The notes under the pieces were generated by a model, which was not told where the DNA came from, made no database searches, and saw nothing but the letters and a program-made list of their open reading frames with translations. Positions 1 to 54,316 of a DNA stretch of 54,316 nucleotides are shown here, piece after piece. Numbering within the stretch: the stretch's first letter is position 1; the number at the start of each line of letters is the position of its first letter. Origin of the DNA: an uncultured Eubacteriales bacterium (lineage in GTDB: Bacteria; Bacillota; Clostridia; Oscillospirales; Oscillospiraceae); contig OMVL01000010.1 of assembly GCA_900314485.1 (NCBI GenBank), forward strand, positions 1 through 54,316, given 5' to 3'. The translations under genes were made by a program, and so were the position numbers.

Positions 1-2
1 GC

Positions 3-305
3 GCTGCTTTTTTGGAGGAAAAGCTCTCTATTCTCGGCCTGAACGAGCGGGAGGCGGAAGAGTTCATCGTCTTCTGGCTGCCCCGCCTGGAGGCCAACGA
101 GTATAACTACATCCGCTTTGAGACGGCGGAGGAGATCGAAGACAATATGCCCCTGTCACTGTCCGTTCAGCCGGATACGGTGATTCGGGTGCGAATGGAA
201 TTCAAAGCCGTGGATGGGGATTTCCGGGTGACGGAACAGAGCTTGGAGACCCCGCAGCGCACCGGCTTTACCGTCGTGGAGTGGGGCGGCACGGAACTGG
301 ACTGA
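3..305 (+). CDS. C-terminal end of an uncharacterised, probably secreted protein (5' partial)
   Basis: The reading frame is open from the first bases of the window (Ala-Ala-Phe-Leu-Glu-Glu...) to a TGA at 303-305, so the true start lies outside. The visible ~100 residues contain the segments EFIVFWLPRLEANEYN, PDTVIRVRMEF and RTGFTVVEWGG. From memory these resemble the C-terminal region of uncharacterised extracytoplasmic proteins common in gut Clostridia that carry a KPVIYLYPE motif further upstream, but that motif is not in view. No catalytic motif, membrane segment or signal can be judged from the fragment. A terminator follows four bases after the stop, so it is the last gene of its unit. 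Function unknown. Confidence 0.75.
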   Translation, partial: AAFLEEKLSILGLNEREAEEFIVFWLPRLEANEYNYIRFETAEEIEDNMPLSLSVQPDTVIRVRMEFKAVDGDFRVTEQSLETPQRTGFTVVEWGGTELD

Positions 306-308
306 GTA

Positions 309-336
309 AAAGGGATGCCGAAAGGCATCCCTTTTT
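309..336 (+). terminator. Intrinsic terminator
   Basis: A hairpin with arms AAGGGATGCC and GGCATCCCTT around a GAAA tetraloop, followed by a short T run. It ends the partial gene upstream and separates it from the convergent clpC gene, whose stop codon is only a few bases away. Read on the minus strand the hairpin is also followed by T residues, so it may serve both genes. Confidence 0.85.
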
Positions 337-340
337 GCGT

Positions 341-2776
341 CTATACCAACTTTTTCTCTCCCAGCCGCAGCGCCAGAGCATCCTCCTTACGCTCTACCAC
401 CAGAGTGTTGCCGGAGCCAAGTGTCTGCTGCAAAATCAGCTCCGATGCCGGGTCCTCAATTTGCTTTCGAATATACCGCCGGAGGGGCCGGACGCCATAA
501 GTCCGGTCCTTTCCCTGTGCAGCAATGCAGGCAAGCGCTTCCGCTGTGACCTCCAACTCAATGCCCAGCGTGCGGAATCGGGCGGCGGTCTGGTTTACCA
601 TAATGCCGGCAATCTCCCGCACGGAATCCTCTCCCAGAGGGTGGAAGCAGACAATCTCGTCGATGCGGTTCAAAAACTCCGGGCGGAACAGCCGGGAGAG
701 GGCTTTTCGGGCGGCCTGTTCCTCCTGCGCTTCCTGTGCCGTGGCAAAGCCCAGGGGACGGCGGGCCTTGGCCAGCTCCTCTCCGCCGGCATTGGTGGTC
801 ATGACCAGGATCGTGTTGCGAAAATCCGCCCGCTGCCCCTGGCTGTCGGTAAGCGACCCCTCCTCCATGATCTGGAGCAGCAGATTCCACACGTCGTTGT
901 GGGCCTTTTCCAGCTCGTCCAGCAGGATGACCTGATAGGGCTTGCGCCGGACGGCCTCGGTGAGCCGGCCTCCCTCCTCATGGCCGATATAGCCGGGGGG
1001 CGAGCCGATGAGCCGAGAGACAGAGTGAGCCTCCATATATTCGCTCATGTCCAGCCGGAGGAGGGCATTCTGGCTGCCGAAGAGGGCCTCTGCCAGGGCG
1101 CGGCACAGCTCCGTCTTGCCCACTCCGGAGGAGCCGGCGAAGAGAAAACAGCCGATGGGCCGGGTGTCCTCCTGCAAACCGGCCCTGCTTCTGCGGATGG
1201 CGGCGGAGACGGCATGAATGGCCTCCTCCTGCCCCACCACCCGGCGGCGGAGGGACTGCTCCAAATGGAGCAGCTGGTCTGCCTGACGCTGGGTGATGCG
1301 CTCTAAGGGGATGCCCGTCCAGCGGGAGATGGCACGGGCCACGTCCTCTGGCTGCACCTCCGGGGGCGGCAGACGTTTCGGGCGGCTTTTTGCCTCATGG
1401 AGCTGCTGGCGGAAGTTCAGCTCTGCGTCCCGGAGCAGGGCCGCCTGTTCAAAGTCCTGTTTGCGAATGGTCTCCTCCAGCTGCTTTTGCACCGCCTGAT
1501 GCTTCTCCGTCAGCACCCGATACTGCTCAGTGGGCGTCTCCAGCCGGATGCGCACCTGAGCCGCCGCCTCGTCCATCAGGTCAATGGCCTTGTCCGGGAG
1601 AAAGCGGTCGGGCAGATAGCGGATGGAGTAATCCACGGCGGCCTCCAGCGCCTGGGGCGAGATGGTAAGCCGATGATGCTGTTCATATCGGGGCCGGAGG
1701 GAGCGGAGAATGGCCAGAGCGGTGTCCCGGCTGGGGGGCTCCACCTGAATGGGCTGGAAGCGTCGGGCCAGGGCGGCATCCTTGCAGATGTGCCTGCGGT
1801 ACTCCTCCTGAGTGGTGGCGCCGATGACCTGAATTTCCCCCCGGCTGAGTGGCGGTTTGAGGATGTCGGCGGCGTCAATGGAGCCCTCTGCGGAGCCGGC
1901 GCCGATAAGGGTGTGCAGCTCGTCAATAAAGAGAATGATATTGCCCAGCCGCTGGACCTCACGGAGAATTCGCTTCACCCGCTCCTCAAACTCCCCGCGG
2001 TACTTAGTGCCCGCCACGGTGGAGGACAGGTCCACAGAGAGGATGCGCTTGTCCAGAAGGGCGGAGGGGACCTGCTTGGCGGCAATGCGCTGGGCCAGAG
2101 CCTCGGCAATGGCAGTCTTGCCCACACCGGGATCTCCCAAAAGGACGGGGTTATTCTTGGTTCGGCGGCAGAGGATCTGGATCATGCGGTCCAATTCCTC
2201 CTCCCGACCGGCCACCGGGTCCAGACGGCCGTTCTCTGCCATCCGGGTCAGGTCCCGGCCGAACTGGTCCAGCAGACGTGACTCCCGAAGAGTCTCCGAC
2301 TCCCGATTGGGCTTGCGTGCGGGGGAGGAGGAGGCGCTGCCGTCACCCAGCAGGGCGGACAGCTGCCGATAGGCCAGGGCGCAGTCCAGCCCGGCCTGAC
2401 GAAGTACCAGCCCCGCCATGCCCTCCCGCTCCCGGAACAGGCCAAGCAGCAGGTGGTCCGGAGTGACCTCCTTCGCCTGAAGCCGTCCGCACTCCTGAGC
2501 CGCCATTTGGATCATATGGCGACAGCAGGGGGTCAGCCCCAACTCTGGCCCGGCGCCCCGGCTGCCGGAGCCGACCAGCTCCACCACCGCCTTGCGGATG
2601 GCTACCTCCCTTATACCCTGCTGAAGCAGCAGCTGGGCTCCCTTGCCCTGATTGAAGTGGAGCAGGCTGAGCAGCAGATGCTCTGAGCCCACATAGCCGT
2701 GCCCCAGCTTGCAGGCGATTTCTCTGGAATAGCCAATGGCCTCCTGGGCTGTGGCGGAAAAGGTACATTCGCCCAT
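341..2776 (-). CDS. clpC: ClpC-type AAA+ unfoldase (Clp protease ATP-binding subunit)
   Basis: This 811-residue Hsp100 protein unfolds substrates for ClpP. Seen: a double Clp N-domain (about 1-140), first AAA module with Walker A GDPGVGKT at 214-221 and Walker B LFIDE near 282, a UVR-like middle segment near 424-455 ([19 protein letters not shown]), and a second AAA module with GSSGVGKT at 548-555 and VILLDE near 616. The LGF tripeptide near 675 sits where ClpC/ClpX/ClpA carry the ClpP-docking loop (VGF/IGF/IGL). The UVR-like middle and the lack of a long ClpB coiled coil favour ClpC. I place the start at MGECTF because AGGAGG lies 7 bases upstream; the frame continues 9 codons further without a ribosome site. 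The usual partners ctsR, mcsA and mcsB are not beside it. Confidence 0.93.
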
Positions 2777-2956
2777 ATCGTGTCCTCCTGTGGTAAACTT
2801 CACCTGTTATTGTATGCCAAAGGACAGGCGTTCAAACGGGAATTTGGGCGGAGGGTCAAAAACTTGGAGCGGGAAACGACATTGGGCAAAATCGCAATCT
2901 GAGAGACGAAAAGAGGGAGGAATAAAGGTCATAATCACGTTTTTAGAAACGGTGAC

Positions 2957-2984
2957 TTGACTTTTCTCTCAAAACAGATAAAAT
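2957..2984 (+). promoter_or_regulatory. Promoter of the MATE transporter gene
   Basis: TTGACT at 2957-2962 and TAAAAT at 2979-2984 are separated by 16 bases. Transcription would begin near 2991, leaving a leader of about 70 bases before the MATE start codon. That leader contains a complete terminator hairpin. Confidence 0.7.
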
Positions 2985-3007
2985 AAACCGTGCTGAGTTG
3001 CAGCAAT

Positions 3008-3041
3008 GCGTAAGTCCGGGCCGCCGGATTTACGCTTTTTT
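3008..3041 (+). terminator. Terminator inside the MATE gene leader (possible attenuator)
   Basis: The 12-bp arms GCGTAAGTCCGG and CCGGATTTACGC pair with one G-T wobble around a GCCG loop and are followed directly by six T residues. It lies between the promoter at 2957-2984 and the MATE start at 3062, and the ribosome site GAGGAGG comes just after it. It would stop transcription about 50 bases after initiation unless read-through is regulated. No known riboswitch class was recognised in the short leader. Confidence 0.75.
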
Positions 3042-3061
3042 GTTTAAGAGGAGGAGTCACT

Positions 3062-4489
3062 ATGGAACAAAAATCCAACGCCTTTTTGGAGACAGAGCCG
3101 GTCGGCACACTCATGCGGAAATACGCCGTCCCCTGTATCATTTCGCTGCTGGTAGCGGCGCTCTATAACATCGTGGACCAGATCTTTATCGCAAACGCCG
3201 CCTATCTCGGTTCCTACGGCAACGCCGCCAACACGGTGGTCTTTCCCCTGACGGTGGTGGCCCTGGCTCTGGCGGTCATGATCGGAGACGGCGGCTGCGC
3301 TTTTGTCAGCATCAGCCTGGGCGCCGGAGAACAGGATAAGGCCCATCGCAGCGTAGGCAACGCCGTGGTGCTCTGCGTTGCCGTGAGCATCGTCCTCACT
3401 GCCATCTACCTCCTCTTTCAGGAGCCGATCCTCACCATGTTCGGCGGCCGGGTGAACGAGGAGACCTTCCGCAACGCAAAGGAGTATTTTTTCTGGATCA
3501 CCGTCGGCGTCCCCTTCTATATGTTCGGTCAGGCCATGAATCCCATCATCCGCTCTGACGGAAGCCCCAAATTTGCCATGGTCTCCACGCTAATGGGCGC
3601 TGTGGTCAACCTGATCCTGGACCCTGTCTTTATCTACCTCTACCACTGGGGCATGATGGGCGCTGCCGTGGCGACTGTGCTGGGCCAGGTGGTGACGGCA
3701 CTGCTGGCCATTGGGTATCTCTGCCGCATGAAGGCGGTGCGTCTGGAGAAGAGCAGCTTTAAGCTCAGCGCCTCGCTGATGGGGAAATTCCTGCCCCTGG
3801 GCATTTGCAGCTTCCTGTCTCAGATCTCTCTGGTGGCGGCCATGGCGGCCATCAACAATATGCTCCAGAAGTACGGCGCGCTAGACGCTGTCTTTGGGCA
3901 GGCCGAATACGCCCAAATCCCTATGGCGGTGGTGGGCATTGTCATGAAGTTCTTCCAGATCGTCATCTCCATCTCTGTGGGTATGGCTGCCGGCTGCATT
4001 CCCATTGTGGGCTATAACGTGGGCGCGGGCCGCAAAGACCGGACCCGGAGCCTCTTGACCCACCTGCTGGTTGCAGAGGCCGCCGTGGGCGCTGTGGCTC
4101 TGGTCATCGTCCAAGTATTTCCCCGCCAGCTCATTGCTCTCTTCGGCGCTGCCAACGAGAGCGTGTACTACACTCAGTTTGCCGTCAAATCCTTCCGTGT
4201 CTACCTGTGCATGATGATCTTTGCCTGTGTGAACAAGGGGACCTTTATCTTTATGCAGTCTCTGGGCAAGGCGGTGGCCTCCACAGTCCTCTCCATGGTC
4301 CGTGAGGTGGTTTTTGGCGTGGGCTTTGCCCTGCTGCTGCCCATCTTCTTCGGACTGGACGGGGTGCTCTATTCCATGCCCTTGTCCGATCTGCTGACGG
4401 CTGTGGTCTCCGCCATTGTCATTATCGGAACCTATGCCCAGCTGAAAATGCCGGAAAAAACCCTTGACAAACCGCAGTCAATGGGATAA
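3062..4489 (+). CDS. MATE family multidrug/cation efflux transporter
   Basis: A 475-residue polytopic membrane protein with the size and about 12 hydrophobic segments of MATE exporters, which expel drugs or metabolites using Na+ or H+ gradients. The N-terminal pattern RKYAVPCIISLLVAALYNIVD and the repeated GAAVATVLGQ-type segment are typical of the bacterial MepA/DinF branch. The start has GAGGAGG 7 bases upstream. Substrate cannot be told from sequence. Expression may be gated by the leader terminator at 3008-3041. A second MATE gene lies at 31761-33134 but belongs to a different subgroup and has no such leader. Confidence 0.9.
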   Translation: MEQKSNAFLETEPVGTLMRKYAVPCIISLLVAALYNIVDQIFIANAAYLGSYGNAANTVVFPLTVVALALAVMIGDGGCAFVSISLGAGEQDKAHRSVGNAVVLCVAVSIVLTAIYLLFQEPILTMFGGRVNEETFRNAKEYFFWITVGVPFYMFGQAMNPIIRSDGSPKFAMVSTLMGAVVNLILDPVFIYLYHWGMMGAAVATVLGQVVTALLAIGYLCRMKAVRLEKSSFKLSASLMGKFLPLGICSFLSQISLVAAMAAINNMLQKYGALDAVFGQAEYAQIPMAVVGIVMKFFQIVISISVGMAAGCIPIVGYNVGAGRKDRTRSLLTHLLVAEAAVGAVALVIVQVFPRQLIALFGAANESVYYTQFAVKSFRVYLCMMIFACVNKGTFIFMQSLGKAVASTVLSMVREVVFGVGFALLLPIFFGLDGVLYSMPLSDLLTAVVSAIVIIGTYAQLKMPEKTLDKPQSMG

Positions 4490-4492
4490 ACT
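4464..4492 (+). promoter_or_regulatory. Promoter overlapping the 3' end of the MATE gene
   Basis: TTGACA at 4464-4469, a 17-base spacer, and TAAACT at 4487-4492. The -10 element includes the MATE stop codon. It would drive the DUF3793 and flavodoxin genes with a leader of roughly 120 bases that begins with the hairpin at 4503-4533. Confidence 0.6.
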
Positions 4493-4502
4493 GTTTGCAG
4501 TT

Positions 4503-4533
4503 AGAAAAGGCTAACCAAAAGGGAGCCTTTTCT
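4503..4533. other. Hairpin after the MATE gene, in the DUF3793 leader
   Basis: Arms AGAAAAGGCT and AGCCTTTTCT (10 bp, perfect) flank an 11-base loop. No T run follows on the plus strand, so it is a weak terminator at best; it may be a 5' stabilising hairpin of the downstream transcript. The rest of the gap up to 4617 shows nothing else recognisable. Confidence 0.5.
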
Positions 4534-4617
4534 GACGGCTCAAATGTTAGAAACTTCAAACTACTTGCGTAAAGTACGACAAAAACGGGCAGACTTCCCC
4601 AAGGGAGGCGAAACGCA

Positions 4618-5166
4618 GTGGAAGATTATCTGATTGAATTTTGTTCGCCCACGCTGGCATCGCTGAAGGTGGGGAGCTTGTTCAATTATGCATATACCAC
4701 CAGACAGGAGCTGACGGAGCAGCTGGAGCGGCTCAACGATATGCTGGCGGAAAAGGGCGTGTTCCTCCGCGTCCTGCGGGTGCGCAAGGGGAGAGCGCTG
4801 ATCTATCTCTGCCGGAAGAGCCAACTGGAGGCACTGCTCCGCCGGCCGGAGATTGCCCGCTTTTTGGCTCAGTACGGCTATCGGGAGCTGGAGTTGGAGC
4901 AGGTTCTTTGGCATCTCCAGTGCCGGGTCTGCTGCTCGGAGGAGTTTCCCCATGAGATAGGCGTATTTCTGGGCTATCCTCTGGAGGATGTCATCGGCTT
5001 TATCCGCTGGGGCGGTCGGGGCAGCAAGTGCTCCGGCATCTGGAAGGTCTACGGCGATGCCAGCCTGGCGCAAAAGCTCTTTGCCCAGTATGCCAAGTGC
5101 CGGTCTGTCTACCGCAGACTGTGGCAGGAGGGCAGGTCAGTTCGGCAGCTCACGGTAGCTGTTTGA
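4618..5166 (+). CDS. DUF3793 family protein
   Basis: A 182-residue soluble protein that matches DUF3793, found almost only in Clostridia and of unknown biochemical role. Seen: an N-terminal CSPTLASLKVGSLFNY segment, a Cys-rich stretch near 102-107 (CRVCCSEEFPHEIGVFLGYP) and the FIRWGGRGSKCSGIW segment. GTG is the start, with GGGAGG 8 bases upstream. Flavodoxin follows about 105 bases downstream on the same strand. DUF3793 genes often sit beside flavodoxin or ferrous iron transport genes (from memory), which suggests a role in iron limitation or electron transfer. That is an inference from neighbourhood. Confidence 0.8.
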   Translation: MEDYLIEFCSPTLASLKVGSLFNYAYTTRQELTEQLERLNDMLAEKGVFLRVLRVRKGRALIYLCRKSQLEALLRRPEIARFLAQYGYRELELEQVLWHLQCRVCCSEEFPHEIGVFLGYPLEDVIGFIRWGGRGSKCSGIWKVYGDASLAQKLFAQYAKCRSVYRRLWQEGRSVRQLTVAV

Positions 5167-5271
5167 CATAATTTAGGCATCACCTCACCGTTTGTCTGCG
5201 GTGCTTGGCGGCTCATGTTCGCCGAACGCTCTTTCCAAGGGATGAGGGGAGCCGAAGAAAAGAGGTCATTT

Positions 5272-5697
5272 ATGATGAGTAAAGTAGCAGTGGTCTATTG
5301 GAGCGGCACCGGCAACACCGAGCAGATGGCTCAGCTGGTGGCAGAAGGCGCTCAGGCTGCCGGCGCTGAGGTCAGCACCTTCACCGCCGCTGAGTTTGAC
5401 AGCAGCCTGGTGGACGGCTTTGACGCCATCGCATTCGGCTGCCCTGCCATGGGCGCTGAGCAGTTGGAGGAGAGCGAGTTTGAGCCTCTGTTCCAGTCCT
5501 GCGAGAGCAAGCTTTCGGGCAAGAAGATCGGCCTGTTCGGCTCTTACGGCTGGGGTGACGGCGAGTGGATGCGCACCTGGGAGGACACCTGCCGGGCTGA
5601 CGGCGCATTCCTGGTCATGGACGGCGTGATCTGCAACGACGCTCCCAGCGGCGACGCTGAGGATGAGTGCAGGACTCTGGGCGGCGCACTGGCGTAA
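5272..5697 (+). CDS. Flavodoxin
   Basis: A 141-residue short-chain flavodoxin, an FMN-binding one-electron carrier that replaces ferredoxin when iron is scarce. The phosphate-binding loop WSGTGNTEQMA lies at 10-20, the 60s loop at CPAMGAEQLEE and the 90s loop at SYGWGDGEWM. Start is the first of two adjacent ATGs at 5272 and 5275; AGAGG lies 6 bases before the first and 9 before the second, so either is possible. It follows DUF3793 on the same strand and ends in a strong terminator. Confidence 0.95.
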   Translation: MMSKVAVVYWSGTGNTEQMAQLVAEGAQAAGAEVSTFTAAEFDSSLVDGFDAIAFGCPAMGAEQLEESEFEPLFQSCESKLSGKKIGLFGSYGWGDGEWMRTWEDTCRADGAFLVMDGVICNDAPSGDAEDECRTLGGALA

Positions 5698-5713
5698 CTT
5701 CCATGCAAGCAAG

Positions 5714-5744
5714 AAGACCTCCGGAATGATCCGGAGGTCTTTTC
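5714..5744. terminator. Bidirectional terminator between flavodoxin and pyridoxamine kinase
   Basis: Arms AAGACCTCCGG (5714-5724) and CCGGAGGTCTT (5731-5741) pair perfectly around a 6-base loop, with T residues following on the plus strand. The convergent kinase gene stops within one base of it, so it probably ends both units. Confidence 0.9.
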
Positions 5745-6563
5745 TCAGTCCATCAGCAGATTCAGACAGTTTTCAAAGGAGACGCCGTAGCGGTGATCCG
5801 GGGCGGTGTTGGCTATGGAGGCCCCCACAAACTGGCAGGCCCGCCCGGCGGCGGCGGGGAGAGGGTCTCCCCCTAAAAGCCGGCCAAGCAGGGCAGAGGC
5901 AAACAGGTCCCCTGTGCCGTGAAACCGTCCCGGGAGTCTGGGCGCACTGACCAGAGCGGCACTGTCCCGGTCGTAGATCAGGTTGGAGACGGTGCAGGGC
6001 TCCAGCTCCAGGCCGGTGAGGAGAACGGTCTTTGCCCCCAGCCCGATGAGCCGCTCTGCGAGAGTCAGGCAGAACGTCTCGTCATATCCCTCGGTGACCG
6101 GTTCCGCACCCAGCAGGAGGCAGGCCTCCGTCAGATTGGGCAGGATCATATCGCACTTTGCGCACAGAGCCGCCATGGAACGGGCATAGTCCATGTCAAA
6201 GCCGGAGTAAAACCGGCCGTTGTCCGCCATCACCGGGTCCAGCAGGACCAGGGTCTTGGGGGTACGGAACTGATCGATAAACCGGGAGACAAGGTCAATC
6301 TGCTGCCGTGACCCCAGATAGCCGATGGCAATGGCGTCAAAGGTGATGCCGTTTTCCGCCCAGTGCCGGGCAATGACGGGAAGATCTTCTGTCAGGCTGC
6401 GGACAAAGGGACGGGTAAACTCCGGCCCTGTGTGGGTGGAGAGCAGGGCGGTGGGGAGGACGGCGCACTCCACGCCGCAGGCGGTGAGCACCGGCAGAGC
6501 GGCGGTGAGAGAGCACTGGCCGAGGCAGGAGATGTCCTGAATAGAGACGACTCGCTTGCTCAT
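5745..6563 (-). CDS. pdxK: Pyridoxamine/pyridoxal kinase family protein (PfkB/ribokinase fold)
   Basis: A 272-residue kinase of the pyridoxamine kinase group, which phosphorylates B6 vitamers to supply PLP. Seen: N-terminal SIQDISCLGQCSLTAALPVL, the LLDPVMADNG segment, NLTEACLLLG, and the C-terminal anion-hole motif HGTGDLFASALLG with its catalytic Asp. The start is ATG at 6563, just after the exonuclease III stop, with GAGGGG 4 bases upstream; a GTG at 6575 would overlap the upstream gene and lacks a well-placed ribosome site. It is co-transcribed behind the nuclease. Several PLP enzymes occur in the window (metY, cysteine desulfurase, trpB), but no direct link is implied. Confidence 0.88.
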   Translation of the reverse strand: MSKRVVSIQDISCLGQCSLTAALPVLTACGVECAVLPTALLSTHTGPEFTRPFVRSLTEDLPVIARHWAENGITFDAIAIGYLGSRQQIDLVSRFIDQFRTPKTLVLLDPVMADNGRFYSGFDMDYARSMAALCAKCDMILPNLTEACLLLGAEPVTEGYDETFCLTLAERLIGLGAKTVLLTGLELEPCTVSNLIYDRDSAALVSAPRLPGRFHGTGDLFASALLGRLLGGDPLPAAAGRACQFVGASIANTAPDHRYGVSFENCLNLLMD

Positions 6564-6571
6564 TTTGCCCC

Positions 6572-7327
6572 TCACAACTCCACCTGAAGTCCCACAGGGC
6601 AGTGATCGCTGCCGTGGATCTCCGGGTAAATGTCAGACTGGGCGACCTTGTCCATGAGCCGGTCGGAGACGATAAAGTAGTCAATACGCCAGCCTGCGTT
6701 GTTCTCTCTGGCGTGGAAGCGGTAGCTCCACCAGGAATAGGCTCCGGTCCGGTCCGGGTAGAGGGCCCGGAAGGTGTCGGTAAAGCCGGAGGAGAGGAGG
6801 GCGGTCATCTTGCCCCGCTCCTCGTCGGAAAAGCCGGCGTTGCCCCGGTTGGGGCCGGGATTTTTCAAATCAATCTCCTCATGGGCCACGTTCAGATCGC
6901 CGGTGTAGATCACCGGCTTTTTTTTGTCCAGAGCCATTAAGTACGCCCGCAAATCGTCCTCCCAGCTCATCCGGTAGTCAATGCGCCGCAGCTCGTTTTG
7001 GGCGTTGGGGGTGTAGCAGCAGACAAAGTAGAACTCCTCAAATTCCAGGGTGATGAGCCGGCCCTCATGGTCGTGCTCCTCAATGCCCATGCCGTAGGTG
7101 ACGGAGAGGGGTTCCCGCCTGGAGAAAACGGCGGTACCGGAATAGCCCTTCTTCTCGGCATAGTTCCAGTATTGATGGTAGCCGGGGAGGTCCAGTTCAA
7201 TTTGGCCCTCCTGTAATTTCGTCTCCTGTAAGCAGAACAGGTCGGCATTGAGGGCATAAAAGGCGTCCTCAAAGCCCTTTTTCATGCACGCTCGCAGGCC
7301 GTTGACGTTCCAGGAAATCAGTTTCAT
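6572..7327 (-). CDS. xth: Exodeoxyribonuclease III / AP endonuclease
   Basis: A 251-residue member of the ExoIII (ExoA) family, which cleaves DNA at abasic sites in base excision repair. Seen: N-terminal MKLISWNVNGLRA, the metal-binding LQETKLQEG, the YTGDLNVAHEEIDLKNP active-site segment, WRIDYFIVSD and the terminal GSDHCPVGLQVEL with its catalytic Asp-His. AAGGAG lies 9 bases before the chosen ATG; the longer frame upstream has no ribosome site and overlaps the promoter at 7368-7397. A uracil-DNA glycosylase that would make its substrate is encoded at 43015-43581. Confidence 0.96.
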   Translation of the reverse strand: MKLISWNVNGLRACMKKGFEDAFYALNADLFCLQETKLQEGQIELDLPGYHQYWNYAEKKGYSGTAVFSRREPLSVTYGMGIEEHDHEGRLITLEFEEFYFVCCYTPNAQNELRRIDYRMSWEDDLRAYLMALDKKKPVIYTGDLNVAHEEIDLKNPGPNRGNAGFSDEERGKMTALLSSGFTDTFRALYPDRTGAYSWWSYRFHARENNAGWRIDYFIVSDRLMDKVAQSDIYPEIHGSDHCPVGLQVEL

Positions 7328-7367
7328 GGGCGATCGCTCCTTCGTGGTGGGTGTCGTTTCTGCCGTT

Positions 7368-7397
7368 ATTATACTACATCCCGCCGGAAAAAGTAAA
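7368..7397 (-). promoter_or_regulatory. Promoter of the exonuclease III-pyridoxamine kinase unit
   Basis: On the minus strand, TTTACT and TATAAT are separated by 18 bases, placing the transcription start about 35 bases before the exonuclease ATG. Confidence 0.65.
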
Positions 7398-7460
7398 CCG
7401 GGGCGAGAGGGATGCAACGCCCTTTGCCAAACAGTTTTCTAAATTTCATCCAAAACAATG

Positions 7461-7489
7461 TTGAATCTTGTGAGCCTTTATGTTAGAAT
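7461..7489 (+). promoter_or_regulatory. Promoter of the small P-loop protein gene
   Basis: TTGAAT at 7461-7466, a 17-base spacer and TAGAAT at 7484-7489. The predicted transcript starts near 7496 and has a leader of about 95 bases that begins with two hairpins. Confidence 0.75.
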
Positions 7490-7508
7490 ATCACCATAGA
7501 CACCCCAA

Positions 7509-7555
7509 GTGGCACAGTGCCACGGGCGCAGCTCCTCCGGCGGGAATGCTTCCCG
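7509..7555 (+). promoter_or_regulatory. Structured 5' leader with two perfect hairpins
   Basis: GTGGCA-CAG-TGCCAC (7509-7523) and CGGGAA-TGC-TTCCCG (7541-7555) lie between the promoter and the start codon at 7590. Between them is GCTCCTCC, which could pair with the ribosome site AAAGGAG near 7575. No T run follows either hairpin, so any control would act on translation or RNA stability rather than termination. No known riboswitch was recognised. Confidence 0.45.
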
Positions 7556-7589
7556 GGAGAATCGCATCAATTAAAGGAGTGACTGAACC

Positions 7590-8000
7590 ATGGTTAGAGT
7601 CATTATGGACCCCAAGGGCTCCGGCAAAACAAAGCAGCTGATCGAGATGATCAATTCCGCCATCCTCACTGAGCACGGCAATGTGGTCTGCATTGAGTGG
7701 GACCGGGAACTGGTCTACGACATCCACTATCATATCCGTCTCATCGAGGCCAGCGATTTCTATCTGCCCTCCTTCGAGGCGCTCAAGGGCTTTGTCAGCG
7801 GCCTGTACGCAGGCAACTACGACATTACCCATGTCTTTGTGGACAATCTGGGCAAGATCGTCTCCTGCAAGGACAACGTTCAGGTAGAGGACTTTCTGGA
7901 GTGGCTGGACCGCTTCAGCGACAAGAACAACCTGAAGTTTACCGTTACCATCTCCGCCGAGCCGGAGACTGCCACCGACGGCATCAAGAAGTATCTGTAA
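7590..8000 (+). CDS. Small P-loop NTPase-like protein, function unknown
   Basis: A 136-residue soluble protein with an N-terminal P-loop-like motif MDPKGSGKTKQL (residues 6-17). The normal Ala/Gly at the first motif position is Asp, so it is a degenerate Walker A. A possible Walker B-like strand HVFVDNLGKIV lies near 80-92. Similar proteins in Clostridia are sometimes called PilT-like, but the length and the missing PilT boxes do not support that. It has its own promoter, a structured leader and its own terminator, so it is a single-gene unit. The steady conservation of such a lone gene hints at a housekeeping role, but I cannot name one. Confidence 0.75.
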   Translation: MVRVIMDPKGSGKTKQLIEMINSAILTEHGNVVCIEWDRELVYDIHYHIRLIEASDFYLPSFEALKGFVSGLYAGNYDITHVFVDNLGKIVSCKDNVQVEDFLEWLDRFSDKNNLKFTVTISAEPETATDGIKKYL

Positions 8001-8013
8001 ATTCAGAACATAG

Positions 8014-8045
8014 ACCTCCCTGCTGAAACGGCAGGGAGGTTTTTC
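8014..8045 (+). terminator. Intrinsic terminator of the P-loop gene
   Basis: Arms ACCTCCCTGC and GCAGGGAGGT (10 bp, perfect) around TGAAACG, followed by TTTTC. Confidence 0.92.
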
Positions 8046-8055
8046 TGCCAATAGA

Positions 8056-8084
8056 GAAGTCCCGCTCCCTTGAGGGAGCGGGAC
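8056..8084 (-). terminator. Hairpin downstream of the decarboxylase operon
   Basis: GTCCCGCTCCC and GGGAGCGGGAC (11 bp, perfect) flank a 4-base loop. On the minus strand only a mixed TTCTC stretch follows, so it is a hairpin with a weak tail. It lies beyond the duplicated oadB fragment and would be the original operon end. Confidence 0.55.
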
Positions 8085-8104
8085 AATTTGCTTTTGATCG
8101 TGGC

Positions 8105-8198
8105 ACTCAGCCGCCGAAGACAGCCAGCAGGAAACCGGCGGCCACAGCAGAGCCGATGACGCCGGCCACGTTGGGGCCCATGGCGTGCATCAGCAGGA
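8105..8198 (-). pseudogene. Detached duplicate of the oadB 3' end
   Basis: These 94 bases match 8294-8387, the last codons of the intact oadB gene, at 92 of 94 positions. Both differences are synonymous (CTG/CTA and GCC/GCT), and the copy still encodes the same C-terminal helix ...NVAGVIGSAVAAGFLL... and a TGA stop. It has no start codon in frame with the rest of the gene and sits 95 bases beyond the real stop, so it is a gene remnant. Synonymous-only divergence suggests it once ended a functional gene, or that the two copies exchange sequence. Confidence 0.85.
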
Positions 8199-8211
8199 TG
8201 AGGCCGTCTGG

Positions 8212-8234
8212 GAAATGTGCCGGTGGCACATTTC
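8212..8234. repeat. Palindromic element between the two oadB ends
   Basis: GAAATGTGCC and GGCACATTTC form a perfect 10-bp palindrome around GGT. It is followed by further GC-rich dyads (GGCGCCGCAGGCGC near 8251). The sequence between the duplicated oadB ends has no coding sense and resembles a REP or MITE-like repeat, so an inserted element is the simplest reading. Whether it recurs elsewhere in the genome cannot be seen here. Confidence 0.55.
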
Positions 8235-8295
8235 AGGCCGAGTGGAATCAGGCGCCGCAGGCGCAACCGCTCCTGCGGTCAGGTCAGCAACAGAC

Positions 8296-9498
8296 TCAGC
8301 CGCCGAAGACAGCTAGCAGGAAACCAGCGGCCACAGCAGAGCCGATGACGCCGGCCACGTTGGGGCCCATGGCGTGCATCAGCAGGAAATTGGAGGGATT
8401 CCACTTCTGGCCCTCTACCTGAGACACACGGGCGGCCATGGGGACGGCGGAGACGCCGGCAGAGCCGATGAGGGGGTTGATCTTGCCTCTGGTGATGACA
8501 TACATCAGGTCGCCGATGAGCAGACCGCCGGCAGTGGCAAAGATAAAGGCGGTCAGACCCATAAGGATGATCTTGAGGGTCTCGGCGCTCAGGAACTGAT
8601 CCGCAGTGGCAGTAGCGCCCACGGAGATGCCCAGGAAGATGGTGACGATGTTCATCAGGGCGTTCTGAGCGGTGTCGGACAGACGGTCGGTGACGCCGCA
8701 CTCCTTAAACAGGTTGCCCAGCATCAGGCAGCCCAGCAGGGAGGCCACGGAGGGCAGCACCAGACAGGTGATGATGGTGACCACAATGGGGAAGAGAATC
8801 TTCTCTGTCTGGGAGACGGGGCGAAGCTGCTCCATCTTGACCTTGCGCATCTTCTCGGTGGTCAACAGACGCATAACAGGAGGCTGAATCAGGGGAATCA
8901 GCGCCATGTAGGAGTAGGCCGCAATGGCAATGGCGCCCAGCAGGTGGGGAGCCAGCGTTTTGGTCAGCCAAATTGCGGTGGGGCCGTCGGCACCGCCGAT
9001 GATAGCGATGGAGGCGGCCTCAGGGCCCTTGAAGCCCAAGGCAATGGCACCGATCAAGGCGACGTAGACACCAAACTGAGCGGCAGCGCCCAGAAGCATG
9101 CTCTTGGGGTTTGCCATCATGGGGCCAAAGTCGGTCATGGCGCCCACGCCCATAAAGATCAGGGAGGGGTAGATGCCAAGTTTGACGCCCAGATAAAGGA
9201 TGTCAAGGAATCCTCCGTCGTGCAGCACGGCGGAAAAATCCACACTGGCGCTGCCGGAGGCGTACCACAGCTCAGGGTGGTAGATGCCGGCGCCGGGCAG
9301 GTTGGTCAGCAGCATGCCGAAGGCAATACCCACCAGCAGAAGGGGCTCGAACTTTTTGACAATGCCTAAGTACAGCAGCACACAGGCAACAACGATCATG
9401 ATGATTTGCTTGACTGCGTCAAAGCCGCCCAGATTGGCCAGGGTGGCAAAGCCGGTCTGCTCAGCGAGGTTAGTAAAGATGGTTCCGATAAATTCCAT
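8296..9498 (-). CDS. oadB: Na+-translocating decarboxylase beta subunit (OadB/GcdB family)
   Basis: A 400-residue polytopic membrane subunit that decarboxylates carboxybiotin and exports Na+. Seen: many hydrophobic segments, the GGADGPTAIWLT signature containing the essential Asp of the family, and the C-terminal MGPNVAGVIGSAVAAG helix carrying Asn and Ser equivalent to Na+-pathway residues known in Klebsiella OadB. AGGAGG lies 8 bases before the ATG. It is the last gene of oadA-oadG-biotin carrier-oadB. The final 94 bases are duplicated downstream (8105-8198). The acid decarboxylated depends on the alpha subunit, here an oxaloacetate/pyruvate-type carboxyltransferase. Confidence 0.94.
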   Translation of the reverse strand: MEFIGTIFTNLAEQTGFATLANLGGFDAVKQIIMIVVACVLLYLGIVKKFEPLLLVGIAFGMLLTNLPGAGIYHPELWYASGSASVDFSAVLHDGGFLDILYLGVKLGIYPSLIFMGVGAMTDFGPMMANPKSMLLGAAAQFGVYVALIGAIALGFKGPEAASIAIIGGADGPTAIWLTKTLAPHLLGAIAIAAYSYMALIPLIQPPVMRLLTTEKMRKVKMEQLRPVSQTEKILFPIVVTIITCLVLPSVASLLGCLMLGNLFKECGVTDRLSDTAQNALMNIVTIFLGISVGATATADQFLSAETLKIILMGLTAFIFATAGGLLIGDLMYVITRGKINPLIGSAGVSAVPMAARVSQVEGQKWNPSNFLLMHAMGPNVAGVIGSAVAAGFLLAVFGG

Positions 9499-9511
9499 AT
9501 GCGAAACCTCC

Positions 9512-9913
9512 TCAGCTCAGAATGACCAGCGGATCACCCGTCTTGACGGCAGAGCCCTGAGCGGCGACCACCTGAGCCACAGTGCCGTCCTTGGGAGCCA
9601 GCACTTCGTTCTCCATCTTCATGGCCTCAATGACGGCCACGATGTCGCCGCTCTTGACAGCCTGACCGGCGGAAACCTTGACGGCGACCACGGTGCCGGG
9701 GAGAGGAGCGGTGACGGGATCGCCGGCAGCCACGGGGCCGGCAGCGGGAGCGGGGGCAGCGGCGGGTGCGGGAGCTGCGGCAGCCACAGGAGCGGCAACG
9801 GCGGCAGGCGCCGGAGCGGGAGCCAGAGCCTCGTACTCGTCAGCGAGAATGGCCTGACCCTTTTCCACAATGACTTCGTAGACCTTGCCATTGAGTGTAA
9901 CTTTATACTTCAT
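9512..9913 (-). CDS. Biotin carboxyl carrier protein of the Na+ decarboxylase
   Basis: A 133-residue protein with a short N-terminal region (1-30), a flexible linker of about 40 residues rich in Ala and Pro, and a C-terminal biotinyl domain. The acceptor Lys is residue 99 in EAMKMENE, 34 residues from the C terminus as in other biotin domains. It carries carboxybiotin from the carboxyltransferase to the membrane subunit. In Klebsiella this domain is fused to OadA; here it is a separate gene, as in methylmalonyl-CoA and glutaconyl-CoA decarboxylases. It could therefore also serve the acyl-CoA carboxyltransferase at 41285-42802. Confidence 0.95.
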   Translation of the reverse strand: MKYKVTLNGKVYEVIVEKGQAILADEYEALAPAPAPAAVAAPVAAAAPAPAAAPAPAAGPVAAGDPVTAPLPGTVVAVKVSAGQAVKSGDIVAVIEAMKMENEVLAPKDGTVAQVVAAQGSAVKTGDPLVILS

Positions 9914-9914
9914 C

Positions 9915-10274
9915 TTACTTTACCTCCTGGATGGAAATGAAACGCAGCTCGTTGAGAGGCGTATTCAGCTCATCTGCCACAATAGCCATGACCATGGCGG
10001 CAGTGGCGTCGGGGACATCGTGCAGCATGACGCCGCCGCAGGAGCCCTTTGCCAGCTTGGCGGGGGTGGCGGCCAGCGGGGGAGCGGCGGGAGCAGCGTT
10101 GTCAGGCTTGGTGACGCCGGCGTCCTTCTTGCCCCGGTTTTCCAGGGCCTCTACGGCGATGCTCTGCAGCTTGATGATGCCCATCAGGACAATCAGCACC
10201 ACAAAAACCACAGCAATACCCAGCGCAGCCACCAGCAGACCCTGACCCAAAGAAATATTTACGGGATCGAACAT
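9915..10274 (-). CDS. oadG: Decarboxylase gamma/delta subunit (OadG family)
   Basis: A 119-residue single-span membrane protein. The transmembrane segment is at about 11-36 (QGLLVAALGIAVVFVVLIVL), followed by a Pro/Ala-rich cytoplasmic stretch and a C-terminal domain ending in ELRFISIQEVK. OadG proteins hold the soluble carboxyltransferase to the membrane pump. AGGAGG lies 9 bases before the start. It lies between oadA and the biotin carrier gene. Confidence 0.88.
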   Translation of the reverse strand: MFDPVNISLGQGLLVAALGIAVVFVVLIVLMGIIKLQSIAVEALENRGKKDAGVTKPDNAAPAAPPLAATPAKLAKGSCGGVMLHDVPDATAAMVMAIVADELNTPLNELRFISIQEVK

Positions 10275-10294
10275 AGTTTAGGTCCTCCTTCCGG

Positions 10295-11695
10295 TCAGTC
10301 AATGGCCTCCATAGTGTACTTGCAGACACGCTCCTCGTCGGCCTTGCGCTTTTCCAGGAAGTCCTTGGCCTGCTTGGGGAAGCAGATATAGCTCATGACG
10401 TCCTCTTCGCTCCCCGCCAGATCGCCCAGAGCGGCCTTGGCGGCGGCAAAGTCCTCGCCGGTGCGCTTGGCGTCCTCGACACGGCAGTCGATGGGCTTGC
10501 CGCCCTTGCCCAGGATCTTCTCTTCCAGCTCCTTGTTCACGGGAGCAGGGGCAATGCCGTACTCGCCCTTGAAGTAGTTCTTCACCTCGTTGGAGATGTT
10601 CTTGTAGCGCTCGCCGACCAGCACGTTGGTGACCGCCTGGTTGCCAACCATCTGGCTCAGGGGAGTGACCAGGGGAGGATAGCCCATGTCGGCACGGACG
10701 GCGGGGATCTCAGCCAGAGCCTCGTCGAACTTATCCATGGCGTCCATGTCGGTCAGGTTTGCGATCATGTTCGACAGCATGCCGCCGGGCACCTTGTAGA
10801 CCAGAGCCTGAGCGTCGGTGGCCATGCTCTTGGGGTTGATCAGGCCGCTGTCGATGTACTTCTGCTTGACGGGCTTGAAGAAATCGTTGACCTCGTTAAT
10901 GACCTTCTCGTCCAGACCGGTCTCAATGCCGTACTGACCCAGAGCATAGAACATGGTCTCGGTAGCGGGCTGAGAGGTGCCGTTGGAGAAGCAGGAGGTA
11001 GCGGTGTCGATGACGTCGATGCCGCTCTCGATGGCCTTGGTCAGGGTCTGATAGGCCATGCCGGTGGTGCAGTGGGTGTGGAGAATCAGGGGAATGTCGC
11101 CCACGGCGTCCTTAATGCCCTTGATGAGGTTTTCGGCCTCGTAGGGGCTCATGGTGCCGGCCATATCCTTCAGGCAGATGGTGTCAAAGCCCATGCTCTG
11201 CAGCTCCTTGCACATCTCCACATACTTGGAAACGGTGTGGACGGGAGACTGGGTATAGGAAATGCAGCCGGAGGCAACGGTGTTGGCCGTTGCGTACTTC
11301 TTGGTGGCCTCCAGAGCGGTCTTGATGTTGCGGAAGTCATTCAGTGCGTCAAAGATGCGCAGAATGTCAATGCCGTTTTTGATGGACAGCTCGACGAACT
11401 TTTCCACCACGTCGTCATGGTAGTGCTTATAGCCCAGCAGGTTCTGACCGCGCAGCAGCATCTGCAGCTTGGTGTTGGGCATATTCTTGCGAATGTTGCG
11501 CAGACGCTCCCAGGGATCCTCGTTCAGATACCGCAGGCAGGAGTCAAAGGTGGCTCCGCCCCAGCACTCCACCGAATAGTAGCCCGCCTTGTCCATGGTG
11601 GGCAAAATGGCTTCATAATCGGAATAGGGCAGACGGGTGGCCATCAGGGATTGGTTTGCATCACGTAATACGGTCTCAGTAAATTGAACGCGCAT
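10295..11695 (-). CDS. oadA: Oxaloacetate decarboxylase alpha chain, carboxyltransferase only
   Basis: A 466-residue carboxyltransferase of the OadA/pyruvate carboxylase/transcarboxylase 5S group. It moves the carboxyl group of oxaloacetate (or a related 2-oxo acid) to biotin. Seen: FTETVLRDANQSLMATR with the metal-binding Asp, CLKDMAG with the Lys that is carbamylated in this family, LHTHCTTGMA with two metal-binding His, and the conserved carboxylase domain (about 300-420). The C-terminal biotin domain of Klebsiella OadA is absent and is supplied by the separate carrier gene. GGAGG lies 7 bases before the ATG. First gene of the operon. Confidence 0.93.
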   Translation of the reverse strand: MRVQFTETVLRDANQSLMATRLPYSDYEAILPTMDKAGYYSVECWGGATFDSCLRYLNEDPWERLRNIRKNMPNTKLQMLLRGQNLLGYKHYHDDVVEKFVELSIKNGIDILRIFDALNDFRNIKTALEATKKYATANTVASGCISYTQSPVHTVSKYVEMCKELQSMGFDTICLKDMAGTMSPYEAENLIKGIKDAVGDIPLILHTHCTTGMAYQTLTKAIESGIDVIDTATSCFSNGTSQPATETMFYALGQYGIETGLDEKVINEVNDFFKPVKQKYIDSGLINPKSMATDAQALVYKVPGGMLSNMIANLTDMDAMDKFDEALAEIPAVRADMGYPPLVTPLSQMVGNQAVTNVLVGERYKNISNEVKNYFKGEYGIAPAPVNKELEEKILGKGGKPIDCRVEDAKRTGEDFAAAKAALGDLAGSEEDVMSYICFPKQAKDFLEKRKADEERVCKYTMEAID

Positions 11696-11752
11696 ACATA
11701 CACCTCCGTTTGGGTTTCGCTTGGCGTCAAAGCCAAAATTTAGACATCTATA

Positions 11753-11780
11753 ATTATACGCAAACGAAGGAAAATGTAAA
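11753..11780 (-). promoter_or_regulatory. Promoter of the oad operon
   Basis: On the minus strand TTTACA, a 16-base spacer and a perfect TATAAT. Transcription would begin about 50 bases before oadA. Confidence 0.75.
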
Positions 11781-11855
11781 TAAAAAATCGGGTCAAATCA
11801 AAATTTTTTCTGAAATTCGTCAGCGGATCTCCGAAACAGACAGACTGCCCGGATG

Positions 11856-11880
11856 AAAAAATCCCCTGCCGAAGCAGGGG
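11856..11880 (-). terminator. Intrinsic terminator of the upstream membrane protein gene
   Basis: On the minus strand CCCCTGC-TTCG-GCAGGGG is followed by ATTTTTT. It isolates the membrane protein gene at 11908-12465 from the oad promoter. Confidence 0.93.
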
Positions 11881-11907
11881 AGAGATAGGGATTTTGTCAG
11901 CGTTTCC

Positions 11908-12465
11908 TCAATTCTTGACAATGACTTTTATGGGGCTGTGATCCTCCAGGCATTTGGAGATATTTACATCCTGGGCGCCCAGAGCGGAGAAGGAAACAGC
12001 TCCGCCCTTTTTCCGGGGAGCGGCCTCCCCCACGGTGCGCTCATAGTCCTTTGCCACAATGGTCACCCGGCAGCGGCGGACATTCAAAACGCAGCGCTGG
12101 ATGCGGTCATAGCGGATCACCGTCTCTTCCGCAGGCGTCCCCTCCCGCCAGAGGGAGGGCTTGCCCTCGTAGGAGAGGACCAGCCGGTCCTTGTAGAACC
12201 GGAGCGTCAGCCGGACCTGCTCCTCCCGGATACTCCGATAGACGCCGAAAGCGCATAGCCCCACCACGGCGGCCAGACCAATGCGAGGCAGCCAGGGGAG
12301 AGAGTTGAGGTTGAAGGATGTGACCTCCGCCCAGATAAGTACGCCCACGGCGGGGATGCCGATGAGGAGAACCAGGGCAAAGCAGAGCCGGAACAGCAGC
12401 GTCCGCCCGGGCTTGATGCAGGCGACGGGCTCGGAGATGGTGAGGGTATAGTCAGGCAGCTTCAT
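11908..12465 (-). CDS. Membrane protein with two TM segments, function unknown
   Basis: A 185-residue protein with two hydrophobic segments (about 24-46 and 60-80) and a C-terminal half predicted as beta-rich (LTLRFYKDRLVLSYEG ... RIQRCVLNVRRCRVTIVAKD). The layout, two TM helices then a strand-rich domain, resembles small bacterial PH-like or YcxB-like membrane proteins, but I see no diagnostic motif. AAAGGAT precedes the start. It is a single-gene unit with its own promoter and terminator, divergent from the M23 peptidase gene. Confidence 0.7.
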   Translation of the reverse strand: MKLPDYTLTISEPVACIKPGRTLLFRLCFALVLLIGIPAVGVLIWAEVTSFNLNSLPWLPRIGLAAVVGLCAFGVYRSIREEQVRLTLRFYKDRLVLSYEGKPSLWREGTPAEETVIRYDRIQRCVLNVRRCRVTIVAKDYERTVGEAAPRKKGGAVSFSALGAQDVNISKCLEDHSPIKVIVKN

Positions 12466-12502
12466 GGATACCCATCCTTTCAGAGGAAGAGAATGATCAT
12501 AT

Positions 12503-12531
12503 ATTATAATGAAACCGGAAGGAAATGTAAA
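12503..12531 (-). promoter_or_regulatory. Promoter of the two-TM membrane protein gene
   Basis: On the minus strand TTTACA, a 17-base spacer and TATAAT, ending about 38 bases before the start codon. Confidence 0.78.
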
Positions 12532-12619
12532 GGCGGCAGGACAGGAAGAGATAAGAGACCATCATTTGAGAAAAATGTGGGGGAATGGTAGAAAAAGCTG
12601 GCATCGTCAAAAATAAAGA

Positions 12620-12648
12620 TTGACAGGCAAAACAAAAAATGGTATTTT
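12620..12648 (+). promoter_or_regulatory. Promoter of the M23 peptidase gene
   Basis: A perfect TTGACA (12620-12625), a 17-base spacer and TATTTT (12643-12648). Transcription would start near 12655, about 40 bases before the GTG start. Confidence 0.75.
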
Positions 12649-12693
12649 AATTGTAACGTGCTGTAATTCTTTGTAATCACTGGGGGGTTCAAT

Positions 12694-13743
12694 GTGGAGA
12701 AACATTCCGTCTGCCGTGTCGGCGCTGCCGAGCTGCGCTGCCTGCTTGTGGCGCTGGCCATGGTTCTGCTGACCGGTTTTATCCTGCTGAGCCCCGCTGC
12801 TGCTGCGGACTGCGACTACCAGATCGACCTTGAGGTGGTGGAGCAGGCCCAGCCTAATTTGAGCGACCAGCTTTTCGGCGGTCTGCCGGAGGAGCGGTAT
12901 TTCCTCATGCTGGGGGACAAGCTTCTGGTGACCGCAGAGGACGATGAGACGCTGACCCAGCTGGTCATTGACGTGGCCGGTCGGTATGTCAATGACAGCA
13001 CCATCTCCTGCCACCTGGCAGAGGAGGAGCAGCTTCGGCTGTGCTACGGTCCCGTGTCCATCTGGGCATCCACGGATGTGGAAGCGGCGGCCGAGACCCT
13101 GCTGAATACCCTGACCTTTGTCACTGTGGAAGAGACGGTTGCCAACGAGACCGTCCCCTACCGGCAGGTAACGGTTCAGGATCCGGAGCGCTATGTAGAC
13201 GAAGAACCTGTCGTCTCCCGCGGCGTCAACGGCCTGAGGGAGGTCACCACCCATATGATTTGCGAAAACGGCCTTGTGAAAGAGCGGGAAGAGGTATCCT
13301 CCCGGATTCTGGTCATTCCGGTGGCCGAAGTGACCACCGTGGGCATCAAGGAGCATCCCCTTTACATCTGGCCTGTCGAGGGCAGGGTCTCCTCTCACTT
13401 TGGACCCAGAAATATCTCAGGCGGCTCTAAAAATCACAAGGGCGTGGATATTGCCTGCCCCACGGGCAGCGAGATCGTGGCGGCCAGAGCCGGCACTGTC
13501 ATTTGGTCGGGCTGGAACGGCGGCTATGGCTATCTGATCAAGATCGAACACGAGGACGGGAGCGTGACCTATTACGGACACAACTCCCAACTGATCGCCC
13601 AGGAGGGCGACTGGGTGGAGCAGGGTGATTTGATCGCCCTGTCCGGCTCCACCGGGCAGTCCACCGGTCCCCATTGCCACTTTGAGATCCGTATCGACGG
13701 CACCGCCGTGGACCCGGAGGATTACCTGGAGGCCAACGAATAA
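12694..13743 (+). CDS. Membrane-anchored G5 domain/M23 family metallopeptidase
   Basis: A 349-residue exported protein. An N-terminal hydrophobic segment (about 16-38) is a signal or anchor; a G5-type domain lies near 130-215 (FVTVEETVANETVPY); the C-terminal M23 domain (about 225-345) has Zn ligands His248 and Asp252 in NHKGVD and the HCHFE motif at 327-331 (His327 and His329). M23 enzymes cut peptidoglycan cross-bridges or peptides. All catalytic residues are present, so it is probably active rather than an EnvC-like scaffold. The start is GTG with GGGGGG upstream. G5 domains bind cell-wall polymers, consistent with an envelope role. Confidence 0.9.
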   Translation: MEKHSVCRVGAAELRCLLVALAMVLLTGFILLSPAAAADCDYQIDLEVVEQAQPNLSDQLFGGLPEERYFLMLGDKLLVTAEDDETLTQLVIDVAGRYVNDSTISCHLAEEEQLRLCYGPVSIWASTDVEAAAETLLNTLTFVTVEETVANETVPYRQVTVQDPERYVDEEPVVSRGVNGLREVTTHMICENGLVKEREEVSSRILVIPVAEVTTVGIKEHPLYIWPVEGRVSSHFGPRNISGGSKNHKGVDIACPTGSEIVAARAGTVIWSGWNGGYGYLIKIEHEDGSVTYYGHNSQLIAQEGDWVEQGDLIALSGSTGQSTGPHCHFEIRIDGTAVDPEDYLEANE

Positions 13744-13756
13744 TTTCGCAAATAGC

Positions 13757-13795
13757 AACTGCTGCGATGAGTTCTCTCACCGCAGCAGTTTTTTC
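13757..13795. terminator. Terminator between the M23 peptidase and ttcA-like genes
   Basis: Arms AACTGCTGCG and CGCAGCAGTT (10 bp, perfect) flank a 14-base loop and are followed by TTTTTTC on the plus strand. The converging thiolation operon stops at 13795, so the hairpin likely ends both. Confidence 0.88.
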
Positions 13796-14661
13796 TATTC
13801 CTCCGGGACAATCGGACGTGGCTCGTCATACCCCTCCAAAAAGGAGTGCTCCTGCCCTTTCGTCTTGAAGCCCACCATGGTGTCCAGAGAGACGGCGTGG
13901 ATGGAGTTGAAGATGCTCTTTTCAATGTTGGGGTTATCCCGTTTCAGCCGGCGGAGCAGGAGCTTGATCTCCTGCCGCTTGGAGCCGCCGCCCCCGTTGT
14001 CGCACATGGTGCAGTTTTCCGTAAAGCGGCAGGCGCATTGGATGAACTCCAGGTCGTTGTACCGCTTCCAGGCCAGAATGTCCTCCTCATGGACGCAGTA
14101 CAGGGGACGGATCAGCTCCATGCCCGCAAAGTTTTTGCTGTGCAGCTTGGGGGGCATGGCCTGGAGCTGGGACCCGTAGAACATGCCCATGACGGTGGTC
14201 TCGATGACGTCATTGAAGTGGTGTCCCAGCGCAATCTTGTTGCAGCCCAGCTCCTGCGCCTTGCTGTACAGGTGACCTCTCCGCATCCGGGCGCAGAGGT
14301 AGCAGGGGGACTGCTCGGTGCTGTTGGCGATGGCAAAGATGTCCGTCTCAAAGACGGTGATGGGAATGCGGAGCAATTGGGCATTGGACTCAATTTTCCG
14401 CCGGTTGATCTCGTTATAGCCGGGATCCATCACCAGATAGACCACCTCAAAGGGGACGTCGCTGTGGCGGTGCAGCTCCTGCATGAGCTTTGCCATGAGC
14501 ATGGAGTCCTTGCCGCCGGAGATGCAGACGGCGATCTTGTCTCCCGGCTGAATCAGCTCGTACCGCTTGACGGCGTAGATGAAGGGCTTCCACAGCTCCT
14601 TACGGAATTTTTTGTTGATGCTTCGCTCTACCAGCTGATAGGGGGCGAGTTCACGGGGCAT
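13795..14661 (-). CDS. TtcA-like tRNA 2-thiocytidine synthetase (PP-loop ATPase)
   Basis: A 288-residue PP-loop protein with SGGKDS at 48-53 and the Cys pair PCYLC at 120-123 that marks TtcA, which adds sulfur to C32 of certain tRNAs and uses an Fe-S cluster. A second Cys group lies near 209-220 (CACRFTENCTMC); E. coli TtcA has its third cluster Cys at a similar place, so the cluster ligands may differ. The GHHFNDVIET segment fits the family. It is the third gene of mnmA-cysteine desulfurase-ttcA. AAGGAG precedes the ATG. TilS is less likely because of the Cys pair. Confidence 0.85.
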   Translation of the reverse strand: MPRELAPYQLVERSINKKFRKELWKPFIYAVKRYELIQPGDKIAVCISGGKDSMLMAKLMQELHRHSDVPFEVVYLVMDPGYNEINRRKIESNAQLLRIPITVFETDIFAIANSTEQSPCYLCARMRRGHLYSKAQELGCNKIALGHHFNDVIETTVMGMFYGSQLQAMPPKLHSKNFAGMELIRPLYCVHEEDILAWKRYNDLEFIQCACRFTENCTMCDNGGGGSKRQEIKLLLRRLKRDNPNIEKSIFNSIHAVSLDTMVGFKTKGQEHSFLEGYDEPRPIVPEE

Positions 14662-14673
14662 GGCGATGACTCC

Positions 14674-15804
14674 TTACTTTGCAAGTGCCTGATAGCACCG
14701 GCGGAAGATTTCCAAAAAGCGCTCCAGTTCCTCCTCAGTGGTGAGGTGGCTGAGACTGATCCGCCACGAATGAATGGCGTTTTTCCGATCCCGGCTGACG
14801 GCAAAGACGGCCCGGGAGGGCTGTCCCTCCACGGAGCAGGCGGACTTAACGGAGACGCAGACGCCTTCTTCGTCCAGTGAGCGCTGAAAGGCGGTGCCCT
14901 TCACACCCTGCACGCTGAGATTCAGAATATGGGGGACGGCGCTTTCCGGGCTGTTGATGCGCACCTTGGGATAGGCGGAGAGGGCGTCCCGCAGCTTTTG
15001 GTTGAGACTTCTGACCCGGCTAGTCCGCTCCTCCTGACGTTCGACAGCCAGCCAAAGCGCCGCCTCTAACCCGCCGTCCAGAGCCAGCGTGGGGGTACCG
15101 CTGCGGTAGAGGGTGGTGCTGGCGCCGCCGTGGATGAGGGGTTCCAGTACCAGATTCTGCCGTTTCAGCAGAAGTCCCACGCCGTTGGGGCCATAAAACT
15201 TGTGGGCGGTAAGGCTGACGGTGTCCGCACCGGCAAAATCGAGGGGAATTTTCCCCACCGCCTGGGTGGCATCCACATGAAGACGGCAGTTGGGGTAGTG
15301 TTTCAGCAGTTCGGAAATCTCCGAGACGGGCTGAACGGCGCCCAGCTCACTGTCCACGGCGGAGACGGTGACCAGAACGGTGTCCCGCCGCAGCAGCTCT
15401 GCCAAATGCCCCACATCAATGATGCCCTCCCGGGTGATGTCCACCAGGTCGATCTCATATCCCTGCTCCTGCAGGGCGGTGAGGCAGCCGCTGACCGAGG
15501 GGTGCTCCAGGGGGGAGGAGATGATGTGCTTGCCGTAGTGCCGCATGGCCCGGACGGTGCCCTTGATGGCGGTGTTGTTGCTCTCGCTGGCTCCGGAGGT
15601 ATAGATGATCTCCTCCGGTCGAACCTGCAAAAGAGCGGCGATGGAGCCGGTAATGGACTTCAGCTCCTCTGCCGCTGCCCGGCCCAGAGCGTGATGGGCG
15701 TTGGGATTGCCGGGAAAGGACTGCTCCAACTGGCAGTAACGGGCCAAAACCGACGGGTCAACAGGGGTATTGGCGGAATAATCCAGATAGATGGGCTTTG
15801 TCAT
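14674..15804 (-). CDS. Cysteine desulfurase (NifS/IscS family), probably dedicated to tRNA thiolation
   Basis: A 376-residue PLP enzyme that takes sulfur from cysteine as a persulfide. Seen: His101 in SPLEHPSV, the PLP Lys202 in LTAHKFYGP, and the catalytic Cys323 in VKSACSVEG on the mobile loop. Its ATG overlaps the mnmA stop (ATGA), so the two are translationally coupled. In Bacillus subtilis the desulfurase YrvO lies beside mnmA and feeds it directly; this gene pair is the same arrangement, and the ttcA-like gene behind it is a second plausible sulfur acceptor. No iscU/sufU scaffold is adjacent, which supports tRNA rather than Fe-S supply. Confidence 0.93.
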   Translation of the reverse strand: MTKPIYLDYSANTPVDPSVLARYCQLEQSFPGNPNAHHALGRAAAEELKSITGSIAALLQVRPEEIIYTSGASESNNTAIKGTVRAMRHYGKHIISSPLEHPSVSGCLTALQEQGYEIDLVDITREGIIDVGHLAELLRRDTVLVTVSAVDSELGAVQPVSEISELLKHYPNCRLHVDATQAVGKIPLDFAGADTVSLTAHKFYGPNGVGLLLKRQNLVLEPLIHGGASTTLYRSGTPTLALDGGLEAALWLAVERQEERTSRVRSLNQKLRDALSAYPKVRINSPESAVPHILNLSVQGVKGTAFQRSLDEEGVCVSVKSACSVEGQPSRAVFAVSRDRKNAIHSWRISLSHLTTEEELERFLEIFRRCYQALAK

Positions 15805-16895
15805 GGGTTGAACGCCTCCACAATAGTGCCGCCGCCCACCACAATATCTCCGTCATACAGGACTACCGCCTGTCCGGGGGTAACTGCCCGCTGTGGCTCA
15901 TCAAAGTCCACACGGACCCGGCCGCCCTCCAAAGGTATGGCAGTGGCCCACTGCTCCTTCTGGCGGTAGCGGGTCTTGGCCTTGATGCGGAGGGAAGCGG
16001 TCAGTTCCGGAATGGCGACCCAGTTCATATCCTCCGCCACAAGGGAGGAGGAGAACAGACTCTCGTTGGGGCCGACGGTGACGGTGTTCTTTTCCATATC
16101 CTTACCGGAGACGTAGACGGGGGTGCCCATGGCAAGGCCCAGCCCCTTTCGCTGCCCCAGTGTATAGCGGACGGCGCCACGGTGCTGTCCCACCACGTTG
16201 CCCTCCTGATCGAGAAAGTCTCCTGCGGGATAGGTCTTTCCGGTATAGCGCTCCATAAAGGCGCCGTAGTCCCCGTCGGGGATAAAGCAGATGTCCACAC
16301 TGTCCCGCTTCCGGGCGTTCACAAAGTACAACTCGTCGGCGATCTCCCGGACCCGGGGCTTGTCCATGCCGCCCAGAGGGAACTGGATATGGGCCAGCTG
16401 ATCCTGCGTCAGCATGCACAGCATATAACTCTGGTCCTTGTCCTCGTAGGCCGCTTTTTTCAGCAGCCAGCGGCCCCGTGCTTCGTCATACGCCACCCGG
16501 GCATAGTGACCGGTGACTACGTAGTCCAGATCGTGCTTCTTTGCCACCTCCAGCAGAGAGGCAAAGCGCATGGTTCGGTTGCAGTCGATGCAGGGATTGG
16601 GCGTGCCGCCGGATTCGTAGACACGGACAAACTTGTCAATGACCCGCTCCCGGAAGGACCGGGAGAAGTCCATGACCTCATAGGGCATATCCAGCTGGAA
16701 GGCCACCTGCTTGGCGTCCTCAATGTCCTGGGGAGAACAGCAGGTGGGGAACTGAGCCAGACGGCAGCCCGGCTCGCTGTACTGCCGCATGGTAATGCCC
16801 ATGCAGCGGTAGCCCTTTTGCTGCATCAGATAGGCGGCGACCGAGCTGTCAACGCCGCCGCTCATGGCGATGAGGGCGCCGGGGGTATGTTCCAT
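15801..16895 (-). CDS. mnmA: tRNA-specific 2-thiouridylase MnmA
   Basis: A 364-residue enzyme that installs the 2-thio group on U34 of Lys, Glu and Gln tRNAs. Seen: PP-loop ALIAMSGGVDSSVAAYL near the N terminus, NPCIDCNR with the catalytic Cys, and DSVDICFIPDGDYGAF with the second Cys that takes the persulfide. AAGGAG lies 9 bases before the chosen ATG; the open frame upstream has no ribosome site. First gene of the thiolation operon. MnmE, which modifies the same base at position 5, is encoded separately at 18806-20161. Confidence 0.97.
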   Translation of the reverse strand: MEHTPGALIAMSGGVDSSVAAYLMQQKGYRCMGITMRQYSEPGCRLAQFPTCCSPQDIEDAKQVAFQLDMPYEVMDFSRSFRERVIDKFVRVYESGGTPNPCIDCNRTMRFASLLEVAKKHDLDYVVTGHYARVAYDEARGRWLLKKAAYEDKDQSYMLCMLTQDQLAHIQFPLGGMDKPRVREIADELYFVNARKRDSVDICFIPDGDYGAFMERYTGKTYPAGDFLDQEGNVVGQHRGAVRYTLGQRKGLGLAMGTPVYVSGKDMEKNTVTVGPNESLFSSSLVAEDMNWVAIPELTASLRIKAKTRYRQKEQWATAIPLEGGRVRVDFDEPQRAVTPGQAVVLYDGDIVVGGGTIVEAFNP

Positions 16896-16932
16896 CTGCG
16901 TCAGCTCCTTTCGTAAAAAATCGCATGGCAAT

Positions 16933-16961
16933 ATTGTGACAGGCTTTGCCCCAAATTGCAA
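16933..16961 (-). promoter_or_regulatory. Possible promoter of the mnmA operon
   Basis: On the minus strand TTGCAA, a 17-base spacer and CACAAT (4 of 6 matches to the -10 consensus), about 38 bases before the mnmA start. Position is right but the -10 is weak. Confidence 0.4.
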
Positions 16962-16970
16962 GGGATTTGG

Positions 16971-17004
16971 AAAAAATGCGGGAGCATCCGAGGATGCTCC
17001 CGCA
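16971..17004 (-). terminator. Intrinsic terminator of metY
   Basis: On the minus strand, 13-bp arms TGCGGGAGCATCC and GGATGCTCCCGCA with a 2-base loop, followed by six T residues. It lies 24 bases after the metY stop. Confidence 0.95.
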
Positions 17005-17027
17005 AGAAGTTTCTATGGAGGACGCAA

Positions 17028-18320
17028 TTACTTCCCCACAGCGGCAAAGGCCTGATCCAGATCGTAGATAATATCGTCGATATGCTCGGTGCCGATGGAG
17101 AGGCGGATGGTGTTGGGCTTGATGCCCTGATCCAGCAGCTCCTCCTCATTGAGCTGGGAGTGGGTGGTGGTGGCGGGGTGGATGACAAGGCTCTTCACGT
17201 CCGCCACGTTAGCAAGCAAAGAGAAGATCTTCAGGTTGTCAATGAACGCATGGGCTTCCTTCACGCCGCCCTTGATCTCAAAGGTGAAGATGGAAGCGCC
17301 GCCGCCCGGGAAGTACTTCTCATACAGGGCATGGTCGGGGTGATCGGGGAGAGAGGGATGGTTGACGTGCTCCACCTGGGGATGGTTCACCAGATACTCG
17401 ACTACCTTCTTGGTGTTTTCTGCGTGCCGCTCCAGGCGGAGGGACAGGGTCTCGGTGCCCTGCAGCAGCAGGAAGGCGTTAAAGGGGGAGATGGCGGCGC
17501 CGGTGTCCCGGAGGATAATGGCACGGATATAGGTCACGAAAGCGGCGGGGCCGGCAGCGTCCACGAAGGAGACGCCGTGATAGCTGGGATTGGGCTCAGC
17601 GATGGGGGCATACTTGCCGCTTGCCTTCCAGTCAAACTTGCCGGAGTCCACGATCACGCCGCCCAGCGTGGTGCCGTGGCCGCCGATGAACTTAGTGGCG
17701 GAGTGGACAACGATGTCTGCGCCGTGCTCGATGGGACGGATCAGATAGGGAGTGCCGAAGGTGTTGTCGATGGCCAGCGGCACGCCGTGCTTGTGGGCGA
17801 TCTCAGCGATGGCGTCAATGTCGGGAATGTCGGAGTTGGGGTTGCCCAGCGTCTCAATAAAGACGGCCTTGGTATTGGGCTGGATGGCGGCCTCCACAGC
17901 GGCCAGGTCATGGGCGTCTACAAAGGTGGTCTCAATGCCGTACAGCGGCAGCGTGTGGGCCAGCAGGTTATAGGTGCCGCCATAGATGGTCTTCTGGGCG
18001 ACAATGTGATCGCCCTTCTGAGCCAGAGCCTGAATGGTGTAGGTGATGGCAGCTGCGCCGGAAGCCACCGCCAGACCGGCGACGCCGCCCTCCAGCTTGG
18101 CAATCCGCTCTTCGAATACGCCCTGGGTGGAGTTGGTCAGACGGCCGTAAATGTTGCCGGCATCCCGGAGACCGAAGCGGTCAGCGGCATGGGCGCTGTT
18201 ATGGAAAACGTAGGAAGTGGTCTGGTAAATGGGGACGGCACGGGCGTCCGTAGCGGGATCAGGCTGCTCCTGACCGACGTGAAGCTGAAGGGTCTCGAAT
18301 TTGTACTGATGATCGCTCAT
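17028..18320 (-). CDS. metY: O-acetylhomoserine sulfhydrylase (aminocarboxypropyltransferase)
   Basis: A 430-residue Cys/Met-metabolism PLP enzyme that makes homocysteine from O-acetylhomoserine and sulfide. Seen: N-terminal [20 protein letters not shown], the cofactor-contact segment YGRLTNST, the PLP Lys210 in [11 protein letters not shown], and the C-terminal [13 protein letters not shown] region; the length matches MetY (about 430) rather than the shorter MetB/MetC. AAAGAGG lies 8 bases before the chosen ATG, 10 codons inside the longest frame. The gene is preceded by a 270-base leader with a strong promoter, a small ORF and an intrinsic terminator, so expression is probably attenuated. 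Confidence 0.95.
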
Positions 18321-18380
18321 GATAATAACCTCTTTCTTAGAATAGATCATAGATCAATTGAAATTGCGGTTTGTGCCTAC

Positions 18381-18410
18381 AAAAAAACGGGGGCAGATAA
18401 GCTCCCGGGC
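18381..18410 (-). terminator. Leader terminator (attenuator) upstream of metY
   Basis: On the minus strand CGGGAGC and GCCCCCG form a 7-bp stem with one A-C mismatch around TTATCT, followed by seven T residues. It lies about 20 bases after the stop of the small leader ORF and 60 bases before the metY start. CCCGGG occurs both here and within the small ORF (near 18488), so alternative pairings are possible. Confidence 0.65.
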
Positions 18411-18430
18411 AAATGATATGGCAGGCGCAG

Positions 18431-18553
18431 TCAGCACAAATTCTGCGGGATCACGGGCGTGACAGGACGCCCGGCCATAGCATAAGCCCGGGAGATACAC
18501 ATTCGTCCACAGCGGAAATTGCTCCGCAGAAGCTGTTCGAACCGTATCGGCAT
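18431..18553 (-). CDS. Small upstream ORF (40 aa), candidate leader peptide of metY
   Basis: An ATG preceded by AAGGAGG with 8 bases spacing opens a 40-codon frame starting MPIRFEQLLRSNFR and ending PVIPQNLC-stop. It has three Cys (CGRMC in the middle, then a final Cys before TGA) and is Arg-rich. It sits between a consensus promoter and an intrinsic terminator in front of metY, the layout of ribosome-mediated attenuators. A Cys codon as the last sense codon next to a gene of sulfur assimilation suggests cysteine sensing. This is inference; I recognise no known family, and the peptide itself may have no function beyond regulation. Confidence 0.55.
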   Translation of the reverse strand: MPIRFEQLLRSNFRCGRMCISRAYAMAGRPVTPVIPQNLC

Positions 18554-18597
18554 TCCTGTCGCCTCCTTAAACCCTATTTATCGGGTAGGTTTATTGC

Positions 18598-18626
18598 ATT
18601 ATAGCAGGGCGGATTGGGGATGTCAA
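18598..18626 (-). promoter_or_regulatory. Consensus promoter of the metY leader
   Basis: On the minus strand a perfect TTGACA, a 17-base spacer and a perfect TATAAT. Transcription would start near 18591 and run through the small ORF and leader terminator into metY. Confidence 0.9.
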
Positions 18627-18637
18627 GAGAAAAATGG

Positions 18638-18663
18638 AAAAATCCCGCTGCGCAAGCAGCGGA
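18638..18663 (-). terminator. Terminator of the tRNA-Leu gene
   Basis: On the minus strand CCGCTGC-TTGC-GCAGCGG followed by GATTTTT. It begins 12 bases after the tRNA 3' end and may also catch read-through from mnmE. Confidence 0.92.
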
Positions 18664-18674
18664 ATTTTGAGCTA

Positions 18675-18756
18675 TGGGGGATAAGGGACTCGAACCCTTA
18701 CGGATCTCTCCACAAGAACCTAAATCTTGCATGTCTGCCAATTCCATCAATCCCCC
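18675..18756 (-). tRNA. tRNA-Leu (anticodon UAG)
   Basis: The acceptor arms GGGGGAT and ATCCCCC pair, the anticodon stem CAAGA/TCTTG encloses the loop TTTAGGT with anticodon TAG, a long variable arm typical of Leu tRNAs follows, and the T arm contains GGTTCGAGTCC. CCA is not encoded: the sequence after the discriminator A is TAGC. The gene has its own promoter and terminator. Confidence 0.95.
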
Positions 18757-18769
18757 GTTGGCAGACCTC

Positions 18770-18798
18770 ATTATAGCAAGTTCAGCGTCGTTCTTCAA
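18770..18798 (-). promoter_or_regulatory. Promoter of tRNA-Leu
   Basis: On the minus strand TTGAAG, a 17-base spacer and a perfect TATAAT, ending 13 bases before the tRNA 5' end. The spacing leaves only a few bases of 5' leader for RNase P. Confidence 0.88.
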
Positions 18799-18805
18799 GG
18801 GGAAA

Positions 18806-20161
18806 TTACTTTCCCACGCAGAACCGCTCAAAAATGCGCCGGGTCACGTCCTCTGTCACCGAGCGGCCGGTGACCTCGCCCAGGGCGGCAAGGGCGGCCT
18901 CTACGTCCGAGAGCACGGCATCCGCCGTCAGGCCCATTGCCAGCGCTTCCGCCGCTCCGGAGAGACTCTCCGCTGCCCGGCCAATGGCCTCCGCCTGACG
19001 GGCATTGGTGAGCATCTCGCCCTGACGGGGGAGGGATTGGGCAAAACGGGAGCGGATGGCGGCTTCCAGTCCGTCCAGCCCCTCGCCGGTCTTGGCACTG
19101 ACGGTGAGAAATTCCACATCTTCCGGCAGGGTCACCACGGTGGGAAGATCAGACTTGTTCACCAGTACCAGCCGATGGGGGCAGGCTGCGGACAGCTCCA
19201 AAATGGCCTTGTCCTCGTCCGTAAGCGGCGCACTGCCGTCCAGCAGCACCAGCGCCAGCTCTGCCTGAGCCAGTGCCTCGCGGCTGCGCTGAACACCCAA
19301 CTGCTCCACGGTGTCGGAGGTCTCCCGCAGTCCGGCGGTGTCGATGAGCCGGAGCAGCACCCCGCCCAGCACGCACCGCTCCTCCACCGTGTCTCTCGTC
19401 GTGCCGGGAATGGGGGTGACAATGGCCCGGTCGTAGCCCAACAGGGCGTTTAAGAGGGAGGACTTGCCGGCGTTGGGCCGCCCCACAATGGCCGAGGGCA
19501 CGCCCTCGGTCAGCTGACGTCCCCGGCGGTAGGTGGCCCTGAGACGGGAAAGCTGGTTTGCGGCATTGTTCAAAGTGTCGGCAATTTCCTGCGCCTCAAA
19601 GGGCTCAATGTCCTCGTCGGGGTAATCCAGTACCACATGGAAGTGGGCCAGAAGATCGGTAAGCTGACTGGCCGCATCCTCAATCTGCCGGGTCATGGCA
19701 CGACCCAGCTGTCCGGCGGCATTGCGGGCGGCGCCGGCGGTCTGAGCGTCAATCAGGTCGGCAACAGCCTCCGCCTGAATGAGATCCAGCTGCCCGTTCA
19801 AAAACGCGCGTTTCGTAAATTCTCCCGGCCCCGCCTGACGGACGCCGTGGCGGAAAAGGGCCTCCAGCCCGGCGGAGAGCACAGTGGGGGAGCCGTGACA
19901 CTGTAATTCGGCGGTGTCCTCCCCGGTGTAGCTGTGGGGGGCCTTGGAGTAGGTGGCAAGGCACTGGTCAATGACTGCTCCCTCACTGTCCCGCAGAACG
20001 CCCAGTACCAGCCGGTTTGGGGGATAGTCCGTCAGAGATCTGCCGGATCGAGGCGTAAAGCAGGCGGAGACGGCGGAGACGGAGTCAGGGCCGGAGAGCC
20101 GGAGAATACCGATGGCGCTGCGGACAGGGCCGGTGGCAATGGCGGCAATGGTGTCTGCCAT
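18806..20161 (-). CDS. mnmE: tRNA modification GTPase MnmE
   Basis: A 451-residue protein of standard length that works with MnmG to place a carboxymethylaminomethyl (or related) group on U34 of tRNAs. Seen: N-terminal tetrahydrofolate-binding domain (ADTIAAIATGPVRSAIGILR), G domain with P-loop GRPNAGKSSLLN, switch DTAGLRET and NKSD for guanine specificity, and the C-terminal FCVGK ending whose Cys is conserved. The ATG shares a base with the proA stop (TAATG) and has only a weak ribosome site, so coupling to proA is likely. mnmG is not in the window. Confidence 0.97.
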   Translation of the reverse strand: MADTIAAIATGPVRSAIGILRLSGPDSVSAVSACFTPRSGRSLTDYPPNRLVLGVLRDSEGAVIDQCLATYSKAPHSYTGEDTAELQCHGSPTVLSAGLEALFRHGVRQAGPGEFTKRAFLNGQLDLIQAEAVADLIDAQTAGAARNAAGQLGRAMTRQIEDAASQLTDLLAHFHVVLDYPDEDIEPFEAQEIADTLNNAANQLSRLRATYRRGRQLTEGVPSAIVGRPNAGKSSLLNALLGYDRAIVTPIPGTTRDTVEERCVLGGVLLRLIDTAGLRETSDTVEQLGVQRSREALAQAELALVLLDGSAPLTDEDKAILELSAACPHRLVLVNKSDLPTVVTLPEDVEFLTVSAKTGEGLDGLEAAIRSRFAQSLPRQGEMLTNARQAEAIGRAAESLSGAAEALAMGLTADAVLSDVEAALAALGEVTGRSVTEDVTRRIFERFCVGK

Positions 20162-21408
20162 TACCGTACCTGACCGTTTCCGCGGACGACAAATTTGGTG
20201 GAGGTCAGCTCCTCCAGACCCATGGGGCCGCGGGCGTGCATCTTCTGGGTGGAGATGCCGATCTCTGCCCCCAGCCCGAACTCGCCGCCGTCGGTAAAGC
20301 GGGTGGAGGCGTTGACATAGACGGCGGCGGCGTCCACGGCGTTCAAAAACTGCTCGGCGGCCGTGTAGCTTTCTGTGACGATACACTCGCTGTGGCCGGA
20401 GCCGTGGAGGTTGCAGAAGTCGATGGCCTCCTCCAGACTGTCCACTACCTTGACGGCCAGAATATAATCGCCGTACTCGGTGTCCCAGTCCTCTTCTGTT
20501 GCGGGGACGACAGCATCGCCCAGAACGGCCCGGACCGTCTCGTCCCCCCGAATCTCCACGCTCTTTACGTCCAGACGGGCCTTGACGAGAGGCAGGAACT
20601 GCTCAGCCACAGCCCGGTGGACCAGCAGGCACTCCATGGCGTTGCAGACCGACGGGCGGGAGCACTTGGCATTGTAGGCGATAGAGCAGGCCATATCCAA
20701 ATCGGCGGACTCGTCCACATAGGTGTGGCACACGCCCTCACCGGTGCGGATCACCGGCACCTTGGCATTGGCGGTGACGGCACGGATCAGGCCCCGCCCG
20801 CCCCGGGGGATGAGTACATCCAGGTATGCTGTCAGATTCATCAGCTCGTTGGCGCTCTCCCGGCTGGTGTCCTGTACCAGAGAGATGGCGTCTTTTGGAA
20901 GACCGGCAGACTCCAGAGCATTCCGCATGATCTCGGTCAGGGCCTGATTGGAGCGAAATGCCTCCTTGCCGCCCCGGAGGATGACGGCGTTGCCGGACTT
21001 GAGACAAAGGGCAGCGGCGTCTGCCGTCACATTGGGCCGGGCCTCGTAGATAATGCCGATGACACCCAGCGGCACCCGGCGGCGGCTGATCCGCAGGCCG
21101 TTGGGACGGACTGCTTCAGAGACGGCGGCGCCGATGGGATCGGGGAGGGCGGCTACCTGGCGGACGCCGTCGGCAATGCCGCGGATGCGCTCCTCCGTCA
21201 GGCGGAGCCGGTCCTGCATGCTGACGGTCATGCCGTTTGCCTGGGCGGCGGAGAGGTCGGCGGCGTTGGCGGCAAGGATATCGGCGGTATGGGCCAAAAG
21301 GGCATCGGCAATGGCGGACAGCGCCTGATTTTTCAGCTGAGTTCCGGCCACGGCAAGGGTCTGGGCGGCGGATTTGGCGGCCTGGCCCTGTAATTCCAGA
21401 GATGTCAT
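20161..21408 (-). CDS. proA: Gamma-glutamyl phosphate reductase
   Basis: A 415-residue NADPH-dependent reductase, second step of proline synthesis. Seen: the PLGVIGIIYEARPNVT segment, LCLKSGNAVILRGGKEA cofactor region, and the catalytic Cys in the PSVCNAMECLLVH stretch. AAGGAG precedes the ATG. Its usual partner proB (glutamate 5-kinase) is not adjacent: the upstream neighbour is the end of the Mrp-like operon, and the downstream one is mnmE, with which it shares a transcript. Confidence 0.97.
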   Translation of the reverse strand: MTSLELQGQAAKSAAQTLAVAGTQLKNQALSAIADALLAHTADILAANAADLSAAQANGMTVSMQDRLRLTEERIRGIADGVRQVAALPDPIGAAVSEAVRPNGLRISRRRVPLGVIGIIYEARPNVTADAAALCLKSGNAVILRGGKEAFRSNQALTEIMRNALESAGLPKDAISLVQDTSRESANELMNLTAYLDVLIPRGGRGLIRAVTANAKVPVIRTGEGVCHTYVDESADLDMACSIAYNAKCSRPSVCNAMECLLVHRAVAEQFLPLVKARLDVKSVEIRGDETVRAVLGDAVVPATEEDWDTEYGDYILAVKVVDSLEEAIDFCNLHGSGHSECIVTESYTAAEQFLNAVDAAAVYVNASTRFTDGGEFGLGAEIGISTQKMHARGPMGLEELTSTKFVVRGNGQVR

Positions 21409-21448
21409 AGGGATCGCTCCTTAGATTTAAAATGGTGTGGTTTGCACT

Positions 21449-21477
21449 ATTTTAGCAGGGTTTTTCTCGTTCTGCAA
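21449..21477 (-). promoter_or_regulatory. Promoter of proA-mnmE
   Basis: On the minus strand TTGCAG, a 17-base spacer and TAAAAT, about 40 bases before the proA start and just beyond the Mrp operon terminator. Confidence 0.7.
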
Positions 21478-21488
21478 GACACGAGGGA

Positions 21489-21519
21489 CAAAACAAAGAG
21501 ACGGGCAAACGCCCGTCTC
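21489..21519 (-). terminator. Terminator of the Mrp-like operon
   Basis: On the minus strand GAGACGGGC-GTTT-GCCCGTCTC followed by TTTGTTTTG, 10 bases after the last antiporter subunit gene. Confidence 0.9.
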
Positions 21520-21528
21520 GAAAGAGGA

Positions 21529-23478
21529 TTAAAATACAAACTGCCGCAGCAACAGATAGATCATAACCACCATATACCCGATGCCGAACAGCGTCAGGCC
21601 AAAGGCCAGTGTTCCGGTATTGCCCCGGCGGCCCTGAGGCTTGGGGTCATAGTTGGCAAACTTCTCGTCCTCCTTGGGATGGACGATGGGGTCAAAGCGG
21701 AAGAACAGCACCTTGTTCACAAGAGCAGTCAGCCACTCAAAGAGGCTGGCGGCAAACCGGGCGGCGACTGCGCCCGCAAAGGGCAGCCAAACCATAAGAA
21801 GGGGCCGATACAGACCGTTTTCCAGATCCAGGGCGGCGGGCCAGGGATTGCGGTAGGCGACGGCAGCGCCCTCTTTCCGCCGTACCGCTGTCCGGACAAA
21901 GCCGAAGTAGAGCACAGCGCCGATGGCAATGGAGATGGCCGCTCCCTTCAAGTTTCCGAGGGAGAAGTAGTGCACTGTCTCCTCCAGCCCCTCCGAGCGG
22001 AGAAAATCCTGGGCAAACCGGGCGATACCCTCCATGGTGAGATGGGGGGTCAGGCCCAGAATGGGGAGCAGTACAGCGCAGGCGGCCAAAATCCCCTGCA
22101 CTGCGGGGCTGGCCTTCAGGCTCTGAGCCTCGTGCTTCTCGTCCCGCTCTGCAAACAGGCAGACCAGCAGCTTGGTCATATATCCAACCGTCATGCCCCC
22201 GGCAATGAGGAACAGCCACTCAATGACATGGAAGAAGACGGCGGACTGTCCGGCGGACTCTAAAATGCCGATATACTCCACAATGCTCTCGTGGATCAGC
22301 GTCTTGGAGATATAGCCGCTGAAGAGGGGAATTCCCATGACAGCCAGAGCAGGGCAGAGGAAGATGACCAGGAGCACCGGCTTGTTCCGGCCAAAACCCC
22401 GGAGATCCTCCAGCTCCAGACTGCCCACAGAGGAAAACAGCAGTCCGGCGGCCAGAAACAGAACCAGCTTGATGAGGGCGTGGTTGGTCAGGTGGAGGAC
22501 ACTGCCCCATGCCGCCATGCCGCCCTTCTCACCCAGCAGGGCCTGGACGGCGATGCCGGTGAGAATAAAGCCGATCTGGCTCATGGAGGAGTAGGCCAGT
22601 ACCTTTTTCAGGTTGGTCTGGCACAGGGCCATGAAGCCGCCCCACAGCATGGTAGCTGCGGCAAAGACCAACAGCACCTTGCCCCACTGGGCGTCCCCCA
22701 GGAAAATCTTTGCGGTGATGCCCATAATGCCGAAGATGCCCGCCTTGGTGACAATGCCGGAGAGCAGGGCGGTGGCGGGGGCAGGAGCCTCGGTATAAGA
22801 GCCGGGGAGCCAGGTGTGGACCGGCCACATGCAGACTTTTGCAGCAAAGGTGGCCATAGAGAGACCGCCGGCAGTATAGAGGGCGGCTTTGCTCCCCTCA
22901 TAGGCGGCAACGGCTTCGGGCAGATCGTCAAACCGGAGGGTACCCAGCATGGTGGACAGGAGGAACAGGCCCATGAGCGAGACGAGACCGCCGATGACGG
23001 CATAGGCCAGGTAGCTGCCTGCCGCTCGCTTGGCCTTCTCCGTGCCGCTGTGGAACACCCAGAAGAGAGAGGTGAAGCTCATGACCTCGAAAAAGACCAG
23101 CGTGGTATAGAGGTCCCCAGAGAGAAAGACTCCCTGAATGGCGCCCAGCGTCAAGAGAAGAAACAGCTCATACCGGACGGCGTGGCGGTCCTCCGCCATG
23201 GTCTCATAGGACACAAAGCCGGAGACCAGCCAGAGAAGCGAGGCCAGAATGGAGAGCAGCACCTGAAGTCCGGTGGCGGAGAAGGTCAGTCCAATGCCGC
23301 AGAGACCGCCAAACGCCAGCGCTGTCCCCATCCTGAGAAGGAGCAGCAGGCTGAGCGCCAGCTCCCCGGCGAGGGCAAGGAGCGTCACCCGACGGCTGAG
23401 ACTGCTGTTTTTGCGGCTGAGTACGCCGACAGCTGCGCCGCCAACGAAAGGCAGCAGGATCAAAGTGAGAAGTAACAT
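21529..23478 (-). CDS. Antiporter-like subunit 4 of the Mrp/Mbh-type cluster (longest)
   Basis: A 649-residue member of the NuoL/M/N-MrpA/D family, about 150 residues longer than its three paralogues because of extra C-terminal membrane segments (about 500-645). The ion-pathway residues are kept: Glu131 in FFEVMSF and Lys214 in AAKVCMWPVHTWLP, plus Lys in SGYISKTLI. Such subunits move protons or Na+ across the membrane. AAAGGAGG lies upstream of the start. It is the last gene of the operon. The length is closest to NuoL or the N-terminal part of MrpA, but the DUF4040/MbhE portions of MrpA are encoded separately in this cluster. Confidence 0.88.
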   Translation of the reverse strand: MLLLTLILLPFVGGAAVGVLSRKNSSLSRRVTLLALAGELALSLLLLLRMGTALAFGGLCGIGLTFSATGLQVLLSILASLLWLVSGFVSYETMAEDRHAVRYELFLLLTLGAIQGVFLSGDLYTTLVFFEVMSFTSLFWVFHSGTEKAKRAAGSYLAYAVIGGLVSLMGLFLLSTMLGTLRFDDLPEAVAAYEGSKAALYTAGGLSMATFAAKVCMWPVHTWLPGSYTEAPAPATALLSGIVTKAGIFGIMGITAKIFLGDAQWGKVLLVFAAATMLWGGFMALCQTNLKKVLAYSSMSQIGFILTGIAVQALLGEKGGMAAWGSVLHLTNHALIKLVLFLAAGLLFSSVGSLELEDLRGFGRNKPVLLVIFLCPALAVMGIPLFSGYISKTLIHESIVEYIGILESAGQSAVFFHVIEWLFLIAGGMTVGYMTKLLVCLFAERDEKHEAQSLKASPAVQGILAACAVLLPILGLTPHLTMEGIARFAQDFLRSEGLEETVHYFSLGNLKGAAISIAIGAVLYFGFVRTAVRRKEGAAVAYRNPWPAALDLENGLYRPLLMVWLPFAGAVAARFAASLFEWLTALVNKVLFFRFDPIVHPKEDEKFANYDPKPQGRRGNTGTLAFGLTLFGIGYMVVMIYLLLRQFVF

Positions 23479-23492
23479 GATACGCCCCTCCT

Positions 23493-24971
23493 TTACAGCA
23501 GACCCTGAGCGCAGGCACTCAAAAGGTCAGACAATCCGCCGACGCCGAAGCTGATGGCGATTGCCAGCAGCATCAGGAGGACAAAGGCGGTCTTCATCCG
23601 CCAGCCGGCCTCGGTAAAGCTGCTGTTTTCCTCAGCGATCTCAGCCTGATCCGCCGTGGGGAAGAAGGCGGGGACAATGACCATGACCTGATACAGGCCG
23701 GTCAAAAAGGCGGAGAGAATGAGGGCAAAGACCCCCAGCCAGGCCACCGGATGACTCAGCTCCACAGCCGCCTCCGCAATGGCCCACTTGCTGAAAAATC
23801 CGGCAAAGGGCGGGATGCCGATAAGGCCAAGAGAGGCCAGCGTAAAGGCGGCAAAGGTGACAGGCATTTTTCTGCCCAGACCCGGCAGCTGGAACACATA
23901 CTCCCGCTTGGTCTGGCAGAGAATGGCACCGGCACAGAAGAAGAGGATGATCTTAAATACCGAGTGGGCCGCCATGTGGACAAGCGCGGCGGAGAGACCG
24001 GTGGTGGTCATCACGGAAGCGCCCAGCAGGATATAGCTCAGGTTGCTCACTGTGGAATAGGCCAGCCTCCGCTTTACATGCTGCATCCGCCAGCTCATGG
24101 CGGAGCCGAAGACGATGGTAAAGGCGCAGAAGGCCATCATCACCCACTGGGCAAAGCTGCCCTTTAGGAGGGAGGTGCCGAAGTTATAGTAGGTGATGCG
24201 CAGGATAGCAAAGACACCTGCATTGACCACGGCCACGGCGTGCAGGAGTGCGGAGACAGGGGTGGGAGCCACAGAAGCAGCGGGGAGCCACTGATGCAGC
24301 GGCCAGACCGCCGCCTTGACGCCGAAGCCGAAGAAGCCCAGCAGGAAGGCAAGGCGGAGCAGGGTCTCATTTCCCGCCGCCAGACCGGCATCCAGACTGC
24401 CGCCCAGAACGAAGTCAAGTGCGCCGTAGTGGTAAATCAACACCATGGCGATAAAGGCCAGCGCCGCACCGGACATGGAGAAGAGGATATACTTTTTGCC
24501 TGCATACCGGCCCTTGCCGTCCATCTCGTGCATGACGAGGGGGAGGGTGCAGAGGGTCAAGAGCTCATAGCTGAAATAGAGGGTAAAGGTGTTGGCCGCC
24601 ATGGCAATGGCCAGTACGACGCCGTAGGTCATGGTGAAGAAGGCGAAGAAGCGGCTCTCTCCGTGCTCATGACTCATATACTCAAAGGAGTACAAAACGG
24701 CGATGGGCCAGAGAATTGCGACAATGGCCAGAAATACCAGAGACAGGCTGTCTACCCGGAAGGCAAAGGTCAGCCCCCGGTAGATGCTCCCCAGCGTGAG
24801 GACGGTCCCCCTTGCAGTGAAGATCAGTCCCCCCGTCAGTCCGCTGGTCAGCAGGGAGACGGCCATGACATAGATCTCTCTGGGGGTCTTGCTGCGCATG
24901 GGGTGAAGGAGCATCCAGCCGCCCCCCGCAATGGGCAGGAGAATGGCGATCAGGATCCAGATTTGATTCAT
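23493..24971 (-). CDS. Antiporter-like subunit 3 of the Mrp/Mbh-type cluster
   Basis: A 492-residue polytopic subunit of the MrpD/NuoM family. Glu136 in FSYELLTL and Lys219 in GVKAAVWPLHQWLP are the expected coupling residues, and SKWAI near the C-terminal third carries the TM12 Lys. Two ATGs lie in tandem; AGGAGG is 7 bases from the second (24971) and 4 from the first (24974), so the second is chosen. Together with the other three copies it forms a chain of four potential ion channels. Confidence 0.88.
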   Translation of the reverse strand: MNQIWILIAILLPIAGGGWMLLHPMRSKTPREIYVMAVSLLTSGLTGGLIFTARGTVLTLGSIYRGLTFAFRVDSLSLVFLAIVAILWPIAVLYSFEYMSHEHGESRFFAFFTMTYGVVLAIAMAANTFTLYFSYELLTLCTLPLVMHEMDGKGRYAGKKYILFSMSGAALAFIAMVLIYHYGALDFVLGGSLDAGLAAGNETLLRLAFLLGFFGFGVKAAVWPLHQWLPAASVAPTPVSALLHAVAVVNAGVFAILRITYYNFGTSLLKGSFAQWVMMAFCAFTIVFGSAMSWRMQHVKRRLAYSTVSNLSYILLGASVMTTTGLSAALVHMAAHSVFKIILFFCAGAILCQTKREYVFQLPGLGRKMPVTFAAFTLASLGLIGIPPFAGFFSKWAIAEAAVELSHPVAWLGVFALILSAFLTGLYQVMVIVPAFFPTADQAEIAEENSSFTEAGWRMKTAFVLLMLLAIAISFGVGGLSDLLSACAQGLL

Positions 24972-24983
24972 CATGCCACCTCC

Positions 24984-26426
24984 TTACAAAATCCCTGTCA
25001 TGGCAGGGAGCGCAGCCGCCAGCGGCCCGGTAAACAGGCCCAGCAGGAGCAGCAGCACCGCCAGCAGGAGCAGGGGAACGGTCATCTTTCGGCCCGGCTC
25101 CAAAGGCCGGTCAAACTCGCCTTCGTCCAGACAGCCGTGGATGACGATGGGGAAGAGGTACCCGGCGGTCAGGAGGGCGGAAACGAGCAGTACGGCGGCG
25201 CCTGCCACACCCAGGGGGCCGGCGGCCTCAATCGCACCGGTGGCCAGGCTCCACTTACTGACAAAGCCGGCAAAGGGCGGGATGCCCACCAGAGAGAGGG
25301 CGGCAAAGGCGAAGGAGAAGAAGACAATGGGCATTTTCTTGCCCAGTCCGGTCAGCTCGGCTACTTTGGTCTTGCCGGTCTGGTGGATAATGGCGCCGGC
25401 GGAGAGGAAGAGGGCGGTCTTGCTCAGTGCGTGGAACACGACCTGCATCAGAGCGCCGGTGAGTCCGACGGAAGAAAACAGGAAAATACCGAACAGGGCG
25501 TAGCTTACCTGACTCACGGTGGACCAGGCCAGCCGCCGCTTCAGCAGCTTTTCCTTATAGGCCAGCATGGAGCCCATAAACACGGTGGACAGAGCCAGCA
25601 CCAGCATTGCCGTCTGTACCCAGGTGCCCCGGAGGGCATCTGCCCCAAAGACATAGTAGGCCGAGCGGATGATGCCCAGCACACCGGCCTTGGTAATGGT
25701 GGCGGACAGCACAGCGGAGGCAGGGGCGGGAGCCACGGGGTGGGCAGTAGGCAGCCAGTGGTGGAGAGGCAGCATGCCCGCCTTGCAGCCAAAGCCTAGA
25801 AACAGGCAGAAGGCAGCGGCAAGGGCGATGCCCAAATTGGCCTGCCCCAGGGCATTAAAGGTGCCGCCCTCGATAAAATCGGTGGTGTCGCAGTACTGAC
25901 CGGCAAAGAAGAAGCCGAAGAGCACCAGCGCAGCGCCGAACAGGGAGTAGCCCAGATATTTGAGCGCCGCCTTCATGCTCTCCTTTGTGCCGTCATGGAA
26001 GACCAGGGGCATGGAGAGGAGAGTCATACACTCGTAAAAGAAATAGTAGGTAAAAAGATTCTGAGCGTAGCTGAGCCCCATCATAGCCCCCAGCGTCAGC
26101 AGATAGAAGCAGTTAAATCTGCCTTGCTTCTCGTCGTGCTCGTTATACTCCAGGGAGAAGACGCCGGAGAGCAGGAAAAGAAGCGAAAACAGGACGGAAA
26201 AGAGCTGCCCCAGCCGGTCGCCCCCGAAGCGGAAGGCAAAGGGGCCCATGTCCGCCACGCCGGCCAGACCGTTTCCTGTCAGGGCGGCGGCGACAGCGCA
26301 GATCAGTGTCGCCCCCAGAGCCTCCGCCAGAAGAATGTTCCGGGTGCGGCGGGACTTGACAAAGACGGTGAGGATGCCCGCCAGAGCGGGAATCAGGACG
26401 GCGAGAAAGAGCAAATAATGATACAT
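24984..26426 (-). CDS. Antiporter-like subunit 2 of the Mrp/Mbh-type cluster
   Basis: A 480-residue MrpD/NuoN-family membrane subunit with Glu132 in FYECMTL, Lys215 in GCKAGMLPLHHWLP and Lys in FVSKWSL. Its closest resemblance in the window is to subunit 3 (shared GLGKKMPI/GLGRKMPV and GIPPFAGFxSKW segments), suggesting that these two arose by a later duplication. AAGGAGGA precedes the ATG. Confidence 0.88.
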   Translation of the reverse strand: MYHYLLFLAVLIPALAGILTVFVKSRRTRNILLAEALGATLICAVAAALTGNGLAGVADMGPFAFRFGGDRLGQLFSVLFSLLFLLSGVFSLEYNEHDEKQGRFNCFYLLTLGAMMGLSYAQNLFTYYFFYECMTLLSMPLVFHDGTKESMKAALKYLGYSLFGAALVLFGFFFAGQYCDTTDFIEGGTFNALGQANLGIALAAAFCLFLGFGCKAGMLPLHHWLPTAHPVAPAPASAVLSATITKAGVLGIIRSAYYVFGADALRGTWVQTAMLVLALSTVFMGSMLAYKEKLLKRRLAWSTVSQVSYALFGIFLFSSVGLTGALMQVVFHALSKTALFLSAGAIIHQTGKTKVAELTGLGKKMPIVFFSFAFAALSLVGIPPFAGFVSKWSLATGAIEAAGPLGVAGAAVLLVSALLTAGYLFPIVIHGCLDEGEFDRPLEPGRKMTVPLLLLAVLLLLLGLFTGPLAAALPAMTGIL

Positions 26427-26439
26427 CCGATCTTCCTCC

Positions 26440-27945
26440 TTACAGTAGACTCAGCCCTGTGGAGATCAGGTCTCCCACCGGGGTGCAGAATACGCCCAGC
26501 AGGATGCCGCCCACAGCCAGCAAAACAATGGAAACGGCGACTGCCGCCCCCGGCTTGACTGCGGGGAGCTGGGGCAGGTCGTCCGCCCCGTGTTCCCTGA
26601 TCGTCCAGATCTGGATGATGGCGGGGAGATAATACAGTGCGTTGAGCACGCTGGACACGGCCAGAGCCCCCAGAGCAACCCACATCCGCCAGGAGCCGGA
26701 CAGGGCGGCATCCGCCAAAAAGAACTTGACGGCAAATCCGCCCAGCAGCGGCAGACCGATCATGGACAGACCGCCCACGGTAAAGCCGATGCCCGCAAGC
26801 TTGGCCCGGTGGCCGGCGCCCCGGAGGTAGTACATCTGCTTCCGGTGTCCGGAGGCCTCTGCCAGCTCCCCTGCACAGACGAAGAGGAGGGGCTTGGTAA
26901 AGGCGTGGACCAGGATCTGATAGATGGCGGCGGCAGCGGCGGCCTCACCCCCCAGGCCGAAGCCCAGATAGATATAGCCGATCTGAGCAACAGACGAGTA
27001 GGCGATCATCCGCTTGATGTGGGTCTCGCCCATGGCCTTGACAGAGCCGTAGACCATGGCGGCCACGCCCATGACCAGCAGGGCATCGCCCACGTGGAAG
27101 GAGCGGAAAATGTGCTCCCCGAAGATGCTGAAAATGCACTTAATGAGCAGGACGATGTAGCCCTTGAGCACCAGACCGGAGAGAATGGCGCTGGAGCTGG
27201 TGGTGGCGCTGCCGTGGGCGTCGGGCAGCCAGGTGTGGAAGGGGAAGAGGGCGCTCTTGAGACAGAGTCCCAGTGTCATCAGCCCCATGACCACAGTCAG
27301 CGGCAGAAGATAGCTGCCTGTCTCCGCCAGATGCACCACCTGCTCATGAATGTCGATGATGAGCAGATGCCCGGTGATGTGGTAGAGAAGGGTCAGGCCC
27401 ATCAAAAACATGCCGCTGCCCAAAAGGCTCATCATCAGATAACGGATGGTGGCAACCAGCGTGGCTCCGCTGTCCTTTGCCATGACAAGGGCGCAGGCGG
27501 AGATGGTGTTGATCTCGATAAACACATAGGCGGTAAAGGCGTCGTTGGTGTAGACCATGGCGAGCAGACTTGCCATAATGAGGTCGCACATGACGAAGTA
27601 CAGGTTCTGCTTCTCCGGCTCGATGTCCTCAAAAATGCCCTTATAGCCGCCCAGTACGCAAAGGGCCATGACAGTCAGGAAAGTGAGGGCCAGAGTGACC
27701 TCCAGCGGCCCGCAGACCAGCTCGTTGCCGAAGGGGTGTCCGACGATGCCCAGATTGTAGGTAAACGTCTCGCCGGCGGGAACAATGTTGGCAAAGAGCG
27801 CCGCATTTCCGGCCAAAACGGCGGAGACGGCACAGAGGTGGACGGCCAATGCCGCCCTGCCTCGGTGGACGATGCTGGTGAAAATACCGGCAATCATCAT
27901 CAGGACGATGGAGAAGAAGGGAATGTGCTGATACCAGGGGAGCAC
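26440..27945 (-). CDS. mrpD: MrpD-type antiporter subunit 1
   Basis: A 501-residue membrane subunit following mrpC, as mrpD does in Mrp operons. Glu144 in VFIEINTISA and Lys230 in CLKSALFPFHTWLPDAHG are present, with Lys in FAVKFFL. It is the most MrpD/MbhH-like of the four copies. Translation starts at GTG directly after the TGA of mrpC (TGAGTG), with a G-rich ribosome site inside the mrpC end, so the two are coupled. Confidence 0.9.
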   Translation of the reverse strand: MLPWYQHIPFFSIVLMMIAGIFTSIVHRGRAALAVHLCAVSAVLAGNAALFANIVPAGETFTYNLGIVGHPFGNELVCGPLEVTLALTFLTVMALCVLGGYKGIFEDIEPEKQNLYFVMCDLIMASLLAMVYTNDAFTAYVFIEINTISACALVMAKDSGATLVATIRYLMMSLLGSGMFLMGLTLLYHITGHLLIIDIHEQVVHLAETGSYLLPLTVVMGLMTLGLCLKSALFPFHTWLPDAHGSATTSSSAILSGLVLKGYIVLLIKCIFSIFGEHIFRSFHVGDALLVMGVAAMVYGSVKAMGETHIKRMIAYSSVAQIGYIYLGFGLGGEAAAAAAIYQILVHAFTKPLLFVCAGELAEASGHRKQMYYLRGAGHRAKLAGIGFTVGGLSMIGLPLLGGFAVKFFLADAALSGSWRMWVALGALAVSSVLNALYYLPAIIQIWTIREHGADDLPQLPAVKPGAAVAVSIVLLAVGGILLGVFCTPVGDLISTGLSLL

Positions 27946-28335
27946 TCAGTCCACCCCCTTTTTCATGCTTGCCATAATGACATCCAGATAGACGGTGTGA
28001 TACTTCTTATAGATGCGCACCACCAGCGCCAGAGCAAAGGCGGTGACGCTGACGGAGACCACAATCCCTGTCAGCACCAGACCGGTGGGAATGGGGTTGA
28101 TATAGGTCTCCACGCTTGGCGTGGCGGAAAAATCAGTGACGATAGGGGCGATGCGGCCCTCAATGTAGCCGGCGCTGGTGAGCATCATATAGATCGCCCC
28201 GTCCATCAGGTCAAAGCCGATCAGCTTTTTGATCAGATTAGGGTTGAAAACCAGGCTGAATGCCCCGATGCAGAAGAGGATCACTGCGGTGAACATGTAC
28301 CGCTGTGTCCACAATGTGGAAAGAAAATCACTCAT
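27946..28335 (-). CDS. mrpC: MrpC/MnhC subunit (NuoK-like)
   Basis: A 129-residue protein with three hydrophobic segments, the NuoK-like subunit of Mrp antiporters. Seen: LFCIGAFSLVFNPNLIKKLIGFDL, the central AIYMMLTSAGYIEGRIAPI region and the segment NPIPTGLVLTGIVVSVS that is very typical of MnhC. AAGGAG lies 9 bases before the ATG at 28335; the longer frame upstream has no ribosome site and overlaps the previous gene. Confidence 0.92.
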   Translation of the reverse strand: MSDFLSTLWTQRYMFTAVILFCIGAFSLVFNPNLIKKLIGFDLMDGAIYMMLTSAGYIEGRIAPIVTDFSATPSVETYINPIPTGLVLTGIVVSVSVTAFALALVVRIYKKYHTVYLDVIMASMKKGVD

Positions 28336-28336
28336 G

Positions 28337-29242
28337 TCACATCTCTCCTTCGCTAAACAGGGCGTAAAAGGCATAGATGGTGCAGGCCACCTCAAAGCCA
28401 ACCAGCACGTTGATGGGCATAATGATGCCGCTGCTGATGATGTTGCCCGGAATGCCCAGCCAGATATGGTTATCCAGACCGTTAGAGCCGGTAAAGACGT
28501 AGTAAATCAGGATCAGGCCGTAGCACATCAGGCAGACGACCTTGACTAAATGGTAAAGGTGCTCGTTAAAGAATTTCCGGACGCTGTCACTGCCGAAGGT
28601 GCGGGAGTAGAGGATCATGCCGCCGCCCAGGATACTGCCGCCGGAGAATCCGCCGCCGGGGGACAGATGGCCAAAGAGCATGACGTAAAAGCCCACCATG
28701 ACGGACACCGGAAGCAGCAGCAAAACGGCGGTGCGCAGCACGATGTCCTTGTCCTTCCGGTCCGCCAGACCATCGCTGTGCAATTCCCTCAGGTCACGGG
28801 AGGTGGTATTCTTCCGGTCGCGGCGGAGCAGGATGGTGACGCAGGTGGCGGCCAGAAACAGAACGCTGGACTCACCGAAGGTATCGAAGACACGGTAGCT
28901 CAGAATCATGCCGCCCACCAGATTGGCAGAGCCGGTCTCCGCAATGCCGCGCTCAATATAGCGGGCGGCCACCTCGTTGTTGGTGGGATTGGAGGGATCT
29001 CCGAAAAGAGGCAGGTTCACGACCACCATGGTCAGCACCACCGCCAGCGTGATGCAGAACAGGGCGCCTACAGCCTGATTCAGCCGGCGGAACCGGCGAT
29101 AGGCGTCCAGATCGTTGGAGGAGCGGTGGGCGGGCTTTTTCTCCTGCCGGGCGACCACCTCGTCCGGGGTCTTTGCGCACCACTCCTCGCCGTCTACCCA
29201 GTCGAAAAACGCTTTGACGCGGTTGCGGTTTGAAGGATTCAT
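28337..29242 (-). CDS. MbhE-MnhB fusion subunit
   Basis: A 301-residue protein in which two Mrp parts are joined. After a hydrophilic N terminus (1-50), residues about 55-165 resemble MbhE or the end of MrpA, with the characteristic YRVFDTFGE motif. Residues about 165-300 are an MnhB/MrpB domain with FGHLSPGGGFSGGSILGG. In classical Mrp the first part belongs to MrpA and the second is a separate MrpB. Its ATG overlaps the stop of the DUF4040 gene (ATGA). Confidence 0.85.
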   Translation of the reverse strand: MNPSNRNRVKAFFDWVDGEEWCAKTPDEVVARQEKKPAHRSSNDLDAYRRFRRLNQAVGALFCITLAVVLTMVVVNLPLFGDPSNPTNNEVAARYIERGIAETGSANLVGGMILSYRVFDTFGESSVLFLAATCVTILLRRDRKNTTSRDLRELHSDGLADRKDKDIVLRTAVLLLLPVSVMVGFYVMLFGHLSPGGGFSGGSILGGGMILYSRTFGSDSVRKFFNEHLYHLVKVVCLMCYGLILIYYVFTGSNGLDNHIWLGIPGNIISSGIIMPINVLVGFEVACTIYAFYALFSEGEM

Positions 29243-29532
29243 TTCCGACCCTCCTCTCCCGCTTTTCTGCGGCGCTCTTCTTCGGCGTCCTCGGACTCCT
29301 TCAGCTCACGGATCTTTTGCAGTGTAAGAAAGTACAGCGCCGTGCTCACGCCGGCGCCCACGGCAGCCTCCGTAATAGCCAGGTCGGGGGCCTGCAGAAG
29401 CATCCAGATGACGCTCATGACCACACTGAAGCCCATATAGGTCAGAATTGTGATCATTGTGCTGCGGTGCAAAACGGCGGTCAGCGCGCAGGCCACCAGA
29501 AAGCCCAACAGCAGAACTTCGACAAATGCCAT
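29239..29532 (-). CDS. DUF4040/MbhD-like subunit
   Basis: A 97-residue, three-segment membrane protein equal to the DUF4040 part of MrpA or to MbhD of membrane hydrogenases. The LQAPDLAITEAAVGAGVS motif is diagnostic; its Glu and Asp lie in the proposed Na+ or proton path of Mrp and Mbh structures. The charged tail after residue 72 is cytoplasmic. The start shares a base with the mrpG stop (TAATG). Confidence 0.88.
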   Translation of the reverse strand: MAFVEVLLLGFLVACALTAVLHRSTMITILTYMGFSVVMSVIWMLLQAPDLAITEAAVGAGVSTALYFLTLQKIRELKESEDAEEERRRKAGEEGRK

Positions 29533-29870
29533 TACGATTCCTCTCCTTTCTCATCTTCAGGCAGAGGTTTGCAGTGTTCCTCCAGATCGCCCACCACGGC
29601 ATATTCCAGCTGGGTGATCATGTGTCCGCAGACGGGCACGGTAAACCACTGCAGAGCGAGGATCAGAATCAGCTTGAGATTCACCCAGTGCAGTCCCTCG
29701 GACAGAGCGCCGCCCAGGAAGATGAGCAGCGTCGCCAGTGTGTCGGCAATGGCGGTGACGTGCATCCGGTTGATGACAAAGCCCAGCCGGAAGACGCTGA
29801 TGACCACAATGACCATCAGCAAAATGCCCAGCCCCATGAGGATAGAGCCGATCAGTTCCAAAACGGTCAT
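29532..29870 (-). CDS. mrpG: MrpG/MnhG subunit
   Basis: A 112-residue protein with three hydrophobic segments and the MnhG-type core LGILLMVIVVISVFRLGFVINRMHVTAIADTLATLL. It is an accessory membrane subunit of Mrp-type antiporters. The ATG overlaps the mrpF stop. Confidence 0.9.
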   Translation of the reverse strand: MTVLELIGSILMGLGILLMVIVVISVFRLGFVINRMHVTAIADTLATLLIFLGGALSEGLHWVNLKLILILALQWFTVPVCGHMITQLEYAVVGDLEEHCKPLPEDEKGEES

Positions 29871-30163
29871 TTCCCCTTGCCCCCTTTCTTCTTCTGCGCC
29901 AGCATCCGCACCCGCAGAAGGCGGCTGAGAACGACAACGGCCTGGAAACTCAAAAGTGCGTAGACGATGTCAATGTCCAGAATGGACGTTGCGTCCAGAA
30001 AGAGACTGAGTACCAGAATGGTATTCAAGATCAGCGTGGAGATCAGGTTGACGCCCACCAGCCGATCGGTAAAATGCTTACTGATCACAATATAGAGCAG
30101 AGCGCCCGCCAGACAGACGGACAGGATGATCAGATACACCTGCATGACCTGTTGGAACATCAC
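29867..30163 (-). CDS. mrpF: MrpF/MnhF subunit
   Basis: A 98-residue three-helix protein with the MnhF pattern TDRLVGVNLISTLILNTILVL and SILDIDIVYALLSFQAVVVLSRLL; the Asp pair in the last helix is conserved in the family. A Lys-rich tail closes it. It lies between mrpE and mrpG with overlapping start and stop codons. Confidence 0.9.
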   Translation of the reverse strand: MMFQQVMQVYLIILSVCLAGALLYIVISKHFTDRLVGVNLISTLILNTILVLSLFLDATSILDIDIVYALLSFQAVVVLSRLLRVRMLAQKKKGGKGK

Positions 30164-30603
30164 TCCGCCTCCTTTCCGTGACCTGCAATGGCTTCCATCT
30201 TCAAAAGTGCGTCTACCAGCACCGAGGTGTCCATACCCTCGGAGAATGCGGGGTTAAAGCAGTGGACGACAAAATCGGTGTTTCGATTCTCCACGGTGAT
30301 GGTGCCGGGGGTCAGGGTGATGGAGTTGGCCAGGGTCATCTTGGCGATGTTGGTCCGGAGGGGAACGTGCACCTTGACCAGCATGGGCCGGGCCTGATCT
30401 TTAAAGTCGATGATCAGCAGACCGATGTACCGCAGCCCCGGCAGAAACAGGCGCAGAAACGTGCGTTCCCGCTCCACACTCCAATAACAGAAGCGGCAGG
30501 TGAACCAGAACACCGCACAGGTGACGATCAGGTCGAAGACCAAAATCTCCCACGTCACGTTGCCGCAGAGGATGATCCAGAGCAGGAAAAATCCAATCAG
30601 CAT
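30160..30603 (-). CDS. mrpE: MrpE/MnhE subunit, first gene of the antiporter operon
   Basis: A 147-residue protein with two N-terminal hydrophobic segments and a cytoplasmic domain with the MnhE motif LANSITLTPGTITVE. GGAAGAG precedes the ATG. It heads a ten-gene operon with overlaps or gaps of at most about 20 bases: mrpE, F, G, DUF4040, MbhE-MnhB, C and four antiporter-like subunits. No hydrogenase or quinone-binding (NuoB/C/D/H/I-like) genes are included. Confidence 0.9.
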   Translation of the reverse strand: MLIGFFLLWIILCGNVTWEILVFDLIVTCAVFWFTCRFCYWSVERERTFLRLFLPGLRYIGLLIIDFKDQARPMLVKVHVPLRTNIAKMTLANSITLTPGTITVENRNTDFVVHCFNPAFSEGMDTSVLVDALLKMEAIAGHGKEAE

Positions 30604-30674
30604 AGAGGTCTCTTCCTTTCCACCCCGGTCCGCCTCTTGCGTGCAGAAGCCGGAGCATACCTATTAAATAAATA

Positions 30675-30680
30675 ATTATA
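30675..30680 (-). promoter_or_regulatory. Possible -10 element of the Mrp-like operon
   Basis: A perfect TATAAT on the minus strand lies about 70 bases before mrpE, but the -35 position (TGTGTA) is poor. The gap 30604-30710 is AT-rich and holds nothing else. Confidence 0.35.
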
Positions 30681-30710
30681 ATCGAACACGCTTATTTTAC
30701 ACACATCAAA

Positions 30711-30751
30711 GGAAAAATGGCAGAGACAGTTTACACAACTTGTCTCTGCCA
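30711..30751 (-). terminator. Terminator of the EamA transporter gene
   Basis: On the minus strand the 11-bp arms TGGCAGAGACA and TGTCTCTGCCA pair around a 12-base loop and are followed by TTTTTCC. Confidence 0.88.
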
Positions 30752-30805
30752 TTAGAGATATATTTGGGTGTTTTGGACAATAAAGCGGAGCAGAAAGAGG
30801 GAATT

Positions 30806-31702
30806 TCAGCCCGGAACAGCGGATTTGCGGGGCAGCTGGCTGAGCACAATGGCGGCAAACATGAGCACGCACCCCGCACTCTCCCGCAGACTCAGCCCCT
30901 GCCCCAGGAGCAGCCAGCCGAAGAGGGCCGAGAACACGGACTCCAGACACAGCACCAGAGAGCAGATCGTCGGGTCGCAGTCCCGCTGGGCAACCGTTTG
31001 AAGGGTATAGCCCACGCCGCTGGAAAAAATGCCGGCATAGCCCACGGTCAGCCAGGCTGGGGCAATGTCAGTGGGCGCGGGATGCTCCCAAACCAGCATG
31101 GGGGCAGTTGACATAACGGCGCAGACAAAAAACTGGATGCAGCTGAGGAGCACAGGATCCGCCTTGGAGGAAAAGCGGTCTACCACCAGAATGTGAACGG
31201 AGTAGCCCACGGCGCAGAGCAACACCATTCCGTCTCCAAACGTAAAACCTACCGGCCCGGACAGGCAAAGAAGATACATTCCTGCCAGCGAAAGCCCCAC
31301 ACAGACCCAGATCAGGCCAGGCAGCCTGCGGCGAAAGAGGAGCAGGCTGAGAAAGGGGACAATGAGAATATACATGGCGGTGAGAAAGCCGGACTTGCTG
31401 ACTGTGGTATACATAACGCCGATCTGCTGGAGGGCGGAGGCGACGAAGAGAGCTGCGCCGCAGCAGATGCCGCCGAGCATCAGCGTTTTCCGGTCTTGGG
31501 GCGGTATCTCCGTCCCGGAGGGTTTGCCTCTGGTGAGCAGCAGGTAAATGACCAGCACCGCTCCGCCCAGATAGGAGCGGAAGGCGAGGAAGGTATAGGG
31601 ACCGACATAGTCCATGCCTGCGCTCTGGGCCACAAAGGCGGAACCCCAGATCATGGCGGTGAGGAGCAGAAGCAGGATATTTCTGGGGGAGGAGGGTTTC
31701 AT
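30806..31702 (-). CDS. EamA/DMT family metabolite exporter
   Basis: A 298-residue protein with ten hydrophobic segments in two EamA repeats, typical of drug/metabolite exporters. Seen: AMIWGSAFVAQSAG in the first repeat and SLVLCLESVFSALFGWLLLGQ in the second. AAGGAG lies 9 bases before the chosen ATG; the frame upstream crosses the terminator at 31721-31748. Substrate unknown. It follows the second MATE gene with only 58 bases between them, mostly filled by that terminator, so it seems to depend on read-through or on a promoter inside the MATE gene. Confidence 0.88.
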   Translation of the reverse strand: MKPSSPRNILLLLLTAMIWGSAFVAQSAGMDYVGPYTFLAFRSYLGGAVLVIYLLLTRGKPSGTEIPPQDRKTLMLGGICCGAALFVASALQQIGVMYTTVSKSGFLTAMYILIVPFLSLLLFRRRLPGLIWVCVGLSLAGMYLLCLSGPVGFTFGDGMVLLCAVGYSVHILVVDRFSSKADPVLLSCIQFFVCAVMSTAPMLVWEHPAPTDIAPAWLTVGYAGIFSSGVGYTLQTVAQRDCDPTICSLVLCLESVFSALFGWLLLGQGLSLRESAGCVLMFAAIVLSQLPRKSAVPG

Positions 31703-31720
31703 GGTGCGACGCTCCTTCAT

Positions 31721-31748
31721 AAAACGGGCAGGTCTGTGACCTGCCCGT
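31721..31748 (-). terminator. Terminator between the second MATE gene and the EamA gene
   Basis: On the minus strand ACGGGCAGGTC-ACA-GACCTGCCCGT (11 bp, perfect) is followed by TTTATG. The EamA ribosome site begins within about 10 bases after it, so it may act as a partial terminator controlling the downstream gene. Confidence 0.8.
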
Positions 31749-31760
31749 TGAGAGTGAAAG

Positions 31761-33134
31761 TCAGGCAACGTCTCCTACCTTGGAGATGACCTTGCGGTTG
31801 ATGCGGACAAAGAAGAAGAGCGTGGCCAGCAGGCTGGCAACCTCCGCAATGGGGACAGCCCACCAGACCGCATTCAGATTTCCGGTTCGAGCCAGCAGCC
31901 ACGCTACCGGCAGCAGCACGAGCATCTGGCGGGTAAGGGAGACGATCATGGAATACACGCCGTTGCCCAGTGCCTGAAAGACGCTGCCCAGGGCAATACA
32001 GACGCCGGCAAACACCAGACTGAGACTGATGATGCGCAGGGCAGGAACGCCGATGGTCAGCATCTGCTCCGATGCGTCAAAGATGCCCAGCAGCTGGACG
32101 GGGAAGAGGTTCATCACTGCCAGACCCAGCAGCATAATGCCGGCGCAGTAGACGGCGGCCAGCCGGGTGGTTTGCAGCATACGGCCCCGCTTTTGGGCGC
32201 CGTAGTTGTAGGCGATAATGGGAACGGTGGCGTTGTTCATGCCGAAGACCGGCATAAAGAAGAAGGACTGGAGCTTGAAATACACGCCAAAGACTGCTGA
32301 TGCCGTGGCGGTAAAGCCCAGCAGGATCTGATTCATGCCGTAGTACATCACGGAGCCAATGGAGCCCATGATGATGGAAGGGATGCCAACGGAGTAAATG
32401 CGGCGGATCGTGGGCCGGCTGGGCCGGAAGCACGCTTTGAACCGGACATGGATCTCCTTGTTGAAGGCTTGGTTGACAATGACTGCCACAATGGCGGCGA
32501 CAAACTGGCCAATGACAGTGGCTACGGCGGCGCCGGTGACACCCATGCGGGGAAAGGGGCCGATGCCGAAGATAAAGCAGGGGTCGAGGATGATGTTGGT
32601 CACAGCGCCTGCCAGCTGGGTCACCATGCTGGCAACGGTATGTCCTGTGGCCTGCAATATGCGCTCAAAGACCAGCTCCACATAGATGCCCTGACAGAAG
32701 AGACAGGCCACCGTCAGGTATTCCACACCGTACTCCATAATGTCGGGATAGTCTGCCACCTGACTGGCATAGAAGGGATAGATGCAAAAAACGCCCACCA
32801 GCATAAAGACGGCGGCGGAGCAGAGCGCCAGAAACACGCCGTTGCAAGCCGCCCGGTCGGCAGTGGCCTGATCCTTTTCCCCCAGAGACTTGGACAGCAT
32901 TGCATTCATGCCCACACCGGTTCCGGTACCCACGGCGATCATAACGGTCTGGATGGGGAAGGCCAGAGATACCGCCGTCAGTGCCGACTCTCCCAGTTTG
33001 GCGACAAAATAGCTGTCTACAATATTATAAAAGGCCTGCACCAGCATGGAGATAATAATGGGCAGGGCCATGGAGATCAGCAGCCGGTTGACCGGCAGGA
33101 CCCCCATCTTGTTTTCCTGTACCTGGTGTTCCAT
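31761..33134 (-). CDS. MATE family efflux transporter (second copy)
   Basis: A 457-residue 12-segment membrane protein of the MATE family. N-terminal PIIISMLVQAFYNIVDSYFVA and the central GAAVATVIGQFVAAIVA and FGMNNATVPIIAYNYGAQ are family hallmarks. The ATG at 33134 has only a weak GGAAA upstream, but it is the first suitable start after the promoter at 33174-33202; the frame extending to 33227 overlaps that promoter. Its sequence is clearly different from the MATE protein at 3062-4489. Likely exports a toxic compound or metabolite; substrate unknown. Confidence 0.88.
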   Translation of the reverse strand: MEHQVQENKMGVLPVNRLLISMALPIIISMLVQAFYNIVDSYFVAKLGESALTAVSLAFPIQTVMIAVGTGTGVGMNAMLSKSLGEKDQATADRAACNGVFLALCSAAVFMLVGVFCIYPFYASQVADYPDIMEYGVEYLTVACLFCQGIYVELVFERILQATGHTVASMVTQLAGAVTNIILDPCFIFGIGPFPRMGVTGAAVATVIGQFVAAIVAVIVNQAFNKEIHVRFKACFRPSRPTIRRIYSVGIPSIIMGSIGSVMYYGMNQILLGFTATASAVFGVYFKLQSFFFMPVFGMNNATVPIIAYNYGAQKRGRMLQTTRLAAVYCAGIMLLGLAVMNLFPVQLLGIFDASEQMLTIGVPALRIISLSLVFAGVCIALGSVFQALGNGVYSMIVSLTRQMLVLLPVAWLLARTGNLNAVWWAVPIAEVASLLATLFFFVRINRKVISKVGDVA

Positions 33135-33173
33135 ATGCGTTCTTTTTCCAACTTTCTTCTGTATTTCCGACCA

Positions 33174-33202
33174 ATTATAGACTAGAAAATCGGTCCCTTC
33201 AA
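33174..33202 (-). promoter_or_regulatory. Promoter of the second MATE gene
   Basis: On the minus strand TTGAAG, a 17-base spacer and a perfect TATAAT. It settles the start codon at 33134, about 33 bases downstream of the expected transcription start. Confidence 0.85.
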
Positions 33203-33274
33203 TCCCTTCCTGCCACTTTCGGCGCATTGGTGGTTTTCCTGCCGTTTTTCATTTGCCGCCTTGTCCATAATGGC

Positions 33275-33302
33275 AAAAGCTCCCCCGCCGCAGCGGGGGA
33301 GC
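33275..33302 (-). terminator. Terminator of the HtrA protease gene
   Basis: GCTCCCCCGC and GCGGGGGAGC form a perfect 10-bp stem with a 4-base loop; on the minus strand TTTTG follows. Confidence 0.82.
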
Positions 33303-33328
33303 AAAATGATGGGGGCGAGCGGGACGTT

Positions 33329-34822
33329 TTACCATCCGCCCTGGCCGAAGAAAAAGCTGTATGGGTCGTTGCCGCCGAAGGGGCTGTAGTAGCCATAGGG
33401 GTTGTTGTAGCCGTGGCTGTATTCGTTGCCGTTCTGGCTGCTCTGCCCATCGTCGGCGGAACCGGCGGCGCTCTGGGGCACCTCCTCGTCCAGGGTGACG
33501 GTGATGGTGAGATAAGTGCCCTCCCGGAAGACGGTGAGGAGCATCTCGTCCCCGGCCCGCAGAGCATTTTTGGCGTCGATCAGTTCTTCATAGGTGGTAA
33601 TGTCCTGATTATTTACCTGAGTGATGATGTCGCCCACCTGAATACCGGCGGTCTCGGCGCAGGAGCCTTCCTCCACGCTCCGGACGTAGGCGCCCACCAC
33701 CATGTTGGAGTACTGCTGCGCAGTGATGCTGCTGACGGTGGCGACAGAAATGCCCAGATGGGGCTTTCCGGTGATATAGCCGTGGGCAATGAGGTCGTCC
33801 GAAATGGCCAGAGCGTCGTTGATGGGGATGGCAAAGCCGATGCCCTCCACCGTGGCGGCGGAGGAATAGCCGCTGCTGGAATACTTGGCGTTGACCACGC
33901 CGATGACCTCGCCGTACTCATTGAACAGCGGGCCGCCGGAGTTGCCGGAGTTGACGGTGCAGTCGGTCTGCAGCACGTTCATCACTTTGCCGTCGCTCAT
34001 GGTGAGCGCCCGGTCCAGCCCGGAGACAGTGCCGGAGGTAAGCGTGTTTGCAAAGGTCCCCAGGGCGTTGCCGATGGCGGTGACGGTGCTGCCCACGGTG
34101 AGCTGGCCGGAGTCGCCCAGCACCACCGGCTTGAAGCTGCTGCCGTCTGCGGACTCAATTTTGATGATTGCCAGATCTGCGTCCTCGTCGCCGCCCACAT
34201 AGGCGGCCTCATAGCTGGTGGAGTCGATGAAGGTGCAGGAGATGGCCTGATAGCCCTCCACCACATGGTAGCAGGTGAGGATATAACCGTCCTCAGAGAT
34301 CAGAAAGCCGGTGCCGGCCCCGATGCCGTTGGCGGTCTGCACCTCAATGCTCACCACCGAGTCGGAGTAAGCGTCGTAGATCTGGCTGGGGGTCATGGCG
34401 TTTCCGGCGGCCACCTGTGCGACAGACGCTCCGTCCGCCCGGTCACTGACCTGAAGGGTGGGCCGGTCCGTGCCGCCCTCGGTGCTGACGGCGGTACCGT
34501 CAGAAGCAGCGCTGCTGTTCAGAGCGCCGAACATGAGATAGGCGCCTCCTGCGCCTGCGGCACCGCCGATGAGCAGACAGGCAAGCACGGCTGCAATGAC
34601 CTTGGCTGCCCTGGGCGTTGCGGATTTTTTCTTCCGATTGGGCTGAGGGGGAGAGACGGGAGGCGCCTGATAGGGAGAACCATCCGCAGGCTGAAAGCCG
34701 TAGCTGTAGCGGTATTCGCCGCTCGCCGGCTGCGGATCGCAGGGACGATCCTCGGGAGGACGGTTGTCGTTTTCCGGGGTAAAGCCGCTGCCGTAATTTT
34801 TGTCGTACATATTATAGGACAT
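33329..34822 (-). CDS. HtrA/DegP-like membrane-anchored serine protease with PDZ domain
   Basis: A 497-residue envelope quality-control protease. A Pro/Tyr-rich cytoplasmic N terminus (1-65) precedes one transmembrane segment (about 73-100). The trypsin-like domain has His186 in TCYHVVEG, Asp216 in EDADLAIIKI and Ser295 in NSGNSGGPL, and a PDZ domain lies at about 360-455. The C-terminal tail is unusually rich in Gly, Tyr, Asn and Phe (NPYGYYSPFGG type). The start is ATG at 34822 with AAGGAG 8 bases upstream; a GTG three codons earlier overlaps the ribosome site. No CssRS-like regulator is adjacent. Confidence 0.95.
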   Translation of the reverse strand: MSYNMYDKNYGSGFTPENDNRPPEDRPCDPQPASGEYRYSYGFQPADGSPYQAPPVSPPQPNRKKKSATPRAAKVIAAVLACLLIGGAAGAGGAYLMFGALNSSAASDGTAVSTEGGTDRPTLQVSDRADGASVAQVAAGNAMTPSQIYDAYSDSVVSIEVQTANGIGAGTGFLISEDGYILTCYHVVEGYQAISCTFIDSTSYEAAYVGGDEDADLAIIKIESADGSSFKPVVLGDSGQLTVGSTVTAIGNALGTFANTLTSGTVSGLDRALTMSDGKVMNVLQTDCTVNSGNSGGPLFNEYGEVIGVVNAKYSSSGYSSAATVEGIGFAIPINDALAISDDLIAHGYITGKPHLGISVATVSSITAQQYSNMVVGAYVRSVEEGSCAETAGIQVGDIITQVNNQDITTYEELIDAKNALRAGDEMLLTVFREGTYLTITVTLDEEVPQSAAGSADDGQSSQNGNEYSHGYNNPYGYYSPFGGNDPYSFFFGQGGW

Positions 34823-34992
34823 ATGAGACACTCCTTTATGGGGCCGAAGACAGCCCGCTTGCTTTCTGAGTAAAAGGATAGTCTGTTATTGTGTCCAAAT
34901 TGTGAAGGATCATACGCAAAAATCTGAATATAAGCTGAAAATCTTTTAAGGTTAGCGGTTTTACGGGCAAAAGGTTGGGAAAGACGCAATAA

Positions 34993-35017
34993 CCGCCCCG
35001 GCTTTTGGCCGGGGCGG
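34993..35017 (-). terminator. Hairpin terminator after prfB
   Basis: CCGCCCCGGC and GCCGGGGCGG pair perfectly around a 5-base loop. The minus-strand tail TTATTGCGT is only partly T-rich. It lies 20 bases after the prfB stop. Confidence 0.7.
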
Positions 35018-35036
35018 CAGTGCATTGCGGGGGAAA

Positions 35037-36164
35037 TTATTTGGTGGCCCATTCGCCCGTGGCGTCACAGGTGAGGTAGGCGTTGATAAACCCGTCCAGA
35101 TCGCCGTCCATGACGGCGTTCACGTTGCTGGTCTCGTAGGCGGTGCGGGTATCCTTGACCAGAGTATAGGGCATAAAGACGTAGGAGCGAATCTGGCTGC
35201 CCCACTCAATCTTCATCTGTACGCCCTTCAGGTCGGAGATCTTCTCGGCGTGCTGCTGCATCTTCATTTCCACCAGCTTGGCCCGGAGCATGCGCATACA
35301 GTTCTCCCGGTTCTGGAGCTGGCTCCGCTCCGTCTGGCAGGAGACCACGACCCCGGTGGGCTTGTGGATGAGCCGGACGGCGGAGGAGGTCTTGTTGATG
35401 TGCTGTCCGCCTGCGCCGGAGGAGCGGAAGACCTGCATCTCAATATCCTCCTGCCGAATCTCCACGTCCACATCGTCAGGCAGCTCCGGCATGACCTCGA
35501 TAGCGGCAAAGGAGGTCTGGCGGCGGGCGTTTGCGTCAAAGGGAGAGACCCGGACCAGCCGGTGGACTCCGTGCTCGGAGCGGAGATAGCCGTAGGCATT
35601 CTCGCCTTCGATCGAGAGGCAGGCGGATTTGATGCCCGCCTCGTCTCCGTCCTGATAGTCCATGGTCTTGACGGTGAAGCCGTGGCGCTCGCCCCAGCGG
35701 ACGTACATGCGGAAGAGCATCTGGGCCCAGTCCTGGGCCTCGGTGCCGCCGGCGCCGGCGTGGAAGGTGATGATGGCGTTGGAATTGTCGTACTCGCCCT
35801 TGAAGAGGGTCTCCATCCGGGCGGACTCCAGATCGGACTCCAGCTTGGCGTAGCCCTCTTCCAACTCCTCCACCATAGAGTCGTCGTCCTCTTCCATGCC
35901 CATCTCGCACAGCACCAGCAGGTCCTCCAGCTGGCTTTTGCGCTTGTTCTGGGCCTCCAGCTTGTCCTGGAGGGTCTTGATGCGGGTGCTCACCTTTTGG
36001 GCCTTGGCCATGTCGTTCCAGAAACCGTCGGCGGTGGCCTGCATCTGGAGCATCTCCAGCTCCTGCTCGGCGGCGGAGAGATTCAGGCTCTTGCCCAGTT
36101 CATCCAGAACGGGCTGGAGGTTGTTCAGTTTTACCTTGTATTCATCAAACTTGATGGATGCCAT
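35037..36164 (-). CDS. prfB: Peptide chain release factor 2, uninterrupted reading frame
   Basis: A 375-residue class I release factor for UGA and UAA. SPF at 207-209 recognises the stop codon and GGQ at 252-254 triggers peptide release. In many bacteria prfB is read through an in-frame UGA by +1 frameshifting near codon 25; here the region around residues 24-30 (GKSLNLS) is one continuous frame without the CTTTGA slippery site, so the feedback loop is absent. The ribosome site is weak (GAGTGG). It has its own consensus promoter. Confidence 0.97.
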   Translation of the reverse strand: MASIKFDEYKVKLNNLQPVLDELGKSLNLSAAEQELEMLQMQATADGFWNDMAKAQKVSTRIKTLQDKLEAQNKRKSQLEDLLVLCEMGMEEDDDSMVEELEEGYAKLESDLESARMETLFKGEYDNSNAIITFHAGAGGTEAQDWAQMLFRMYVRWGERHGFTVKTMDYQDGDEAGIKSACLSIEGENAYGYLRSEHGVHRLVRVSPFDANARRQTSFAAIEVMPELPDDVDVEIRQEDIEMQVFRSSGAGGQHINKTSSAVRLIHKPTGVVVSCQTERSQLQNRENCMRMLRAKLVEMKMQQHAEKISDLKGVQMKIEWGSQIRSYVFMPYTLVKDTRTAYETSNVNAVMDGDLDGFINAYLTCDATGEWATK

Positions 36165-36199
36165 GGTTATCCACTCACTTTACACATAATTTCTATCAT

Positions 36200-36228
36200 A
36201 TTATATCCAAAGTTGGAAGGTCTGTAAA
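36200..36228 (-). promoter_or_regulatory. Promoter of prfB
   Basis: On the minus strand TTTACA, a 17-base spacer and a perfect TATAAT, about 36 bases before the start codon. Confidence 0.82.
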
Positions 36229-36284
36229 GGGAAAAGTGCGGGAGCGGGCGGGAGAGGCGGGCGGTACAAAAGAAACGGGGGAAA

Positions 36285-36313
36285 TTGACCTTTTTTTTTC
36301 TGCGTGCTATACT
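36285..36313 (+). promoter_or_regulatory. Promoter of the DUF975 gene and tyrA
   Basis: TTGACC (36285-36290), a 17-base spacer containing nine T residues, and TATACT (36308-36313). Transcription would begin near 36320, which places the start codon of the membrane protein at 36347 rather than at the earlier ATG 36320. Confidence 0.8.
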
Positions 36314-36346
36314 GACTCTATGTTGAATGAAAGAGGAGTGGTTGGG

Positions 36347-37156
36347 ATGAGTCCAATCGACCGCAAAGCACTCAAAGCCAGATCCAAAGAGCTGATTCGG
36401 GGGGTGCAGCCTGCAATCTGGTCGGTGACGCTGATCTATCTGCTGGCCACCAACTGGGTAGACAATCTGGTGGGCCTGCTCAGCCCCGTCACCTCCCGAC
36501 TGAATGAACTGGAGCTGACCATGTTGAAGGCTATGAGCCAAAATGATGCGGCCGCTCTTTCCAATGCTGTGGAGACCTCCCGGCAGATCTTTACCAGTAC
36601 CGGGGGCTATATCACGCTGCTGCTGTCCGTTTTGATCCTCCTATACACGCTGGTGGTCCGATACGGCTTTACCAGCTACTGCATGCAGGCGGTCCGTGGG
36701 CAAGGGGCTGACCACCGGGAACTGTTTTCCCGGTTTTATATGGCGGGCAAGATCATTCTGGCGGAGATTTTACAGACACTCATCACTTATCTGGGCTTGA
36801 TCGCGTTCATTGCCCCGGGCGTTATTGCGTACTACTGCTATTCCATGGTGCCCTATTGCCTGCTGGATGACCCGGACTGCTCCGTGCTGAAGGCTTTCCG
36901 CCGGAGCAGAGAGATGACCCGGGGGCGAAAGACAGAGCTGTTCGCGCTGGATCTGTCCTTCCTCCTGTGGGTCCTGGGCGGATATGTGCTTGACTATCTG
37001 GTGACTCGCATGGTTGGCGGCCTGGCGGGCGGTCTGCTGGGAGCGGCTGCGGTGACGGCATACGAATGCTTCCTGCTGCCTTACGTCCAGTTGACGGGTG
37101 CACAGTATTATGAAGCGATGCGTCCCCGGCCGGCAGAGAACGACGGGATCTATTGA
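36347..37156 (+). CDS. DUF975 family integral membrane protein
   Basis: A 269-residue membrane protein with about five to six hydrophobic segments. The N-terminal DRKALKARSKELIRG is the amphipathic start typical of DUF975, and the central FIAPGVIAYYCYSMVPYCLLDD plus KAFRRSREMTRGRKTELF match the family core. Function is unknown; members are common in Firmicutes. GAGGAG lies 8 bases before the chosen ATG. Its stop is followed after 14 bases by tyrA, with which it probably shares a transcript, though no functional link is apparent. Confidence 0.85.
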   Translation: MSPIDRKALKARSKELIRGVQPAIWSVTLIYLLATNWVDNLVGLLSPVTSRLNELELTMLKAMSQNDAAALSNAVETSRQIFTSTGGYITLLLSVLILLYTLVVRYGFTSYCMQAVRGQGADHRELFSRFYMAGKIILAEILQTLITYLGLIAFIAPGVIAYYCYSMVPYCLLDDPDCSVLKAFRRSREMTRGRKTELFALDLSFLLWVLGGYVLDYLVTRMVGGLAGGLLGAAAVTAYECFLLPYVQLTGAQYYEAMRPRPAENDGIY

Positions 37157-37170
37157 GAGGGTGCTTGGAG

Positions 37171-38040
37171 ATGAAGCAGGAAAAGATCATCGCCGTCGTG
37201 GGCCTTGGCCTGATCGGCGGCTCTATGGCGGCGGCCCTGCGGGGCTTTGAGGACTATACCGTGGTGGGCGTGGTGCGCCGTCAGGAGACGGCGGAGTATG
37301 CCATGAGCCACGGCGTCTGCGACCGGGTGACGCTGGAGCCTATGGAGGTGCTGCCGAAGGCGGACATCGTCTATCTCTGTATGAACCCCCGGGGCATTGT
37401 GGAGTACCTGGCAAAATACCGGGGTGCCTTCAAGCCTGGCGCTCTGGTCACTGATGTGGGCGGCGTCAAGACCGCCATTATGGAGGGAGCGAAGGTGCTG
37501 CCGGAGACGGTGGACTTCATCGGCTGCCATCCCATGGCGGGCACCGAGTTCTCCGGCATTGAGCACTCCTTCCCCACCATGTTCCAGAGAGCCCACTTTA
37601 TTCTGACCCCCGGCGAGAAAAGCACCGAAGAGCACATGGATCTCATGCGCCGCATCTCCGCCCATATCGGCTGCTCCGACGTGGTGGTCACTACCCCGGA
37701 GCGGCACGACGCCATCATCGCCTACACCAGCCAGGTGATGCACATTATCGCCGTGGCGGTCTGCGACGACGAGGATCTGTTCCAGTGCCGGGGCTTTGAA
37801 GGCGGCTCCTTCCGGGACTGCACCCGTGTGGCAGCGCTGGATGTGGATTTGTGGACCCAGCTGTTTTCTATGAATGCCCCTGCCCTCACTAAGGTCATCG
37901 AGCGGCTGGAGGATAATCTCCACGCCTATAAAGAGGCGGTCCAGAGCGGCGACACCAAGATGCTGGCGGAAAAGCTGGCATGGTCTGCCAATCGGAAGCG
38001 GCAGATGAATCTGCCCGGGCCGGGACAGATCATGCTCTAA
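37171..38040 (+). CDS. tyrA: Prephenate dehydrogenase
   Basis: A 289-residue NAD(P)-dependent enzyme of tyrosine synthesis. The Rossmann motif GLGLIGGS is at 11-18, the DVGGVKTAI segment and the GCHPMAGTEFSGI motif with the catalytic His follow, and the all-helical C-terminal domain ends the protein. There is no chorismate mutase or ACT domain. The start ATG 37171 is preceded by GAGAGGG; a TTG six codons earlier lies in the preceding gene end. It stands apart from the trp operon and no other aromatic pathway gene is adjacent. Confidence 0.95.
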   Translation: MKQEKIIAVVGLGLIGGSMAAALRGFEDYTVVGVVRRQETAEYAMSHGVCDRVTLEPMEVLPKADIVYLCMNPRGIVEYLAKYRGAFKPGALVTDVGGVKTAIMEGAKVLPETVDFIGCHPMAGTEFSGIEHSFPTMFQRAHFILTPGEKSTEEHMDLMRRISAHIGCSDVVVTTPERHDAIIAYTSQVMHIIAVAVCDDEDLFQCRGFEGGSFRDCTRVAALDVDLWTQLFSMNAPALTKVIERLEDNLHAYKEAVQSGDTKMLAEKLAWSANRKRQMNLPGPGQIML

Positions 38041-38053
38041 AAACAACAAAAAT

Positions 38054-38091
38054 GCACCACCCCCGGAGGAGATTTACTCCGGGGGTGGTGC
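38054..38091. terminator. Bidirectional terminator between tyrA and the TagF-like gene
   Basis: A 15-bp perfect stem, GCACCACCCCCGGAG with its complement, around an 8-base loop. On the minus strand it is followed by ATTTTTGTTGTTTTT, so it is strongest for the TagF-like gene; tyrA converges on it from the other side. Confidence 0.93.
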
Positions 38092-38095
38092 TCTG

Positions 38096-41000
38096 TTACC
38101 AGTGCCGCTTCATAATCTCTTCGCAGACGCGCTGACTGTTGTTGTGGTCGATATAGGCGTACATCTTCGGCCGCATCTCGGCATATTTCTCCGGCAGGCG
38201 GAAGTCGCTTTCGGCGTACTGCTCCAGGGCGTTCAGCAGTTCCTCCGGCGTTATGACCCGGTCTCCGAACAGTTCGGTCTCCATGTCGATATAGGAGCCT
38301 GTGGTCTCATTGTACTGCTCCAGGTCGAACTGGTAAAACAGAACGGGCTTGCCCTGATAGTACACATCCCAGCAGACGCTGGAATAGTCGGTGATCAGCA
38401 GCTTGCAGCCCATAATGAGCTGATTCAGCGGCTCGGTGCCGAAGGGGATGAGCCGCACCCGGCCGCCCTCGGTGATGGAGAAGTTGGAGATATATTCCCG
38501 GAATTTCGGGTGGATATAGAAGTCCAGATACAGATCCTGCCGTTCCAGCAGGTCGAAGAGCCGGGAGTCGTTTAAGAGGGACATATAGTTCCGGTAGTAG
38601 TCACTGGAAGTGAAAACAACGTCAGAGACTTCCTCCAGCCAGTTTCGCCAGGTGGGCATGACCAAAATGCGCCGCTCTTTCAATCCCTTGTCCTCCAGCA
38701 CATCCCAGCGGGCAAGGCCGGTGATGACCACATCCTCGGTGGGATAGGCCATCTCACTCACAATGATGTCGTGCTCCCGCTGATTGGAGGTGATGAACAG
38801 CTGAACGGCGTTGGTGCCCTTGCTGTAAAATTCTACCCGCTTCAGGGCGATGACGCCATGCTGGAGAAAGACCAGCTTTTTGTTGTACTGGATGCGGGGG
38901 AGGATGATGCTCTCCTTGGCCCGCCAGGCGTAGGCGTGGGCCTTGGAGTCACTGGAGATGAGCAGCCGGGCGGAGAGAATATAGATCATATGCCTCAGGC
39001 TCATAAACTGAATCACATGATCCTTATAGGGCAGCAGCCGCTCTTTGTAGTCCGGCTGCTTTTTGTCGATGACAAAGTAGATGCTGCGATGCATCTTCTG
39101 CTCCATGCCGTTTTCCATACAGTGGCGGAAAAAGTAGAAGCCGTTGTCCTGGGCCATGCAGCAGTATTTTTCATAGCACAGGAAAATGCTCTTTTTGGCC
39201 AGCTGCTTTCGGAAGAGGCGGGAGAGGATCAGAGCAATGCGCTCCTTCATGCGGAAACGGAAACCGCTGTATGGGCTGTAATCCTGACATACCAGGGCAA
39301 AGCCGTTGCCAGCCGTCCGATAGAGGGAGACGGAGAGATCGCTGCCCTGACGGTAGCTGTCGGTAAAAACGGTCCGGCGCAGGCGGAGCCATCTCCGCTT
39401 CAGGCCTTTGTGCAGATCGGAGCGATTCTGCTCTGTGGCAGCCACCACGCGCAGGAGATACTGCCGGCCATCCTCTCCCTCAAAGACGGCCCGGATGTCC
39501 CAGTACAGGGGGGTGAGGGCAATGGGAGAGAGGTCAATTTTCGCCGCCATGTGAAATACACCGTCCCGCTCTGCCAGCTGGCTGGCAGGGAAATAGCGCA
39601 TACTCCTGTCGATCTCCAGCTTAAAGCGGTGGACCAGCATCACACCTGCCCAGCGGCCAGGGATCCCGGCAGGGCAGCGGAGACGGAGCCGAAGCGTGGT
39701 GCCATGGAGACTGGCTCTGTCGCAGCGGGCGATTATCTGAGGTTCATAGCGGTACAGAGGGTCTGCCAGCTGCAGCTGGCAATAGCCCTCGGTGAGGCAG
39801 GAGAGCAGTCCCTCCACAGAGTGGTCGCCCACAGGCGCCTCGCCCATGGGGGAGCCGAAGGCCGCTGAGTAGTCCAGATATTCCCGGTCGGTATTCAACC
39901 TGCGGCGGACGGTCCGGGCGGGACAGCGCAGGCGCATGTGATACCAGTCCTCTCCCTGATGAATGGCCAGAGCCAGATCCCACTGGGCAATGCGGCTGGT
40001 CTGAATGCGGTCGATCATGGGGGATAGGTCGGCGGAGAGGAGGGAGTAGCTGGGGGTGACGGAGAGCAACCGCACCGGCAGAAGACAGCGCTGGTTCTGC
40101 CGGCTGGCAACGATGCAGACTTCGTCCTGATTGGTGAGCAGGAAGCGGTGCAGCTCCATCTGCCACTGCCAGTTCCGGCCGCCCAGGTCGGTAATGGCGC
40201 AGTGGCCCGTTTCCGGGAGAAGGCCATTTTCCAGCGCCTGATCCAGACGGGCGGCGGGAATGTTCTGCTGACAGGAGGGGCGATGGGGCAGGGCCACAAA
40301 GGAGGGATGACACAGCTCGTCCAATTTGACATAGCAGGCCCGGTCCTCGTTTTGCAGATAGGGCAGACCGTTGGCCCGGTCCTCCAGACGGATGTGAAGC
40401 TCACTGTCAATGACGCAGAGGGGGACGTGGAACAGCAGATCTCCCTCCTGCTCCACTACGCCGGAGAGGACATATTCCCTGCCGTCCATGGGCAGTGCGC
40501 TCAGGGGCAGACAGGCCCAGCGGCCGCCGCTGCGCTGTGTAAAGGAGAAAAAGCGCCCGGTTCCTTCATTGCCGTCCGTGGGACGGAGGGAGAGCCCCAA
40601 CAGCTCCGGCGCTCCGGCGGGTGCTGCCGCCTGCCACCAGAGACAGTCCTCCCGCTCTTCCATCCGGGTCAGACCATAGGTCATCTGCATCTCGTAGCGA
40701 AGACTTCTGGGGACCAGGCGGAGGGCCAGGTCAACCGTCTTTTTGCCGGTTACGGCGTAGGTTGGGACAGCCTCAAAAAAGCGGCCGTCCCGACAAAAGC
40801 TGTCTACGGGACCGGCAAAGAGGTCCCGGTTGTCGTAGAGGTAGAGGGAGCGGGCGGCGGTTTTCATCCGCTGGAGCAGCCGCAGGGCACGGAGGGGATA
40901 CAGGACCAGCCCACGCTCCGTCTCCTGTGCCAGCGCCAGACACAGCGGGCGGTTATCCTCCGGGTCAAAAGCTGCCTCAGAACCGGCCATATCGGCGGTA

Positions 41001-41212
41001 AGCACCTCTCCCTCCAACCGGGCGGGGACACACCAATGGACAGTCTGAGGCCAGTTGGACACAATGAGAGACAGCGCCCCCTGGGGAAAGCTGCCCCTGG
41101 AGCAGCGGATGCGGAGAACGCCGGGCCGGGAGGGCTCCAGCTGAATGTATAGATTCTTTTCGGTTGTGACAATCGGCAGCCCGGCATCCAGCCGCTTCCA
41201 CAGAGGGGCCAT
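38096..41212 (-). CDS. Very long CDP-glycerol:glycerophosphotransferase (TagF-like) with ~600-residue N-terminal extension
   Basis: A 1038-residue protein. The C-terminal ~390 residues are a TagF/TagB-type transferase that polymerises or transfers glycerol phosphate onto wall teichoic acid or a capsule. Seen: LQHGVIALKR with His785, GLARWDVL, MPTWRNWL, HPKFREY with His901 and LLITDYSSVCWDVYYQGKP at 937-955. The first ~600 residues show no TagF signature; they are rich in Trp, Arg and beta-strand-like runs and look like several repeated beta-rich modules. GGAGG lies 6 bases before the ATG. It is a lone gene, with no other teichoic acid gene nearby. The role of the extension is unknown. Confidence 0.85.
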   Translation of the reverse strand: MAPLWKRLDAGLPIVTTEKNLYIQLEPSRPGVLRIRCSRGSFPQGALSLIVSNWPQTVHWCVPARLEGEVLTADMAGSEAAFDPEDNRPLCLALAQETERGLVLYPLRALRLLQRMKTAARSLYLYDNRDLFAGPVDSFCRDGRFFEAVPTYAVTGKKTVDLALRLVPRSLRYEMQMTYGLTRMEEREDCLWWQAAAPAGAPELLGLSLRPTDGNEGTGRFFSFTQRSGGRWACLPLSALPMDGREYVLSGVVEQEGDLLFHVPLCVIDSELHIRLEDRANGLPYLQNEDRACYVKLDELCHPSFVALPHRPSCQQNIPAARLDQALENGLLPETGHCAITDLGGRNWQWQMELHRFLLTNQDEVCIVASRQNQRCLLPVRLLSVTPSYSLLSADLSPMIDRIQTSRIAQWDLALAIHQGEDWYHMRLRCPARTVRRRLNTDREYLDYSAAFGSPMGEAPVGDHSVEGLLSCLTEGYCQLQLADPLYRYEPQIIARCDRASLHGTTLRLRLRCPAGIPGRWAGVMLVHRFKLEIDRSMRYFPASQLAERDGVFHMAAKIDLSPIALTPLYWDIRAVFEGEDGRQYLLRVVAATEQNRSDLHKGLKRRWLRLRRTVFTDSYRQGSDLSVSLYRTAGNGFALVCQDYSPYSGFRFRMKERIALILSRLFRKQLAKKSIFLCYEKYCCMAQDNGFYFFRHCMENGMEQKMHRSIYFVIDKKQPDYKERLLPYKDHVIQFMSLRHMIYILSARLLISSDSKAHAYAWRAKESIILPRIQYNKKLVFLQHGVIALKRVEFYSKGTNAVQLFITSNQREHDIIVSEMAYPTEDVVITGLARWDVLEDKGLKERRILVMPTWRNWLEEVSDVVFTSSDYYRNYMSLLNDSRLFDLLERQDLYLDFYIHPKFREYISNFSITEGGRVRLIPFGTEPLNQLIMGCKLLITDYSSVCWDVYYQGKPVLFYQFDLEQYNETTGSYIDMETELFGDRVITPEELLNALEQYAESDFRLPEKYAEMRPKMYAYIDHNNSQRVCEEIMKRHW

Positions 41213-41240
41213 AGTGTACCTCCACAGACCTTTCTAGTGT

Positions 41241-41268
41241 ACAGGCCGACCCGCAGGGGTCGGCCTGT
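41241..41268. other. Hairpin between the TagF-like and carboxyltransferase genes
   Basis: ACAGGCCGACCC and GGGTCGGCCTGT form a perfect 12-bp stem with a 4-base loop. It lies 17 bases after the carboxyltransferase stop (minus strand) and upstream of the TagF-like gene. There is no T run on the minus strand, so it is either a weak terminator or a processing structure between the two genes. Confidence 0.6.
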
Positions 41269-41284
41269 GTCGTTGTTTTGGGAA

Positions 41285-42802
41285 TTACAGCGGGATATTC
41301 CCGTGATGGTGCTTCTTCTGGCCGGACTGGAAGGTGAGATGTGCCTCCAGTACCTTCTCCAGCAGGCGGCGGGTATCCTGGGGCAGGATCACGTCGTCAA
41401 TAAAGCCCAGCTTGGCTCCGATATAGGGATTCAGGTAAGTATCCTTATAGGTCTGAACCTTTTCGTCCAGAACCTCCTGATACTTGTCGCCGGCGGCCTT
41501 CAAGTCACGCTTGTTCAGGATCTTGACAGCGCCCTCGGCGCCCATGACGGCGATCTCCGCATAGGGCCAGGCCCAGACCACGTCCGCTCCCAGCTCCTTG
41601 CAGCACATGGCGATATACGCACCGCCATAGGCCTTGCGGAGGATAATGGTGATCTTGGGCACTTTTGCCTCGGAGTAGGCATAGAGCATCTTTGCGCCGT
41701 GGCGGATGATGCCGCTGCTCTCCTGGTCCCGGCCGGGGAAAAAGCCGGGGACGTCCACCAGATTGATGAGGGGGATGTTATAGCAGTCGCAGGTGCGGAT
41801 AAACCGGGCGGCCTTGCAGGAGGCGTTCACGTCCAGACAGCCTCCCAGCACGGCGGGCTGGTTGGCTACAAAGCCCACTGTGGCGCCGCCCACCCTGGCA
41901 AAGCAGGTGACCACGTTTGCGGCAAACTCCGGCTCGATCTCAAAGATGGACTCGGTATCCGCCAGATAGTCGATGACCCGCTTCACGTCGTAGATGCGCC
42001 GCTTGTTCTCCGGTACGATGTCCTGAATGCCCCGCTGCCAGCGGGCCTTGGCCTTGGGCAGGATGTCGGGCAGCTGGTCGCAGTTCTGGGGCAGATAGGT
42101 CAGAAGCTGCCGAATTTTCAGCAGGCAGTCCCGGTCGTCGGAAGCCCGGACATGGGCCACGCCGTTTTTCCGCATATGGACATCCGCTCCGCCCAGCTCC
42201 TGCATGCTGATGTCCTCGCCGATGACCTCTTTGACCACGGCGGGGCCGGTGACGAACATCTCGCCGGTGCCCTCCACAAAGAAGATAAAGTCCTGCAGGG
42301 CGGGGGAGTAGCTGGCGCCGCCGGCGCAGGGGCCCATAATGGCGGTGATCTGAGGGATGACGCCGGAGGCCTGTACGTTTTGATAGAAAATGTTGCCGTA
42401 CTGAGCCAGAGCCTTGATACCCTCCTGGATCCGGGCGCCGCCGGAGTCCATCAGAGCGATGATGGGCACCTTGGCCTTCAGAGCCATCTTCTGCACCTCG
42501 GTGATCTTCCGGGCGTTGGAGTCGGAGAGAGAGCCTCCGGAGATGGTGAAGTCCTGAGCGTAGGCGTAGACAAAGCGGCCGCCTATCTTGCCGCAGCCGG
42601 CAATGACGCCATCCCGGGCGCAGGGCTTTTCCAGACTCCGTCCCCGGTTCTGGAAGACGTTGTATTCCACAAAGGTGTCGGGGTCGAAGAGAATATTCAG
42701 CCGCTCATCGGCGGTCAGCTTGCCCTTTTCGTGCTGGCGGTCGGGCTTGGCGCTGGACAGCAGGTCATGGCGATGCTGTTCCAATTGCTGAATGGAATCC
42801 AT
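41285..42802 (-). CDS. Acyl-CoA carboxylase/methylmalonyl-CoA decarboxylase-type carboxyltransferase
   Basis: A 505-residue carboxyltransferase of the PccB/MmdA family, which moves a carboxyl group between an acyl-CoA (methylmalonyl-, propionyl- or glutaconyl-CoA) and biotin. Seen: two crotonase-like halves, the oxyanion segments MDSGGARIQEG and GPCAGGASYSPAL in the first, and VPGFFPGRDQE and LRKAYGGAYIAM in the second; the C terminus HHHGNIPL is typical. AAGGAG precedes the ATG. No biotin carrier or carboxylase is adjacent. The biotin carrier and Na+ pump at 8.3-9.9 kb are possible partners, which would make it a decarboxylase subunit; that is inference. Confidence 0.9.
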   Translation of the reverse strand: MDSIQQLEQHRHDLLSSAKPDRQHEKGKLTADERLNILFDPDTFVEYNVFQNRGRSLEKPCARDGVIAGCGKIGGRFVYAYAQDFTISGGSLSDSNARKITEVQKMALKAKVPIIALMDSGGARIQEGIKALAQYGNIFYQNVQASGVIPQITAIMGPCAGGASYSPALQDFIFFVEGTGEMFVTGPAVVKEVIGEDISMQELGGADVHMRKNGVAHVRASDDRDCLLKIRQLLTYLPQNCDQLPDILPKAKARWQRGIQDIVPENKRRIYDVKRVIDYLADTESIFEIEPEFAANVVTCFARVGGATVGFVANQPAVLGGCLDVNASCKAARFIRTCDCYNIPLINLVDVPGFFPGRDQESSGIIRHGAKMLYAYSEAKVPKITIILRKAYGGAYIAMCCKELGADVVWAWPYAEIAVMGAEGAVKILNKRDLKAAGDKYQEVLDEKVQTYKDTYLNPYIGAKLGFIDDVILPQDTRRLLEKVLEAHLTFQSGQKKHHHGNIPL

Positions 42803-42867
42803 GGTTTATACTCCTTTATAGGGGCCATCTTGCTGGGATGGCAATACGATTCTGATCACATGTAGAC

Positions 42868-42896
42868 ATTATAGCAATGTTTTCCACCGGATGCAA
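42868..42896 (-). promoter_or_regulatory. Promoter of the carboxyltransferase gene
   Basis: On the minus strand TTGCAT, a 17-base spacer and a perfect TATAAT. The transcript begins about 60 bases before the start codon and contains a small GCCATC/GATGGC hairpin near 42822-42841. Confidence 0.82.
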
Positions 42897-42980
42897 GTAT
42901 TTTGCCCCGGTCATTCAAAATATGGGCTGTTTTGCGGGATGTGGCGGAGATTTTTCGTTCCGTCGGGGCGTTAAGTGTGA

Positions 42981-42986
42981 TACAAT
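42981..42986 (+). promoter_or_regulatory. Possible -10 element of the uracil-DNA glycosylase gene
   Basis: TACAAT preceded by GTGTGA. The -35 region (TTCCGT at 42958-42963) is poor. If used, transcription begins near 42993, which makes the ATG at 42994 leaderless and favours the GTG at 43015. Confidence 0.4.
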
Positions 42987-43014
42987 AGGGAAAATGAGAC
43001 GGGAGGCGAGGGCT

Positions 43015-43581
43015 GTGAGAAGCTGGGAAGAGCTGCGGCAGGTCTGTGAGCAGTGCCAAAAGTGCGAGCTGGGGGCAAGCCGGACCAACCTGGTCTTTGG
43101 AGACGGCAACCCAAATGCGGAAATTATGTTCGTGGGCGAGGGCCCGGGGCAGCAGGAGGATCTGACAGGCACCCCCTTTGTCGGCCCTGCGGGCCAGCTG
43201 CTGGATCGGATGCTGGAAATCATTGACCTTGACCGGACGAAATACTATATTGCCAATATTGTCAAGTGCCGTCCGCCTCGAAACCGGGACCCCCTGGCGG
43301 GGGAGCAGGACGCCTGCATCGACTATCTCCGGGAGCAGGTAAAGCTGGTGCGGCCGAAGATCATTGTCTGCCTGGGGCGCATTGCCGCCATGCGGCTCAT
43401 CTCCCCGGATTACCGCATCACACGGGAGCATGGTCAGTGGGTGCAGAGAAGCGGCTTTTGGATGACTGCGATCTACCATCCCTCCGCTCTCCTGCGGGAC
43501 GAGAGCAAGCGGCCGGAGACCTTTGACGATTTGATCTCCATTCGGGAGAAGATCAAAGAGGTCTGCGAGAGAACCTGTTGA
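43015..43581 (+). CDS. Family 4 uracil-DNA glycosylase (Fe-S type)
   Basis: A 188-residue repair enzyme that removes uracil from DNA. Seen: Cys-rich CEQCQKCELG near the N terminus, motif FVGEGPGQQEDLTGTPFVGPAG, NIVKCRPPRNRDP, IIVCLGRIAA and the catalytic HPSALLR motif; the conserved cysteines of these segments are those that bind a 4Fe-4S cluster in family 4. I favour the GTG at 43015, with GGGAGG 8 bases upstream; ATG 42994 is an alternative that adds seven residues. It precedes mazF on the same strand without an obvious terminator. Confidence 0.93.
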   Translation: MRSWEELRQVCEQCQKCELGASRTNLVFGDGNPNAEIMFVGEGPGQQEDLTGTPFVGPAGQLLDRMLEIIDLDRTKYYIANIVKCRPPRNRDPLAGEQDACIDYLREQVKLVRPKIIVCLGRIAAMRLISPDYRITREHGQWVQRSGFWMTAIYHPSALLRDESKRPETFDDLISIREKIKEVCERTC

Positions 43582-43752
43582 GGAAAAAGCGCACTCTGTC
43601 GAATTCTGAGGCATAGGATGCTTCGGGGAGATGTTATGGCCGGCCATTTCTTCTCTCTCCGGGTATATTCCCGCCCACGCTGGGGAAAATGATAGTACAC
43701 TGTTGCACAAGTTGTGACGGGGTACATTTCTAATCGGCGGAGTGTGAATTTT

Positions 43753-44121
43753 GTGGATACCAGCGTCAGAAGAGGAGACATTTTTTACGCAGATCTAAGT
43801 CCCGTGGTAGGCAGTGAGCAGGGGGGCGTCCGTCCGGTGCTCATCATTCAAAATGACATGGGAAATCGGCATAGCCCCACGGTGATCGCCGCTGCCATCA
43901 CCTCTCAGCTCAACAAGGCGAAGCTGCCCACCCATATTGAGCTGATCGACCCCCACTGCGGCCTGACAAAGGACTCCGTCATCCTGCTGGAGCAGGTGCG
44001 GACTCTGGACAAACGACGTCTGCGGGAGCGGATGGGCCATCTGGACGAGGAGGTGATGGGAGCGGTAGACGCCGCCATCGCCGTCAGCTTTGGCCTGCGG
44101 CCCAGAGAACGGGAGGTCTGA
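43753..44121 (+). CDS. mazF: MazF/NdoA-type endoribonuclease toxin without an adjacent antitoxin
   Basis: A 122-residue protein of the PemK/MazF family, an mRNA interferase that cuts single-stranded RNA at short sites. The [21 protein letters not shown] start, [24 protein letters not shown] and [13 protein letters not shown] are nearly the Bacillus NdoA pattern, and the catalytic Arg and Thr/Ser positions are kept. The start is GTG 43753 with GGCGGAG 10 bases upstream; earlier GTGs in frame (43714, 43744) are too close to or before the ribosome site. The antitoxin that normally lies directly upstream is missing: the 171-base gap after the glycosylase gene is too short for it. Confidence 0.92.
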
Positions 44122-44142
44122 GACTTTTTTTGAAAAAAGTCT
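44121..44142 (+). terminator. AT-rich hairpin after mazF
   Basis: AGACTTTTTT and AAAAAAGTCT form a perfect but weak AT-rich stem around TG. It ends at the -35 element of the trp promoter. It could slow read-through from mazF into the trp leader, but it lacks a GC-rich stem. Confidence 0.4.
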
Positions 44143-44170
44143 TGCAAAATACGCGGTCGGGCAGTATAAT
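44142..44170 (+). promoter_or_regulatory. Promoter of the trp operon
   Basis: TTGCAA (44142-44147), a 17-base spacer and a perfect TATAAT (44165-44170). It drives the T-box leader and trpEGDCFBA. Confidence 0.88.
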
Positions 44171-44179
44171 ATCTTTCAT

Positions 44180-44463
44180 CACCTAAACCGTTGAAGTGAG
44201 AGTAAAAACAGTGATGCTCCCCCAGAGAGCCTGCGGTGCTGCGATGCAGGCGGAATACACGCTGTTAAATGGGTCACTGAGGGCACGGTCAAAGGCGGCA
44301 TAGAGGTGCTGCCGAGTATTCCGTGACGTGAGGGCATACGTCAGTTGCCGGAGGTATGTTGGTACCTTGCAAAGGGGCGGCATTTCAGCCGCAATCAGGG
44401 TGGCACCGCGGATAAGCTTTTATTCGTCCCTGACAGAGTTCTTGCTCTGTCAGGGACTTTTTT
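44180..44463 (+). promoter_or_regulatory. T-box riboswitch, tryptophan specific, controlling trpEGDCFBA
   Basis: The leader has the conserved T-box AGGGTGGCACCGCG (44397-44410) followed by a terminator, plus a long stem I. The basal stem pairs CAGTGA (44209-44214) with TCACTG (44274-44279), and just inside its 3' arm is TGG (44270-44272), the expected Trp specifier codon. T-boxes bind the matching uncharged tRNA: here uncharged tRNA-Trp would favour the antiterminator and switch the operon on. The stretch of 360 bases between mazF and trpE is fully explained by this element and its promoter. Confidence 0.93.
44426..44463 (+). terminator. Regulated terminator of the trp T-box
   Basis: GTCCCTGACAGAG and CTCTGTCAGGGAC (13 bp, perfect) around TTCTTG, followed by six T residues. 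It overlaps the region that must refold with the T-box to form the antiterminator. Confidence 0.95.
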
Positions 44464-44481
44464 GATGCAAAGAGGAGGCCG

Positions 44482-45954
44482 ATGCCTGTGCAGATCAAAC
44501 CGAGCTACGAGGAGGTACTTGCCTGCGCCAAGTCGGGCGAATACACCACCATTCCCATCAGTACCGAGCTTTTCAGTGACATTAAAACGCCGGTGGAGGT
44601 GCTGAAGACTTTGCTTCATGTCTCCGACCACTGCTACATGCTGGAGAGTGCCGGGGACAACGAGGCCTGGGGGCGCTACACCTTTCTGGGATACGATCCC
44701 AAGCTGGAGCTGACGTGTGAAAACGGCAAAGTCCGCTGCGGGGGCGTCACGGTGGAGACAAACCATCCGAACGAAGTGATCCGCCAGATTTTGAACGAAC
44801 ACAAGAGCCCCCGGCTCCCCGGACTGCCCAGCTTTACCGGCGGCTTGGTGGGCTACTTCTCCTATGACTATCTGAAATATGCCGAGCCGACCCTGCGGCT
44901 GGACGCCAAGGACACGGAGGGCTTTAAGGATGTAGACCTGATGCTCTTTGACAAGGTCATTGCCTTTGACCACTACCGGCAGAAGATCGTCCTGATGATC
45001 AATATCGACCTGACCCGGCCGGAAACGGAGTACAACCGGGGGTTGCTGGAGCTGGGGCATATGGTGGAGCTGATTAAAAACGGCCAGCCCCGGAAAAATC
45101 TTTCCGGAAAGCTGGGGGGAGAAGTAACGCCCCTGTTTCAGAAAGACGAGTACTGCGCCATGGTGGAGCGGGCCAAGCACCACATTGTGGAAGGCGACAT
45201 CTTTCAGATCGTCCTGTCCAACCGGCTGGAGGCCCCCTTTGAGGGGAGCCTGCTGAACACCTATCGCATCCTGCGGACGCTGAACCCCTCTCCCTATATG
45301 TTCTACTTCTCCGGCTCTGATATGGAGGTAGCCGGGGCGTCTCCCGAGACGCTGGTCAAGCTGGAAAACGGCGTCCTCCACACCTTTCCCCTGGCGGGCA
45401 CCCGGCCCAGAGGAAAGACGGCGGCAGAGGACGCTGAACTGGAGCAGGACCTTCTGGCTGACCCCAAGGAACTGGCCGAGCACAATATGCTGGTGGATCT
45501 GGGCCGCAACGACATCGGCAAGATCAGCAAATTCGGCACGGTGCAGGTGGAGAAGTACCACGAGATCCAGCGCTATTCCCACGTCATGCACATCGGCTCC
45601 ACCGTCCGGGGGGAGATTCGGGAGAGCGCTGACGCACTGGACGCCATTGACGCCATTCTCCCTGCCGGAACCCTGTCCGGCGCACCGAAGATCAAGGCCT
45701 GCCAGCTCATCAACGACCTGGAAAACAACAAGCGGGGCATCTACGGTGGGGCCATCGGCTACATTGACTTTACCGGCAATCTGGACACCTGCATTGCCAT
45801 CCGGATTGCCTACAAGAAAAACGGCAAGGTATTCGTCCGCAGCGGAGCGGGCATTGTGGCAGACTCGGTGCCGGAGCGAGAATACCAGGAGTGCCTGAAC
45901 AAGGCTGCTGCCGTCATTAAGGCGCTGAAAACCGCTGAGGAGGTGGAGGACTGA
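44482..45954 (+). CDS. trpE: Anthranilate synthase component I
   Basis: A 490-residue chorismate-binding enzyme, first step of the tryptophan branch. Seen: N-terminal Trp-binding region with ESAGDNEAWGRYTFLGYDP, the catalytic core HYHE-equivalent EKYHEIQRYSHVMHIGSTV, DALDAILPAGTLSGAPKI with the key Thr-Leu-Ser-Gly-Ala, and GAIGYIDFTGNLDTCIAIR. It needs TrpG for glutamine use. GGAGG is only 3 bases before the ATG at 44482 but 9 bases before a GTG at 44488, so the true start may be two codons later. Its stop overlaps the trpG start. Confidence 0.97.
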   Translation: MPVQIKPSYEEVLACAKSGEYTTIPISTELFSDIKTPVEVLKTLLHVSDHCYMLESAGDNEAWGRYTFLGYDPKLELTCENGKVRCGGVTVETNHPNEVIRQILNEHKSPRLPGLPSFTGGLVGYFSYDYLKYAEPTLRLDAKDTEGFKDVDLMLFDKVIAFDHYRQKIVLMINIDLTRPETEYNRGLLELGHMVELIKNGQPRKNLSGKLGGEVTPLFQKDEYCAMVERAKHHIVEGDIFQIVLSNRLEAPFEGSLLNTYRILRTLNPSPYMFYFSGSDMEVAGASPETLVKLENGVLHTFPLAGTRPRGKTAAEDAELEQDLLADPKELAEHNMLVDLGRNDIGKISKFGTVQVEKYHEIQRYSHVMHIGSTVRGEIRESADALDAIDAILPAGTLSGAPKIKACQLINDLENNKRGIYGGAIGYIDFTGNLDTCIAIRIAYKKNGKVFVRSGAGIVADSVPEREYQECLNKAAAVIKALKTAEEVED

Positions 45955-46544
45955 TGCTGCTGCTCATCGACAACTACGACAGCTTTTCCTACAACCTCTA
46001 CCAGCTCGTCGGCTCGGTGGAGCCGGACATCCGTGTCATCCGCAACGACGCCATGACGGTAGAGGAGATCGAGGCCCTGCACCCTGCGGGCATCATCCTC
46101 TCCCCCGGTCCCGGACATCCGGAGGAGGCCGGTGTGTGCATTGAAGTGGTGCAGAAGCTGGGGAGCAAAATTCCCATCCTGGGGGTCTGCCTGGGTCATC
46201 AGTCCATCTGCACCGCCTACGGGGCCACGGTCAGCTACGCAAAGCAGCTGATGCACGGCAAGCAGTCGGACGCCGGGCTGGATGGAAGCAGCCCCCTGTT
46301 CAAAGGCTGCAAAGCGACAGAACCGGTGGCCAGGTATCACTCTCTGGCCGCCATTGAGGACACGCTTCCCGACTGCCTTATTGTCACCGCCCGGGCGGAC
46401 GACGGGGAGATCATGGCGGTACAGCACAGGGAATATCCCGTCTACGGCGTCCAGTTCCATCCGGAATCCATTATGACGCCGGCGGGGAAGATCATGCTGC
46501 AAAATTTCTACCATATCACAAACGGAGGTCATTTAAATGATTAA
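45954..46544 (+). CDS. trpG: Anthranilate synthase component II (glutamine amidotransferase)
   Basis: A 196-residue class I amidotransferase that supplies ammonia to TrpE. Seen: [15 protein letters not shown] at the N terminus, the oxyanion loop SPGPGHP, the nucleophile Cys in ILGVCLGHQ, and the catalytic His in GVQFHPES. Coupled to trpE by the TGATG overlap. It ends eight bases inside trpD. Not fused to trpD, unlike in enterics. Confidence 0.97.
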
Positions 46545-47553
46545 GGAAGCCATTGTGAAAATCGTCAGCAAAGAGGACCTCGCCTACGACGAGGCATATC
46601 AGGTCATGAACGAGATCATGGGCGGCGAGACCACTCCCACCCAGAACGCCGCCTTTTTAGCCGCCCTGTCCACCAAGAGCGCCAAGGCGGAGACCATCGA
46701 CGAGATCTCCGGCTGCGCTGCCGCCATGCGGGAGCACGCCATTCCGGTAGAGACGGGTTTGGACACCTTCGAGATCGTGGGTACCGGCGGCGACGGAGCC
46801 CATTCCTTCAATATCTCCACCACCTCCCTTTTCGTGCTGGCAGCCGGCGGGGTGAAGGTGGCAAAGCACGGCAACCGGGCAGCCTCCAGCAGCAGCGGCA
46901 CCGCCGACTGTCTGGAAGCCCTGGGCATCAATATCCAGCAGGATCCGGAGACCTGCAAGCGGCTGCTGGAGGAGGTGGGCGCCTGCTTTATGTTCGCTCA
47001 GAAGTACCACAGCTCCATGAAGTATGTGGGCTCCATCCGCAGGGAGCTGGGCGTTCGCACTGTCTTCAACATTCTCGGCCCCATCACCAATCCTGCCCGT
47101 CCCGCCTATCAGCTGCTGGGCGTCTATGACGAGTATCTGGTGGAGCCCATGGCAAAGGTGCTGTCCAGTCTGGGTGTGAAGCGTGGCCTGGTGGTCTACG
47201 GTCAGGACAAGCTGGACGAGATCTCCGTCTCCGCTCCCACCACCGTCTGCGAATTTGACGGCGGGGAGTACCGCACATACACCATCACTCCCGAGGACTT
47301 TGGCCTTACCCGTGCGCAGAAGTCTGACATCGTGGGCGGCACTCCCGCCGAAAACGCTCAGATCACTCTGGACATTCTCAGCGGCGTGAAAGGCCCCAAG
47401 CGGGACATCGTCCTGCTCAATGCCGGCGCCGGTCTGTATATTGCGGAGAAGGCGGACTCTCTGGCAGCGGGCGTCAAGCTGGCTGCCGAGCTGATCGACT
47501 CCGGGGCTGCGCTGAAAAAGGTTGACGAGCTGCGCAGGGCCTCCAACGCATGA
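46537..47553 (+). CDS. trpD: Anthranilate phosphoribosyltransferase
   Basis: A 338-residue enzyme that joins anthranilate to PRPP. The PRPP-binding [14 protein letters not shown], the [21 protein letters not shown] loop, and the [18 protein letters not shown] segment are present. GGAGG lies upstream of the ATG, which overlaps trpG by eight bases; its stop overlaps the trpC start (ATGA). Confidence 0.97.
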
Positions 47554-48341
47554 GCACCATTTTGGACACCATTGCCGCCCATGCCCGTCAGCGGGTGGCG
47601 GCGGACAGGGCGGAGAACAGTCTGGATGCATTGAAAGAGCTGTGTCAGGAGGGCGGAATTGCCAACGGAAAAGCCTTCTACGACGCTGTCGAGAGAGAAG
47701 GGATGAGCTTTATCTGCGAGGTGAAGCGGGCATCCCCCTCCAAGGGACTGATCGCCAAGGACTTTCCCTATGTGGAGATTGGGAGAGACTACGAGCAGGC
47801 CGGGGCCGACTGCATCTCCTGTCTGACGGAGCCGAAGTGGTTCCTGGGGTCTGACCAAATCTTTCGGGAGATTCGGCAGAATGTCTCCATTCCCATGATC
47901 CGGAAGGATTTCGTGGTGGACGAATATCAGCTCTATCAGGCAAAGCTGATGGGGGCAAACTGCGTCCTGCTTATCTGCGCCATTTTGGACACTGAGACGA
48001 TTCGCCGCTATCTGGACATCTGCAATCAGTTGGGCCTTGCCGCACTGGTGGAGACCCACGACGAGGGGGAAATCTCCTCCGCCGTCGCCGCTGGGGCCAG
48101 GATGATCGGCGTCAACAACCGGAATTTGAAGGATTTTTCCGTGGACTTCTCCAATGCCGCCCGGCTCCGGGATCTGATTCCCGCCGGGACCCTCTATGTG
48201 GCGGAGTCTGGAGTCAAGTCCCCCGAGGATGTGGCTGCTCTGAAAAAAACCGGCGCAGACGCCGTGCTCATGGGCGAGGTGCTGATGCGGGCAAAGGACA
48301 AGGGCAGAATGCTTGCCCAAATGCGGGAGGCCGCCCAATGA
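47550..48341 (+). CDS. trpC: Indole-3-glycerol phosphate synthase
   Basis: A 263-residue TIM-barrel enzyme. Seen: [13 protein letters not shown] with the catalytic Lys, [21 protein letters not shown] with the second Lys, [22 protein letters not shown] and the phosphate-binding [10 protein letters not shown]. Coupled by overlaps to trpD and trpF. Separate from trpF, as is usual in Firmicutes. Confidence 0.97.
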
Positions 48342-48943
48342 CAGCAAAAATAAAGCTCTGCGGTTTGTCCCGTCCGGCAGATATTGATTATGTCAATCAA
48401 GTAAAGCCGGATTACTGCGGGTTTATCGTGAACTTCCCCAAGAGCCGCCGCAATGTGACCCCTGAGCAGGTACGGGCGTTGACTGCCCGGCTCTCCGGAG
48501 ACATTATCCCGGTGGGGGTCTTTGTGGACGAGTCGGTAGAGACCGTGGCCGGACTGCTGGAGGATGGGACGATTGCCGTCGCCCAGCTTCACGGGCATGA
48601 GGATGAAGCATACCTTGCCGCCCTGCGGAAGCTGACCGCAAAGCCCATCTGGCAGGCCTTTCAGATTCGCAGTGCAGCGGATTTGGAACGGGCAAAATCC
48701 AGCACCGCCAATCTGGTGCTGCTGGACTCCGGACAGGGCAGCGGCGTGACCCTGGACTGGCGGATTTTGGCAGACTTTCCCCGGCCCTTTGTGCTGGCGG
48801 GGGGACTGACGGCGGAGAACATTCCCGCCGCTGTACAACAGGTGAAGCCCTACGCCGTTGACCTCAGCTCCGGCGTGGAGACGGAGGGCTATAAGGATTA
48901 CGAAAAGATGCTGGCGGCGGTGGCCGCTGTGAAAAAGGAGTAA
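48338..48943 (+). CDS. trpF: Phosphoribosylanthranilate isomerase
   Basis: A 201-residue TIM-barrel isomerase. The catalytic Cys is in IKLCGLSRP, the acid/base Asp in LLDSG, and VAQLHGHED and [12 protein letters not shown] complete the pattern. The last residues [15 protein letters not shown] match the family. Its start overlaps the trpC stop. trpB begins six bases after its stop. Confidence 0.96.
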
Positions 48944-48948
48944 TAATT

Positions 48949-50047
48949 ATGTCAACTGGACGCTTTGGCATCCACGGCGGGCAGTATATTCCGGAGACGC
49001 TGATGAATGCGGTCATCGAGCTGGAGACTGCCTACAATCACTATAAAAATGACCCGGAATTCAATGCCGAGCTGGAAGAGCTGTTCAACAACTACGCTGG
49101 CCGCCCCAGCCGTCTGTATTACGCCGAGAAGATGACGAAGGATCTGGGCGGGGCGAAGATCTATCTGAAACGGGAGGACTTAAACCACACCGGGGCGCAC
49201 AAGATCAACAATGTGCTGGGTCAGGCGCTGCTGGCAAAGAAGATGGGCAAGACCCGTCTCATTGCCGAGACGGGTGCCGGTCAGCACGGCGTAGCCACCG
49301 CCACTGCCGCCGCCCTCATGGGGATGGAATGCGTCGTCTTTATGGGAGAGGAGGACACGAAGCGTCAGGCGCTGAACGTGTACAAAATGCGGCTGCTGGG
49401 CGCTGAGGTCATCCCCGTGAAAACCGGCACTGCTACGCTCAAGGACGCCGTCTCTCAGGCCATGCGGGAGTGGACCAGCCGCATTGCCGACACCCACTAC
49501 TGCCTCGGCTCCGTCATGGGGCCACATCCATTCCCCACCATCGTGCGGGACTTTCAGGCGGTCATCTCAAAGGAGATCAAGGCGCAGATTCTGGAGCGGG
49601 AAGGGCGGCTTCCTGATGTGGTCATGGCCTGTGTGGGCGGCGGCTCCAACGCCATCGGTACCTTCTACCACTTCATTGAGGAGAAAGACGTCCGGCTCAT
49701 CGGCTGCGAGGCGGCTGGCCGGGGCATTGACACCTTCGAGACGGCGGCGACCATAAATACCGGGCGACTGGGTATCTTCCACGGCATGAAGAGCTACTTC
49801 TGTCCACGACATCGGCCGGGCGGAATACGTCGCCATCACCGACGACGAGGCGGTGGACGCCTTTGAGTACCTCTCCCGGACGGAGGGCATCATTCCCGCC
49901 ATTGAGAGCGCTCACGCCCTGGCCTATGCCCAAAAGCTGGCGCCCACGCTGGACAGGGACAAGATCATCGTCGTCACTGTCTCCGGCAGGGGCGACAAAG
50001 ACTGTGCCGCCATTGCCCGGTACAGAGGGGAGGATCTCCATGAGTAA
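48949..50047 (+). pseudogene. trpB: Tryptophan synthase beta chain, disrupted by an internal deletion and frameshift
   Basis: The frame from 48949 encodes 285 normal TrpB residues, including the PLP Lys in [23 protein letters not shown] and the phosphate-binding GGGSNAIG, up to MKSYFC at 49803. It then runs into unrelated Arg-rich residues and stops at 49866. From 49805 a different frame resumes TrpB ([23 protein letters not shown] ... [10 protein letters not shown]) to 50047. Compared with Bacillus and E. coli TrpB, the 29 residues between these points (QDEYGQI...SAGLDYPGIGPEH type) are missing and one base remains, a net loss of about 86 bases. The missing part includes the strictly conserved SAGLDYP loop, so read-through would not restore function. 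Confidence 0.9.
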
Positions 50048-50810
50048 TATTGCAAAGGCATTTGAAAACGGCAAGGCGTTTATCCCCTTCATCACCTGCG
50101 GCGACCCGGACCTGGAGACAACAGCAAAAATCGTCCGGGCCATGGTGGCAAATGGGGCGGACTTGATCGAACTGGGCATCCCTTTCTCCGACCCCACCGC
50201 CGAAGGTCCTGTCATTCAGGAGGCCAGCCTTCGGGCGCTGAATGCCGGGACGACCACCGACAAGATCTTTGATCTGGTGCGGGACCTGAGAGAGGATGTC
50301 GCCGTCCCCATGGTGTTTATGACCTACGCCAATGTGGTATTCAGCTACGGGGCGGAGCGGTTTATTTCCGCCTGCGCCGAGGTGGGGGTCGACGGACTGA
50401 TTTTGCCCGACATTCCATACGAGGAGAAGGGGGAGTTTGACGAAATTTGTCAGCGGTACGGCATTGACCTCATCTCCCTGATCGCTCCCACGTCGGAGCA
50501 TCGCATTGCCATGATCGCAAAGGAGGCCAAGGGATTCCTCTATGTGGTCTCCTCTCTGGGCGTCACCGGCGTGCGCAGTGAGATTAAAACCGACATCGGG
50601 GCAATGATCCGCATTATTCGGGAGAGCACCGACCTCCCCTGCGCCGTGGGCTTTGGCATCTCCACCCCCGAGCAGGCGAAAAAGATGACGGAGGACGCTG
50701 ACGGGGCGATTGTGGGCAGCGCCATTGTGCGGCTCATTGCCCAATACGGCAGAGATGCCGTTCAGCCGGTGGGAGCGTATGTCAAGAGCATGAAGGATGC
50801 CATACGGTAA
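50040..50810 (+). CDS. trpA: Tryptophan synthase alpha chain
   Basis: A 256-residue TIM-barrel enzyme that releases indole from indole-3-glycerol phosphate. The catalytic Glu is in [16 protein letters not shown], the catalytic Asp in LPDIPYEE, and [13 protein letters not shown] and VGFGIST bind phosphate. GGGGAGG lies 6 bases before the ATG, which overlaps the trpB tail by eight bases. The gene is intact. Without a working TrpB partner it would have low activity and release free indole. Confidence 0.97.
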
Positions 50811-50826
50811 GAACGAAAAGATGGGA

Positions 50827-50903
50827 AACGGGCGAATTGTGATTTGCCCCTATGAAACGGTTCTGATAGAACGTGCGTAGGGGCGATTCACGAATCGCCC
50901 GTT
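50827..50903. repeat. Large imperfect palindrome (REP/MITE-like) after the trp operon
   Basis: Two 26-base arms, 50827-50852 and 50878-50903, are complementary at about 22 positions, with most differences being G-T pairs. The ends AACGGGCGA / TCGCCCGTT and inner TTGCCCCTA / TAGGGGCGA match exactly or nearly. The loop is 25 bases. TTGTTTT follows on the plus strand. It lies between convergent trpA and the YitT-family gene and can act as a terminator. The GGGCGATTC...GAATCGCCC motif is the kind of dispersed palindrome common in gut Firmicutes genomes. Confidence 0.7.
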
Positions 50904-50913
50904 GTTTTAAAGG

Positions 50914-51801
50914 TCATACCTCCAGCGCAAAGGGATTCTTAAAGCCCTCGCCGTAGACCTCGCTGGCGCTGGTGATGATGGTAAAGGCGTCCTTGTCCTC
51001 CTCCCGGACGATCTGACGCACCTTGGCATAGAGCCGCTTGTGAGCGACACAGAGGAGGATCTTCTGCTCCTGGCCGGAGTAGGCGCCGGCGGCGGGGAGG
51101 AAGGTGGCGCCGATGTCCAGTTCAGAAAGGATGCGCCTGGCGATGGCATCGTTCCGTTTGCTGACGATAAGCATCATGGTAGCTTCGTCGGTGCGGTAGA
51201 GCACCTGATTGAGCACGATGCCGTAGATAATGATGCCGATGGCGGCGATGAGAGAGCGCTCCACATTGCGAAAGACACCGGCGGAAGCGGCAACGACAAT
51301 GGCGTCCATGGCCATGGTAAAGACACCGGACTTGATATGGGGATACTTGCTGCGCAGCACCTTCACCAGTATGTCCACGCCGCCGGTGGTGCAGCCGCAG
51401 CGAAAGATAATGCCGGCGCCCAGAGCGGTACATGCGCTGCCTGTCATAGAGGCAAGCAATGCCTGCTCCGTAATGAGCGGCCAGTTCCTGACGGCATAGG
51501 CAATGACATCGATCAGGAGAGATACCAGTGCAGTGGCAAATACCGTGGAGAACAGAAATTCCCTGCCAAATTTTTTTAGCCCCAGCAGGAGCATGGGAAC
51601 GTTGAGCAGCAGGTAGATAGCGCCTGTTTCCAGAGGAAGGAACTTGCTGAGGATAATGGCCACGCCGGAAAGTCCGCCCGGAGCGATGTCCAGCGGATCG
51701 AGAAAGAGAGCAACGCCGGCGGCAAAGATCGTGCTGCCGATGGCGATCATAATCAGGCGGAGAAAGAACTCCCTGATCTGGACGGAACGAGGGGTTTTCA
51801 T
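50914..51801 (-). CDS. YitT family membrane protein (DUF161 + DUF2179)
   Basis: A 295-residue protein with five to six N-terminal hydrophobic segments and a C-terminal cytoplasmic DUF2179 domain (about 215-290, ATMMLIVSKRNDAIARRI ... ITSASEVYGEGF). AAGVALFLDPLDIAPGGLSGVAII and FRCGCTTGGVDILVKVL are family hallmarks. Function is unproven. ATG 51801 has AGGAA upstream; an ATG at 51837 lies against the -10 element and cannot be the start. Confidence 0.9.
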   Translation of the reverse strand: MKTPRSVQIREFFLRLIMIAIGSTIFAAGVALFLDPLDIAPGGLSGVAIILSKFLPLETGAIYLLLNVPMLLLGLKKFGREFLFSTVFATALVSLLIDVIAYAVRNWPLITEQALLASMTGSACTALGAGIIFRCGCTTGGVDILVKVLRSKYPHIKSGVFTMAMDAIVVAASAGVFRNVERSLIAAIGIIIYGIVLNQVLYRTDEATMMLIVSKRNDAIARRILSELDIGATFLPAAGAYSGQEQKILLCVAHKRLYAKVRQIVREEDKDAFTIITSASEVYGEGFKNPFALEV

Positions 51802-51837
51802 GGCATCTGGATTCCTTTCTGTCGAGTTCTGCTCCAT

Positions 51838-51865
51838 TTTATAGGATTGCCGGACAAAAGGTCAA
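51838..51865 (-). promoter_or_regulatory. Promoter of the YitT-family gene
   Basis: On the minus strand TTGACC, a 16-base spacer and TATAAA. Together with the metG promoter it accounts for the 305-base divergent gap 51802-52106; between them (51866-52024) I see only AT-rich sequence with no clear structure. Confidence 0.75.
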
Positions 51866-52024
51866 CACATCGGGGAAAATGCCACAGTTTTTGGCAATTC
51901 TCCCGGCCTTTGCCTATTATTTTCTCAAAAGGAATGCTTGACCGAAAAATTTACGTTTCGTGCCTGACGGGTGTCTTTTTCCCGGGAAGAGACGGGAAAC
52001 TTGCCCATTTTCTTGGCTAATCCC

Positions 52025-52053
52025 TTGCGAAGTGGGAAAAACTGTATTATAAT
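52025..52053 (+). promoter_or_regulatory. Promoter of metG
   Basis: TTGCGA (52025-52030), a 17-base spacer and a perfect TATAAT (52048-52053). The leader is about 47 bases, too short for a T-box. Confidence 0.82.
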
Positions 52054-52106
52054 GAAACAACTATGCAAGCATTTTTGAAAAATCAATCTGAAAGGATCGA
52101 GAATAG

Positions 52107-53711
52107 ATGAAGAGAAAAGTTCTGATCGGCGGAGCCTGGCCTTACGCCAACTACTCCCTCCATGTGGGCCATTTGGCTGCGCTGCTTCCCGGTGATGTGA
52201 TTGCCCGGTATTTCCGCCAGAACGGCGATGAGGTCATGTATGTTTCCGGTACCGACTCCCACGGCACGCCCATCACCGAGCGGGCCAAGAAGGAAGGGAC
52301 GAATCCCTCTGAGATTGCCCACAAGTACCACAAGGAGTTTGTGGAGGCGTTTAACGCTGTGGGCTTCTCCTATGACTTCTATACCGCCACCTATGAGCCG
52401 TATCACGAGAGCCATGTCCAGCAGATGCTTGTGGAGATGAAGAACAACGGCTATCTCTATGAGAAGGAGAAGCAGCAGGACTACTGCGAGACCTGCGGTA
52501 AGTTCCTGGCTGACCGGGAGATCACCGGCCTCTGCCCTGTCTGCGGCAAGAGCGCCAAGGGCGACCAGTGCGATGCCTGCCTGACCTCCTTTGACCCATC
52601 TGATCTGAAGGATAAGCACTGCATCACCTGCGGCAACTCCACGGTCCAGCGTCCCAACCATGAAATCGTCTTCGCACTCTCCAAGTTCCAGAGCAAGCTG
52701 GAAAAGTATTACGAGGAAAATCACAAGGTCTGGCGTACCAATGCCATCAACGAGACTAAGAAGTATCTGGAGCAGGGCCTGCCCGACCGGGACGCCACCC
52801 GCAGCTTGGATTGGGGCATTGAAGTCCCCTTTGAGGGCTATGAGGACAAGCGGGTTTACGTCTGGATCGAGGCAGTCATGGGCTATCTCACCGCTGCCAT
52901 GAAGGTGGCTGAGGAACGAGGCGAGGATTTTGACGCATGGATGCAGGACGGAGAGGATCTGATCTCCTACTATATCCACGGTAAGGATAATATCCCCTTC
53001 CACACGGTCATCTATCCTGCTATTATTATGGCTGTGGGCAGGGGCTGGCAGCTGCCTAAGCGCATTGTCTCCAGCGAGTATGTCAAGCTGGGCGAGGATA
53101 AGATGAGCAAGAGCCGGGGCAACCTGGTCACCATTCTGGAACTGGCAGACCAGTTCGAGTCGGACTCCATCCGTTTCTTCTTTACTGCAAACAACCCGGA
53201 GCGGCGGGACATCAGCTACAGCGAGGAAGAGCTGATCGCCGCCCACAACAAGTTCCTCTGCGGCGCCTTCGGCAACTTTGTCAACCGCAACGTGTCTTTC
53301 CTCAAGAAGAAGTTTAAGGGAGTGGTTCCCGCCGGAGCAGTGGACGCTGAGATTGCCGCACAGACCGAGAAGATGTACGCTGACATTGGCGGAAAGATTG
53401 AGGCGGGCGAGCTTCGTGCCGCCGTGGAGCTGATGCTCCAGTATATTCAGGATGCCAATAAGTACTATGACGCACAGGCTCCCTGGACCCAGGTCAAGGC
53501 GGAAGATCAGACCGATTTCAATAACACCACTGCCACCTGCCTGTATATCATCGCCAACATGTCCAATCTCCTGGCGCCTGTCCTGCCAAACGGCTGCGCC
53601 AAGATCCGGACCATGCTGGAACTGGATGAGACGCCCTCTTGGACGCCCATCAACATCAAGGACGGCCTGGTGCTGGGCGACTGTCCCATTCTTTATACCC
53701 GGATCCAGTAA
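52107..53711 (+). CDS. metG: Methionyl-tRNA synthetase
   Basis: A 534-residue class I synthetase. The HIGH motif appears as HVGH at 19-22 and KMSKS is at 332-336. The connective peptide holds a zinc-knuckle set (CETCGKF, CPVCGKS, CDACLTS, CITCGNS), i.e. four CxxC pairs as in the two-zinc type of MetRS. The C-terminal EMAP/tRNA-binding extension seen in longer MetG proteins is absent, so this is the short form. AAGGA lies 10 bases before the ATG. Confidence 0.97.
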   Translation: MKRKVLIGGAWPYANYSLHVGHLAALLPGDVIARYFRQNGDEVMYVSGTDSHGTPITERAKKEGTNPSEIAHKYHKEFVEAFNAVGFSYDFYTATYEPYHESHVQQMLVEMKNNGYLYEKEKQQDYCETCGKFLADREITGLCPVCGKSAKGDQCDACLTSFDPSDLKDKHCITCGNSTVQRPNHEIVFALSKFQSKLEKYYEENHKVWRTNAINETKKYLEQGLPDRDATRSLDWGIEVPFEGYEDKRVYVWIEAVMGYLTAAMKVAEERGEDFDAWMQDGEDLISYYIHGKDNIPFHTVIYPAIIMAVGRGWQLPKRIVSSEYVKLGEDKMSKSRGNLVTILELADQFESDSIRFFFTANNPERRDISYSEEELIAAHNKFLCGAFGNFVNRNVSFLKKKFKGVVPAGAVDAEIAAQTEKMYADIGGKIEAGELRAAVELMLQYIQDANKYYDAQAPWTQVKAEDQTDFNNTTATCLYIIANMSNLLAPVLPNGCAKIRTMLELDETPSWTPINIKDGLVLGDCPILYTRIQ

Positions 53712-53720
53712 TACAAAACG

Positions 53721-53752
53721 CAGGTGCTGTCTCGTTTTTGGGACAGCACCTG
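53721..53752 (+). terminator. Hairpin between metG and ybaK
   Basis: CAGGTGCTGTC and GACAGCACCTG (11 bp, perfect) around a 10-base loop that itself holds five T residues. The tail TTGCAG is weak. It lies between metG and ybaK on the same strand, so it may partly separate them. Confidence 0.6.
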
Positions 53753-53774
53753 TTGCAGAGAGCAGGAAAGCGAA

Positions 53775-54257
53775 ATGAAGAACAAAATGGAAAAGACCAA
53801 TGTCATGCGTATTTTGGATCAGAAGAAGATCCCCTATGAGATTCGGACCTATCCCCACGGAGACGAGGCAGTGGACGGCATTGAGGTGGCACGACTGTTG
53901 GAGCAGGACCCAAAGACTGTCTATAAGACGCTGGTGGCCCAGGGAGCCAGCCGGCAGTACTACGTCTTTGACATCCCAGTGGATGCTGAGCTGGATCTCA
54001 AAAAGGCGGCCAAGGCGGTAGGGGAGAAGTCCGTGGCCATGCTCCATGTCAAGGATCTGCTGCCGCTCACCGGTTATGTCCGGGGCGGGTGCAGCCCCAT
54101 CGGCATGAAGAAGCAGTTTTTCACCACCTTTCAGGTGCAGGCAGAGGAGCTGAACCGGGTTGCGGTCTCGGCTGGGAAGATCGGCTGTCAGGTCATTCTG
54201 GATCCGAAGGAGATCGTCAAACTGGTGCGGGGCCAGTTCGGGGATGTGATCAAGTGA
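53775..54257 (+). CDS. ybaK: Cys-tRNA(Pro)/aminoacyl-tRNA deacylase YbaK
   Basis: A 160-residue editing protein that hydrolyses Cys-tRNA(Pro) made in error by ProRS. Seen: TNVMRILDQKKIPYEIRTYPH at the start, DPKTVYKTLV with the conserved Lys, the GGCSPIGMKKQF motif and KIGCQVILDPKEI near the end. AGGAAAG precedes the ATG at 53775; an ATG at 53787 is an alternative. It follows metG on the same strand. Confidence 0.95.
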   Translation: MKNKMEKTNVMRILDQKKIPYEIRTYPHGDEAVDGIEVARLLEQDPKTVYKTLVAQGASRQYYVFDIPVDAELDLKKAAKAVGEKSVAMLHVKDLLPLTGYVRGGCSPIGMKKQFFTTFQVQAEELNRVAVSAGKIGCQVILDPKEIVKLVRGQFGDVIK

Positions 54258-54280
54258 ACCGGCGTGAGGGAAATTCGCTC

Positions 54281-54308
54281 TTTACATTTTAGGGAAATCT
54301 GCTATAAT
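54281..54308 (+). promoter_or_regulatory. Promoter at the window end
   Basis: TTTACA (54281-54286), a 16-base spacer and a perfect TATAAT (54303-54308), directed at a gene beyond the window. Confidence 0.72.
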
Positions 54309-54316
54309 GTCACTTG

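Follow-up and report, generated by a model that had tools for sequence, protein, structure and literature searches.

Is the trpB gene of this trp operon truly broken, such that the organism carrying it can no longer make tryptophan, or does the break exist only in the assembled sequence? The operon lies in a window of 54,316 nucleotides, by which we mean the whole stretch of DNA analyzed, and consists of a T-box leader followed by trpE, G, D, C, F, B and A (coding part 44482–50810; Table 1). The leader matches the whole RF00230 model, but its score lies below the gathering score of 93 and a default scan therefore missed it; when the alignment was read by eye, UGG (tryptophan) was found at the specifier position. 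With the exception of trpB, each trp gene is open and covers nearly all of its family model, although trpE and trpF score below their NCBIfam cut-offs, and a preliminary description of this DNA had rightly listed both these genes and the T-box as intact. Relative to the closest relative found (G025), the trpE and trpF products are 91% and 80% identical, respectively.

An 86-bp gap in trpB

Alignment of trpB to its counterpart in G025 revealed a single clean gap of 86 bp whose edges share TC (49803–49804), a 2-bp microhomology. DNA identity to G025 is 88% upstream and 91% downstream of the gap. The length of the gap is not a multiple of three and TrpB picks up again in another frame, such that residues 314–394 of the G025 protein match window positions 49802–50044. 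The TIGR00263 match is likewise split, with profile positions 1–282 in one frame and 307–384 in another, and there is no full-length single-frame match. The 5′ part scores 479.4 bits against a cut-off of 392.45, which marks the gene as trpB in origin, and its 285 residues are 96% identical to the G025 protein. The residues lost number 28 (286–313 of G025 TrpB) and include the GLDYPG loop, a feature shared by the three TrpB relatives of solved structure for which alignments were shown. They also include what we take, from the Salmonella numbering and the offset in the alignment, to be the counterpart of Salmonella TrpB Asp305.

The preliminary description had reported a TrpB frame that is normal for 285 residues and then changes, together with an in-gene deletion of about 86 bp, and had called for an alignment with a close relative that would define the deletion ends. 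The alignment bears out both points. The loss of the conserved loop also holds, with 28 rather than 29 residues missing, and the span given there for the feature, 49790–49866, comprises the junction plus the out-of-frame tail. As the frame is disrupted relative to intact orthologs while the remaining sequence is little changed, the gene has the appearance of a recent pseudogene. In the assembled sequence trpB is almost certainly dead, and a working beta chain from what is left of it is very unlikely.

Table 1. Positions of the trp operon, its T-box and related loci in the window, the rest of the assembly (G000) and other genomes.
Feature	Location	Strand	Basis or remark
T-box leader of trp operon	44182..44434	+	RF00230, 88.6 bits, E 4.6e-20, model positions 1-219 of 219
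trpE, open	44482..45954	+	TIGR00564 2-454 of 455, 510.4 bits (cut-off 517.7)
trpG, open	45954..46544	+	TIGR00566 1-191 of 192, above cut-off
trpD, open	46537..47553	+	TIGR01245 3-328 of 330, above cut-off
trpC, open	47550..48341	+	NF001377 2-257 of 259, above cut-off
trpF, open	48338..48943	+	NF002298 3-204 of 209, 152.6 bits (cut-off 215)
Broken trpB, 285 in-frame and 20 out-of-frame residues, then stop	48949..49866	+	ORF of 305 aa
Deletion junction, 86 bp missing, TC common to both edges	49802..49805	+	alignment to G025
trpB remainder, other frame, to original stop	49805..50047	+	TIGR00263 positions 307-384
trpA, open, overlaps original trpB stop	50040..50810	+	TIGR00262 8-255 of 256, above cut-off
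HtrA-like protease gene, intact	33332-34831	-	
HtrA-like protease gene in G025	L139:1433-2902		59-bp out-of-frame gap
Second Trp T-box (L123)	G000 contig C31 17280-17524	-	UGG at specifier position (by eye)
trpXYZ-type importer operon behind the C31 T-box	L135:6385-9259	-	three open genes
Polysaccharide deacetylase gene	L148:3904-4427 (G000 C66, about 25.9-26.4 kb)		gap of ~34 bp relative to G025
T-box and TrpB2 gene, G027	L170:915-2608		
T-box and TrpB2 gene, G004	L171:2720-4442		
T-box and TrpB2 gene, G026	L172:2122-3820		
T-box and TrpB2 gene, G030	L173:100-1803		
trpD fragment, G026	G026:C120:4541-4891		profile 3-118 of 330
trpD fragment, G029	G029:C167:3-341		profile 3-114 of 330

Putative tryptophan uptake and trp genes across the genus

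A replacement by a second TrpB, such as TrpB2, had been proposed in the preliminary description and found no support. Two of the seven PF00291 matches in the assembly are the trpB pieces themselves, and on reading the ORFs we took the other five for a putative threonine dehydratase, a cysteine synthase, two threonine synthase-type proteins and a D-cysteine desulfhydrase-like protein. A 231-bp probe taken from the relative whose trpB is intact matched only the two trpB flanks in the assembly, with no separate copy of the missing stretch. Thus, neither profile searches nor the probe found a second trpB or TrpB2 in an assembly that is 97.68% complete, although a trpB copy in an assembly gap is still conceivable.

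The assembly contains 15 T-boxes including the trp leader, and one of these, on contig C31, also has UGG at the specifier position. Alignments were shown for 10 of the 14 T-boxes other than the trp leader, and in two of these (L126 and L128) an AUGG leaves Met or Trp undecided by eye; further Trp T-boxes in the assembly are therefore possible. Three genes follow the C31 T-box, all of them open and each above its Pfam cut-off: one matches ABC substrate-binding proteins (PF04392), one permeases (PF02653) and one ATPases (PF00005). This is the arrangement expected of a TrpXYZ importer. The best NCBIfam name for the substrate-binding gene is TrpX (NF041285), at 172.3 bits and thus below the cut-off of 390. 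By analogy, the C31 operon is likely a tryptophan importer, its substrate being suggested by this arrangement. The same order, a UGG-specifier T-box followed by substrate-binding protein, permease and ATPase genes, is described under Trp T-box control in the tryptophan auxotroph Streptococcus suis (PMC9382623); unlike the situation reported in that source, where the synthesis genes are absent, they are present here except for the trpB lesion, and the TrpX score of 172 bits is below the cut-off. With an open trpXYZ-type importer operon placed behind a Trp T-box, a loss of tryptophan synthesis would be survivable.

Within the genus, surveyed as 32 genomes in a comparison set with one genome per species, TrpB1 was found above cut-off in 25, the broken one included; among the 24 others, that of G015 is cut by contig ends. 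The remaining seven lack both TrpB1 and trpA above cut-off. Four of these (G002, G004, G026 and G030) are 93–98% complete and three (G009, G027 and G029) are 67–80% complete. These seven members indicate that the tryptophan pathway is dispensable in the genus, and PMC9026213 names tryptophan synthesis as the most variable amino acid phenotype in human gut bacteria. The trpD gene was above cut-off in 24 of the 32 genomes. Two genomes without trpA, G026 and G029, have trpD fragments only, which may be either remnants of a lost operon or products of contig ends.

A TrpB2-type gene (TIGR01415, 563–596 bits, cut-off 518.85) was found in G004, G026, G027 and G030, all of which lack trpA and TrpB1 above cut-off. 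Directly 5′ of each lies a T-box (75–98 bits) whose specifier position reads UGG. In G027 the T-box is followed by TrpB2, then by trpX and a trpY-like frame, the last named for its resemblance to the C31 operon (L135). A T-box ahead of a 'trpB-like' gene is already reported from Dehalococcoides (PMC2494555), and T-box-controlled TrpB2 in the genus is an extension of this known kind.

Deletion or artifact

Selection on trpB was gauged from dN/dS relative to G025 in 24 gene pieces, eight of them trp, hand-chosen from 55 matches between the window and G025. The values were 0.036 for the upstream and 0.024 for the downstream part of trpB, 0.078–0.140 for the other six trp genes and 0.026–0.144 for 16 other window genes. 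As none of these pieces, those of trpB and the rest of the operon included, showed relaxed selection, the trpB deletion is either very recent or not real. A full single-frame trpB is present in 103 of 106 relative loci, the other three being two that are cut by contig ends (L031 and L107) and one without trpB (L033), and a lineage-wide trpB lesion is thereby ruled out. These loci are partly redundant: they were drawn from two collections whose further overlap was left in, L009 and L038 are the same place, and G028 contributes two (L032 and L034). The frame count was used instead of a motif-spacing check of 79 loci (61 with equal spacing, 13 without the motif and five without an ORF by the filter used), which was not relied on.

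The strongest alternative to a real loss is that the break is an assembly error, or a deletion allele of a minority strain that the assembler picked, in which case the dominant strain would have a normal trpB and make tryptophan. We rate this reading somewhat below an even chance. The source genome is probably a MAG: the assembly is in 76 contigs and many of the relatives' records carry that label, among them the G025 contig C50, which holds L038 and is recorded as 'MAG: Ruminococcaceae bacterium isolate RUG12037'. The undiminished constraint on trpB also favors an error. In PMC11017572, assembly is reported to create many false pseudogenes in isolate genomes, and one frame-breaking change in an otherwise constrained gene is what our case shares with them; unlike those cases, the gap here is 86 bp, and MAGs fall outside what that study assessed. 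Against an error stands the absence of a collapse-prone repeat. No direct repeat spans the deletion ends in the intact relative, which speaks against a repeat-driven assembly collapse at trpB; near the site, that sequence has one direct repeat of 9 nt, which lies upstream of the junction, along with an imperfect inverted repeat of 11 nt located at the left edge and a 9-nt inverted pair separated by 90 nt.

We also surveyed frame breaks by comparing 299,168 bases of the assembly, the window among them, with 331,309 bases of G025, in stretches picked via shared ABC_tran anchors and the window's own matches. Among 193 G025 ORFs with a match in the assembly, flags fell on five: trpB and a polysaccharide deacetylase gene, an HtrA-like gene whose break lies in G025, an ORF that runs antisense to the T-box, and an extension of the N-terminus in front of trpX. 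In the reverse direction, two of 198 ORFs were flagged, namely the HtrA-like gene and an ORF whose frame probably undergoes a small change close to the end. Only trpB and the polysaccharide deacetylase gene look genuinely broken in this assembly (2/193), and no frame-split was seen among its 48 ABC_tran matches. Gene breaks are rare, about one in a hundred, which speaks against assembly error. The polysaccharide deacetylase gene, with a gap of about 34 bp and its 3′ end lost or different, appears decayed, as would fit a genome that is shedding genes and thus a real loss of trpB. The HtrA-like protease gene is intact in the window, and its gap in G025, like that in trpB, has 2 bp shared at its edges; a gap of this kind in the sister assembly suggests a shared artifact. 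In both assemblies conserved stretches are broken in a similar manner, which may reflect either ordinary short deletion or a common artifact.

On balance, we lean slightly toward real loss over assembly error. The points counted for it are a clean junction free of N, the failure to find another trpB copy in the assembly, the open importer behind a UGG T-box and the 7 of 32 genomes without the pathway end; those counted against it are the lack of relaxed selection, the 103 of 106 intact loci and the out-of-frame gap in the G025 HtrA-like gene. A real, very young 86-bp deletion with 2-bp microhomology in the sampled strain, which would probably import tryptophan, is in our estimate a little better than an even bet. 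We regard it as highly improbable that tryptophan is still made by trpB pieces cooperating as a split enzyme or by a second trpB or TrpB2 in the unassembled part of the genome, since for all that both pieces look constrained, that a GTG-started 64-aa ORF spans part of the 3′ piece, that the assembly is 97.68% complete and that four genus members have TrpB2, the 28 conserved residues (with the presumed Asp305 counterpart) are missing between the pieces, no second trpB was found, and the TrpB2 carriers, unlike G000, are without trpA above cut-off.

Possible consequences of a lost beta chain

If the deletion is real, the removal of the conserved TrpB loop and the shift in frame would leave the cell with no working tryptophan synthase beta chain, and it would be a tryptophan auxotroph dependent on uptake through the putative TrpXYZ-type importer. 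On starvation, the T-box would still activate the pathway even though it is a dead end, with indole-3-glycerol phosphate as its main stopping point. In the absence of TrpB, TrpA is a weak lyase, so of the two end points named in the preliminary description, indole-3-glycerol phosphate and indole, the first is retained and the second is softened. TrpA would probably also be translated less well, because the shifted trpB frame ends 173 bases ahead of the trpA start. The tryptophan pathway would then be on its way out, as in several members of the genus.

A broader scenario would place the genus at stages of a single switch, in which control by a Trp T-box persists but is redirected, starting with full synthesis in most species, passing via the importer and a synthase-dead operon in this genome and ending with indole salvage by T-box-controlled TrpB2 in four species. 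On starvation, a strain with trpA but a dead trpB would in that case release indole derived from indole-3-glycerol phosphate and feed its TrpB2-bearing kin. We consider this scenario highly improbable.

With regard to the very young deletion that we slightly favor, a partial parallel exists in the ocular strains of Chlamydia trachomatis, in which, as described in PMC8262981, synthase function has been lost by mutation while neighboring trp genes are kept; unlike here, where the lesion is in trpB and the operon is complete and under T-box control, the lesions described there lie in TrpA and the operon is short. Our literature search for a gut trpB pseudogene with tryptophan auxotrophy found no paper.

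The event is ordinary under either reading. If it is an assembly error, it would be a caution on inferring auxotrophies from assembled genomes. If it is real, the organism would add to the tryptophan auxotrophs that pass as prototrophs when annotation goes by gene presence, because six of the seven trp genes and most of trpB are present. Regulated indole salvage could be studied more cleanly in the relatives that lack the trpAB pathway and have TrpB2 genes preceded by Trp T-boxes.
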